IMG/VR virus record: IMGVR_UViG_3300036781_000822
Coordinates: 1-39,741 of that record
DNA length: 39,741 nt
Source: a virus
Strand: one strand, 5' to 3'
Shown: one piece after another, positions 1 to 39,741 of the stretch
Position numbering within the stretch: the first letter of the stretch is position 1
How the letters are laid out: each line of letters begins with the position of its first letter
Notes under the pieces: generated by a model
Seen by the model: the letters and a program-made list of their open reading frames with translations, nothing else
Told to the model about the DNA's origin: nothing
Database searches by the model: none
Program-made: the position numbers and the translations under genes

Positions 1-1137
1 CTATGCGGCAATCCGCTGGCTTGGCGCCTGACCGGACGTTCCATCCCGGAAGTCAGCCCGCAGCAGAACAATTTTAGCGGCGGCAACGTCGCGATCGAGG
101 ACGCATCCACAGTCACAGTGATGCATCCTTTCGGCGAGCGTCTTGCGCCTGATCGTGCCGCACTCCGGGCATATCTGGCTGGTGCCGCGAGGATCGACCA
201 GCACGACGACACCACCAGCGTTTGCAGCTTTGTAGGTGACGTGTTGGACGAGTTGGTTCCACGCAGCGTTGTGCACGGACTTGGCGAGCATCCCGGCCGC
301 CAGTCCTTTGATGTTCAAGTCCTCCATCGCGATGTGGGTAAAGCGGTCTACGATCTTTCTGGACAGTTTGTGCGATCCGTCCCGCCGCTGGTTGGCCGTC
401 TTGGCACTGTGCCGCGCCAGCCGGGCCTTCGCTTTCCACCGCCGCTTGCTGCCCCGTTTGCACCGGGCCAGAGCGCGTTGCAGTCGTCGCTGCCGCTTCG
501 ATGCAAGCCGCGTATGCTGCGGCGTCGGAACCGTCTCGCCATTGGACAGCGCCACCAGAGAGGTAAGGCCGAGGTCGATACCGATTGGCGCAAAGTCCCG
601 CGCGGCGGGTTCGGTGTTCGGCAACTCGATCTGGAAACAGACATACCATTTGCCGCAGGATCGGCTGATGACGGCTGCCCCGAGCTTCGCGTCTGGCGGC
701 AACGGCCGGTGCCAGCGGACCTTGATCTCGCCAGGAATGCCCACAATGCCGATGCGCCCGCTCTTGCGGATCGTCAGGCCGTCGCCGACGCGGAACTCGG
801 CAGAGTCAAACCGGCGCTTGGAGCGAAAGCGCGGGAACCCTGGCTTGGCCCCACGTCTGATACGTCCGAAGAATGCGGCGAACGTCTTATCCAGCCGTCG
901 CAGCACTTGCTGTTCGGCCGAGAAGCTGTAGCGGGCCAGTCGCTCGTCGGCCGCGCGTACCGCTTTCAGTTCGGACGCCTGATTGCCGTAGCGGAGCGAG
1001 ATGCCGCATCGCTGGTAGGCTTCGATGCGCTGTTGCAGACCGGCGTTGTAGAGGTCGCAGAAGGCTCCGAGCATGTAGGGCAATGCAGCCTCTTGTGCCG
1101 CCGCGGTGAACAGCCTGAAACGGTAGGAAAGGATCAA
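1..1137 (-). CDS. tnpB: TnpB, RNA-guided nuclease-type protein of IS200/IS605 element
   Basis: A 378-residue TnpB (OrfB) with an N-terminal helix-turn-helix-like region, a RuvC-like split nuclease core and a C-terminal zinc ribbon. Visible RuvC residues are D188 in GIDLG, E272 in MEDLNIKGL and the DRD at 348-350; zinc-ribbon cysteines are C323, C326, C341 and C343/C345. Family knowledge: ISDra2 TnpB is guided by an RNA from the element's right end and cuts DNA; it helps retain the transposon rather than transpose it. The start is TTG at 1137-1135, immediately after the tnpA TGA (1140-1138) with no spacer, so translation is probably coupled. Length and all three catalytic positions look intact, so an active protein is plausible. 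The position after DRDV is Ala-Ala-Ala rather than the common Asn-Ala-Ala. Confidence 0.95.
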   Translation of the reverse strand: MILSYRFRLFTAAAQEAALPYMLGAFCDLYNAGLQQRIEAYQRCGISLRYGNQASELKAVRAADERLARYSFSAEQQVLRRLDKTFAAFFGRIRRGAKPGFPRFRSKRRFDSAEFRVGDGLTIRKSGRIGIVGIPGEIKVRWHRPLPPDAKLGAAVISRSCGKWYVCFQIELPNTEPAARDFAPIGIDLGLTSLVALSNGETVPTPQHTRLASKRQRRLQRALARCKRGSKRRWKAKARLARHSAKTANQRRDGSHKLSRKIVDRFTHIAMEDLNIKGLAAGMLAKSVHNAAWNQLVQHVTYKAANAGGVVVLVDPRGTSQICPECGTIRRKTLAERMHHCDCGCVLDRDVAAAKIVLLRADFRDGTSGQAPSQRIAA

Positions 1138-1539
1138 TCAGACCCCCTTCTGCGCTTCGATGTAGCGACGGATTGTTGCCTCCGACACCGCGCCTACCGT
1201 CGAACAGAAATAGGACCGGCTCCAAAGCGTCGGCAGCCGCGAACGCAGCGCAGGGAACTCCTCGCGCAGCGCGTGGCTTGTTCGACCTTTCAGGCGGTTG
1301 GCGATCTCTGCCACACAAAGCATCGGTCCAGCCTCGACGAACAGATGCACGTGGTCTGGCATCACTTCGGAAGCGAGGATCGTCATGCCGTGCTCGGAAG
1401 CGACCTCGGACACCAGTTCCTTCAGCCGTGCATCGACGGGTGGCGTCAGCACCGGCCTCCGATATTTCGGACACCAGACGAGGTGATACTTCAGAGAGAA
1501 CACCGCTCTGGCGTTCTTGGCGTAGCGCGAACCAGACAT
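1138..1539 (-). CDS. tnpA: TnpA, Y1 HUH transposase of IS200/IS605 family
   Basis: A 133-residue single-domain HUH transposase that cuts and joins single-stranded DNA at the element's hairpin ends as a dimer. The HUH motif is H63-V-H65 in PDHVHLF; the nucleophilic tyrosine is Y126 in TIRRYIEAQ. The N-terminal KYHLVWCPKYRRP stretch is typical of the family. I place the start at ATG 1539 (MSGSRYAK), which matches the family's usual start; an in-frame TTG at 1548 would add three residues. The gene is followed without a gap by tnpB. All key residues are present, so it should be functional. Confidence 0.95.
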   Translation of the reverse strand: MSGSRYAKNARAVFSLKYHLVWCPKYRRPVLTPPVDARLKELVSEVASEHGMTILASEVMPDHVHLFVEAGPMLCVAEIANRLKGRTSHALREEFPALRSRLPTLWSRSYFCSTVGAVSEATIRRYIEAQKGV

Positions 1540-1584
1540 CCAGGCCAATATACATCTGCCGGTTATCTACTTCAACAGCCATGC

Positions 1585-1602
1585 GCCACGCTATCGCGTG
1601 GC
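1585..1602. repeat. Subterminal hairpin at left end of the IS200/IS605 element
   Basis: A perfect 7-bp stem, GCCACGC (1585-1591) and GCGTGGC (1596-1602), encloses a TATC loop about 46 bp upstream of tnpA. IS200/IS605 left ends carry such a structure for TnpA recognition, and its location between tnpA and the outside boundary fits that role. A regulatory hairpin for tnpA is an alternative. Confidence 0.6.
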
Positions 1603-1660
1603 CCGGCATTCCGCTGCCAGCTAAAGCAGGCAGTCCCCAGCCGGAGGTTCTAATGGAGCC

Positions 1661-1858
1661 ATGAAACCCGCGTCAGTCCTAACGATCATCCGAGCAGGCA
1701 ACGAATGGAACTGGCAGGTGTATCCGATCGGCTCGCCGTCCAGCCATGGCACGGCGACGACCTTCGACGCTGCATGGGCTGCCGTCAGTGCGGTCGTCGG
1801 CGCCGGCACGGCGCATACGCTGGAAGGGCGCATCGACGGAGAAGCCGGCCCCCCCTGA
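1661..1858 (+). CDS. Small hypothetical protein next to the IS left end
   Basis: A 65-residue protein with no family I recognise. It begins MKPASVLTIIRAG, has a Trp-containing segment (NEWNWQVYPIG) followed by an Ala-rich helix, and ends in Pro-Pro. A GGAGG lies about 12 bases upstream of the ATG and a GGAG closer in. It is the only plus-strand candidate left of 4630 and converges with the minus-strand gene at 1863. It could be the 3' remainder of the locus the IS entered, or a spurious ORF in GC-rich DNA; amino-acid composition mildly favours real coding. Confidence 0.45.
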   Translation: MKPASVLTIIRAGNEWNWQVYPIGSPSSHGTATTFDAAWAAVSAVVGAGTAHTLEGRIDGEAGPP

Positions 1859-1862
1859 CGGG

Positions 1863-2057
1863 TCACTGGCAGGACTCGCACACTCCATCGTCCGGGTTGC
1901 ACGCTGCGGCCTGACCAGCCGTCACCGACCGCTGGCGGTCCAATAGCTCCAGAGTGCTCTGATCCAGTAGTGGGCAGTCCTCACCGACACGGGCACCACA
2001 GACGTTGCATGCCTCATTCGCAATTTGCGCGCTACGACCACAGGTCATGGTTGCCAT
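1863..2057 (-). CDS. Small Cys-rich putative zinc-binding protein
   Basis: A 64-residue protein starting MATMTCGRS at ATG 2057, preceded by GAGGAG at good spacing. Cysteines are arranged as CNVCGARVGEDC near the middle and CESC at the very end, a layout typical of small phage zinc-ribbon proteins. A longer reading starting near 2171 exists in the same frame but overlaps the upstream gene and lacks a good ribosome site. It is the last gene of the minus-strand accessory cluster. Function unknown; nucleic-acid or protein binding through zinc is an inference from cysteine spacing only. Confidence 0.7.
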   Translation of the reverse strand: MATMTCGRSAQIANEACNVCGARVGEDCPLLDQSTLELLDRQRSVTAGQAAACNPDDGVCESCQ

Positions 2058-2070
2058 TTTAGAAAACTCC

Positions 2071-2304
2071 TCAGTCGCGCGATGACAGAGCATCAGCGAT
2101 TGCATCCAGCTTTTCGCCCATGTGCTTACCGAACGCCTCAATAGCTCCCATCTGGGTCGCCGCGTTACCATTGCCGAGATACTTCAGGTGAACGGCCAAG
2201 TCCTCAGTCGCGTGCGCGAGGCGTAAAATCGCATAGGCGATCTCACTGGTTCCCTCCAATCCAACGCGCTCTAGTTCATTGATTGCACGGTCTTCATATG
2301 GCAT
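2071..2304 (-). CDS. Small conserved-looking phage hypothetical protein
   Basis: A 77-residue, mostly helical protein (MPYEDRAINELERVG to DALSSRD). I chose ATG 2304 because a GGAG lies about 8 bases upstream, in a CCCCGGAGC context that is also present before the genes at 4321 and 4523; the in-frame extension to 2475 overlaps the upstream gene in low-complexity sequence. It shares the MPY start and leader with the gene ending at 4094, so the two may derive from one duplicated expression cassette. No recognised domain. Confidence 0.7.
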   Translation of the reverse strand: MPYEDRAINELERVGLEGTSEIAYAILRLAHATEDLAVHLKYLGNGNAATQMGAIEAFGKHMGEKLDAIADALSSRD

Positions 2305-2324
2305 GGTTCTGCTCCGGGGTTTGC

Positions 2325-2741
2325 TTACGGTCTGCCGGGACGCGCCCGGACCTCTGGCGTCGGTGCCATCTGTGCCACCTCTTCGAGGCTGAGCGGCTTG
2401 CGCCACTGCCGCGTCACTTTGAGCAACGACAACTCCTCGCCCTCCGGTTCGATCAGCGGCTCGTCTGTTCCGCACATTGCCATGATGCGATCCCTAGCTG
2501 CTTCAACATGGCGGCAATCGGTTGGGCTCCACCGGAGCACCTGTGCCGGCCCGCGCTTGCTCTGTACAGCGATGGAAAGCTGCCAGAGCGGGCGACCACC
2601 AGCATATACCGCTCACTCCATGCCGATGTTGACAGTGAGGCCGAACGACAGACCGCTCGCAGCCCAGAAATGCCCCTTGGTGAATTGCTTGTCGGGATCG
2701 AACACTGGATGCGCTAAAGCGTATGCAATCTGGCTTCTCAT
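2325..2741 (-). pseudogene. Accessory phage gene interrupted by an in-frame TGA
   Basis: Reading from ATG 2741 gives 42 residues (MRSQIAYALAHPVFDPDK and on) and then TGA at 2615-2613. The same frame stays open for another 95 codons to TAA at 2327-2325 and looks equally coding, with segments such as GRPLWQLSIAVQSKRGP, RWSPTDC and TRQWRKPLSLEEVAQMAP. No ATG follows the TGA until 2483, and no good start is seen directly after it; GTG 2540 and ATG 2483 are possible internal starts. The simplest reading is one ancestral protein of about 137 residues split by a nonsense change, for instance CGA to TGA. A readthrough or sequencing error is possible. Many neighbours use TGA as a normal stop, so general TGA recoding is unlikely. 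The start overlaps the upstream stop as TGATG. Confidence 0.55.
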
Positions 2742-2917
2742 CAGATCAGGTCCTTGTCCTTCGCCAGCCATTCAGGCATGGCCATTGTCTTATCGTCGGC
2801 GTCCCACTCGCATTGGGACTTCGGAAGCCAGACTGTGCGGATGCCATCGTGAAAGCGATACGCTTTGTCGGTCTCGCCATGTATCTCACCAGCAATGTCA
2901 ACGAGGTCTGACTTCAT
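2741..2917 (-). CDS. Small hypothetical protein
   Basis: A 58-residue protein running MKSDLVDIAGEIHG to MPEWLAKDKDLI, acidic and Trp-rich toward the end (TVWLPKSQCEWDAD). ATG 2917 has GAGG about 7 bases upstream. Its TGA overlaps the next ATG in a TGATG junction, the usual sign of translational coupling in this phage. The pattern suggests a small phage protein checking or modifying a host function, but I recognise no family. Confidence 0.7.
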   Translation of the reverse strand: MKSDLVDIAGEIHGETDKAYRFHDGIRTVWLPKSQCEWDADDKTMAMPEWLAKDKDLI

Positions 2918-2941
2918 CGCATCCTCAATCGGGTTTGAGTA

Positions 2942-3085
2942 TCAGTCGAGAATGCGGCGCAGTTCGGCCAAATGATCTGGGTTTTCTTCCCTGACCACTG
3001 AGGCTGCAACCCGCACAAACGCCACGGCTAAATCCTTGCCGTCATAGCCCTCATGCCACAGGCGATGGGAATCGGAGGTTGGTAT
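2942..3085 (-). CDS. Possible small ORF without a normal start codon
   Basis: Up to 47 residues can be read with coding-like composition, including SDSHRLWHEGYDGKDLA and a C-terminal NPDHLAELRRILD, ending in TGA at 2944-2942. The frame begins just at the TAA of the Ala-repeat gene. No ATG, GTG or TTG occurs early; the first possible start is ATA at 3085-3083 or CTG a few codons in. It may be a true gene with a rare start, a fragment, or chance. Gene spacing argues for something here, because otherwise there would be a 160-base gap in a compact cluster. Confidence 0.35.
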   Translation of the reverse strand: MPTSDSHRLWHEGYDGKDLAVAFVRVAASVVREENPDHLAELRRILD

Positions 3086-3867
3086 TAGGCCGCAATCATG
3101 CGTTCAACGAGCCGAAGCGCCGATTGCTGAAGATCCAACCGGGTAACCTTTAGGGCGGCCCCGGCGGCGTCCCCGGCAGCGACCCCGGCAGCGGCCCAGG
3201 CAGCGACCCCGGCGGCGGCCCCGGCGGCGGCCCCGGCAGCGGCCCAGGCAGCGACCCCGGCGGCGGCCCAGGCAGCGACCCCGGCGGCGGCCCCGGCGGC
3301 GGCCCCGGCGGCGGCCCCGGCGGCGTCCCCGGCAGCGTCCCCGGCAGCGGCCCTGGCGGCGGCCCTGGCGGCCCCGGCAGCGGCCCCGGCGGCGTCCCCG
3401 GCAGCGTCCCCGGCAGCGGCCCTGGCGGCGTGAGCATCATCACGCGCGGCCGCGAGCGCGGGCCTCAACGAGGGACACTGCGCCACGTCGGTGATCTCCG
3501 GCAGGGACGCCAAAGTGTCAGCCTGCTTATCCAGCCTCGCCAGCCGTAGCCATGCAGGAGTATGCACGCGCACGAGCCAGTCAGCAGCCATCAATGCTCG
3601 CCGCCGCTCAACCTCTGCGTCACGGCGCGTTCCAACCACACGCAGGATCAATGGGCGCAACAGTGCATCGCGTTCCTCATCCGGCAGTCCATCATTCCAG
3701 GAACGAAGAAAAGCGCCGACGACTGGACATGCACACTCTGGATGGTCCGACCACGGCTCTCCGGCGACGAATGCTACCGCCTCCATAACGCACATTGCTC
3801 TGTGGTCTTTATGTGCGCCTACTTGAAGGACTCCAACAAGCGCCATCCGCTCAATTACTCCACTCAT
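3085..3867 (-). CDS. Conserved phage hypothetical protein with long Ala-rich repeat
   Basis: A 260-residue protein. Residues 1-137 form a compact domain (MSGVIERMALVGVLQVGAHK, SDHPECACPVVGAF, then ADWLVRVHTPAWLRLA) that I recall in many phage and bacterial hypothetical proteins. Residues 138-239 are almost pure Ala/Gly with periodic Asp, Val-Ala-Ala-Trp and Arg, and residues 240-260 (RLDLQQSALRLVERMIAA) close the protein. The repeat is probably one long Ala-rich helix or a variable linker. GAGG sits about 9 bases before ATG 3867. The function is unknown. The tract is a likely site of length variation by slippage. Confidence 0.8.
   Translation of the reverse strand: MSGVIERMALVGVLQVGAHKDHRAMCVMEAVAFVAGEPWSDHPECACPVVGAFLRSWNDGLPDEERDALLRPLILRVVGTRRDAEVERRRALMAADWLVRVHTPAWLRLARLDKQADTLASLPEITDVAQCPSLRPALAAARDDAHAARAAAGDAAGDAAGAAAGAARAAARAAAGDAAGDAAGAAAGAAAGAAAGVAAWAAAGVAAWAAAGAAAGAAAGVAAWAAAGVAAGDAAGAALKVTRLDLQQSALRLVERMIAA
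3151..3456. repeat. GC-rich low-complexity tandem repeat inside the Ala-repeat gene
   Basis: Imperfect tandem units of GGCGGCCCC, GGCAGCGACCCC and GGCGGCGTCCCC type fill the region that encodes residues 138-239 of the minus-strand gene. Every unit is a multiple of three, so unit gain or loss keeps the reading frame. The opposite reading gives a collagen-like Pro-Pro-Gly ORF, which I regard as a shadow. Confidence 0.9.
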
Positions 3868-3888
3868 CTTTCGATCCTCAACTGGGGT

Positions 3889-4080
3889 TCAGGTCATTCG
3901 GCGCGGGCACGGGAGGCACCGCGTTTTGTCGGTCGGGTATCCGACTGGCGGGCAATCTTCGCAAAGATAAAGATACCAAGCTGCCATCTTGTGATTACCA
4001 GCGAGCCGCATCCTGCGTGCCTTCGCCAAGCTATTGCGGCAACGGCTGATCTTCCAAGCTCTGAAGTCCGAGTATGTCAT
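3889..4080 (-). CDS. Small Cys-containing hypothetical protein
   Basis: A 63-residue basic protein (MTYSDFRAWKISRC to LPCPRRMT) with a CEDC pair and a CLPC pair near the C terminus, a possible four-cysteine zinc site. I prefer ATG 4080; a GTG at 4089 would add three residues and lies closer to the upstream stop. The ribosome site is weak for both, so coupling to the gene at 4094 is likely. Unknown function. Confidence 0.55.
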   Translation of the reverse strand: MTYSDFRAWKISRCRNSLAKARRMRLAGNHKMAAWYLYLCEDCPPVGYPTDKTRCLPCPRRMT

Positions 4081-4093
4081 GTTCCGCACCGGG

Positions 4094-4321
4094 TTAGTGT
4101 TTCAGGCCGTCCACAAATTTGCTGATGCTGGCAAAATCGCTGCCGCATCCTGCTTTCTGTGCCGCGTCACTGGCAAAGGTAATCAGATCCACCATACGCC
4201 GCGTCTCTATGTCTGCGTAAAGCTGTGCCAACTCAGGGTTATTCGCATGCTTCTGAGCAAAGTAGCGGGCTTCGCGGTAATCGTAGAGCGCTTCGGCGTA
4301 GGTTTGTGGCTGGTAGGGCAT
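4094..4321 (-). CDS. Small helical phage hypothetical protein
   Basis: A 75-residue protein (MPYQPQTYAEALYDYREARYF onward) that is predicted helical and ends in FVDGLKH. ATG 4321 is preceded by CCCCGGAGCGAG, nearly the same leader as the gene starting at 2304, which also begins MPY. No recognised domain. It is the second gene of the minus-strand early cluster, downstream of the divergent promoter region. Confidence 0.7.
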   Translation of the reverse strand: MPYQPQTYAEALYDYREARYFAQKHANNPELAQLYADIETRRMVDLITFASDAAQKAGCGSDFASISKFVDGLKH

Positions 4322-4337
4322 TGTCTCGCTCCGGGGT

Positions 4338-4523
4338 TCAGTTGCTGATCCATTCGAGGTCGGCAAAATCGGTCGCGGCCGACGTGACACCAACGTATCG
4401 CACGAAAGCATATTTCTCGTTGAACGAAGTCAACACACCTTCCTCGATCTTCCTGCCGGGGAAGTCTCCGTGCTCGCGGTAGACCACCTTGCGTCCGATG
4501 TCGTCTTGCGTTGGCTGGATCAT
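4338..4523 (-). CDS. Small phage protein with SH3-like/KOW-like pattern
   Basis: A 61-residue protein (MIQPTQDDIGRKVVYREHG to DLEWISN). The pattern IGRKVVYR, EEGVLTSFNEKYAFVRY, then an acidic segment and a final hydrophobic strand resembles small beta-barrel proteins common in phage early regions, where the first half controls 'code' such as GxKVxY and the second GxVxSxN. ATG 4523 follows a GGAG and an AGGGG. It is the first gene read leftward from the divergent promoter, so it is likely among the earliest expressed. The fold is inferred, not shown. Confidence 0.75.
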   Translation of the reverse strand: MIQPTQDDIGRKVVYREHGDFPGRKIEEGVLTSFNEKYAFVRYVGVTSAATDFADLEWISN

Positions 4524-4558
4524 CCCCTATTCGTCTCCGGGGTGTTGTTTGTCACTTC

Positions 4559-4620
4559 CTGATTGACAACTCTTACCGTCCCGTGGTAGTTCTGTCAATC
4601 AGAAAACGCTGACGGGACGG
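4559..4620. promoter_or_regulatory. Divergent promoter/operator with two interleaved inverted repeats
   Basis: Between the leftward gene at 4523 and the rightward gene at 4630 are two perfect inverted repeats. The first is CTGATTGACA (4559-4568) with TGTCAATCAG (4593-4602); the second is CCGTCCCGT (4576-4584) with ACGGGACGG (4612-4620). The arms alternate, so the right arm of each lies beyond the start of the other. The first repeat's arms each contain TTGACA, one per strand, so it supplies a consensus -35 box in both directions: plus-strand 4563-4568, minus-strand 4598-4593. Candidate -10 boxes about 17-18 bases downstream are weak (TAGTTC on plus, TAAGAG on minus), suggesting activator or repressor control. 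The arrangement fits an operator bound by one or two dimeric regulators that switch both early operons. Confidence 0.7.
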
Positions 4621-4629
4621 AAAATCTTA

Positions 4630-5238
4630 GTGGCACGGTGTTACCTGAGAAATGGGGTCTGGGGCTGGTCAGTGGAAGACCAGCGGAAGGCGCTGGAAGA
4701 CGCTGGCGCGCTGGACCCCAGCCAGCTTTATCAGGATACCGTGCGCGCCGATGTGGCCAAGCAGCCGGCCAGGGTTAGGCCAGAGATGCTGACGGAGAGG
4801 ACTGCCCTTCTGCGGGCCACCCGCCCCCGGCAGAATGAGGTAATCGCCGTCGCCACGCCGTTGGCCCTGGGCGTAAGCGAGCGTGACCTGATCGATAGTC
4901 TCGCCGCCGCCGGAAAGAACCGCAAGGCCGCTGTCCTGTTCGTCGATAGCGGCCTGCGCATTGCGCCTGACGACGGTATGGCGGCGGCGGCAGTAGCAGC
5001 AGCGGCGTGGCAGAAGGCCAGGCAGGACGTTCGCACGAAGCCCGGGCGCATAGCGGGCAACGTGGCGGCAGCAGCTAAGAAGCTGGCGGATACTGAGAAG
5101 AAGCTCCCAGCCGCACGCCCCCTGTGGCGAAGCAGCCGCCCCGATCGCCTTACTGCGGCGCAGGTCGCGGACAAGGTCGGACTGTCAGTCAAGACACTAT
5201 ATTCAAGGTTCCGCGCCAGACCGAGGGTCAAAAGGTGA
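4630..5238 (+). CDS. Serine-resolvase-like DNA-binding protein without catalytic serine
   Basis: A 202-residue protein with GTG start at 4630. The N-terminal region (MARCYLRNGVWGWSVEDQRK, then ALEDAGA) follows the outline of serine recombinase N-terminal domains, and the C-terminal segment 173-194 (LTAAQVADKVGLSVKTLYSRF) looks like the helix-turn-helix found at the end of resolvases and invertases. The position where the nucleophilic serine is expected, normally YxRxS, has Asn-Gly-Val, so strand cleavage is unlikely. The middle is Ala/Lys-rich. As first gene of the rightward operon beside the palindromic region, it is a candidate regulator binding there. Only weak family resemblance supports the resolvase link; a simple HTH protein is the alternative. 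Its TGA overlaps the methyltransferase ATG by one base. Confidence 0.6.
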   Translation: MARCYLRNGVWGWSVEDQRKALEDAGALDPSQLYQDTVRADVAKQPARVRPEMLTERTALLRATRPRQNEVIAVATPLALGVSERDLIDSLAAAGKNRKAAVLFVDSGLRIAPDDGMAAAAVAAAAWQKARQDVRTKPGRIAGNVAAAAKKLADTEKKLPAARPLWRSSRPDRLTAAQVADKVGLSVKTLYSRFRARPRVKR

Positions 5239-6062
5239 TGCGCGTGCTTGACCTCTTTTCCGGGATCGGCGGCTTCAGTCTCGGCCTTGAGCGGGCAGGC
5301 ATGAAGACCGTGGCATTTTGCGAGATTGATCCATTCTGTCGGCGCGTGCTGGCGAAACACTGGCCGGAGGTCCACTGCTATCCCGACGTTCGAGAATTGT
5401 CCGCGCAGCACCTTACGGCAGACGGACACGGAAGCATCGACCTCATCAGCGGCGGCTTCCCATGTCAAGACATCAGCGTCGCAGGGCGGGGCGCAGGTAT
5501 TACAGGCGAGCGATCTGGACTCTGGTCCGAGTTCGCCCGGCTCATTGGCGAGATACGACCGCGATACGCGATCGTGGAGAACGTCGCAGCTCTGCTTGGA
5601 CGGGGGCTTGGAGACGTTCTCGGAGACCTGGCCGCGCTCGGGTATGATGCGGAGTGGCACTGCATTCCCGCTTCGGCCATTGGCGCTCCCCACGTCAGGG
5701 ACCGCGTCTGGATTGTGGCCAACACCGCAGGCGAGGGACGAGAAGAATGGTATGGCCAACCGTGTAGGCGACCCGAAACGCCATGGCGGCTGGAACCTGT
5801 CGGACTTCGTGGCAAAATGGCCCACCCCAACGGCCCGCGATTGGCGCTCCGGGACGGGCGCGACCTTGCGCGATGGGCACAAGCCTCAACTGCCGGAGCA
5901 GACTGGTGGGCAATTGAACCCGACGTGGGTCGAGTGGTTGATGGGCCTACCGGCAAGGTGGACCGACGTAAGCGGCTCATAGGTCTCGGCAACTCACTGG
6001 TTCCGCAAATTCCAGAGCTGATCGGACGCGCCATCATGGAGTGTGAAAATCATGACAAGTGA
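5238..6062 (+). CDS. dcm: C5-cytosine DNA methyltransferase
   Basis: A 274-residue enzyme that transfers a methyl group from S-adenosylmethionine to C5 of cytosine in DNA. Motif I is DLFSGIGGFSLG (5-16), motif IV is PCQ at 75-77 with catalytic C76, motif VI is ENV with E114, motif VIII is HVRDRVW (152-158) and motif X is LGNSLVP near 250-256. The target-recognition part between VIII and IX is short, as in phage enzymes. ATG 5238 is preceded by AAAAGG and overlaps the upstream stop. A nearby restriction partner is absent, so it is a stand-alone phage methylase, probably protecting phage DNA. Most of its length is overlapped by a second coding frame (5326-5982). Confidence 0.93.
   Translation: MRVLDLFSGIGGFSLGLERAGMKTVAFCEIDPFCRRVLAKHWPEVHCYPDVRELSAQHLTADGHGSIDLISGGFPCQDISVAGRGAGITGERSGLWSEFARLIGEIRPRYAIVENVAALLGRGLGDVLGDLAALGYDAEWHCIPASAIGAPHVRDRVWIVANTAGEGREEWYGQPCRRPETPWRLEPVGLRGKMAHPNGPRLALRDGRDLARWAQASTAGADWWAIEPDVGRVVDGPTGKVDRRKRLIGLGNSLVPQIPELIGRAIMECENHDK
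5326..5982 (+). CDS. Phage protein encoded in +1 frame inside the methyltransferase gene
   Basis: A 218-residue open frame lying wholly within dcm. Its C-terminal two-thirds has the hallmarks of a phage protein family I recognise, usually annotated as hypothetical and found near phage C5 methylases: SLARYDRDT (73-81), FSETWPRSG (98-106), WPTP twice (131-134 and 165-168), and LNPTWVEWLMG (197-207) then a final WTD. The frame is open for 657 bases. The start is unclear: TTG 5326 is the first candidate, with no good ribosome site seen, so real initiation may be internal or coupled. Both frames carry family motifs in the same bases, for example LNPTWVEWLMG opposite EPDVGRVVDG of the methylase. 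Function unknown; a link to methylase or target specificity is guesswork. Confidence 0.65.
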   Translation: MIHSVGACWRNTGRRSTAIPTFENCPRSTLRQTDTEASTSSAAASHVKTSASQGGAQVLQASDLDSGPSSPGSLARYDRDTRSWRTSQLCLDGGLETFSETWPRSGMMRSGTAFPLRPLALPTSGTASGLWPTPQARDEKNGMANRVGDPKRHGGWNLSDFVAKWPTPTARDWRSGTGATLRDGHKPQLPEQTGGQLNPTWVEWLMGLPARWTDVSGS

Positions 6063-6252
6063 ATCCCAGACGACAGTTCCACCAGCCGTCGCGAAGCTAC
6101 TGGCTGCCGCAGATGAGGTGCTGGCCATGGCACGTGAGCTTAGGTCGCGGGGGCGTGATGCTGACTGTTTGGCCTGCGCATTGTTCGCCAACGAATACGT
6201 CCGAGCAGCACGCGCAATGCAGGACATGCACGATGCAGGAAAATCAGAATGA
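6052..6252 (+). CDS. Small helical hypothetical protein
   Basis: A 66-residue mostly helical protein (MTSESQTTVPPAVAKLL and on; ends MHDAGKSE). ATG 6052 has GGAG about 10 bases upstream and overlaps the end of dcm. It begins with the SQTT-type N terminus that recurs at 9187 and 8759. No known domain. Confidence 0.7.
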   Translation: MTSESQTTVPPAVAKLLAAADEVLAMARELRSRGRDADCLACALFANEYVRAARAMQDMHDAGKSE

Positions 6253-6476
6253 GCAAATCCGACACCACCGAGCCGGCCTATGTGGATGTAGCGTCTGAGC
6301 CGGTGACTCGGCCTGATTACGAAGCGGGTTTCGATGGCCGATGCACGATGTGCGTCGAGACTGGAGAGTGCCCAGCGTGCGACGGCGAGGGATGTGACTT
6401 CTGCGGATCGACTGGTGAATGCCCCGAATGCGGCGGGAGTGGCCGCCTGGATGATGGAGATGACGATGACAGCTAA
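6249..6476 (+). CDS. DnaJ-type Cys-rich zinc-finger protein
   Basis: A 75-residue protein with a CTMC pair followed by CPACDGEGCDFC and CPECGGSG, close to the CxxCxGxG modules of the DnaJ central domain, and an acidic tail (GDDDDS). Such modules bind two zinc ions and often unfolded peptides. ATG 6249 overlaps the upstream TGA as ATGA. In phages similar small proteins accompany replication or early genes. Role inferred from cysteine spacing only. Confidence 0.75.
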   Translation: MSKSDTTEPAYVDVASEPVTRPDYEAGFDGRCTMCVETGECPACDGEGCDFCGSTGECPECGGSGRLDDGDDDDS

Positions 6477-6939
6477 GATAGTGTTGGGAACGCTGGTTCG
6501 GTTCAATCACAGCGGCGAAGGCGGCCCCGTGCACCGCATCGTGAGCGTGATGAAAGATGGTATGGTCGAGATCCATGACATGGGCGGCTACTTCGCGCCC
6601 CACCTGTTCACGATTGCCGACGACATTGCTGATATACCACCAAGCCCACCGCCTGAACTGGTGCGGATCGAGGGTGATGACATCGTAATCCGCATCTCGC
6701 TCGACGCTTTGGTATTTGCGACTGAGCAAGGCTGCCTTTGCACATTTAGCAAGCTCAAGAACGACTTTCGGACGGTCCATGTCCACGATCCAGCGCAGTG
6801 GCGCGATGCCATCGTGCGCGCTTTGCGGCGCGAAAAGGAAAACGGCGACACGCCGGTCCATCTCATGCTGGATGATGCATTGGAATACGCCGCAGACCAA
6901 GGCGAAGAAGGGGTCAGTATCGAGGGAATTCTGCCATGA
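6466..6939 (+). CDS. Early hypothetical protein
   Basis: A 157-residue protein of unknown function (MTAKIVLGTLVRFNHSGEGG onward). I chose ATG 6466 because GGAG ends 6 bases before it; ATG codons at 6451, 6454 and 6460 are alternatives. The first 60 residues look like a small beta-rich fold (LVRFNHS, HRIVSVMKDGMVEIHDM), the C-terminal half is helical with an acidic end. It overlaps its neighbours by 11 and 4 bases, inside the compact early operon. Confidence 0.75.
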   Translation: MTAKIVLGTLVRFNHSGEGGPVHRIVSVMKDGMVEIHDMGGYFAPHLFTIADDIADIPPSPPPELVRIEGDDIVIRISLDALVFATEQGCLCTFSKLKNDFRTVHVHDPAQWRDAIVRALRREKENGDTPVHLMLDDALEYAADQGEEGVSIEGILP

Positions 6940-7127
6940 GTGTCCAACTGAAGTGCCCCGGAGTCGGGCGGGATAAAGACTGCATCACGGCTCTGCAGTT
7001 CTACTTCAATCGTCCAGTAACTGATGACGAGATGCGCTTTCTCCATGAGGTTATTCAGCGTGCCGTCGCTTGTTCTCTGCCTTATGATGGGCGAGTTGGC
7101 TACGGCAGAGCCGAAGGGATGCACTGA
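6936..7127 (+). CDS. Small hypothetical protein
   Basis: A 63-residue protein (MSVQLKCPGVGRDKDC onward) with two cysteines near the start and a helix ending in a Gly/Tyr-rich tail (GRVGYGRAEGMH). It starts in an ATGA junction and ends in a TGATG junction with the next gene. No recognised family. Confidence 0.7.
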   Translation: MSVQLKCPGVGRDKDCITALQFYFNRPVTDDEMRFLHEVIQRAVACSLPYDGRVGYGRAEGMH

Positions 7128-7459
7128 TGAGCGATCGCCGAGCTAACGCCGGTCCTTTCACTCTTGTCCTGCCGCCTAACGGACGCGCCACGCTATTTGA
7201 AGCAGATGGCAGTGGGGTGGTCCGGGAATGTCCCTGGGGCGTGGGACATTTCGAGGCGCTGACTCACTTCGCTGGTGAGGTAATCCGACTGCACGCCATG
7301 ATCGAGGAGATGACGCTGGGGCGAGAGAGGCTTCGCCTATGGCTGGAGTTCATTCAGCACAACTGCACTTCACCCGAGGCACGAGAGTATGCCGGCGAAG
7401 CGATGAATGGTGCGCATGTGCCGGAGGGCTACGACTGGGACGAAAGGAGCGGGCGATGA
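7127..7459 (+). CDS. Hypothetical protein with AREYAGEAMNGAH motif
   Basis: A 110-residue protein. The N-terminal half is beta-like (FTLVLPPNGRATLFEADG), the second half helical and Trp-containing (LRLWLEFIQHNCTSPEA). The segment AREYAGEAMNGAH near the C terminus is repeated as WRYAGEALNGAH in the 9187 gene, evidence of shared ancestry of that module. The gene is coupled on both sides by short overlaps. Confidence 0.75.
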   Translation: MSDRRANAGPFTLVLPPNGRATLFEADGSGVVRECPWGVGHFEALTHFAGEVIRLHAMIEEMTLGRERLRLWLEFIQHNCTSPEAREYAGEAMNGAHVPEGYDWDERSGR

Positions 7460-7833
7460 CCGCCCTGGACACTCGTCCGCCCTGCTGGCGCGATGGATCG
7501 TGTCCGCGTCCGGTCCGCTGCTACCTCGCGAATGCCTGCCTAAAAGCAAGGAGGAAGATCAGCGTGGCCAAGACTGAAACGACAGTCGAATGTCCGTCAT
7601 GCGATGGCACTGGCCAATTCTGGCAGAATGGATCGCCGTGGCGCTGCAATGGGTGTCATGGAACCGGACACTTGCCAATTGAAAATCAGCCAGCCAATTT
7701 CCAGACGACCATATTGGAGTGGTTCAACACCCTCGGCACGAAGCGGGGGGCGAAGGCAGCTAAGATGAGTGTGCCAGGTTTCAATAAGGCAGTGAAACGA
7801 GCGCAGGAGAATTTGCGTGGACAAACCGAATAA
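7456..7833 (+). CDS. Zinc-finger protein with duplicated Cys-rich segment, copy 1
   Basis: A 125-residue frame from ATG 7456 that overlaps the upstream stop. An internal GTG at 7564, 9 bases after a very strong AAGGAGG, would give an 89-residue product starting MAKTETTVECPSCDGTG; both starts may be used. The Cys-rich part has CPSCDGTGQFW and CNGCHGTGH, two DnaJ-like CxxCxGxG modules. The bases 7577-7709 are duplicated exactly at 8196-8328. The C-terminal tail (WFNTLGTKRGAKAAK and on) is basic. The N-terminal 36 residues have three cysteine pairs' worth of Cys and may once have been a separate small protein. Confidence 0.75.
   Translation: MTALDTRPPCWRDGSCPRPVRCYLANACLKARRKISVAKTETTVECPSCDGTGQFWQNGSPWRCNGCHGTGHLPIENQPANFQTTILEWFNTLGTKRGAKAAKMSVPGFNKAVKRAQENLRGQTE
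7577..7709 (+). repeat. 133-bp direct repeat, copy 1
   Basis: Identical to 8196-8328 over 133 bases (offset 619). Similarity resumes after a 19-base gap: 7727-7737 matches 8327-8337. The repeat carries the Cys-rich zinc-finger module and is read in the same frame in both genes. Confidence 0.95.
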
Positions 7834-7966
7834 CCAGACGCCCACCTTGCTGCGCTGTCATGAATGCGGCGAGAGGTTCTTTACGCCTCTGTGGCGCCTT
7901 AGGTGCCCTCAATGCGTGCAGAGGTTGGGAAAGGCCATGTATGACTCTTTGGAAGATCACCCATGA
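7817..7966 (+). CDS. Small zinc-ribbon protein
   Basis: A 49-residue protein starting at GTG 7817, with AGGAG about 8 bases upstream and 17 bases of overlap with the previous gene. Two pairs, CHEC and CPQC, separated by a 15-residue loop (GERFFTPLWRLR) make a typical four-cysteine zinc ribbon. The TGA forms an ATGA junction with the next gene. Presumably nucleic-acid or protein binding; exact role unknown. Confidence 0.75.
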   Translation: MDKPNNQTPTLLRCHECGERFFTPLWRLRCPQCVQRLGKAMYDSLEDHP

Positions 7967-8190
7967 GCAACCCTACGACAGATCGGACGCCACAGGACTA
8001 TGCCATAGAGTTTGGCGAATATCTGGCTCACGCGGCAGAGCGGTTCATGGCAGAGCACAACCGTGCATGGCAAGCCGAAGAGGCGCCCGACACCGACTAC
8101 TGGCGGGCGCTGGAGAGTGCCATCTATGAATTCCGCAAGCGCGCCGCCAAAGCCGTCGCTGACGTGCCGGAGTGTGAACATGGCCGTTGA
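7963..8190 (+). CDS. Small hypothetical protein
   Basis: A 75-residue helical protein (MSNPTTDRTPQDYAIEFGEY onward) ending ECEHGR. ATG 7963 lies in an ATGA junction. It begins with an NPTT-type N terminus like the gene at 8979. No known family. Confidence 0.7.
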   Translation: MSNPTTDRTPQDYAIEFGEYLAHAAERFMAEHNRAWQAEEAPDTDYWRALESAIYEFRKRAAKAVADVPECEHGR

Positions 8191-8596
8191 AAACAAAACG
8201 ACAGTCGAATGTCCGTCATGCGATGGCACTGGCCAATTCTGGCAGAATGGATCGCCGTGGCGCTGCAATGGGTGTCATGGAACCGGACACTTGCCAATTG
8301 AAAATCAGCCAGCCAATTTCCAGACGACACCCTCGGCTTGCGGAGCGGACCGCGTAACGGACGAAGATATTGCGCTCCGAGAAAAGAACGCGAACTTGGA
8401 GGCTTTATTGTCCTCTATGGAAAAGGTCATTACTAAGGACTGGCCGTTCCGTGACGCTGCGCGTGTCATTCTTGATATTTTTGATCCTGGGGAAATGTCG
8501 GCTGAGGAACAGTCGGCTTGTATTACTCTGATCACTTATTGCCGCCAGCGCGCCAGACGAACGGTTCGCTTATTGGAATGTGGAAAATCAGCATGA
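8180..8596 (+). CDS. Zinc-finger protein with duplicated Cys-rich segment, copy 2
   Basis: A 138-residue protein from ATG 8180, overlapping the previous gene by 11 bases. Residues about 6-50 are identical to the Cys-rich part of the 7456 gene, with CPSCDGTG and CNGCHGTG modules; the rest is different. After a 19-base deletion relative to copy 1, the frame shifts into an unrelated helical, coiled-coil-like domain (EDIALREKNANLEALLSSME and on). So this gene is a fusion of a copied zinc module with a new C-terminal part. Confidence 0.8.
   Translation: MAVENKTTVECPSCDGTGQFWQNGSPWRCNGCHGTGHLPIENQPANFQTTPSACGADRVTDEDIALREKNANLEALLSSMEKVITKDWPFRDAARVILDIFDPGEMSAEEQSACITLITYCRQRARRTVRLLECGKSA
8196..8328 (+). 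repeat. 133-bp direct repeat, copy 2
   Basis: Exact copy of 7577-7709. Absence of any silent difference indicates a recent duplication or ongoing gene conversion. The 19-base deletion at its right edge joins the copy to a new reading frame. Confidence 0.95.
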
Positions 8597-8769
8597 CCGA
8601 TAACTCATCGACCGACTGCATGTGGGGGCTGGACGATCCTGACTACGGCACTTGGGGAACCTCGTGCGGTCACTACTTCTCACTTGAGGATGGCACTCCC
8701 ACAGATAACAGCATGGCCTTTTGCTGCTTCTGCGGGAAGCCGATTAAGGAGATTCAGAATGTCGAGTGA
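8593..8769 (+). CDS. Small Cys-containing protein
   Basis: A 58-residue acidic protein (MTDNSSTDCMWGLDDPDYG onward) with a C-terminal CCFCGKPI segment preceded by a CGHYF segment, a possible zinc-ribbon as in Lar-like restriction-alleviation proteins. ATGA junction upstream. The Lar comparison is a weak inference from Cys spacing. Confidence 0.7.
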   Translation: MTDNSSTDCMWGLDDPDYGTWGTSCGHYFSLEDGTPTDNSMAFCCFCGKPIKEIQNVE

Positions 8770-8989
8770 CCAGACCACACCTTACGAGGTGCGTCGAGAA
8801 CGGATGGCACGAGTGCTCGCAGCCTCGCTGATGGGGTTACTCAAAGACCCGGCAGGCGACCACCTACCAGCAGAATGCTGGATGCAAATGCTTCCGAAGG
8901 CGGACAGTATCTTGTTCATCACTGCACCACCCGGAACGCCGGAGCATCATCTTGCCGGACAGCGATTGGAGCAACACGTTGACCAATAA
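8759..8989 (+). CDS. Small hypothetical protein
   Basis: A 76-residue protein (MSSDQTTPYEVRRERMARVL onward), helical at the start and with a short beta segment (ADSILFITAPPGTPEHH). It overlaps the previous gene by 11 bases. Begins with the DQTT N terminus seen repeatedly in this operon. No recognised family. Confidence 0.7.
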   Translation: MSSDQTTPYEVRRERMARVLAASLMGLLKDPAGDHLPAECWMQMLPKADSILFITAPPGTPEHHLAGQRLEQHVDQ

Positions 8990-9197
8990 CCCTACCACAC
9001 TTGAGGAAGCTGTGGCGGCGGCGATCTGGCGCGTCTATGTCGCCAGCCCAATCGTCACAGACGGCAGCGCCGGCCTTACATGGGACAACCTGTCATCGCT
9101 CGCGGCGAAGTATCCAGGCCGCGCTCCCGCTGTCATTCGTGCAACGGCCCTGGCTGAAGCGAGCGCTGCTATCGAGGTTGTAAATCATGGCCGCTGA
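8979..9197 (+). CDS. Small hypothetical protein, TTG start
   Basis: A 72-residue helical protein (MTNNPTTLEEAVAAAIWRVY onward). The start is TTG at 8979, chosen because GGAG lies 7 bases upstream and the N terminus resembles neighbours; a further TTG at 8952 has no such signal. It overlaps both neighbours. Function unknown. Confidence 0.65.
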   Translation: MTNNPTTLEEAVAAAIWRVYVASPIVTDGSAGLTWDNLSSLAAKYPGRAPAVIRATALAEASAAIEVVNHGR

Positions 9198-9891
9198 TTC
9201 TCAGACGACAGTTGACACTGCCCAGATGCGGCGCGTGGCGGATGTGCCTCGTACAACTGACCTTGCCAGAAGGCTTCTGCATGAGGCGGCCGATGAGCTC
9301 GACCGACTGCGCGTCGCGAGCAACAAAACAGCCGAGGCTATCATCCGTGATGTAGCTGAGCTTGAGCATAATCCGCTGCCAGGGATGCACGAAGATGAGG
9401 ATTTGCAGCGCGCGGGGTTCAGAGTTGTCCCCCTGGAGCCGACGCCGGAGATGTTGGCGGCGTGGTATAAAGTGAAGAACGGGTTCCACTACCACGACGA
9501 ACCTCCGCCCGCAGATACCAGTGACGTTGCCGCGTATCGCGCGCTCCTGGGCGCGGCTTGGAGATATGCGGGCGAGGCTTTGAACGGCGCTCATAATGGG
9601 GCATCTGTCATGAGCGCCGGCCAGGACAAAACGACAGACGGGAAGGAGTGGGCACGCGCCATACAAAATGGCGCGACAGAGCTGCAAGTGCGAGCGGTTA
9701 TCTGCGCAATCAATCGTCTGACTGGATCACAGCGAACGAACGGCGCAGCGGTCATGGTCGCGTGCGCTCAGATACTGGGACAGAGCATCGCCGATGCAGG
9801 GCCAGATATAGCTTCCGAGATGCGAGCCGGGCTGTTGACGCTGGTAGACGGTTTCGCAATGCAGGTTGCTGTGGCAGGAACGGAGCCATGA
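9187..9891 (+). CDS. Early hypothetical protein, possibly a two-gene fusion
   Basis: A 234-residue protein starting MAADSQTTVDTAQMRR. The first half is helical and includes PLEPTPEMLAAWYKVKNG, a pattern common in phage early proteins; it then carries WRYAGEALNGAHNGA, shared with the 7127 gene. Near residue 141 the segment MSAGQDKTTDGKEWARAI looks like the start of another member of the same small-protein family, so the gene may be two modules fused. The last 90 residues are helical. The stop overlaps the ATG of a truncated gene at 9888. Confidence 0.75.
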   Translation: MAADSQTTVDTAQMRRVADVPRTTDLARRLLHEAADELDRLRVASNKTAEAIIRDVAELEHNPLPGMHEDEDLQRAGFRVVPLEPTPEMLAAWYKVKNGFHYHDEPPPADTSDVAAYRALLGAAWRYAGEALNGAHNGASVMSAGQDKTTDGKEWARAIQNGATELQVRAVICAINRLTGSQRTNGAAVMVACAQILGQSIADAGPDIASEMRAGLLTLVDGFAMQVAVAGTEP

Positions 9892-9971
9892 CCCAGACGA
9901 CCGACTCTCCTCACCTCGTCTGGTGTCCGAAATATCGGAGGCCGGCGCTGACGCCCCGTTGCCGCCGCTAA
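9888..9971 (+). pseudogene. Early gene truncated by an IS200/IS605 remnant
   Basis: ATG 9888 sits in an ATGA junction and opens with MTQTTDSP, the same kind of N terminus as the other early genes. After about 8 codons the sequence becomes tnpA-derived (HLVWCPKYRRPALTP) and the frame stops at 9969-9971, giving 27 residues. It is best read as an early gene whose body was replaced by the decayed transposon. Confidence 0.6.
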
Positions 9972-10041
9972 AATTGTTCTGCTGCGGGCTGACTTCCCGG
10001 ATGGAACGTCCGGTTAGGCGCCAAGCCAGCGGATTGCCGCA
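9911..10041 (+). mobile_element. Decayed IS200/IS605 remnant, tnpA start fused to tnpB end
   Basis: Bases 9911-9955 match the 5' part of the intact tnpA (IS positions 1485-1441, reversed) with one mismatch. Bases 9957-10041 match the 3' end of tnpB (IS positions 88-4, reversed) with two mismatches. The two pieces are joined directly, so about 1.35 kb has been lost between them. The remnant is on the opposite strand from the intact copy. It starts inside tnpA, so the left-end hairpin is also missing. Whether the right end (beyond 10041) is retained cannot be judged, because the intact element's right end is off the window. Confidence 0.9.
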
Positions 10042-10114
10042 ACTTGCCTGGGTGCCGCCGTGACGACGCGAACTTGAGAGGCGTGGAGATTACAGCGCGC
10101 CTGACGGCTCGACA

Positions 10115-11275
10115 CTATCCATGCCCAGCCGCGAAGTGCTGCTGTCCCTCGGGTGATCCGGCGATTGCCGCCATTACATCACCCCGAGTAGCGCCAGACT
10201 GAAGAACCCCGACCCACCCAGCTTGCCCACCGGCCTCGGCGGGACGGCCCAGTGCGTTGACATACAGGCTATCGACGTATTGCGCGTCCGATTGCTGGCC
10301 GTGCAGCGCTTGGAATTCTGCCGATCCTGTTAGGTCCGCGACAAATGCCGACGCTGCCAATCCGCTATTCAGTTGATTGACCCAGAAGCCCAAGCCGCCT
10401 GCGTCGGCATCCCGCCCGAGCGACGCAATGTAATCCTCGCGAACCATGATCGACGACGGATCTGGCGGATCGGTGGCGATGAAGCCCTGGACAGGACCAC
10501 CCGATGCCGGCGTGAAAGAGCCGGACAGTTGGTTGGAGTCGTTTATCCCTGTGATCCGTGTATCGGCGGCTCCTGGAGCGTCGATGAAGGTCAAGCTACC
10601 GGCCTGATCGATCCAGCCGTGCCAGTGTGTACCATCGAAGTAGCTACCAGCTACCGTGTCAGCATTATTGACGGCCATCGGGTCCGTGATGGTAGCGCTC
10701 GGCATAGCCATCAGGAACATCTGGCCGCCGAAGTCGATGAAGCCATAACTGTCCGCCGTGCCGACGATGACGCCAGCGTTGTTGATGCCGTGGCCTTCGG
10801 TAGCCGCCGCGCCGGTCACCTGGAAGAGCGACATAGTTCCGTTTTGCCAAAGGAAGCCTTCGTGGTGTTGGGAAAAGGCGAAGTCAGCTCCAACAACTTG
10901 GCTCATATCGTTGATGCCATATGCTTGGTCGAATAGTCCAAACTGACTGCTGGGTGTGATGCCGCTTATTCGCTGCACAGAACCATCTGGTGACCGAAGG
11001 TAGCCAAATACCCCGACTGGGGAGCTGCCCTCCGTTCCTACAAGCTGCCCCCCATTGTTTATGCCAGCGGCGGTGGCCTGATTGGGACTGGAGTCATTGA
11101 CCGTGATGGGCGATATCACACTATTCGCGTAGGTAAAGGCGTGCGGGTAATGGTCGGCGCCGAACCCGGCATCATAGCCGGTCGCCTCCCCGGCGTTGTT
11201 AATCCCACCGAGCCAAGTGCCATCCGTAGCGCCAGCGACTGAGACGGTCTGGAATGTGTAAGAGCCTATGGTCAT
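10115..11275 (-). CDS. HAF-repeat protein with C-terminal DUF4214 domain
   Basis: A 386-residue protein. Residues 1-280 contain about six HAF-type repeats with GINNAGEATGY, GINNGGQLVGT, GINDMSQVVGA and GINNAGVIVGT signatures, a beta-propeller-like pattern seen in extracellular proteins. The last about 100 residues form a DUF4214 domain (YIASLGRDADAGGLGFWVNQL and YVNALGRPAEAGGQAGW), found in surface and S-layer-like proteins. ATG 11275 follows GGAGG. No signal peptide is visible. It is the last gene of the late strand, beyond the terminator, so it behaves like a moron or a decoration/adhesin. Virion location is not shown. Confidence 0.8.
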   Translation of the reverse strand: MTIGSYTFQTVSVAGATDGTWLGGINNAGEATGYDAGFGADHYPHAFTYANSVISPITVNDSSPNQATAAGINNGGQLVGTEGSSPVGVFGYLRSPDGSVQRISGITPSSQFGLFDQAYGINDMSQVVGADFAFSQHHEGFLWQNGTMSLFQVTGAAATEGHGINNAGVIVGTADSYGFIDFGGQMFLMAMPSATITDPMAVNNADTVAGSYFDGTHWHGWIDQAGSLTFIDAPGAADTRITGINDSNQLSGSFTPASGGPVQGFIATDPPDPSSIMVREDYIASLGRDADAGGLGFWVNQLNSGLAASAFVADLTGSAEFQALHGQQSDAQYVDSLYVNALGRPAEAGGQAGWVGVLQSGATRGDVMAAIAGSPEGQQHFAAGHG

Positions 11276-11335
11276 CGCGGCGTTCCTCCATTTGTGTGAC
11301 AAATAGTCACACACGGGAAGAATTGGCATAGGGAA

Positions 11336-11923
11336 TTAAGACAGGTAACTTTCTGACGGCGTTGCCAGGATGTAACCACCATCATCATACGACAGCTCAA
11401 TGTGATGCGTCTTACCAATTGCCTCGTGCACAAACCTGATGCCGCGCTCCTCAGGGCACCATGGCCGCAATCCTTCGATCAGCGGGGTCTGGAACGGCCC
11501 ATCGGTATAGATCGCAAGATCGTCGATAGCGATCACGTCACGCCCCTCAGGGCGAAGGCGAGCAATGATGTCCAATTCGGAGGCCAACGGAAGGACAAGC
11601 CCATCGTCCGCCTTGTTGGTCATCGGGAAATGTGCATCGAGCCAGAATAGGATCGGCGATGAGCGCGGCAGGTGCTCTAGCAGCGACGATAGAAAATCTG
11701 CGGAGCGTGCGTGCTCGATGTGGACACACGGATTATCCGCCATGCGGTGGCGACTGGCCCTGACCATGATCTCGTCCCAGTCGCACGAGTAGTAGGCGCG
11801 GAAGAAGTGGTTCTCTACGACTTCGGCGAGTGATACCGCCTGACCAACGCCTGTCTCGACGAAATAGTGCAGGTCGTATAGCTCCGTCAGTTGGCCGATA
11901 TCGAAGTGCGTTACCGTTCCCAT
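11336..11923 (-). CDS. Methyltransferase-like Rossmann-fold protein
   Basis: A 195-residue protein. The N-terminal FVETGVGQAVSLAEVV followed by FFRAYYSCDWDE, then ILFWLDAHFP and VIAIDDLAIY, follows the layout of a family of class I SAM-methyltransferase-like proteins that includes glycan-associated enzymes (FkbM-like neighbours). The usual GxGxG loop appears as ETGVGQ. GGAGCGCAGG precedes ATG 11923. It lies just downstream of the strong terminator, with no room for a promoter between. Substrate unknown; carbohydrate or protein methylation is speculative. Confidence 0.6.
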   Translation of the reverse strand: MGTVTHFDIGQLTELYDLHYFVETGVGQAVSLAEVVENHFFRAYYSCDWDEIMVRASRHRMADNPCVHIEHARSADFLSSLLEHLPRSSPILFWLDAHFPMTNKADDGLVLPLASELDIIARLRPEGRDVIAIDDLAIYTDGPFQTPLIEGLRPWCPEERGIRFVHEAIGKTHHIELSYDDGGYILATPSESYLS

Positions 11924-11940
11924 CCTGCGCTCCAGAAATG

Positions 11941-11972
11941 AAAAAAGCCCCCTGAGCCGAAGCTCAGAGGGC
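11941..11972 (-). terminator. Intrinsic terminator at the end of the late operon
   Basis: Read on the minus strand, a stem of eleven pairs (one G-U) from 11972 to 11947, with loop TTCG between GAGC and GCTC, is followed by six T residues (11946-11941). The TTCG tetraloop is especially stable. It lies 28 bases after the stop of the gene at 12000 and only 18 bases before ATG 11923, so the two genes further left must be reached by readthrough or by a promoter inside or before the terminator. Confidence 0.9.
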
Positions 11973-11999
11973 CGTAAGGGGGGATTAGCGGACTCTATA

Positions 12000-12344
12000 T
12001 CATGCAGTCGGCGCTTTTACCACCATCTGCGCCGCGGCAAGTAACACCGGCAGCACGAATTGCGCGACCCGGAAGGCCATCGCCAAGGGCGGCGGTAACG
12101 GCAAGGTCGCCAGCACCCCGAGGACAGCCTCGGCATCGGCCTCGATGCGGGAGAGCAGATCGCCGGGCGCATCGGCAGCGGAGAACGCCATCGCGGTCTG
12201 TTTGAGATCGTCGATGGCGGTGGTGACGTTGGTCAGTGTCTGCGGCGGAATGTTGGGGATCATACTCAGCTCGGGCACCATCGCCTCGAACGTGCCGGCG
12301 AGTTGGGCGATCATCGATCCGATAACGGCAGGCGACATGGACAT
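12000..12344 (-). CDS. Hypothetical protein with C-terminal hydrophobic helix
   Basis: A 114-residue protein starting MSMSPAVIGSMIAQLAG. The centre is helical and polar, while the C terminus (LAMAFRVAQFVLPVLLAAAQMV) could be a membrane or amphipathic helix. ATG 12344 has CAGGAG at good spacing. It precedes the terminator and follows two other membrane-type genes, so a lysis or membrane role is possible. No family recognised. Confidence 0.7.
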   Translation of the reverse strand: MSMSPAVIGSMIAQLAGTFEAMVPELSMIPNIPPQTLTNVTTAIDDLKQTAMAFSAADAPGDLLSRIEADAEAVLGVLATLPLPPPLAMAFRVAQFVLPVLLAAAQMVVKAPTA

Positions 12345-12359
12345 GGCATACTCCTGTTT

Positions 12360-12746
12360 CTAGCTGCTCCCACCACTTGGAAACCCTCTAGTGGTCGTCC
12401 CCCGGCTCTCGACTTTGACCTCTATTCGTTCGATGTAGCGCGACAGGCGCGTCTCCAGCGCATCTACGTCCTGCCGCCGGACCACGACCTCGGAAAGCCG
12501 CCGCAGATCGGTCTCGACCCGTCCCGTCGAGTTGACTAATTCACTCCTAAGCGACGCCCTCTCGTTAGCTTCGCTGCGAGAAAGCCCCTCTATCCTACCA
12601 TTCAGATAGTCCCGCGCAGTGTCGATATGCTGATCCGACCTCGCCGCAACCTTACGAATTTCTCCCATCAGCCAGGCAAAAGAACCGACGACCGCCACGA
12701 TTAGTCCAAGGACAAGACCCAGCAACGATACCATTGTGGCGTCCAT
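12360..12746 (-). CDS. Membrane-anchored coiled-coil protein, spanin- or holin-accessory-like
   Basis: A 128-residue protein with one N-terminal transmembrane helix (VSLLGLVLGLIVAVVGSFAWLM, about 6-27), then a long charged coiled coil (ARSDQHIDTARDYLNGRIEG through ALETRLSRYIERIEV) and a Gly/Ser-rich tail. This is the architecture of inner-membrane spanins and of small tail-region accessory proteins. The start at ATG 12746 lies 2 bases after the upstream stop; an ATG four codons in is an alternative. Lysis function is inferred from topology and position only. Confidence 0.6.
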   Translation of the reverse strand: MDATMVSLLGLVLGLIVAVVGSFAWLMGEIRKVAARSDQHIDTARDYLNGRIEGLSRSEANERASLRSELVNSTGRVETDLRRLSEVVVRRQDVDALETRLSRYIERIEVKVESRGTTTRGFPSGGSS

Positions 12747-12748
12747 GA

Positions 12749-13498
12749 CTATAGCTGTCTGCCGCGGAAGTACAGTACACAGACAGACGCGAGACCGAGC
12801 ATCATCTCGTAAACACCTGCCGCAGCGACATAGTGTGGAGCGGCCAGAGTCACAAAACCCATCCACACCCAAATAAGGATGCTTATGATAGAGACAATGA
12901 ATTGTATCAGCCGATGTTTCCACGCCAAGCATATTAAACAGGCGACGGCGTAAACACCCATGATCACGACCCAGTTGACCGCATTCCCGTCGAAATGTTC
13001 AACCAAGCGCCTAACCTCAAACGTCGCGTTATTACCTAGGTCAAACACCCAGGCCAAGACCAGCGACAGAGCGAACAAACCCTTGGCAACCTGGAAACCG
13101 TCGAGCACATCTACGCGATGCACGAATGGCAGGCGTTCGCGCGCCGGAGGTTTGCGTCCAATGAACACATACTCTCCCTTGTCCTCCAGCCACATGCCGG
13201 ACCAGACCAGCTCTACGGAATAATGGCTCTTGTGAATGTATCGGCAGTAGAAGTGCCGTACTCTGCCAGTCTGCCGTGAAGCCCTCATTTCGTCTCGCGT
13301 CTCGGCGAGATCGAGGGGATGAATGAAGTCTATCGCTAGCCGTCCCTCTATCTCGTCCCGCTCGTAACCGAGCAGGTTTTTGATAGATGGAGAAACCCGG
13401 AGGAACAGCCCGAACGGGTCTGTGATCAAAACCAAGTCCGGCGTGGTCTCAAACTCAGACGGGAGGTCGTTAGGTTCGGCACTATTCGGCTCCGTCAT
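12749..13498 (-). CDS. PAS-domain protein with four-helix membrane domain
   Basis: A 249-residue protein. Residues about 16-115 form a PAS domain: TPDLVLITDPFGLFLRVSPS, then LLGYERDEIEGR, then a five-strand core ending VFIGRKPP. PAS domains bind small ligands or cofactors and usually sit in sensor proteins. Residues about 135-245 contain four hydrophobic segments (GLFALSLVLAWVFDLG, WVVIMGVYAVACLICLAW, FIVSIISILIWVWMGFV, VYEMMLGLASVCVLYF). This looks like a sensor fused to a small membrane domain resembling stand-alone four-helix phage proteins. No kinase, GGDEF or other output domain is present. ATG 13498 follows GAGG. Confidence 0.75.
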   Translation of the reverse strand: MTEPNSAEPNDLPSEFETTPDLVLITDPFGLFLRVSPSIKNLLGYERDEIEGRLAIDFIHPLDLAETRDEMRASRQTGRVRHFYCRYIHKSHYSVELVWSGMWLEDKGEYVFIGRKPPARERLPFVHRVDVLDGFQVAKGLFALSLVLAWVFDLGNNATFEVRRLVEHFDGNAVNWVVIMGVYAVACLICLAWKHRLIQFIVSIISILIWVWMGFVTLAAPHYVAAAGVYEMMLGLASVCVLYFRGRQL

Positions 13499-13516
13499 CC
13501 CGCGTCCTCACCATCG

Positions 13517-13888
13517 TCATCCCATGGCCGCCAATACGTTGATATCCAGGTCTCGAATGAAGAGACGCGATTGCAGTGTCTTGTTGACCGTGAGCGTGAG
13601 TTGATAGCCAACCCCAGCCGCCGCCGCTGGAGGCGCAAGGCCGATCGTGACGATCAGGCCCGTCGCATCGAGTGTGTTGGGCCAATCCGACCCGGCCAGT
13701 GCCAGGTCGTCGGAGGTCATCGGAAAGCCATCGCGGCGGATGATGGCGATCGACACGTTGCTTAGCGATGGGATGTAATCGCCGACCGCGCCCAGGTCGG
13801 AAGTGAGGTCGATATATCGTCCGTCGATTTCGCCGGCCCTGATCGCGGGCAACGTGACCGGCATGTACTGCCGCTGCCAGAACCTCAT
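13517..13888 (-). CDS. Small tail-associated hypothetical protein
   Basis: A 123-residue protein (MRFWQRQYMPVTLPAIRAGE onward) with AGEIDGRYIDLTSDLG, SLSNVSIAIIRRDG and a beta-rich C-terminal half, as in small tail-fibre-associated phage proteins. It starts in an ATGA junction with the large repeat fibre gene, so the two are translated together. Family not certain. The AGEIDG motif echoes the repeat of its neighbour. Confidence 0.65.
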   Translation of the reverse strand: MRFWQRQYMPVTLPAIRAGEIDGRYIDLTSDLGAVGDYIPSLSNVSIAIIRRDGFPMTSDDLALAGSDWPNTLDATGLIVTIGLAPPAAAAGVGYQLTLTVNKTLQSRLFIRDLDINVLAAMG

Positions 13889-16461
13889 GCTGCCCGTCCT
13901 CTGTCGTGTGGCGGCAGTCCCGCCCCGCGTCCCATGAGACCAGCGCTCGCGCCCCGAGCTCGTGGCGGCAGCCTTGCGCCCTCGTCGACGAATTGCTGCC
14001 AACCGGCAGAGAAGCCGCCAGCGCCATCGAACTCGCCGCCCATGAAGACCTCGCCGCGTTGCGCGAGGGCGCCAAAGACATCAGCTTCGGTATCGAACTC
14101 GCCGGCAAGCGCGGCCACGACCGAGCCGCCCGCCGAGATGACTGCGACACCATCGATCTCGCCGGCCGCATCGACCAGCAGCGCAATCCCACCCAGCGCG
14201 GCGGCGGTGGCATCGACTTCGGCAGCGAACGGCGCCAGCAGCGCGATACGCCCTGAGGTGTCGGCGGCCGCATCCAATTGGCTGCCGGCGTAGGTGACGC
14301 GATAGGGTGCCCCTGTGACGCCGCCAGTGGCAGCCGCAGCGGCAGAGAGCCGGAACAGGTAGACGGGCGTGCCGGCCACGGAGGCGAGGCCGGGGAAGAC
14401 GCCACCAGCGGCCATCCGCACGGTGGTGGTTGATGTGACCGCCGCGCTGCCGGCCAGCACGCCCGAGGTCTGCCAGGCCACGACACCCGAAAGGCGCCCC
14501 GCGAGCGACCCTGCGGTGTCGATCTCGCCCGCAAGAACCAACCGCAGGACGACCTGGCTGCTGAAGGCCGCAGCCCCGGCCAGGATGCCTGTGGCGGCCA
14601 TCCGCAGGTTGGCTGTGCCAGAGGATACGGCCGCCCCGTCCACCTGGGCGCCCGCATAGGCCACCCGCATGGGATTGGCCGCTGCATTAGCGGAGCCTGC
14701 CTCCAGGCCACCCACAACCGCCCACAGCGTCGTCCTGGAGGCATTCCCTCCAGCACCGGGGAGTGTTGCGCCAGCGGCTGCTCGTAGCACCAGCGAGCCG
14801 GAGATGCTGCCTGTAGCGTCGGTCTCTCCTGAGACGCCGGCTGGTGCAGGCAGGCGCGAAGCGTCCCCGGCAATAGCGCCGGCCGCGTCAATCTCTCCGC
14901 GCAGTACCGCCCAGAGGTTGGCCGCCGCTGCCGCAGAGCCGGAACCATCACCCCTAGCCGCGGAGAGACCCCAGAGATTTGCTGAGGAGCTGATCGATCC
15001 TGCGGCATCCGCCCGTGCCCCAGCATATCGAACGCGGGTCGCGTTCGCGGCTATTCCTGCCTGCCCGTCTATTTCCCCCGAGACAACGCCCTTGACGTTC
15101 GCATAGGAGAAAATGGACGCAGCAGCATCGATCTTGCCAGCAACGACGCCGCTGATGTTCCCGGCTGCGGAAATGCTGGCAATGCCGAATACCGCGGCCC
15201 TGACTGCGGCCAGGATGACATCCGCAGCGGGAATAGTGCCCGCGCCGTCGATCTCGCCCGCTACTGTATATGCAGTGCCACCGCCACCTGATGGTGTGTA
15301 AGTCGCGACAAGTATCCCTTGCGCGCCAGCACCATTTGTCTTCGTGCTTACAGAGGCGGCAGATCCACCCCCTCCTCCATACAGACCGCCCGCGCCGCCA
15401 GTCGATACACCAGCGGCGTTACTGTTAGCCGAGCCACCGCCTCCCCCGCCGGCTCCGGCTGTCTGACCTCCTACTGTTTGTGTCCAACTGGATATACCAG
15501 TTGCGCCTGCGCCCCCATGAAACCCGGAAGCAACGCTAGTCCCGCTGCTCCCGCCGCCCGCTCCTGTTCCTGCGGTTCCATCTCCACCATTTGCGCCAGT
15601 CCCAGCGGTTCCACCGCCAGTGCCACCATTCCCTGCCCCACCGACCTTTCCCGTATTGCTGGTGCCGCTTGTGCCGGCAGTAGATGATCCACCGTCCGAT
15701 CCGCCACCACTTCCGGCGCCACCTTGTGCGCCGCCCGATGCCCCGCCGGCTTTCCCAGCACCACCGGGACCAGCAGCCCCGCCGCCGCCTCCAGCAGCTC
15801 GGGTGTTTCCACCTCCACCACCACTACCACCACTGAAAGCGCCTGTAGACGGAATGCAAGAAGCTGCAACACCACCCGCGCCACCGATATTGCCAGTTCC
15901 CGGGCCATTGGCCCCAGCCTTCGCAACGAAGGTGCTGCCATCGACAAAAAGAGTATCGGTGCCAGTGCCGCCCGCACCGAGATTATATGATGCGGTTCCG
16001 CCGGGTGTGAGCGAGACATTCAGCGCAATAGCATAAGCACCACCACCGCCACCGTTGCCAGCAGTATTCGTATTGGTCGCGCCGGCCCCGCCTTCACCAA
16101 TGCCCTCGATCTGATTGCTGGAGCTATCCCAATCCGAAGGAACAGACCATGACTGCCCAGATCCAGTGGTCGTGATGAAATCAGTGGTTAACGCAGTCCA
16201 CGGGACTATTCCATCCCAGAACCAAAGCCGCGATGGAGCATCAGCTATCCGGCCTGACCAACCACAAATGGTGTTACCAAGTTCCCCATCTCCAGTGACC
16301 GTGCAGATGACAGTGTAAGTAGAGTTCCCGCCAGGGACCGGCTGAGGACATTGACCCTCTGTGCGCAGTCGCCTTAGCGTGCGATGGTCTGGTAGCCGAA
16401 CAGGCCTATAAGAAGGTATCCGGGCATATAAATTATGCCCAAGGCGACGGCTTAATGACAC
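13885..16461 (-). CDS. Gly-rich, repeat-containing tail fibre or appendage protein
   Basis: An 858-residue protein. Residues about 40-100 have a small Cys-containing part, about 100-400 a glycine-rich domain with GQSWSVPSDW, NGGGGGAYA and many GGAG stretches, as in glycine-rich tail proteins. From about 405 to 800 it holds some twelve degenerate repeats of about 30-35 residues around a GEIDGAGxISA-like core, for instance VAGEIDGAGTIPA, VAGKIDAAASIF and LAGEIDTAGSLAG. The C terminus is Gly/Arg-rich. The start is GTG 16461, which overlaps the upstream gene by 10 bases; a later start cannot be excluded. It probably forms an elongated tail appendage. Confidence 0.75.
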   Translation of the reverse strand: MSLSRRLGHNLYARIPSYRPVRLPDHRTLRRLRTEGQCPQPVPGGNSTYTVICTVTGDGELGNTICGWSGRIADAPSRLWFWDGIVPWTALTTDFITTTGSGQSWSVPSDWDSSSNQIEGIGEGGAGATNTNTAGNGGGGGAYAIALNVSLTPGGTASYNLGAGGTGTDTLFVDGSTFVAKAGANGPGTGNIGGAGGVAASCIPSTGAFSGGSGGGGGNTRAAGGGGGAAGPGGAGKAGGASGGAQGGAGSGGGSDGGSSTAGTSGTSNTGKVGGAGNGGTGGGTAGTGANGGDGTAGTGAGGGSSGTSVASGFHGGAGATGISSWTQTVGGQTAGAGGGGGGSANSNAAGVSTGGAGGLYGGGGGSAASVSTKTNGAGAQGILVATYTPSGGGGTAYTVAGEIDGAGTIPAADVILAAVRAAVFGIASISAAGNISGVVAGKIDAAASIFSYANVKGVVSGEIDGQAGIAANATRVRYAGARADAAGSISSSANLWGLSAARGDGSGSAAAAANLWAVLRGEIDAAGAIAGDASRLPAPAGVSGETDATGSISGSLVLRAAAGATLPGAGGNASRTTLWAVVGGLEAGSANAAANPMRVAYAGAQVDGAAVSSGTANLRMAATGILAGAAAFSSQVVLRLVLAGEIDTAGSLAGRLSGVVAWQTSGVLAGSAAVTSTTTVRMAAGGVFPGLASVAGTPVYLFRLSAAAAATGGVTGAPYRVTYAGSQLDAAADTSGRIALLAPFAAEVDATAAALGGIALLVDAAGEIDGVAVISAGGSVVAALAGEFDTEADVFGALAQRGEVFMGGEFDGAGGFSAGWQQFVDEGARLPPRARGASAGLMGRGAGLPPHDRGRAA

Positions 16462-16724
16462 TCGGGGAGAAACTGACCGTAGAACGTATTGCAGATGTTG
16501 GCAGGTGGCGTCCCATTCCCACCACCATTGCCGATCCCGTTCCCGACGCCGCCATTCCCAAAGCCATTACCCAGGAACGAGCCGGTGTTGAAATTTCCGT
16601 TTCCGTTTCCGTTCCCGTTCCCAAAGTTGCCATTGCCGTTTCCGTTGCCGCTGCCTACTGACTGCGCAAAGGCAGGTGCAGCTATGGTAAGCACAAAGGC
16701 AACTACCATTACTGTTCTAAGCAT
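16452..16724 (-). CDS. Secreted Asn/Gly-repeat protein
   Basis: A 90-residue protein with a clear signal peptide (MLRTVMVVAFVLTIAAPAFA, cleavage after AFA) followed by Gly-Asn repeats of the form NGNGNGN and a C-terminal segment NTFYGQFLPECH with two cysteines. Mature protein would be exported. ATG 16724 follows AGGGGAA. Such Gly/Asn proteins are widespread in Rhizobiales-type bacteria; here it lies inside a tail cluster, so it is probably a cargo gene. Function unknown. Confidence 0.8.
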   Translation of the reverse strand: MLRTVMVVAFVLTIAAPAFAQSVGSGNGNGNGNFGNGNGNGNGNFNTGSFLGNGFGNGGVGNGIGNGGGNGTPPANICNTFYGQFLPECH

Positions 16725-16736
16725 TGCTGTATTCCC

Positions 16737-17144
16737 CTATGACAAAGTGCATATCAAGCTGCCAGAATTGAAAATAACGCTATCCCCCGACGAAATGGCC
16801 CGTGCCGCCGTGACGGTGCCGAAGCGCAGATTGTTGCCTGCGGTCGCCGCCGTGGTATCCCACACGTGCATGCCCTGGATGGTGCATGCTGCGCTGAAGG
16901 GACCGAACGTCATGTTATTGAGGTTGAACGTCGTCCCGCCGGAAGCTGCGCTGAAGGTGGCGATAACGCGCGAATAGCCACTTCCGGTGCCGATCTCGAC
17001 ATAGGTGCCGACGACAGGCGTGCCAGTGGCCAGACCGAGCGCACGCTGGGCCGGAGATGACGCGGTCACCACCGCACCGCCGAGTTCATAGTTAAGCAGC
17101 AGGTTGGCTCCGAACGTGGCGCCAGCAGTGTTGATACCGGCCAT
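16737..17144 (-). CDS. Phage tail fibre-type virion protein
   Basis: A 135-residue beta-rich protein starting MAGINTAGATFGANLLLNYEL. The order ALGLATGTPVVGTY, then SRVIATFSAASGGTTFNLNNMTFG, then HVWDTTA and a GDSVIF end matches a conserved group of small phage tail-fibre proteins. GGAG precedes ATG 17144. Probably a tail-tip decoration or fibre-base protein. Assignment by pattern only. Confidence 0.7.
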   Translation of the reverse strand: MAGINTAGATFGANLLLNYELGGAVVTASSPAQRALGLATGTPVVGTYVEIGTGSGYSRVIATFSAASGGTTFNLNNMTFGPFSAACTIQGMHVWDTTAATAGNNLRFGTVTAARAISSGDSVIFNSGSLICTLS

Positions 17145-17218
17145 TTAGGCGGTCTCCTTCAGTCGTGGGTTGTTGGGGGTGTAGCTACGTTCCGGCTACG
17201 GGTTGAGCGGCATAGCCG

Positions 17219-18379
17219 CTAGGCAACATTCCTCAGTGCCGGAGCCGCGAAGCTGCCCGGATGGATGGTTATGTTGCCCTTCAGTCTCTGCTCCAGAGCC
17301 TCAAGCCCCGATGGCATTTCCAGCAACGTGCGCGCCGTATCCAGGACCATCTCAACCGAGATATCGGCGATGCATGCCGCGCCGTCGCCAGCCTTGTTGG
17401 CGTGGCAGAACTCGATCGTGTCGTGGAGGCGATGGCATGGGAAGCAAGACACTCGCTCTCGGGCAGCATGAAGCGCGACGGTGTTCTTGAAGTATTTGGT
17501 GATGTTCTCCGGCGTCGCATGTGACAGCAGCGCAATCTTCGGCATGTCCTCGAAGCCAGCGGCCCATAGCAGCCCGGTATCCGGGGTGATGACGAGGTCG
17601 CACGTCAGGAGTTGTGTCAGGGAACGCCGCACCGGCCAGTGTATCGACTTCCCGTCCTTATCATTGGCAACCGTCTTTTCGTCAGCCTCATAGCAAGTCC
17701 GCGCCTCGTGAAGTCCATTAAGCGTGCCGTAGGTCTTCTCAAGGTGCTCCTGCGTAGCCTTGACGACGCTGGCCTCACGTCCGCCTGCACCGAACATGAT
17801 CACCGGCAGGCCAAGCTCATGGATCAACCGGCCAACGATCATCGGAGATCGTGGATGGTATTTGTCGAGCCGTGAGCCAGCGACAGACCATCCTATGACA
17901 CGATGCCCGACCTTGGCCTTGGTCTCCGCAGCCTTCTTCCACTCCTCCTCGGTCGGATAGAACAGCGGCTCGCCGAAGTCCGGCTCTACGCCGCAAATCT
18001 CCGCAATGGCGTCAAGGTAGTTCGCCGCGCAATGCTTCCGCCGCCACTCATCCGGCCAGTAGAAAGCGGTCTGACTCTGCGGCAGCGCTACCAGCGTTTC
18101 GCAGCTATGCGAGAGATTGACGAACTTCTCGTATTCGCGCGCCCGCTTGGCGAACCATCCCTGCCAGGCCGGCATGCTGTCCTTGGGAATGTCGTCGTCC
18201 TTGACCTTTGTCAGCTTGCTGATGAAGGGATTGTTCTCGAATACCGCCGTGGCATCAACATCGTTGGTCAGGAGATCGACCTGGTATTTATCAGCCAGCG
18301 CCGGCAGCAGCGCCGCTGCCATCAGGTTGTCGCCGATACCTCCACAACGCGAGAGGCCCATCCATGGCTTGCTCTTCAT
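17219..18379 (-). CDS. GT9-like glycosyltransferase (heptosyltransferase family)
   Basis: A 386-residue protein of the two-Rossmann-domain GT-B type. The N-terminal GGIGDNLMAAALLPALADKY and the C-terminal CDLVITPDTGLLWAAGFEDM stretch (DTG before Ala-Gly) are GT9 hallmarks; GT9 enzymes transfer heptose or related sugars. No membrane segment. It overlaps the small gene at 18376 as ATGA and clusters with a methyltransferase, suggesting a joint modification of a glycan on host surface, virion protein or DNA. The sugar is unknown. Confidence 0.8.
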   Translation of the reverse strand: MKSKPWMGLSRCGGIGDNLMAAALLPALADKYQVDLLTNDVDATAVFENNPFISKLTKVKDDDIPKDSMPAWQGWFAKRAREYEKFVNLSHSCETLVALPQSQTAFYWPDEWRRKHCAANYLDAIAEICGVEPDFGEPLFYPTEEEWKKAAETKAKVGHRVIGWSVAGSRLDKYHPRSPMIVGRLIHELGLPVIMFGAGGREASVVKATQEHLEKTYGTLNGLHEARTCYEADEKTVANDKDGKSIHWPVRRSLTQLLTCDLVITPDTGLLWAAGFEDMPKIALLSHATPENITKYFKNTVALHAARERVSCFPCHRLHDTIEFCHANKAGDGAACIADISVEMVLDTARTLLEMPSGLEALEQRLKGNITIHPGSFAAPALRNVA

Positions 18380-18600
18380 CCGCCGGACGCCACCCCATGA
18401 AAGGTCATCGACATCTCGTGCACGTGGCCACCGGATACGATCGCCGATGCGATGAAGGCTGCTTTCTCGTCCATCTCAGCCAGGAACGCATCCTGCTGGT
18501 ACGTCACATCAGGCACGCTGGTGCGCAGCAGCTTGATCAGCATCCGCACTCGCGAGGTCGGATCAGGCTCATCAGCAACCCGGTTGATCACGTCGATCAT
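18376..18600 (-). CDS. Small hypothetical protein in the glycan cassette
   Basis: A 74-residue protein (MIDVINRVADEPDPTSRVRM onward). ATG 18600 follows AGGAG 6 bases upstream. Sequence between is helical with a C-terminal HVHEMSMTFHG segment that could bind a metal. It lies between methyltransferase and glycosyltransferase with an ATGA junction on one side, so it probably acts with them. Unknown family. Confidence 0.7.
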   Translation of the reverse strand: MIDVINRVADEPDPTSRVRMLIKLLRTSVPDVTYQQDAFLAEMDEKAAFIASAIVSGGHVHEMSMTFHGVASGG

Positions 18601-18610
18601 ATCTCTCCTC

Positions 18611-19252
18611 TCAAACATGCGCGCGCTCATAGCGGCGGAACCATGCCCCAGGCATGCAGAGCGTGTCTGGCATAGGCTCCTCGTGCGCGAGCACAAAGCC
18701 ACCAGACTCCACAACGTCCTTGATAACGACCCCGTCATTGATCCAGGAGAAGTGCCCGTCACGCAGCGCCGGCACGGCCCGGTTGTCGCGGTTGACGACA
18801 TAGAACGGCGCCCCCGGCGGCAGGGCATTGAATATCTGCCGGACGGCCTCATGCGGAAGCAGGACGTGCTGCAATGACCACACCGCCATGGCACCCTGCG
18901 CCCTGAAACCACGCTCGACGATCAGGTCTAACAGTTCAGGCGATACGAAGCCGCAGCTACGCCGCTCCTCGTGCATAAGGTATGCCTCGCCCTGCGCCCT
19001 CATGCTCGGCGAGAAGTCCACCCCCAGCACCGCGGGGTGCACGGCATTCATCATGCGGCCGATACCGCAGCCGTAGTCGATGACGACCCGTGTATTCTCC
19101 GGCCATTCCATCAACTCAGCCAGATATGGCGTCTCGCGCTTCCACCGCTCGTTGGTGTTGAGACCAGCCTCATCGTTCAGAATGACCGCCCGCGCCTCCT
19201 CTGTCGTACGGCAGGTGAAGATGCGCGGCTCATAGGTTACGGGGTCTCCCAT
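18611..19252 (-). CDS. Class I SAM-dependent methyltransferase
   Basis: A 213-residue protein with motif I VIDYGCGIGRM near 67-77, an acidic residue after the next strand (VLGVDFSPSM), and further Rossmann-like strands (FYVVNRDNRAV). That is a complete class I methyltransferase. The order just upstream of a GT9-like gene suggests modification of a sugar or small molecule, with DNA as a less likely target. ATG 19252 directly follows the upstream stop. Confidence 0.85.
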   Translation of the reverse strand: MGDPVTYEPRIFTCRTTEEARAVILNDEAGLNTNERWKRETPYLAELMEWPENTRVVIDYGCGIGRMMNAVHPAVLGVDFSPSMRAQGEAYLMHEERRSCGFVSPELLDLIVERGFRAQGAMAVWSLQHVLLPHEAVRQIFNALPPGAPFYVVNRDNRAVPALRDGHFSWINDGVVIKDVVESGGFVLAHEEPMPDTLCMPGAWFRRYERAHV

Positions 19253-19792
19253 CTACGGTATCACCGTTGGTTGTTGCGGAAGGCCGCCTTGGCCTGTGCC
19301 AATGACGGTGTTTAGTTGCTGTTGAAATATCAACTTGGCCTGGCAGTAGTTCTTGAAGTCCGGCACGGCGAATGGATGCGGATTGCCGGACGTATCGATG
19401 CGCACTGCGAAGCCGCCGGGCAGCTCCAAGCCCGCCGTTATCGCCGAGAGTAGGTTACCGTCGTCCGAGTTGGAGCGTGCGTCGCACGGATAGGTTCCAT
19501 TCAGCATAGGGTTGCTGGTCGAGACAATCTGCATGCCAGTCGCGAGCATCGTCGCTGCCTGTTGCACCAGCGTCGGTGGCGGCGGCGCTGGAAGTGCGAC
19601 CCACGCCGGCTGGCCGGCGGCCCCTACGCCGAGTATCTTGCCGGCGGGCGGTGAAGCGCCAGCGAACGTGGACCATGTCTGGTCAGTGATATCGACGCCG
19701 TCGCCTGGCCAGTTGCCGGCCGCTTGATAGGCGGCCTCTAGGATATAGGCATAGAACGCAAGGCGCGATGGCGAGAAGACATAAGCTCCCAT
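19253..19792 (-). CDS. Tail fibre assembly-like protein
   Basis: A 179-residue protein. The N-terminal part (YVFSPSRLAFYAYILEA, DGVDITDQTWSTFAG, GKILGVGAAGQPAWV, then a Pro-rich stretch) follows the outline of tail fibre assembly chaperones (Tfa-like). The C-terminal half (YPCDARSNSDDGN, then FAVPDFKNYCQAK) resembles the DUF4376-type domain of the same group. It lies just downstream of the fibre gene, as such chaperones do. Confidence 0.7.
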   Translation of the reverse strand: MGAYVFSPSRLAFYAYILEAAYQAAGNWPGDGVDITDQTWSTFAGASPPAGKILGVGAAGQPAWVALPAPPPPTLVQQAATMLATGMQIVSTSNPMLNGTYPCDARSNSDDGNLLSAITAGLELPGGFAVRIDTSGNPHPFAVPDFKNYCQAKLIFQQQLNTVIGTGQGGLPQQPTVIP

Positions 19793-19793
19793 A

Positions 19794-21221
19794 TCACCAG
19801 CCCATCGCTATCCAATTGAAAGTGATGCCAGCCTCCCATTCGAGAAGAAGGACGCCGTTGTTGAAGAAGATGCGGCCAGCAGTCACGAAGAAGGTATTAT
19901 TGCCCCCACCGATGATCTGCGTTCCGATTACTGTCATGGTCTGGTTGGGAGGATTGAACGTCGACCAGCCATTTACACCCCCCTCGCATGCAACTACCGA
20001 TGCGAAGAAGTTCGGAAAGGCAATCGGGAGCGCATAGGCGGTTAGCGCTGCACTTGAGGTGGCCTGGCCGAATTGGATAATGAAGCCGTCCGGCAGAATG
20101 ACGAAGTTCGGATTGAACCCGACATTGCCCTGGACGAAGTCCGATAAGATGACGCCCGCATTCGGGTCGCCTGACCCCCGCGCCCCGAAGCCCGCGCGAA
20201 GCCGGCCATTGTTGGCAGTGATATTGCCGTTGTTCGACGATACAGTCTGTCCCGTGACAGCCCCAACCGCAGCGAGGACGCTGGCATTTAGTTGCCCGTT
20301 GACGTTACCGCCGCCAGTGACCCCGAAATTACCCGCATCGTCCAGCGTGAAGATGGACTGCGTGTATGCGGCGTTGACGATGTTGAACGAGTTGTTCAGC
20401 GTGCGGAGGTATTTGTCACCGTTGGAGGTGTGCAGATGGACATTCGCGCCATTGCTGCCGGAGCCGTTGACGAAAAGCCCGTTATTCGTCCCGGTATCGG
20501 TGAAGCTGCCGAATGATGACGACGTAACAGACCCCGTGAACGCCGCGCTGCCAGATGCCGTGATATTGCGGATGGCGCCAAGGTCGCCAAGATCGCTCAA
20601 TGTAAGGATCTGCGCCGAATAGTTGGAATTGAGGATGTCGAAGATGCCGCCCTGCGCCCGCAGCCATTTGTTCGGCGTTCCGGTGCTGCCGGGGCTTCCC
20701 TGTAGGGCAAGGCGAGCACCCTGCGTTCCGCTGCCGGTCGAGGCGATTGTGACGCCGCTCAATGTCCCGGTGCTCGGATCGACCGCGCTGACCGTCGAGC
20801 CAAACTGACCAGTCGTCGAGAAGGTGGCCGCGCCGGTCGCCGAGAACGTGCCTTGGACCTGCGTCGGCCCGAAGACTGGCGAGATAGACGCGTCGGTCAT
20901 GTGCGGCGTCTGCACCATGTTCTGCATCTGGCCGGCGGTCGGCCCGTTCCAGACGTAGTCGCCAGTGCTCCAGGCGAGTGCCGCAGTGCCCTCCTGAGCG
21001 CGCAGCACGGTCAGCACATCACCGGCCCGTGCCGTGCACCAGACGGTCTCGAACACCGTCTGTGTCGCTAGGTCGTTCAGTGTCAGGGCGAATTGCTGGC
21101 CTGGCGCTGGGTTGGGGAATAGCGCGCCACCACCGGATGCGAGCGTGATCGTCGTCCCACCGACAGACAGGGACGCTCCGAGCGTGGATCGGGCATTGTC
21201 TGAGTACAGAAAGATTGGCAT
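19794..21221 (-). CDS. Tail fibre protein with gp53-like C-terminal domain
   Basis: A 475-residue fibre. The N terminus (YSDNARSTLGASLSVGGTTI and a TLRAQEGTAALAWSTGDY region) is a common attachment part of phage fibres. The central 130-370 is beta-rich with repeats such as GSVTSSSFGSFTDTG and QSIFTLDDAGNFGVTG. The C-terminal part (FIIQFGQATSSAAL, then FPNFFASVVACEG and FNWIAMGW) matches the gp53-like fibre C-terminal domain that binds receptors. The assembly gene follows directly. Confidence 0.85.
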   Translation of the reverse strand: MPIFLYSDNARSTLGASLSVGGTTITLASGGGALFPNPAPGQQFALTLNDLATQTVFETVWCTARAGDVLTVLRAQEGTAALAWSTGDYVWNGPTAGQMQNMVQTPHMTDASISPVFGPTQVQGTFSATGAATFSTTGQFGSTVSAVDPSTGTLSGVTIASTGSGTQGARLALQGSPGSTGTPNKWLRAQGGIFDILNSNYSAQILTLSDLGDLGAIRNITASGSAAFTGSVTSSSFGSFTDTGTNNGLFVNGSGSNGANVHLHTSNGDKYLRTLNNSFNIVNAAYTQSIFTLDDAGNFGVTGGGNVNGQLNASVLAAVGAVTGQTVSSNNGNITANNGRLRAGFGARGSGDPNAGVILSDFVQGNVGFNPNFVILPDGFIIQFGQATSSAALTAYALPIAFPNFFASVVACEGGVNGWSTFNPPNQTMTVIGTQIIGGGNNTFFVTAGRIFFNNGVLLLEWEAGITFNWIAMGW

Positions 21222-21230
21222 CAGGCTCCC

Positions 21231-22622
21231 TCAGTAAACGAATGAGGTCGAGCCAAAGACCGGCGGGACGAGGCCGGTCTGCGGCACCACGAGACATGAC
21301 GCAGGACTCGATGCCGAGATATTCTCGGCCTTGGGGCCACCCGTGCGGAGCGTCAGACTGAAGGCGCCGACGCCATGCACGATGTAGAGGCCGCAGCCGA
21401 ACGAATCCATGCCGGCATCATTCAATAACTGCCCGTTATAGGCGAAGTTCTGCGTCACCAGCCCCGCCGAGGTGGGCGTAATCGACGCGCCGATGTGAGC
21501 GGCGATGCCACTGCCCGTGCTGCTATTTGCGGTGAACATGATCAGCGCAATTTGCGAGATATTGGTAAGGCTGCCACCGACAAGGCGCAGGAACTGGCTA
21601 TAGGACCACGTCGTTCCAGCCGAGGTGAATACCTCGGTCTCGGTCTGGAAAAAGGTATATCCGCCAGCACTGCCGGTGCCGGCAATCTGAAAGTCTATGT
21701 AGGGGATTTGTGACTCTGTTCCGGTGCCGATGACCGCCTGGGTCGAGGCTTCGCCTGAATTGTCGAAACAGAACCATTCGGCCGGCAGCGTCGATGCTCC
21801 CTGGTTCATCTCCGGCCGCGGATTGCGCACGTAGTTGATCACTCGCAAAGGTGTCGTCGGGCTGAAGGTTATGGCTGTCGCAGCCGCGGGACGCCCGGCA
21901 ACGAAATACTGATGCCCAAGGGCGGGGCTGCCCGAGATGCTGCCGCCGCCATCAATCTCGCCGGCAACTGGCCATTGTTTGGGTGACCGCGCCGCATTTC
22001 CAGAGACGCCAGCAGAGGCCGCCACGGCGGCGCCGATGGCGGCAGCCATAAATGCCCTGCCGGCGATACCAGCAGAAGGCGCCACCAAGCCCGCCACAGG
22101 CCATGCTGTGGTGCCGGGGCCGGTGGGGGCGCCTATGACACCACCCGATCCAGACGCGGCAGCCATGGCCACCAGGCGCCCGCGCGTGGCGCCCGATAGA
22201 TTACCGGCACCCGGAGCGGTCGTGGCCAGCGCCCGCCTGACACTGATCCTGCCGGACATGCCGCCAGCGGCATCCATCTCCCCAGCGGCGGGCAAGGTCT
22301 GCGGTGGCCATTTCGGGTTGCTGACAACACCCCCCGACCCAGAGGCCAATCCGCCCGAGGTCCAAAGGATTGCGGCGTGCGGTGGCGGCTGCCAGATCAG
22401 CGAGCAGGACTCCCACTGCGCTGAGGTCGGAGTCAGGGTCACGACGCAGCCGGTCTGGGGCGAGATGCTGGGCGCAATCAGATAGCAGCCCCACGGCGCA
22501 CCAGGGAGCGGCGGACGCGTTCCGTCTGTGGTAACGCCCTGCGGGGAGGCGTCAACGAAAGTGACGATCAGATCTCCTGTGTTGTCCGCGGTATCGTTGG
22601 TCCCGACAGTGACTGTCGTCAT
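21231..22622 (-). CDS. Tail protein with GEID-type repeats
   Basis: A 463-residue protein from ATG 22622, which overlaps the upstream stop as ATGA; the long in-frame extension to 22916 lies in the 22619 gene and is a shadow. After a beta-rich start (TTVTVGTNDTADNTGDLIVT) comes a repeat region, about 115-240, with AAGEMDAAGGMSGRIS, VAGLVAPSAGIAG and VAGEIDGGGSISG units. The C-terminal 200 residues (VRNPRPEMNQG, then DSFGCGLYIVHGVGAFSLTL) look like a carbohydrate-binding or capping beta-sandwich. Probably a side-fibre or tail tip component. Confidence 0.75.
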   Translation of the reverse strand: MTTVTVGTNDTADNTGDLIVTFVDASPQGVTTDGTRPPLPGAPWGCYLIAPSISPQTGCVVTLTPTSAQWESCSLIWQPPPHAAILWTSGGLASGSGGVVSNPKWPPQTLPAAGEMDAAGGMSGRISVRRALATTAPGAGNLSGATRGRLVAMAAASGSGGVIGAPTGPGTTAWPVAGLVAPSAGIAGRAFMAAAIGAAVAASAGVSGNAARSPKQWPVAGEIDGGGSISGSPALGHQYFVAGRPAAATAITFSPTTPLRVINYVRNPRPEMNQGASTLPAEWFCFDNSGEASTQAVIGTGTESQIPYIDFQIAGTGSAGGYTFFQTETEVFTSAGTTWSYSQFLRLVGGSLTNISQIALIMFTANSSTGSGIAAHIGASITPTSAGLVTQNFAYNGQLLNDAGMDSFGCGLYIVHGVGAFSLTLRTGGPKAENISASSPASCLVVPQTGLVPPVFGSTSFVY

Positions 22623-22909
22623 GCCAGGCTGACCGCCAGGTTCTGCGAACCACCCGGCGCCACCACGATGCCCGTGGCGCAAGGCCAGTTGAATGTATAG
22701 ACACCGACCGTCGCTGGGATGACGGCAATCTGCTTGCCGGTGGTGGCGGTGCCTGTAGCGGCAGCGTCGAATACGCCGCCAGCCGTCCCGGCACTGACGA
22801 CCGAGACTGAGATCAGCCAAGCCGGTGAAGTCTTGAGCGCCGTGGCGGCTGTCACAGCGACTACGGCCGACGCGGCGCCAGGAACGCCCATAGCTGGGAG
22901 CTGCGGCAT
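22619..22909 (-). CDS. Small virion-type protein, paralogue of the 38666 gene
   Basis: A 96-residue protein (MPQLPAMGVPGAASAVV onward). Its C-terminal half, with ATVGVYTFNWPCATG and ending LAVSLA, closely parallels the 38666 protein (ATVGVYTLEWPCVSG, LAVSLA). Both start MPQ. Likely a small beta-sandwich structural protein. GGAG precedes ATG 22909. Confidence 0.75.
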   Translation of the reverse strand: MPQLPAMGVPGAASAVVAVTAATALKTSPAWLISVSVVSAGTAGGVFDAAATGTATTGKQIAVIPATVGVYTFNWPCATGIVVAPGGSQNLAVSLA

Positions 22910-22912
22910 GCT

Positions 22913-23365
22913 TCACACTCCGACGTATTTACCGTGAATGAATAGGCTGTCGTCCTGCGTCGGATAACCGTGGCTATCGAGGATAGCCTGCCCGAACTGG
23001 TTGACCACCGCCTGTGGGATCACCGTCGTGGAGATGACGGCACCCGACTTGAATTGCACCGAGACGCTATACGTCGGCGTATCGAGCGGCTGCTTTACGA
23101 TCCCCAGGCTCATGAAGTAGGGCGCATAGCGCTTCTGCGTCAGCAGCACGTAATAGTCCGGGAAGACCTGCTGCACGACAGACTGATGCGCCGGGATGCC
23201 CCAGTCTCCGAAGAACGGACTTTCGCCCCAGTTCAGCTTGAGCGTCTGAATGAGGGCAGTCAGATAGACGCTATCCGGCTGATCGTTCATGTCGCACTCG
23301 ACATCGACCCACCACCTCGCTCCAGACTTCGGGTCCGTTACCCTGCCGTATGTGCGGATGTGCAT
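22913..23365 (-). CDS. Putative baseplate or tail protein
   Basis: A 150-residue protein (MHIRTYGRVTDPKSGARWWV onward). The order LIQTLKLNWGESPFFGDWG, then VVQQVFPDYYVLLTQKRYAP is a pattern I recall from small baseplate-region proteins of contractile phages. Its ATG sits in a TGATG junction with the large glycosidase gene. Function within baseplate uncertain. Confidence 0.6.
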   Translation of the reverse strand: MHIRTYGRVTDPKSGARWWVDVECDMNDQPDSVYLTALIQTLKLNWGESPFFGDWGIPAHQSVVQQVFPDYYVLLTQKRYAPYFMSLGIVKQPLDTPTYSVSVQFKSGAVISTTVIPQAVVNQFGQAILDSHGYPTQDDSLFIHGKYVGV

Positions 23366-26300
23366 CAGAGTGAGATGATCGTGATCGACGGGTCGGGGAA
23401 GCTCATTGCGGCGGTAATCCCGTTGGTAACCGCAACCGTGCCGGACGTACCATCCCCAGTGGTGGCGCTAGTCATCTGCCACGTGTTCGCTGTGCCGTTC
23501 CCGGTCCCATTCACCGGCCAATGGGAGAGCGCCACCGTCTTATTGTTCTGCGCACCCTGCCCGGCAACAACAATCATCAGGCCAAAGTGCCCAGCAGATG
23601 GGATAACTGCCATATGCAACAAGCCAGCCGCATTCGTCGGCACGTTCCACCTAGGCCCGGTGATCGTGCGGACGCCCTTGCCATTAAAGTAGCCGGCCGG
23701 GGATATTTGATTGTCGGTACTCGGCCCAGGACTGAGCAGAAATCCCCAATTGGACTGGAGCGCTGAACTCCACTTCATGTTGTAGGCAGATACCGGCGAG
23801 CAGTTCGCACTCTGGATGTGTTGCAACGCATCCCACACCGCACTGCGGTAGTCGGCCAGGGCCGCGTATGTGCCGCTGGTCGATAGGTTGCCTGACGGCG
23901 CATACGCTTGTGGTTGATATGCTACGTTTGGTGCAACACTGTGAAGCAGGCCGTCCGAGAACCAATCGGATATTCCGCCCTGAGATTGCGGCGCCTGCAA
24001 ATATGACATCGGGTAATCATTGCTTCCGTTGGGTGCCGGGAAGTTGTCCCATTGAAATACATCCATGCCAGACGTGCTGCCGCTAAATCCGCTCCACCCG
24101 CCATTGAGGTTGTTGACGCTATCGGGCACCGGCCCAACGACGATATACGTGCCGCCACCCGGCAACGTCACGTTCTTCACATTGGTCACGATCTGGTTGT
24201 AGTAGCCACTAATGTCCTGTCCGTTATCCGGCTCATTCTGTCCAGTGAACCCGATCACCGGCAGGCGGTTTCCGTTCGGCATGATCTGGTTTTGGAAGAA
24301 AAGCGCCAGCACATGCATCATCTGGCCATATTGCGCCTGACTGGCCGGCTGATTTGCCTCTCGCTGCCAATTCTGATTGAGAACGATCCCGCTGATGCCT
24401 AGCGGATCGACCTTGTAGAAATTGTTGATCAGATTGGTGAATGCGTTTGGAGCAAGCGTTGGCGTCGTGGGAAACGTCGGGAGCGGAAGGTTCCAGATGC
24501 CGGGATTGGGTGGCGTAAGCTCCATCCACAGGCCTGGGCTGACCGTAGCCATCTTCGTCACGTAGTCGTCCGAGGTCAGAAGACAGAAGGGATTGCCGTT
24601 CGCAACGCTGAAAGAGCCTGACAGGCTCCCATCGTTCGCAAACGCCCCGTCCATTACGCCCCAAAGCCGGGGCGAGATAATCATCTGACCACGACCAGAG
24701 TTTTGTGTCGTGGTGCCCGGCGTCGGATAGAAATAGGGCGACGTAAAGTCGGCCGTCAGGAATGCACTGGAAGCGGCGGGTCCGGTCGCGGCTCCTGCCG
24801 AAACATTGATATTGAACGATGCGCTAAATGGCGAATTGCTAACGCCGGCTTGTGTCGCGGTCTCGGTGATCGCGTAGGGTCGCGCATTCGCCAGCGCGAT
24901 GGAGGTGCTCAGCGTGTTGCCCGAGACGGCAAAAGACGCGCCATCTGCCCCGCTTGGTGCGCCAAACGCGCCCGTGAATGACCCACTGCTCATCGCGGCG
25001 CTGAACGTGCCTACCGTCGTTCCGCCAGCCACCGGCAATGTCAGGTTCGTATTGGACAGGCTGATTCCAGTGATCGTCGTGATATCGAACGGCGGACTGT
25101 TCCAAACGCCGACATAGTCGACCTGGGCAAACTTCGGCAAAGAGGCCGTATCGGTGACTGTGCCAAGGAACCCGGACCCGCCGTCGAACATGCCCATGTG
25201 TAGGGTCAGAGGAGTCGCGTAGCCGCTTGGCGTCGGAAACGATGTCTGTGCGACGCGGTCGATATAGAACGTCGTAGTGGTTGCCGTGATATACACGCCA
25301 TAGGTGTGCATTTGCGACGGATCGATCGTGCCGACGCCAACCGCATTGTAGGTGTAGAAATTGCCGAGGACGGTCGTCCCGGTGGAATCGAACAGCGCGA
25401 ACGCGCCATATTGATCTTGCCCGGCGACCTTGTTGATCTCGATGATGTCGATCTGATTGCTAAGCCCAGCGCCTTGCGCATACAGCGTGAAGCCGAACTC
25501 GGTCCCGTCGATCGGCTGCACCGCGACCTTGACTTCGAAATAGCCATATTGCTGCGCGAAGGTTAGCTGAGTTTGTAGATTGGAACCGACGAGTGGCTGA
25601 TTGCCGCACGCTGCCTTGTATTGCGCCGGAGTGTTATCGATACCCAAAGAAAGCAAACCGCCGGAGATGGTATAGATGTTGGTGATAGGCGTCGCTGGAT
25701 TGAACGGATTGAGCAGCCACGTGTTGTTCAGCGCCGCCCCGGCCGGCGAGTAGTCATAGGCCGGTTCCCATAGCGCGCCGGGTGCCGGATTGGTATTGTC
25801 GTACAGGTTGAGCGTGTTGAAGTCGTCGAACAGTGTCGGACTGCCAACGCCGGTTGTGGTGATCTGCACGATTGGCGCCTGAGCACCGACCCCCGCTGCA
25901 TTACTGACATATGCGGTGAGATCGTAGCGCGTGCCCGTGGACAGCCCCGTGACTGCGATACCGTTCGTCAGCAGCGGCGAGGTCGCACCCTGGCTGGTCC
26001 AGGAGAGCTGTCCGGCACTGGTGATCGTGCCTGTCGGAGCGAAGCTGTACCAGCCCGAACCGTCAAACTGCCAGAACGTCCCCGTGATTAGGAACAGCTC
26101 CTGGGCATGCGACACTGTATCGACGACGGTTGTGTTGACGGTCGGGTTGCCGTTCGCTGCTAGCGCCCACGTATTGCCGAAGCTATCGAGGATCGAGCCA
26201 AAGGTCGGTGTGATGTAGGGCGGCGGCGATGCAACGCTGGTCCATGTGGTGCCGCCGGTAATGCGGTATTGTACCTGGACGACGCCGTCATCGAGCGCCG

Positions 26301-27618
26301 GGCCGCTGGTCGGCAGAGTGACGAAGACCACAGTGCCGGTGGCGGAGGGCGTGGCAGCGGTGATCGTGGGCGCGCTGGGTGTAGCTCCCGTGGAGCCTAC
26401 GTTTGCCAGCGAGCCGAACGCCGAGCCGTTGATGTAGGGCACATACCATGCCGCAGCGCTGGCGGCGGTATTGGTGCCGGAATTGGTGAAGCCGACAGTG
26501 ATGGTGCTACCCGCTGCCATCGGCAATGTGTTGTTGGAGATTGCAGTGAGGAGCGGCGGGGAACCGAGGCGTGCATCTGGATGACGCACCCACGACTGAC
26601 CGACACTATCAGCAATGGTGTTGTTGCTTCCGCCGGCATTGTAGGCATGCACCAGGACGGCGCCAGCCGTCGTCGGTAGATTTGCGAACAGCCGATAATA
26701 GTCGATCTGCGCGAAGGCCGGCAGCGATCCGGCTGCCGGATCATTCTGCCCGATATACGACCCGCCGGTGGTCAAAAAGTAGGCGAAGCAGGCATTCGTC
26801 AGCCAGGGTCCACCGGGATTGGCCACCTGCCCGACCTGAATGCCGTCGAGATAGACGGTGATGTGGTCGCTTTGCCAGTTGATCCCGTAGGTATGGAATT
26901 GGGTAATATCGATGTTCGTGCTCTGGTAGACGATGATCGGCGATATGGTGGACCCAGATAATTGCACTATGACGTGCGGCGTTCCGGAACCATTAATCCA
27001 GATCCTGAAGTCAATCTCGACGTTCCAAGTCGCGCTGATCAGGTAGTCTTCAATATCCCACTGGAATAGGAGGCCGCGCGTATTCGACGCCTTCACTCGG
27101 AACTCATGATACCCGAACAACCGACCGCCGGTTGAGTTCAGATCGTTGATGATGGTGCCGATGAATGGCTGGCTGATCCCAATACCGGACGGGGTGGTCA
27201 TCAGCCCGAGCGGCAGTTCTCCGTTCGCGGGTGGCGGGTAGACAGTCACGGCCTGTGGCGTAGCCAGCGGATTGGCCCACCAGGTATTAACGCCATCCGA
27301 TGCGCCATCGGTGGCGCCGGCCTGTGGCACGCCGAAGGCCCACTTGTCGCCGGCCTGGAATGTCCTGTGCGCCTGCCAGGGCGCGGTGGTGAATTCGTCG
27401 TCGAAGATCGTGGCAGACGTGCCTACGCCCGGCACAGCCTGGCCCAGCGTGATCACTGCATTGGTCGGCGTCGACCCACCCGCGACGGTGATAGTCGACG
27501 AACCGAGGAAAACCGGGATCGGCCGGACGGATGCGGTCTGCCCAATGTCGGCGCTGTCGCGGGCGGTGCCGTCAATTTCACCGCGCGCTGCGGCAATGAC
27601 GTTGACCACGCCGCGCAT
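23365..27618 (-). CDS. Giant tail protein with two GH16-like domains and a GH-A-type glycosidase domain
   Basis: A 1417-residue protein from ATG 27618 (TGATG coupling). The N terminus has one ARGEIDG repeat. Residues about 72-312 are a jellyroll like GH16 laminarinases, with NVEIDFRIW at 199-207. About 411-590 look like FN3-type linkers. About 594-842 are a second GH16-like domain with NQIDIIEIN at 721-729. About 845-940 resemble an Ig/cadherin unit. About 950-1300 resemble a clan GH-A (TIM-barrel) glycosidase, with GFTGQNEP at 1123-1130 giving acid/base E1129. A beta-sandwich closes it. The first GH16 motif lacks the last catalytic Glu, so that domain may only bind. It would degrade host capsule or exopolysaccharide from the tail. 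Confidence 0.8.
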   Translation of the reverse strand: MRGVVNVIAAARGEIDGTARDSADIGQTASVRPIPVFLGSSTITVAGGSTPTNAVITLGQAVPGVGTSATIFDDEFTTAPWQAHRTFQAGDKWAFGVPQAGATDGASDGVNTWWANPLATPQAVTVYPPPANGELPLGLMTTPSGIGISQPFIGTIINDLNSTGGRLFGYHEFRVKASNTRGLLFQWDIEDYLISATWNVEIDFRIWINGSGTPHVIVQLSGSTISPIIVYQSTNIDITQFHTYGINWQSDHITVYLDGIQVGQVANPGGPWLTNACFAYFLTTGGSYIGQNDPAAGSLPAFAQIDYYRLFANLPTTAGAVLVHAYNAGGSNNTIADSVGQSWVRHPDARLGSPPLLTAISNNTLPMAAGSTITVGFTNSGTNTAASAAAWYVPYINGSAFGSLANVGSTGATPSAPTITAATPSATGTVVFVTLPTSGPALDDGVVQVQYRITGGTTWTSVASPPPYITPTFGSILDSFGNTWALAANGNPTVNTTVVDTVSHAQELFLITGTFWQFDGSGWYSFAPTGTITSAGQLSWTSQGATSPLLTNGIAVTGLSTGTRYDLTAYVSNAAGVGAQAPIVQITTTGVGSPTLFDDFNTLNLYDNTNPAPGALWEPAYDYSPAGAALNNTWLLNPFNPATPITNIYTISGGLLSLGIDNTPAQYKAACGNQPLVGSNLQTQLTFAQQYGYFEVKVAVQPIDGTEFGFTLYAQGAGLSNQIDIIEINKVAGQDQYGAFALFDSTGTTVLGNFYTYNAVGVGTIDPSQMHTYGVYITATTTTFYIDRVAQTSFPTPSGYATPLTLHMGMFDGGSGFLGTVTDTASLPKFAQVDYVGVWNSPPFDITTITGISLSNTNLTLPVAGGTTVGTFSAAMSSGSFTGAFGAPSGADGASFAVSGNTLSTSIALANARPYAITETATQAGVSNSPFSASFNINVSAGAATGPAASSAFLTADFTSPYFYPTPGTTTQNSGRGQMIISPRLWGVMDGAFANDGSLSGSFSVANGNPFCLLTSDDYVTKMATVSPGLWMELTPPNPGIWNLPLPTFPTTPTLAPNAFTNLINNFYKVDPLGISGIVLNQNWQREANQPASQAQYGQMMHVLALFFQNQIMPNGNRLPVIGFTGQNEPDNGQDISGYYNQIVTNVKNVTLPGGGTYIVVGPVPDSVNNLNGGWSGFSGSTSGMDVFQWDNFPAPNGSNDYPMSYLQAPQSQGGISDWFSDGLLHSVAPNVAYQPQAYAPSGNLSTSGTYAALADYRSAVWDALQHIQSANCSPVSAYNMKWSSALQSNWGFLLSPGPSTDNQISPAGYFNGKGVRTITGPRWNVPTNAAGLLHMAVIPSAGHFGLMIVVAGQGAQNNKTVALSHWPVNGTGNGTANTWQMTSATTGDGTSGTVAVTNGITAAMSFPDPSITIISL

Positions 27619-28595
27619 CAGCCCGCCGTCCCTGGTAGGATGCCGCCCATTGCACCTCGCGTGTTGCTTCTGCCGGTGACGCTGCCCGACCCGTCCACAC
27701 GGCCCGTGAGCGGCCACGTGACGGCCCCGTTGTGCAGCACGGCCGCATCACCCGAGAGGCTACCTACGGCGGCTGCGGTGGCCACCAGGAGCCGTGTCCC
27801 GGCCAGCACGCTGATGCTGCCGCTGATGCCGCCCGCGCCCGCCACGGTGGCAGAGGAAAGCCCCCGCACCCGGTAGTAGCCGCGGATCGCCGCGGCGCCC
27901 TGGAGCGCTCCACCGCCCGTGTTGGGGATGGTGACGATGGTCGGGCTGACCGTGTAGGTAAACTGGAAGGGCAGCGCCAGCACGCCATCGGTGACGGCAT
28001 ACTGGAAGACGGTGCCGATCGAGTTCTCTGTGACCTCGATGGTCACGGCAGTGCCGGTGGCACTGATTGAAACGTCGTAGGTGTTGTCCTCGATCGGCAG
28101 ATAACCGTTCGAACCGTTTATGAACCGATGCACTCGGCGCTTTAGCCATTTTGTCGAGAACTGAAAGCCGTCGCCGAGATAGAGGTGCCAGGTCAGGATG
28201 CGCTGGTAGATGTCATCCGTAACCGGCAGGTAGCTGACCGGGTTGGTATTCGCCGGATGCAGCCGGCCGCCGTTATAGACCGACGTATTCCATGGCATCG
28301 TGTTGTATGGACCAGACCCAGCACCGACTGGTGCCGGCTGCTGATAGGACAGGATCGGCCTCTGGATGCCGTAGAGACCGGCGCCAACCCAGTCGAGCAG
28401 GTTACCCGATAACGCCGACCAAATCGGCAGGTTCAGGTTGTTGAAGTCATCGAGCCATTTCTGCGCGAGATAGTTCTGCGATGCAACGAACGTCTGTAGG
28501 TCGTCGTCGTCCTCGTATTGTTTGTATAAATACGAGGCTATGACCGTCTGAAAGGTTACCGGACCCGATGGCGGGAATAGCGTCGTGTCACTCAT
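27618..28595 (-). CDS. Tail protein I-like baseplate component with C-terminal repeats
   Basis: A 325-residue protein directly after the baseplate J-like gene, the place of tail protein I in P2-type phages. The N-terminal 215 residues include YLYKQYEDDDDLQTFVASQN, a WLDDFNNLNLPIWS segment and YQRILTWHLYLGDG. The last 90 residues are two or three units of the GEID-type repeat family (ATVAGAGGISGSISV, TGRVDGSGSVTG). The mixture of conserved baseplate part and added repeat tail suggests a repeat module was grafted on. Both junctions are TGATG. Confidence 0.7.
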   Translation of the reverse strand: MSDTTLFPPSGPVTFQTVIASYLYKQYEDDDDLQTFVASQNYLAQKWLDDFNNLNLPIWSALSGNLLDWVGAGLYGIQRPILSYQQPAPVGAGSGPYNTMPWNTSVYNGGRLHPANTNPVSYLPVTDDIYQRILTWHLYLGDGFQFSTKWLKRRVHRFINGSNGYLPIEDNTYDVSISATGTAVTIEVTENSIGTVFQYAVTDGVLALPFQFTYTVSPTIVTIPNTGGGALQGAAAIRGYYRVRGLSSATVAGAGGISGSISVLAGTRLLVATAAAVGSLSGDAAVLHNGAVTWPLTGRVDGSGSVTGRSNTRGAMGGILPGTAG

Positions 28596-30067
28596 CAGGG
28601 GCCGGTAACCGTGACGTGTGCCTGGTCCGTTGAAAAGTAACTTTCGCTGTCGCCCTGAACGATGCCTGTGCCAACATTCGGCACGGTAACCACGCCATTG
28701 ATCTTATAGACCCACGTCATAACGCTGATCAGCCGGGTATCGACCACGGCCTCGATGGCGTTGAAGACACTCTCCTCAAGCGCATACTGATTGATCGGCG
28801 CGCCAACCGGAACGGCATTGACGAAATTGATGATCGTGGTCTGCGCCAACTGGCTGATCGCCGGCTCGGAAGCCAGCGTGCTGGTGGCGTTCCAGGTCAG
28901 GTCCACTTCTACGGTCTGCTTTGGAGGCGTAACCCATGGGATGGTGTAGGTATCGGGGAAGTCGCTGATCGTCACGCTGTTGTTGCGCAGGTTCGGCAGC
29001 ACCTGTCCGCCGCCCGAATAGACGCCGAAGGACGACGTATCGACGCCGATAGAGAATGTCTTCTCGTCGGTGACGGTGATCGTGTAGCTGCCGGTATTCA
29101 GTTCGGTCATACCCAGGCAGCCGGAAAACGTCACGACCTGCCCCGTCGCGTATCCATGGTTCAACACCGTGACCACGACGCCCGGATTAGCCTTGGTCAC
29201 GCTCGCGACCGTCATCACCGACCCGGTCAGCGACGACAGGATCGGCACGCCCTGATAGATCGCATTGGCGATGGCGAACTGGTCAGGCGTCGCGCCGCCG
29301 ACAATCACCTTCCACAAGCCCCCGCTGACCGCCTGAATGGCGACCTGTTGCGGCAGGACGCCGGACACCGCCATGAGCAACGTCTTGAGGAAGTCGGGTG
29401 TGCCCTGGCAGGTCACCCGCTCTGCCTGCATCACTCGCAGCCGGTATTGCTGTTCAGTCTCTGGGGTAGTCCCACCCGTCCCTGGGTCGGGGTTGGTGAC
29501 GGTGAGGCTGACAGGCGAAGGCACAGAGGATTGGACTGTGGTCACGGTGGCCGATGGCACGGCCCACTGGCCGGCGACGGTGGCAATGGCATTGACGATA
29601 GGGGCAAAGCCTGTGGAGCCGATCGCCACCGCCTGCTGGACGCTGTAGCTGTGCGTGCCGTCGCCGACGAGAAAGCCCTTTTGGATCAGGAAGCCTGCCG
29701 GCCCGGTGAATAGCAGGCCAACGGTCACGTTCTCCTGCGTGCCGATCGGGATCCCCAGCAGTTGCCCGAGTTGGTTCAAGATGAACGCATTGGCCCCATA
29801 GGGCGTCAGTGAGTTCAGCAGCTCAACGCGGGCCTGATCGCAGATAATCAGCGCCGCTGTGTCGGTGCTGCTGATGTCCTCAATGAGCGAGCCTGGCAGA
29901 TTGGCGGTGTAGCCTGGGACTGGCGCAATGACCGGGGCGCCGTTCTTGTCAGTCCCGTAGGTGACAAGGTTGATGAGCTGACTGCGCAGGTCCAGCGGCG
30001 ATTGTGGTTGCGCCCCTGCCTGCGTCAGCACAATCGGATAGAACAGCTCGTCTACGGTCTGGGGCAT
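28595..30067 (-). CDS. Baseplate J-like protein
   Basis: A 490-residue protein of the baseplate wedge J family (P2 gpJ / Mu gp47). The N-terminal LPGSLIEDISSTDTAAL and the middle NPDPGTGGTTPETEQQYRLR are family signatures; the C-terminal QTVEVDLTWNATSTLAS is typical as well. Between about 285 and 355 is an inserted beta domain (VVVTVLNHGYATGQVV, then TITVTDEKTFSIGVD), resembling the insertion in the sheath protein. AGGA precedes ATG 30067. Confidence 0.88.
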   Translation of the reverse strand: MPQTVDELFYPIVLTQAGAQPQSPLDLRSQLINLVTYGTDKNGAPVIAPVPGYTANLPGSLIEDISSTDTAALIICDQARVELLNSLTPYGANAFILNQLGQLLGIPIGTQENVTVGLLFTGPAGFLIQKGFLVGDGTHSYSVQQAVAIGSTGFAPIVNAIATVAGQWAVPSATVTTVQSSVPSPVSLTVTNPDPGTGGTTPETEQQYRLRVMQAERVTCQGTPDFLKTLLMAVSGVLPQQVAIQAVSGGLWKVIVGGATPDQFAIANAIYQGVPILSSLTGSVMTVASVTKANPGVVVTVLNHGYATGQVVTFSGCLGMTELNTGSYTITVTDEKTFSIGVDTSSFGVYSGGGQVLPNLRNNSVTISDFPDTYTIPWVTPPKQTVEVDLTWNATSTLASEPAISQLAQTTIINFVNAVPVGAPINQYALEESVFNAIEAVVDTRLISVMTWVYKINGVVTVPNVGTGIVQGDSESYFSTDQAHVTVTGP

Positions 30068-30082
30068 CGTTCATCCTGTGTG

Positions 30083-30301
30083 TCACCGGACCACGCGGCC
30101 CCTCATCATGCGGTCAGTCGCCCTCTTCATGCCGATTGCATCGCCGCGGTGGCAGGCGTCGTGGTAATCGCGCTGCGGACAGTCACCCCGCGATTTGCTA
30201 AGGGCGATGGCCACCGCCTGCTTTTGTGGCTTTCCAGCCGCGATCTCGGTTTTGATGTTGGCGCTAACGACCTCGCGCGACGAGCCAGACTTGAGCGGCA
30301 T
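30083..30301 (-). CDS. Small conserved phage protein (KQAVAIAL family)
   Basis: A 72-residue basic protein starting MPLKSGSSREVVSANIKTE, then GKPQKQAVAIALSKSRG, a pattern I recognise in many small phage and bacterial proteins of unknown function. A longer than usual C-terminal part contains His/Cys (CPQRDYHDACHRGDA). GGGAGG precedes ATG 30301. Role unknown. Confidence 0.75.
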   Translation of the reverse strand: MPLKSGSSREVVSANIKTEIAAGKPQKQAVAIALSKSRGDCPQRDYHDACHRGDAIGMKRATDRMMRGRVVR

Positions 30302-30313
30302 CTCGGCCTCCCG

Positions 30314-31024
30314 CTATGTCCCGGCGACCGGCGGTCCTGATTGAGCAGCACCGGCCTGAATGCCAGAGTGATGGTGCGTCTGGATGTTGATCGCGTCGGC
30401 GCCGCCAAAGCCTCCAATCGTCGAACCAGTCACCCGCAAATTACCGTCGATCGTGAAAGTTGCGCCGCCCATGTTGAAGGTCACCGGCTGCCCGGCCGTG
30501 TTGACGGTGATCGCACCAGAAGTCACGGAGAACGTCTGGCTGCCGAGGTCGATCGTCAGTCCGGTCGGTGTGAGTGTTATCGTGCAGGTCTGATCGGCAT
30601 CCTGGAGCACGACACCGTTTGGCCCGTAGATGACCACTGCGTTGCTGTCGACGCTGCGCCATCCGGTATTCCCGCACGGCATGAAGGCGAGCGTTGAGAG
30701 GTTGGGCTGCTGCGAGAAGTCGGCCGTCCCAGAGCCAAGGCCTGACATCTGGCCAAGGTAGGCATCGGCGCTGATAGCGAATCCCTTGTCTCCAGCCTGG
30801 ATTGGGTAACGGACATATTCAGGCCCGAATAGGGGCATCTTGACTTGCGGCAGGGAGAGCGGGTCCGCATTGATCTCGAACTTGACCGTGATCATCGCCC
30901 CGTCGACGGAGACGACCGAGCACGGTAGGCACTTGCCTATTTGCTGCACGCGGCTTTCGGAGGCGCGCGACATCGCCTGGTTGAGCGATAGGACAAGAGG
31001 GACCTTCTGGGAATTGGACGGCAT
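30314..31024 (-). CDS. Baseplate spike protein (gpV / Gp138-like)
   Basis: A 236-residue protein. The N-terminal OB-fold-like part (CSVVSVDGAMITVKFEI, LPQVKMPLFGPEYVRYPI) matches Gp138/gpV proteins. The C-terminal beta-helix-like segment (TLTPTGLTIDLGSQTFSV, then THHHSGIQAG) ends with an HxH iron-binding tip as in membrane-piercing spikes. It lies next to the hub gene, the usual order. It would form the central needle that punctures the outer membrane. Confidence 0.82.
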   Translation of the reverse strand: MPSNSQKVPLVLSLNQAMSRASESRVQQIGKCLPCSVVSVDGAMITVKFEINADPLSLPQVKMPLFGPEYVRYPIQAGDKGFAISADAYLGQMSGLGSGTADFSQQPNLSTLAFMPCGNTGWRSVDSNAVVIYGPNGVVLQDADQTCTITLTPTGLTIDLGSQTFSVTSGAITVNTAGQPVTFNMGGATFTIDGNLRVTGSTIGGFGGADAINIQTHHHSGIQAGAAQSGPPVAGT

Positions 31025-32080
31025 CTATTTGGTCTGCAACAGCTGTAGCGTGGTGTTCCACGCCATTGCATCCGGTTGCCGATAGTTGCCCCAGTGATGG
31101 ATGCTCTGAACCTGGAACTCGCCCTGCGCGATGCCGAGCGTGTCGCGATCCCTGCTAGGAATAGTGCCTGGCATGGCAGCGGCGGTGGTCTGAATGGTCG
31201 CGCCTTGCGGAAACTTCACCTTATCGAACAGCTGGAGGTCGCCGCGCATCACGAGCTTGCACGTTAATTGGAACGGCGCAAACCATGTTACCTGGCCGAT
31301 CATGTCCTGGAACCGGATCTGCTTGATGTTGCCGCTGTCTTCCTGAACGCTGGTGTCTTTTATCGACACCGTTTGTCCGTCAGTCGCGATATAGACTCCA
31401 TCGTCGTTTGTGCCACGCTGGCCGGCGGTCATATGCTGGACCAGCTGGGCGAACTCGGTCAGAGTGAAATAGTAACCGCTTATATCGTCCCGCGCCGTGC
31501 GGTCATCCGATACGCTGAAGTTCTGCTTTAGCTTTGCGAGCGGCGGAACCGTCTTGATAGTCTGATCGATCGCGTCCTGGAGCGTCTGGCCCTTCTTCCA
31601 CGTGAAAGTATAAGGTTGCCGCTGATTGGCCTCGGGTGTTCCCGTAAGGCCGCCTGATCCGATGACCAAGTCCAACGTCATGTCGGTGCCTAGCCAATTG
31701 CCGAACGCCTGCCAGATGCCGCCCTTTACGACTAGGCCTTGCTGTGACGGGTCAGCTAGTGGCAGGCCCTTGGCCATACCAACGCTCACAGCAATGTTCT
31801 GATTGTTGAAGTCTTTGCTGAAGATGTCCTTCAGCCCGAGTCCGTAGATCCGCACATAGGACCGCGTATCACCGATATGTTCTGCCTGCTGGGTGACATC
31901 GATCTCGACATTGAGTGCCGCCGGATTCGTGGTGCCATCCGCTAGCAGCGATGTAATGACACCCGGCTCCAGCTGCTGTCCTGCTGGCCCCAAACCTATC
32001 GGCAGCATGTTGCCGAAGGAACTGAACTGAACCGGATTGCCGTCAGTATCCGTGACCTCGATCCGATAGTATCGGCTCAT
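31025..32080 (-). CDS. Baseplate hub protein (gpD-like)
   Basis: A 351-residue protein (MSRYYRIEVTDTDGNPVQFS onward). The segment GQTLQDAIDQTIKTVPPLAK, typical for hub proteins, and the C-terminal GEFQVQSIHHWGNYRQPDAM support a gpD / Mu gp44-type hub. It sits between plug and spike genes. ATGA overlap upstream and adjacency downstream indicate coupling. Confidence 0.75.
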   Translation of the reverse strand: MSRYYRIEVTDTDGNPVQFSSFGNMLPIGLGPAGQQLEPGVITSLLADGTTNPAALNVEIDVTQQAEHIGDTRSYVRIYGLGLKDIFSKDFNNQNIAVSVGMAKGLPLADPSQQGLVVKGGIWQAFGNWLGTDMTLDLVIGSGGLTGTPEANQRQPYTFTWKKGQTLQDAIDQTIKTVPPLAKLKQNFSVSDDRTARDDISGYYFTLTEFAQLVQHMTAGQRGTNDDGVYIATDGQTVSIKDTSVQEDSGNIKQIRFQDMIGQVTWFAPFQLTCKLVMRGDLQLFDKVKFPQGATIQTTAAAMPGTIPSRDRDTLGIAQGEFQVQSIHHWGNYRQPDAMAWNTTLQLLQTK

Positions 32081-32349
32081 GGACTAATCTCGAACGTCTT
32101 ACCAAGTTCCCGGAACACCATTGTTGACGTGAGGAAGTAGCCGGCCAGCAGGTTGATATCACCATCCTGCGGCGACGAGATGAGCGGCTGGCAGAAGACC
32201 AGTCCACCGTTGGTGGTCAAGCAGGTCAGATACCAGCGCTGGCCGAAGACGTTCCACCGCACCAGCATCTGGTAGGATGTGCCATCGAGCGTAGCCGAGA
32301 AGCTGAAACCTTGACCTGGGGGGGGAGAGAACGGGATGTAGGTCGTCAC
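32077..32349 (-). CDS. Baseplate plug-like protein (DUF6983 pattern)
   Basis: A 90-residue protein with GTG start at 32349 in a GTGA junction; longer readings in this frame belong to the upstream gene. The pattern FSATLDGTSYQMLVRWNVFGQRWYL is split across two strands and is followed by GDINLLAGYF, as in the small baseplate plug proteins of cyanophage Pam3 type. It would close the tube at the hub. Confidence 0.65.
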   Translation of the reverse strand: MTTYIPFSPPPGQGFSFSATLDGTSYQMLVRWNVFGQRWYLTCLTTNGGLVFCQPLISSPQDGDINLLAGYFLTSTMVFRELGKTFEISP

Positions 32350-33107
32350 GGACTGGCGCCAGCGAACGGTCCCAGCGCCCCAAGTGGGCCGCCGAGGGCA
32401 TCGGTCGGAGAAACCACACCGAAGCCTGAGACGGTGCCAGGAATACTGCCTCCGACCGCTGCGTTGGCGCCCGACCACGAATTGCCGGTAACCTGTCCGC
32501 CGTTTGTCAGTCTGCCCATCAGCCCCTTGGACGCGGCATTGGCGGCATCCAACGTGATCAGGGGCTGTTGGAAGTCCATCTGCCAAGTGTGCTGCGACTG
32601 CGCGCTCTCACCGCCCGAGATGTCCGTCATCCGCACCATGACGCAGTCGGTGTAGAAGTAGCTCGGCGTCAGGATCGAATACGTTCCGCCACTCTGATTG
32701 TGCTGGTCAAGTGCCTGCTTGATCAGCATCATGGTGGCGATCTTCGACGCATAACCGAGCCGGTTTCGCACCGGGCAGACCATTCGCATGCTGATATTAA
32801 GCGGCTGCTGAATGACGGCGTTCGCGGCAATCGCCTGATTGGCGAAGGGATATGTCGCGATCTGATAGTCGATCAGCGATGTCCCTGGCATCGGGATGAA
32901 GTGGGCGAAGAAGTCGTCAAGCGTGACACTCTCGGTGCCGGAGGCCAACGACAGAACGAAGTTGATCCCCAATCCTTCGGTGAAGAAGATCAGCGGAACG
33001 ACCTGACCGGGGAACTGGCCGATGATCGAGGAAGACGACCCCGTGAGATAGATGGGGGAGAGTTCGTATGCGAGCTTGAACGCCGTGCCGATCGGTGTAA
33101 CGGACAT
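32346..33107 (-). CDS. Conserved tail/baseplate protein
   Basis: A 253-residue protein (MSVTPIGTAFKLAYELSPIY onward) with LDDFFAHFIPMPGTSLIDYQ, then ATYPFANQAIAANAVIQQPL and SMRMVCPV, a pattern I recall from phage proteins that follow the tape measure. It may link tube to baseplate. C-terminal 60 residues are Gly/Ser-rich. Confidence 0.7.
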   Translation of the reverse strand: MSVTPIGTAFKLAYELSPIYLTGSSSSIIGQFPGQVVPLIFFTEGLGINFVLSLASGTESVTLDDFFAHFIPMPGTSLIDYQIATYPFANQAIAANAVIQQPLNISMRMVCPVRNRLGYASKIATMMLIKQALDQHNQSGGTYSILTPSYFYTDCVMVRMTDISGGESAQSQHTWQMDFQQPLITLDAANAASKGLMGRLTNGGQVTGNSWSGANAAVGGSIPGTVSGFGVVSPTDALGGPLGALGPFAGASP

Positions 33108-33108
33108 C

Positions 33109-35097
33109 TCAGGTCGCCAATAGGCGCGACTGTGTCACGAAGTTCCCGCCGGTCTCGTTCTGAATAGTCACACCGACAGATGGCGGCCGAGCCGGATGGA
33201 AGTCCCGTCTTGGCCCTGATGCGGGCGCCTGCGGTGGTGATCTCATTGGCTCGCCACCCGCCCCACTGCCCCCGAAATACATCTCGCGGAGCGCCTTCAT
33301 TAGCGGTTCGTTGGTCTCCCACGGTTGCAACCCGCGGTTCTGCAATAATGCCTGCGCTGCCTGTGTTTGCACGTCGTATGGGGCATCGATTGCGCGCGGG
33401 AACTGGTCCTCGGGAATGCCGGCTAGCTTTTTTGCCTCCCGCCACGTCGAGTCAATCATCTGATAATAGCCGCTGGCCGTGAAGCCTTTAGGATCATCGG
33501 CGTGCCGGTAGTTGAAGACGTTTCGCCCGCCCGATTCGTATTTCCGGACGAGTCCTAGAACCGAGTTATCGTTCGCCCCCATGATGGGTGTGCGGAAGGA
33601 CGCGTCGTGCACCATCCCCTGATAGGGATTGGCTGGCGGCGGCTTGTCCTCGTCGTTGCTCCTCTGGCCTAGCCGGAAACCAACGATCTCGACCGGCAGG
33701 GGGCGTGCGGCGAAGACTGGAACCCCGCCGCCCTCTGAACTCTGGGTGTAAGCGGACGGATGCAGGAGGGCAGACGGCGTCTTCCGCCGGAACAGTGGGT
33801 CATTCTTCAGCCGGTCAGGCAAAAGGTCAGGCAGTATCGGGTCCTGCTTCCCTTCGTCGGTGCCCTGGAACATCCGCCAGCGGCCATCCGCATCGCGCCC
33901 CCATCCGGTAACGGCCGGCGGCGTCCCTTTCTGCTCCTCCACCGAGGCCGGCGTATCGTTTGTCGTGCCCGTTACAGTGTTCTTCGCCGATCCGAAGAAG
34001 TTCTTGATGTAGGTGACGAACCCCTCCAGGGCCGTCACTGCCTCACCGACCTTGGTGGTGAACGCCGCAAAATCGGTCAGGAATTGCGTGTCCATGTATT
34101 TGGCAAAGCGCTCTATGGCATCGGCCATCGCCCTGACATTGTCTGGCTTCAGCGCGCTATCGATCAGCGATACGAGGACTTTGGTGATCGCCTCGGACAG
34201 ATCGCCCAGCGGCTTCGCCACTGCGGCGAGATCGACAACGAACGTCTTCTCGATCGTCGCGCCGGCCGCCTGCAACTTCTGCATGAAGTCCTGGAACGTC
34301 CGGAGCGTATTGTCCGGCACGTCCAGCCGCCCGCGTAGCTGGTTGGCTTCACCGATCTGCTGCGTCAGCTCCTGACCGGGCCGTCCGGTGAGTTGCCGCA
34401 TCTGCTCCAGGCTGAGCAGGCCGGTTCCGTGTATCGCTTCCCAGAATGACCCAGCGCTCCCCGGCTGCCGCCGCTCCTGGCCGATGAAGGCGTTGCGCGC
34501 GGCAGGAAGAAACTTCTGGAGCAGATCGAATGAGTCGTCACTCGCCTGCGGATTCATGCCCAAGGCGCTCATGGCCTTGAAGGCGTCGCTGGTCTTGTCC
34601 TGCGCCCCCGACTTCAGCGCTGACATAAGCTGCGACATATTGCCGAAGCGGCCGAGCGCAATGTTGGCGCCCTGTAATCCGCCAGCTGTGGTGCCGGCAC
34701 CCAGCGCCTGATTGCGAAGGTTCGAGGCGTCCTTGGCCAGCTTGTCGAAGCCGAAGGCGCCGCCGAGCGTGGCAAGCCCCGTCAACCCCGCCAGAATGCC
34801 CGAGATGGACATGAGCCGCTGGGCCATCTCGCGGATGTTGCGGACAACGTCGCGAGTATGGTCCCGCATGATGCCCCACTGGCGGGATAGCTTCTCCGCC
34901 CAGGGCAGCGCCTTCTCCTCGGGAGTCTCCTCCCCGCGCCCACCTGGGCGTGGCGACAATCTACCGGGGATGCCTCCACCGCCCCCCGGCTGAATGCTCA
35001 AACCGGTGGTCCGATACTTCTCCAGTTTGGCTATCAGTTGGTTGAGCGCTGTATCGTGGACGTTTATGTCAACGTCCAGCACCGACCGGAGCGCCAT
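33109..35097 (-). CDS. Tape measure protein with lysozyme-like C-terminal domain
   Basis: A 662-residue protein. A helical N-terminal region with a hydrophobic segment (LMSISGILAGLTGLATLGGA) is typical of tape measures. Residues about 507-596 form a transglycosylase/lysozyme-like domain with LVRKYESGG (E521 the likely catalytic Glu) and SGYYQMIDSTWREA. The tape measure sets tail length and is injected; the domain would open the peptidoglycan. It begins 1 base after the stop of the chaperone -1 frame. Confidence 0.9.
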   Translation of the reverse strand: MALRSVLDVDINVHDTALNQLIAKLEKYRTTGLSIQPGGGGGIPGRLSPRPGGRGEETPEEKALPWAEKLSRQWGIMRDHTRDVVRNIREMAQRLMSISGILAGLTGLATLGGAFGFDKLAKDASNLRNQALGAGTTAGGLQGANIALGRFGNMSQLMSALKSGAQDKTSDAFKAMSALGMNPQASDDSFDLLQKFLPAARNAFIGQERRQPGSAGSFWEAIHGTGLLSLEQMRQLTGRPGQELTQQIGEANQLRGRLDVPDNTLRTFQDFMQKLQAAGATIEKTFVVDLAAVAKPLGDLSEAITKVLVSLIDSALKPDNVRAMADAIERFAKYMDTQFLTDFAAFTTKVGEAVTALEGFVTYIKNFFGSAKNTVTGTTNDTPASVEEQKGTPPAVTGWGRDADGRWRMFQGTDEGKQDPILPDLLPDRLKNDPLFRRKTPSALLHPSAYTQSSEGGGVPVFAARPLPVEIVGFRLGQRSNDEDKPPPANPYQGMVHDASFRTPIMGANDNSVLGLVRKYESGGRNVFNYRHADDPKGFTASGYYQMIDSTWREAKKLAGIPEDQFPRAIDAPYDVQTQAAQALLQNRGLQPWETNEPLMKALREMYFGGSGAGGEPMRSPPQAPASGPRRDFHPARPPSVGVTIQNETGGNFVTQSRLLAT

Positions 35098-35098
35098 G

Positions 35099-35410
35099 CT
35101 ACATCCCCACCCTTGACGCTCGGATTACGTGCCTCTGCCGGAACTCTACTGGGGAATGCCAGGGGAAGAAGCTGTCATCGGCCCGCTCAGTAATGCAGTC
35201 GTGGAATCCGTCATTGCTGGCCCAGTCGAGGATTGTGGCGACGACGCTACCGGGGCTGTCGCGCCAGTATTGGCGGTCTCGGTCGAGATCGGCAAAGAAG
35301 CGGCGTATTCCGATAAGCTCGAGGATGATGTCTGCGCACCCCACAGTGCAACAAGGCCATCGATCAGGCCCTTCCGCTCCTTCCTCAGATTGAGCCGCCA
35401 GGCGAGCGTA
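35099..35410 (-). CDS. Tail assembly chaperone, -1 frame extension
   Basis: The frame from 35410 to 35099 (103 codons plus stop) is open only in the -1 frame of the upstream chaperone. It contains GCADIILELIGIRRFFADLD and then ATILDWASNDGFHDCI and DSFFPWHSPVEF, which look like the C-terminal half of split tail chaperones. With a -1 slip at the T8 tract the product would be 240 residues. An independent start at GTG 35344 is possible but has no clear ribosome site. The gene ends one base before the tape measure start. Confidence 0.7.
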   Translation of the reverse strand, partial: YARLAAQSEEGAEGPDRWPCCTVGCADIILELIGIRRFFADLDRDRQYWRDSPGSVVATILDWASNDGFHDCITERADDSFFPWHSPVEFRQRHVIRASRVGM

Positions 35411-35820
35411 AAAAAAACCAGCACGCCGTCGATCTCGTCGCCGTCCTCTTGGTCGATCAGCTCGGCCTTGAGCGCATCGTCATAGGGGATCATCTGCCAG
35501 CCGGTCGCATGGCCATTTGAGCCGGCGCCCGGCGCCACCACGTTGGCCAGCCGCCGGATCTCCGGCATTAGGCCACGCTGGACACCCATCGGCCCGTCCC
35601 AGACCCGCAAATCCTCCGACACCTTCTGCAAGCTCATGGCCGCGATACGGGGCCCGGCAAGATGTAGTCCCTCGCCATAGATCAGCGCGAAGGCCTTGGA
35701 CAGCGGCAGCCAGTAGCGTTGGAAGACCTCGCGCGAGATCGGCGCAGCGTGCACATAGACGGTCGTCCCGTCAGTGCGATCAACTGGAACAACGATGTTT
35801 AGGGATTCGTCGATCCTCAC
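35146..35820 (-). CDS. Tail assembly chaperone, 0-frame product
   Basis: A 224-residue protein from GTG 35820, in a GTGA junction; the longer in-frame reading to 35901 has no good start. Sequence VRIDESLNIVVPVDRTD, then YVHAAPISREVFQRYWLPLS and LEYAASLPIST-like end is typical for the first chaperone of tail operons, which coats the tape measure. Location between tube and tape measure supports it. The end overlaps the -1 frame, as in the G/GT pair of lambda. Confidence 0.8.
   Translation of the reverse strand: MRIDESLNIVVPVDRTDGTTVYVHAAPISREVFQRYWLPLSKAFALIYGEGLHLAGPRIAAMSLQKVSEDLRVWDGPMGVQRGLMPEIRRLANVVAPGAGSNGHATGWQMIPYDDALKAELIDQEDGDEIDGVLVFFTLAWRLNLRKERKGLIDGLVALWGAQTSSSSLSEYAASLPISTETANTGATAPVASSPQSSTGPAMTDSTTALLSGPMTASSPGIPQ
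35410..35417 (-). promoter_or_regulatory. Candidate -1 frameshift site (eight-T tract)
   Basis: On the coding strand GGT TTT TTT TAC presents eight consecutive T, read in frame as G-TT TTT TTT with codons Val-Phe-Phe. A slip of one base back keeps Phe pairing. The -1 frame is open from here to 35099; the +1 frame stops after nine codons. This is the expected place and direction for the tail chaperone frameshift. Confidence 0.75.
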
Positions 35821-36041
35821 CCTTGCACAATCTCCCTTGTCGCTTGGCCGAATAGGTCCACTACGGCCTCGCGGGTTATCTGCTGGTCGACCGACTTCCA
35901 ATGACCCGGCGCATAGGACGCCAGCACGTTGCCACCCGGAGCGTCGCGGAAGACCAGCGCACCATACTCAATGCCGACATGCTGCGCCTCGATCACACGC
36001 TCCCATGGCGCATCATCGATCTTAGTGGCCCACTGCGGCAT
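35817..36041 (-). CDS. Small tail-operon hypothetical protein
   Basis: A 74-residue protein (MPQWATKIDDAPWERVIEAQ onward) with a beta-rich middle (YGALVFRDAPGGNVLASYAP) and helical end. It sits between tube and tail chaperone and overlaps the latter as GTGA. No family recognised. Confidence 0.7.
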   Translation of the reverse strand: MPQWATKIDDAPWERVIEAQHVGIEYGALVFRDAPGGNVLASYAPGHWKSVDQQITREAVVDLFGQATREIVQG

Positions 36042-36044
36042 TGC

Positions 36045-36491
36045 TCAATCCCAGAGCGAGCTATTCGTCAAGTAGTAAGCGCGTATTCGCACCGAAAAGT
36101 CCGCATCGTCGCCCGCGAAGCTCATCTCGTTCACTGCCTGGATTGCGGCGTTGGTGATGTTGTAGGCCGCAAGCCCGCCGCCTGGTGCCACGTCCGGCCG
36201 GATCACACCATCACCGATCAGTGCGTTGCTCTCCATCTGCGCCTTGTAGAGCGAGCAAAGCTGCTGCGTGCGCAGCATGTGGATCGTGCACGTGACCATC
36301 ATATACGGCTCTGGTGACGCGACCGCACCGGTCATCGTGTTGATGAACAGTGTGCTCTCGCCATCGAGCGCAAGGCTGATGCCGCGCCGGCCAAGGAACG
36401 CCGCAGTTATGTTCAGCGACGCGTTGCTTGGCCATACGATCGAAGCGCGAAGCCTGTTGAGGCTTCCCTGAGCGATAAGCGGATTGGGAAT
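36045..36491 (-). CDS. Tail tube protein with ATT start
   Basis: A 148-residue protein. Its N terminus NPLIAQGSLNRLRASI, followed by LNITAAFLGRRGISLALDGE and GAVASPEPYMMV, is the standard start of myophage tail tube proteins, yet the only in-frame codon at that point is ATT (36491-36489), five bases after a perfect AGGAGG. TAG lies seven codons upstream in the frame and no ATG, GTG or TTG lies between. The first ATG, at 36335, would remove the conserved first third. It follows the sheath gene, the normal order. Tube subunits stack as hexameric rings inside the sheath. Confidence 0.85.
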   Translation of the reverse strand: MPNPLIAQGSLNRLRASIVWPSNASLNITAAFLGRRGISLALDGESTLFINTMTGAVASPEPYMMVTCTIHMLRTQQLCSLYKAQMESNALIGDGVIRPDVAPGGGLAAYNITNAAIQAVNEMSFAGDDADFSVRIRAYYLTNSSLWD

Positions 36492-36502
36492 TGTAGCCTC
36501 CT
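36489..36502 (-). promoter_or_regulatory. Ribosome binding site that defines an ATT start
   Basis: AGGAGG at 36502-36497, spacing of five bases (CTACA), then ATT at 36491-36489. The perfect Shine-Dalgarno match at optimal distance, plus conserved protein sequence directly after ATT, argues for initiation on ATT. Confidence 0.75.
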
Positions 36503-36523
36503 GTGACTAGGCGCGTAACGCTG

Positions 36524-37909
36524 CTAGAACGTTATGAAATCACTGACCACGACGTTAAGGACGATGGCGGTAAACCCACGCTGCGGGATGTAAACGATCG
36601 TCAATCCGGCATAACGTCCCGTCTTGTAGTCAGTGGGATTTGCGCTCGCATATGCGACGAACGGAATGGCGTTGACCACGGCCTGTGCGGTGAATGCGTT
36701 CTGGTCCAACGCCTGTTGGAAGTCGTTGGCGTTCATCTCGACGCCCAGCACCGACCCGACCGCGAGGCCGAACGTAATCTCGTTCGTCATCAGTTGCGTG
36801 AGACGCGCCTGTAGCCGGTTCACGCCGTTCTGGTCGTAATAGAGCGGATTGACCCGGTTGTTCGCGCCGTTGATGATCTCGTTGGCCAGCACGATATGCG
36901 CGTTGATCTGCGTGTAGTCGACCGAATACCAGTAAGTGAAGTCACGCCCGTCCTGGGTCACGCCCCACAGGATTATCGTGTTGGACAGGCCACCTTCGGC
37001 GCCTGTCCCGATGATGTTCGTGTTGCTGGCCCTGAGCGTGGTCAGCAGCGCACCATTCCCGACCGTCGGATAGGGAGTGACGCCGAACACATCCTGGAAG
37101 CGGAAGGTCGAGACACGGTTCAATGGTCCCGGCCGATAGGACAGTGACTGGTAAAGCGCGCCAGCGAGCGAGAATTCCAGCGCCGGAATACCGGGCGCCT
37201 CGATCAGCGCCACGACGCATTTCATCACGTCAGTGTACGACGTATAGGTGCCCGTTGTGGTCGTGACCCAGAAATAGGTCATCGCAGTCGGCGCCTCGAA
37301 TGAGGCAAGCATGGTCAGGAAGTTGGCATTATTGTCCCAGGCCCGCGGGACCAGGAACGAGTATATCGTCTGCGGATTGTTATTGATCCATGCCGTGAGC
37401 GCTGTCACGCCATCGTCTGCGCCGCCCAGGCCAAGCTCCAGCACGTAGATCGACTGCATCGTGCCCTGCGCGAAATACGTCGTGGCCATCGCCGTCAGTT
37501 CGTTGACTGAAGCGCCCTGATAGGTTCCGGGCACCGTCTCGCTGCCGGGATTGACCGCAAGCGCATATGTGAAGGTCGACGCGCCAGTGATGGTGCAGAG
37601 GAACGTGCCGTTGTAGCCACTCGGGGACGCGCCCGCGATGGTGAGCATCAGTGTATCAGACGTGGTCAGCCCGTGCGGCGATGACGTCGTAACGGTAGCC
37701 ACGCTTGATAGCCACGCAATGGTCGAGATGGTCTTGGCCAGCGTGTTCGGCTGTATCGCTGTGAGGTCGCTGAACTGGGTCAGCAGCGTCAGGCTGTTGG
37801 CCGCCGCGTTGGTGCCACCCTGGCTGATCAGCGCGCCGGTCTGTTGCAGAAGCGACGGAGCCGGGGCTTGCAAAAGTGAAACGTTCACGGTCACGATGGC
37901 AGGGCACAT
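36524..37909 (-). CDS. Tail sheath protein
   Basis: A 461-residue contractile sheath-type protein. C-terminal VLANEIINGANNRVNPLYYD, RLQARLTQLMTNEITFGLAV and the final beta part match sheath domains; the middle has ILWGVTQDGRDFTYWYSVDY. Residues about 60-125 are an inserted beta domain (VATVTTSSPHGLTTSD, STFTYALAVNPGSE). The order sheath, tube, chaperone, tape measure defines a myovirus tail. AAGGAA before ATG 37909 lies inside the end of the homing endonuclease gene. Confidence 0.88.
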   Translation of the reverse strand: MCPAIVTVNVSLLQAPAPSLLQQTGALISQGGTNAAANSLTLLTQFSDLTAIQPNTLAKTISTIAWLSSVATVTTSSPHGLTTSDTLMLTIAGASPSGYNGTFLCTITGASTFTYALAVNPGSETVPGTYQGASVNELTAMATTYFAQGTMQSIYVLELGLGGADDGVTALTAWINNNPQTIYSFLVPRAWDNNANFLTMLASFEAPTAMTYFWVTTTTGTYTSYTDVMKCVVALIEAPGIPALEFSLAGALYQSLSYRPGPLNRVSTFRFQDVFGVTPYPTVGNGALLTTLRASNTNIIGTGAEGGLSNTIILWGVTQDGRDFTYWYSVDYTQINAHIVLANEIINGANNRVNPLYYDQNGVNRLQARLTQLMTNEITFGLAVGSVLGVEMNANDFQQALDQNAFTAQAVVNAIPFVAYASANPTDYKTGRYAGLTIVYIPQRGFTAIVLNVVVSDFITF

Positions 37910-37912
37910 GGG

Positions 37913-38587
37913 CTATATTCCTTCCAAGTCCCCCTGACCGGGAACATTGCGGTAGAAAGCGCGCCGCGCGATTGACAAATTTCTACGATGCCCAACAGAC
38001 TTAGGCTTGCCAGTCATTGCCTTAGATAGACTAGCGCACCATTCGGCATTACGTGGGCCTTGCTTAACACCAGACTTGGCCACCGATATCTTCCGCTTTG
38101 TTTCCTCGGTATGCGGCTTTGTATGTGTCGGATGTCCCTTACGCTTGGCAGATATTATCTCTATTACCTCGGGCGGATGCGTCCTGTCCTTCATCCACGA
38201 TGTATGGCCAGCACCCCGGTTGGTATTGCCTTGCATCCATATGGACCGCCGCTGCCTCAACTCTATTGACTGCTCGTAGCCCGCGTGACCCTCGCCGCCA
38301 TCCGTGAAGTTGACCAAAGGGCCGCCATGCCGCTGGCGACCGATAGCTTTGATGAGAGTTACTTCGGTCTCTAAGGCCTGTATATCCGTCAGCCCTTCGC
38401 GCACCTTGACTATAGGAAGCACACCCCCGGCAGCCGCGTAGATAGCCCCAAGATGCCGATTGGTGTTCTTCGTCTTAAGCGCATGAACTACCCAGCGATT
38501 GCGCCGTCCCTTGCCCACATAGCAAGGGGTCCCGTCGGGGCGGAAGATCACATAGACATAGAAATCGTGTAGTGTGGCCCTAGCCAT
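37913..38587 (-). CDS. GIY-YIG homing endonuclease with NUMOD3 motifs
   Basis: A 224-residue protein. The GIY-YIG domain has YVYVIFRPDG at 10-19 and CYVGKGRR at 22-29 with the catalytic arginine there, and E73 in ALETEVTLIK. C-terminal NUMOD3-like DNA-binding motifs are around 117-131 (GNTNRGAGHTSW) and 147-173 (KRKGHPTHTKPHTEETKRK). Free-standing phage homing endonucleases cut intron- or endonuclease-less relatives and spread by repair. It stands directly upstream of sheath and its 3' end supplies the sheath ribosome site. Confidence 0.88.
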   Translation of the reverse strand: MARATLHDFYVYVIFRPDGTPCYVGKGRRNRWVVHALKTKNTNRHLGAIYAAAGGVLPIVKVREGLTDIQALETEVTLIKAIGRQRHGGPLVNFTDGGEGHAGYEQSIELRQRRSIWMQGNTNRGAGHTSWMKDRTHPPEVIEIISAKRKGHPTHTKPHTEETKRKISVAKSGVKQGPRNAEWCASLSKAMTGKPKSVGHRRNLSIARRAFYRNVPGQGDLEGI

Positions 38588-38665
38588 CGCACCTGTGTCC
38601 TCAGGTTCGTGGTCAGAAGGTCCGCTGCTGGTGACACAGCGCGGGCCTTCGCTACGTTATAGCGT

Positions 38666-38971
38666 TCAGGCCAGCGAGACAGCAAGCGTCATGCCGGCGG
38701 CCGGGAACACCGTCACACCAGACACGCACGGCCATTCGAGCGTGTAGACGCCGACCGTCGCGGGGATGCTGAAAATCTTGTTGCCGGCGGCCGTCGATCC
38801 GATGGCGGCGCAGTCATAGACGCCGCCCGCCGCCGTCGATGCCGCCACCACGTTGATGCGGATCAGCCGGGCGTTGGTGGTCCTGATCGCCGTGCCGGTA
38901 GTGGCCGTGATATTGCCCACATAGCCGGTCGCGTTCGCGCGATCCTGCGTGACGATAGGTCCCTGCGGCAT
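38666..38971 (-). CDS. Small virion-type protein, paralogue of the 22619 gene
   Basis: A 101-residue protein (MPQGPIVTQDRANATGYVGN onward) whose C-terminal half, with FSIPATVGVYTLEWPCVSG and LAVSLA at the end, parallels the 22619 protein. AGGAG precedes ATG 38971. Likely a small beta-sandwich structural or decoration protein at the tail junction. The two paralogues lie at the two ends of the tail operon. Confidence 0.75.
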   Translation of the reverse strand: MPQGPIVTQDRANATGYVGNITATTGTAIRTTNARLIRINVVAASTAAGGVYDCAAIGSTAAGNKIFSIPATVGVYTLEWPCVSGVTVFPAAGMTLAVSLA

Positions 38972-39015
38972 GGTCTCTGCTCCTGTGGTCTGGCTGATGG
39001 AACGCGAGGCGCGGC

Positions 39016-39741
39016 TTAGCCGACGCCTATTCCGCTGATGCCGATTGCGAACCGGCCGATCGCGCCTGCCGGCTGCACCGCGGCATTCCCCGTGAGGGTC
39101 CCTGTCCCGCCGAGCACGCCAACCGTGCGTGAGCGGTCGTCCGGTAGCACCGTGGCGATGGCGTCGGTGATGAGCTGGCGCGCGATATCGTTGACGCGCG
39201 TCTGGACATAGGAGACATCGAAGTCGATGTATTTGAGCTGGGCGATAACCATGCCCTCGGGCCATGGCCGCTTGCCGTCGCGGATCGTCGGCATGTTCAT
39301 GATGCCGAAAGCGTCGGTATCGAGCGTATATTGCTCGACAAGGTCCAGGAAGTCGGCCGCGGTGTTGTTGTTGCAGCCGTAGAGCGTCACCCGCACGCTC
39401 TCTCGCGTCAGCTGGTAGTGGCTATAGGTCGACGACAGCCACGGCATCGACTGCATCGCATCGATGCGCGATGCCTCGATGTGCACCGACCCATAAGGCG
39501 GCGTCAGATTGTCCGGCACCAGGTAGGACGGATACAGTGTGATGTGCGGGTTGCGATCGACCGGCCAAGACACCCACACCGGATCGTAGGACACAAGCTG
39601 GAGCCACGCCGGCAGGCTGTCCGAGACGATCGGATCAGTAGGGATCTGCGACGGCTCATCGACCAGTTGCAGCGCCATCGCCGCCGGCACGCCGTCGCCC
39701 TGGTAGTGGAAGACACCAGCCTGTGGGAAATACCAGCCATG
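39016..39741 (-). CDS. Tail terminator/neck-like protein, 5' end off window
   Basis: The visible 241 codons are open to the window edge in frame, so the start lies beyond. The sequence (WVSWPVDRNPHITLYPSYLV, IEASRIDAMQSMPWLSST, then YGCNNNTAADFLDLVEQYTL) resembles phage neck or tail-terminator proteins, and the position before sheath fits. The last about 30 residues (VGVLGGTGTLTGNAAV and following Gly-rich end) again look like one unit of the tail repeat. Confidence 0.65.
   Translation of the reverse strand, partial: HGWYFPQAGVFHYQGDGVPAAMALQLVDEPSQIPTDPIVSDSLPAWLQLVSYDPVWVSWPVDRNPHITLYPSYLVPDNLTPPYGSVHIEASRIDAMQSMPWLSSTYSHYQLTRESVRVTLYGCNNNTAADFLDLVEQYTLDTDAFGIMNMPTIRDGKRPWPEGMVIAQLKYIDFDVSYVQTRVNDIARQLITDAIATVLPDDRSRTVGVLGGTGTLTGNAAVQPAGAIGRFAIGISGIGVG

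Follow-up and report, generated by a model that had tools for sequence, protein, structure and literature searches.

The window analysed here is a whole virus record of 39.7 kb, and the locus of interest consists of two reading frames that overlap on the same strand (Table 1). Frame A, which runs from ATG 5238 to a stop codon at 6060-6062, meets our criteria for a C5-cytosine methyltransferase (MTase), namely a match to PF00145, the PCQ and ENV motifs, motif VIII and motif X. The PF00145 match (E=6.3e-41) covers residues 1-166 only, and the match to phrog_363 (E=1.1e-80) extends over the whole length. Motifs IV (PCQ), VI (ENV) and VIII (RDRVWIVA) are found at 5460, 5577 and 5697, respectively, within the interval 5326-5982 where an earlier, sequence-only reading of this DNA had placed them; motif X (GNSLVPQ), which that reading had put in the same interval, begins at 5988, just 3' of the stop codon of frame B. 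C5 MTases are made of a large domain, which contains motifs I-VIII and X, and a small domain, which contains the recognition region and motif IX (PMC3404938). The AlphaFold model of frame A contains a confident large domain (residues 1-170) and the helices of motif X (243-273), joined by about 68 residues predicted to be disordered (172-239, pLDDT ~40), and the closest solved folds found with Foldseek are 3g7u, HaeIII and HhaI. No small domain with a recognition region and motif IX was found in the same chain. As PF00145 is matched by residues 1-166 only, residues 172-239 are disordered and motif IX lies in frame B (see below), frame A alone is not a complete monomer.

Table 1. Features of the doubly read MTase locus, in positions of the window.
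Feature	Positions	Strand	Basis
Frame A, C5-cytosine MTase catalytic polypeptide, 274 aa, motifs I-VIII and X	5238..6062	+	PF00145, phrog_363, AlphaFold, Foldseek
Frame B (+1), candidate full-length second polypeptide from TTG5326, start codon unsettled	5326..5982	+	ORF
Conserved core of frame B, SLARYD to C-terminus	5542..5979	+	Onset of third-base constraint at 5544 (4-fold sites of A); phrog_1008 match
Dual-coding segment, A motifs ~V-VIII and B SLARYD..WPTP, both constrained	5542..5725	+	Wobble ratios, flattened codon-position divergence
Variable region of frame B (putative target recognition); frame A is a predicted disordered linker	5725..5905	+	Wobble ratio 1.18, B-type periodicity, pLDDT
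LNPTWVEWLMG of frame B, MTase motif IX	5914..5946	+	Conservation in 42 relatives; in frame with motif X in L160, L168, L178 and L100
Motif X region of frame A (GNSLVPQ..), beyond the frame B stop	5982..6059	+	A-type divergence pattern; AlphaFold helices at residues 243-273

Frame B is the +1 frame of A. It was found as the sequence-only reading had described it, running for 218 codons from TTG5326 up to a TAG stop (5980-5982), and it is open upstream to position 5305. The same reading had taken it for a member of a second recognisable family, and a profile search confirmed this by assigning the 218-codon frame to phrog_1008 (E=3.6e-31), which is also matched by 42/42 aligned relatives. Frame B has no Pfam family, and searches of Pfam, NCBIfam and PDB sequences gave nothing usable. 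The AlphaFold model of B alone was poor (pLDDT 58) and unfit for a fold search, and no relative was found in the PDB by sequence, so that a small-domain fold of B is not demonstrated. Two ORFs cover the same locus on the minus strand, at 4731-5882 (383 aa) and 5465-6037 (190 aa); they are probably shadows in GC-rich DNA, a view that has no test behind it. Elsewhere on the minus strand, positions 3085-3867 hold a 260-aa ORF with a long Ala/Gly-rich repeat (AAAGDAAGAAAGVAAW...).

An open +1 frame might be no more than an untranslated shadow of a conserved and codon-biased A, and the similarity among B frames does follow in part from A, since the window still scores 112 bits against the B profile after synonymous permutation of frame A. 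Such permutation introduces a mean of 3.6 stops in B, and the B frame of the window stays open in only 3% of the cases. When scored with profiles trained on sequence clusters other than the scored one, the real B frame of the window reached 269 bits vs 112±11 after permutation, and 95/95 real B frames outscored all of their 50 permutations each (median 249 vs 96 bits). The third bases at the 4-fold sites of A were then compared in 52 divergent representatives. Up to about position 5544, their agreement was mostly 0.25-0.45, for an expected value of 0.26; beyond this point many sites reached 0.6-1.0, and the mean over LNPTWVEWLMG was 0.89. The wobble ratio of A was 2.24 over 5550-5730. In the mirror test, the wobble ratio of B was 2.03 over 5540-5725, indicating that frame A is constrained, 1.18 over 5725-5905, where frame A is almost free, and 1.9 at EPDVGRV, where frame A is partly constrained. 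Moreover, divergence at positions 1/2/3 of the A codons, measured in 35 independent close pairs, was 0.11/0.06/0.35 upstream, 0.09/0.03/0.13 in the dual core, 0.34/0.18/0.20 in the linker, 0.16/0.09/0.08 at motif IX and 0.15/0.12/0.32 beyond the B stop. According to these values, the coding frame is handed from A to B and back to A: constraint bears on A, then on both frames (motifs ~V-VIII), then on B (the recognition region), and returns to A at motif X. Wobble positions are fixed only over the core of B, and the codon periodicity changes to that of B across the linker; the permutation, wobble and periodicity tests rule out the shadow, and the loci selected through A (see below) are also decisive against it; we see hardly any room left for it. 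The sequence-only reading had offered true dual coding as one of two possibilities, to be rejected if the homologues of B were unconserved shadows with stops in other phages. Examination of the relatives did not refute it, and we consider dual coding established, with near certainty, as far as sequence allows.

How widely is the overlap kept? A tblastn search returned 287 phage records, and at least 594 relatives came from a first scan of IMG/VR. In the loci first examined, the frame B homologue was +1 of the frame A homologue in 95/95, with a median overlap of 765 nt; they include phages of Salmonella, Klebsiella, Vibrio, Acinetobacter, Synechococcus, Microcystis, Mycobacterium, Gordonia and Paenibacillus, and the same layout is present on plasmids of Leptospira, Bacteroides, Lacticaseibacillus and an archaeon. 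To remove the bias that comes from selecting by B, we chose viral loci of three subfamilies by the N-terminal part of A only, and frame B overlapped in +1 in 80/80, 48/48 and 79/80 of them, the single exception having a short A. A standalone B was also sought with the B profile in the GTDB genome collection, and the best 80 loci all overlap an A gene (80/80). The A-selected and genome scans considered at most the best 80 loci each, and remote branches are therefore thinly sampled. As a control, ORFs of at least 500 nt in frame +2 were absent from the viral sets and amounted to 3% in the genome set. The A/B overlap is thus near-obligatory in all the samples taken. The second possibility that had been raised, that the family of B as a whole arises by overlap with phage methylases, holds as well, because the family was found only overlapping such MTases in every sample; what had been put as an either/or turns out to be true on both sides. 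At one locus (L053:2392-3473) a single ORF holds the N-terminal part of A together with B, the rest of A lying in another frame; this is an apparent indel, either a natural variant or an assembly error, and the locus was excluded from the rate tests.

The C-terminal end of frame B, LNPxWVEWLMGxP, is nearly invariant in 42 relatives, and the region that precedes it is of very variable length. In the window, LNPTWVEWLMG (5914-5946) and EPDVGRVVDG of frame A (5916-5945) are encoded by the same bases, just as the sequence-only reading had noticed. From comparison of the relatives, we identify this peptide as the MTase motif IX that is missing from A. At loci L160, L168 and L178 and on a plasmid (L100), the LNPxWVEWLMG peptide is found in frame A, directly 5' of motif X. 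The L160 stretch KDERLNPDWVEWLMGYPISWTEGGSRRERLMALGNSVVPLIPEFL aligns without gaps to residues 270-314 of HhaI, the part with motifs IX and X, and in chains of this type, with motif IX in A, PF00145 then spans the whole chain. The HhaI match of this stretch is worth only 3.9 bits by itself; the assignment consequently rests on position and co-linearity as well. Besides these four loci, the search for motif IX in frame A gave one genome locus and one locus of the Diva set as candidates by a looser pattern. In the four loci, motif IX has moved into A and the rest of B is still in +1, and they may be snapshots of a frame exchange. As the remaining B is kept in +1 where motif IX sits in A, B does more than supply motif IX. 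In Rhodococcus phage ReT1v-2, both motif X and a motif IX of the EWMMG type are present in frame A; its +1 frame is still open over A and contains repeated LPTPxxxDxxG units.

Both frames are conserved coding sequence, motif IX is absent from A and present in B, and constraint passes between the frames. Since B has motif IX and the variable region, and A is without both, B supplies what A lacks, and the two frames most likely form one enzyme. The "second phage protein" of the sequence-only reading is indeed a separate family, but not an unrelated one. We therefore propose that the locus encodes a two-polypeptide C5-cytosine MTase from a doubly read gene, with a probability of about 0.82 in the absence of expression or activity data. 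Frame A would give the catalytic subunit, with motifs I-VIII and X and a disordered linker in place of the small domain. Frame B, from its own start inside A, would give the small-domain subunit, composed of a conserved N-terminal part (over A motifs ~V-VIII), a hypervariable recognition region and motif IX. Together, the two polypeptides would form a single active MTase modifying the phage DNA, probably as a protection against host restriction. The separate translation of B in this phage, the assembly, the activity, the target recognition by B and the protective role are all inferred. B could instead be a separate overprinted protein, regulatory or anti-restriction for example, that is not part of the methyltransferase: its N-terminal core (SLARYD..WPTP) has no known MTase counterpart and no Pfam family, and this core stays in +1 even where motif IX sits in A. 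However, motif IX is in B and absent from A, the small-domain region of A is disordered, and no B without A was found among the best 80 genome loci, which makes a separate protein very improbable. Extending the two-polypeptide enzyme beyond this phage, we think it probable that an obligate two-subunit C5 MTase is produced from one doubly read gene across a very large phage and prophage family, in which the +1 frame is where the specificity domain evolves, and the catalytic frame passes through that stretch as a disordered linker.

The start of B in this phage is unresolved. The only standard start codons for B at or upstream of the core are TTG5326 and TTG5545, neither of them with a clear Shine-Dalgarno site, and there is no ATG. 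The main alternative to a separate start is programmed +1 ribosomal frameshifting, which would join A to B, and perhaps back to A, in a single chain with motifs I-VIII, the recognition region and motif IX. Besides the lack of a good B start in the window, 84/285 representatives have an ATG without a Shine-Dalgarno-like site and 10/285 have no standard start codon at all; frameshifting would also complete the actinophage A, which stops after motif VIII and whose B holds motifs IX and X. However, as B is +1 of A, the shift needed is of the rarer kind, and a fusion of A to B would be without motif X, which is conserved in frame A beyond the B stop. Many relatives, moreover, have an ATG and a Shine-Dalgarno site for B right after an in-frame B stop. 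A B stop lies 100-175 nt upstream of the core in 68 representatives. A B start codon is present in 67 of these, an ATG in 55 (81%; 58% expected), and an ATG together with a Shine-Dalgarno-like site in 34, for example GAGGT ahead of MESSQ in the Diva group. In genes of the MNEL/MNDL type, the ATG of B lies 4 nt after the ATG of A in 23/23, which also speaks against a frameshift, and we regard frameshifting as unlikely. In 97% of cases B is open over 120 nt or more upstream of the core (43% expected), and in 75% over 150 nt (31% expected). The idea that a conserved B start arises from the "DG" or "VDV" codons of A was rejected, GAT not being enriched.

The small polypeptide of the MTase M.EcoHK31I is reportedly encoded within the gene of the large polypeptide, in a different frame, and in the window and its relatives frame B is placed within the A gene in this way. 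According to PMC3404938, which summarises Lee, Kam and Shaw (1995), M.EcoHK31I (YGGCCR) has motifs I-VIII and X on the large polypeptide and motif IX on the small one, a division that A and B of the window reproduce. Its recognition domain is described there on the large polypeptide (PMC3404938), whereas in our case selection on the variable region acts on the small polypeptide B. Furthermore, M.EcoHK31I is one restriction-modification enzyme, whereas we are dealing with a large phage and prophage family. By analogy, the arrangement may be seen as a variant of the M.EcoHK31I type, a known but rarely mentioned kind, with an unexpected breadth. M.AquI (CYCGRG) is a split C5 MTase of two polypeptides, the small one of which carries motif IX (PMC3404938). 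This small subunit also holds motif X, whereas motif X of the window stays in A, and the window does not fit the AquI type. In Streptomyces phage Lilbooboo, Gordonia phage GordTnk2 and Mycobacterium phage Noelle, A terminates shortly beyond motif VIII, and the variable region and motifs IX and X are in the +1 ORF; judging by this order of motifs, an AquI-like split would have been reached inside the same family, and only these three fit that type.

Part of the pair has been recorded before. Both phrog_363 (A) and phrog_1008 (B) are labelled DNA methyltransferase, and the PHROGs entries as shown say nothing about the two being read from the same DNA. In Paenibacillus phage Diva, gp49 and gp50 ("g49 internal gene") are annotated as a nested pair with the same geometry as A and B; no function is assigned to the internal gene in the record, whose statements do not reach past that phage group. 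We found no literature account of the phage overlap in open-access papers, the only ones covered, and novelty is thus provisional. In the E. coli prophage and two plasmids that were checked, only one gene is listed, the plasmid gene table being known to be incomplete. Annotation of the A/B pair is thus inconsistent, Diva listing the internal gene and the prophage and plasmids one gene only. DNA similar to the A gene of Salmonella phage SW3 is present in 68/5426 complete E. coli genomes, on chromosomes; one such chromosome was read and has an open +1 B frame that carries no annotation.

Extended dual coding on a single strand is a subject mostly raised in connection with very small viral genomes. 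Here nearly all the members sampled show it, in a family that ranges over dsDNA phages, prophages and plasmids, in many bacterial phyla and in archaea, and the handover of selection between frames is visible base by base. We predict that many records labelled as a single "DNA cytosine methyltransferase", such as that of the E. coli prophage, omit a specificity subunit. If this is true, a hidden subunit is missing from much annotation and these enzymes may be named or assayed as half-enzymes, which would bear on annotation, on the prediction of phage DNA modification and on any expression of these enzymes. The A/B locus also offers a concrete test of why overlaps persist.
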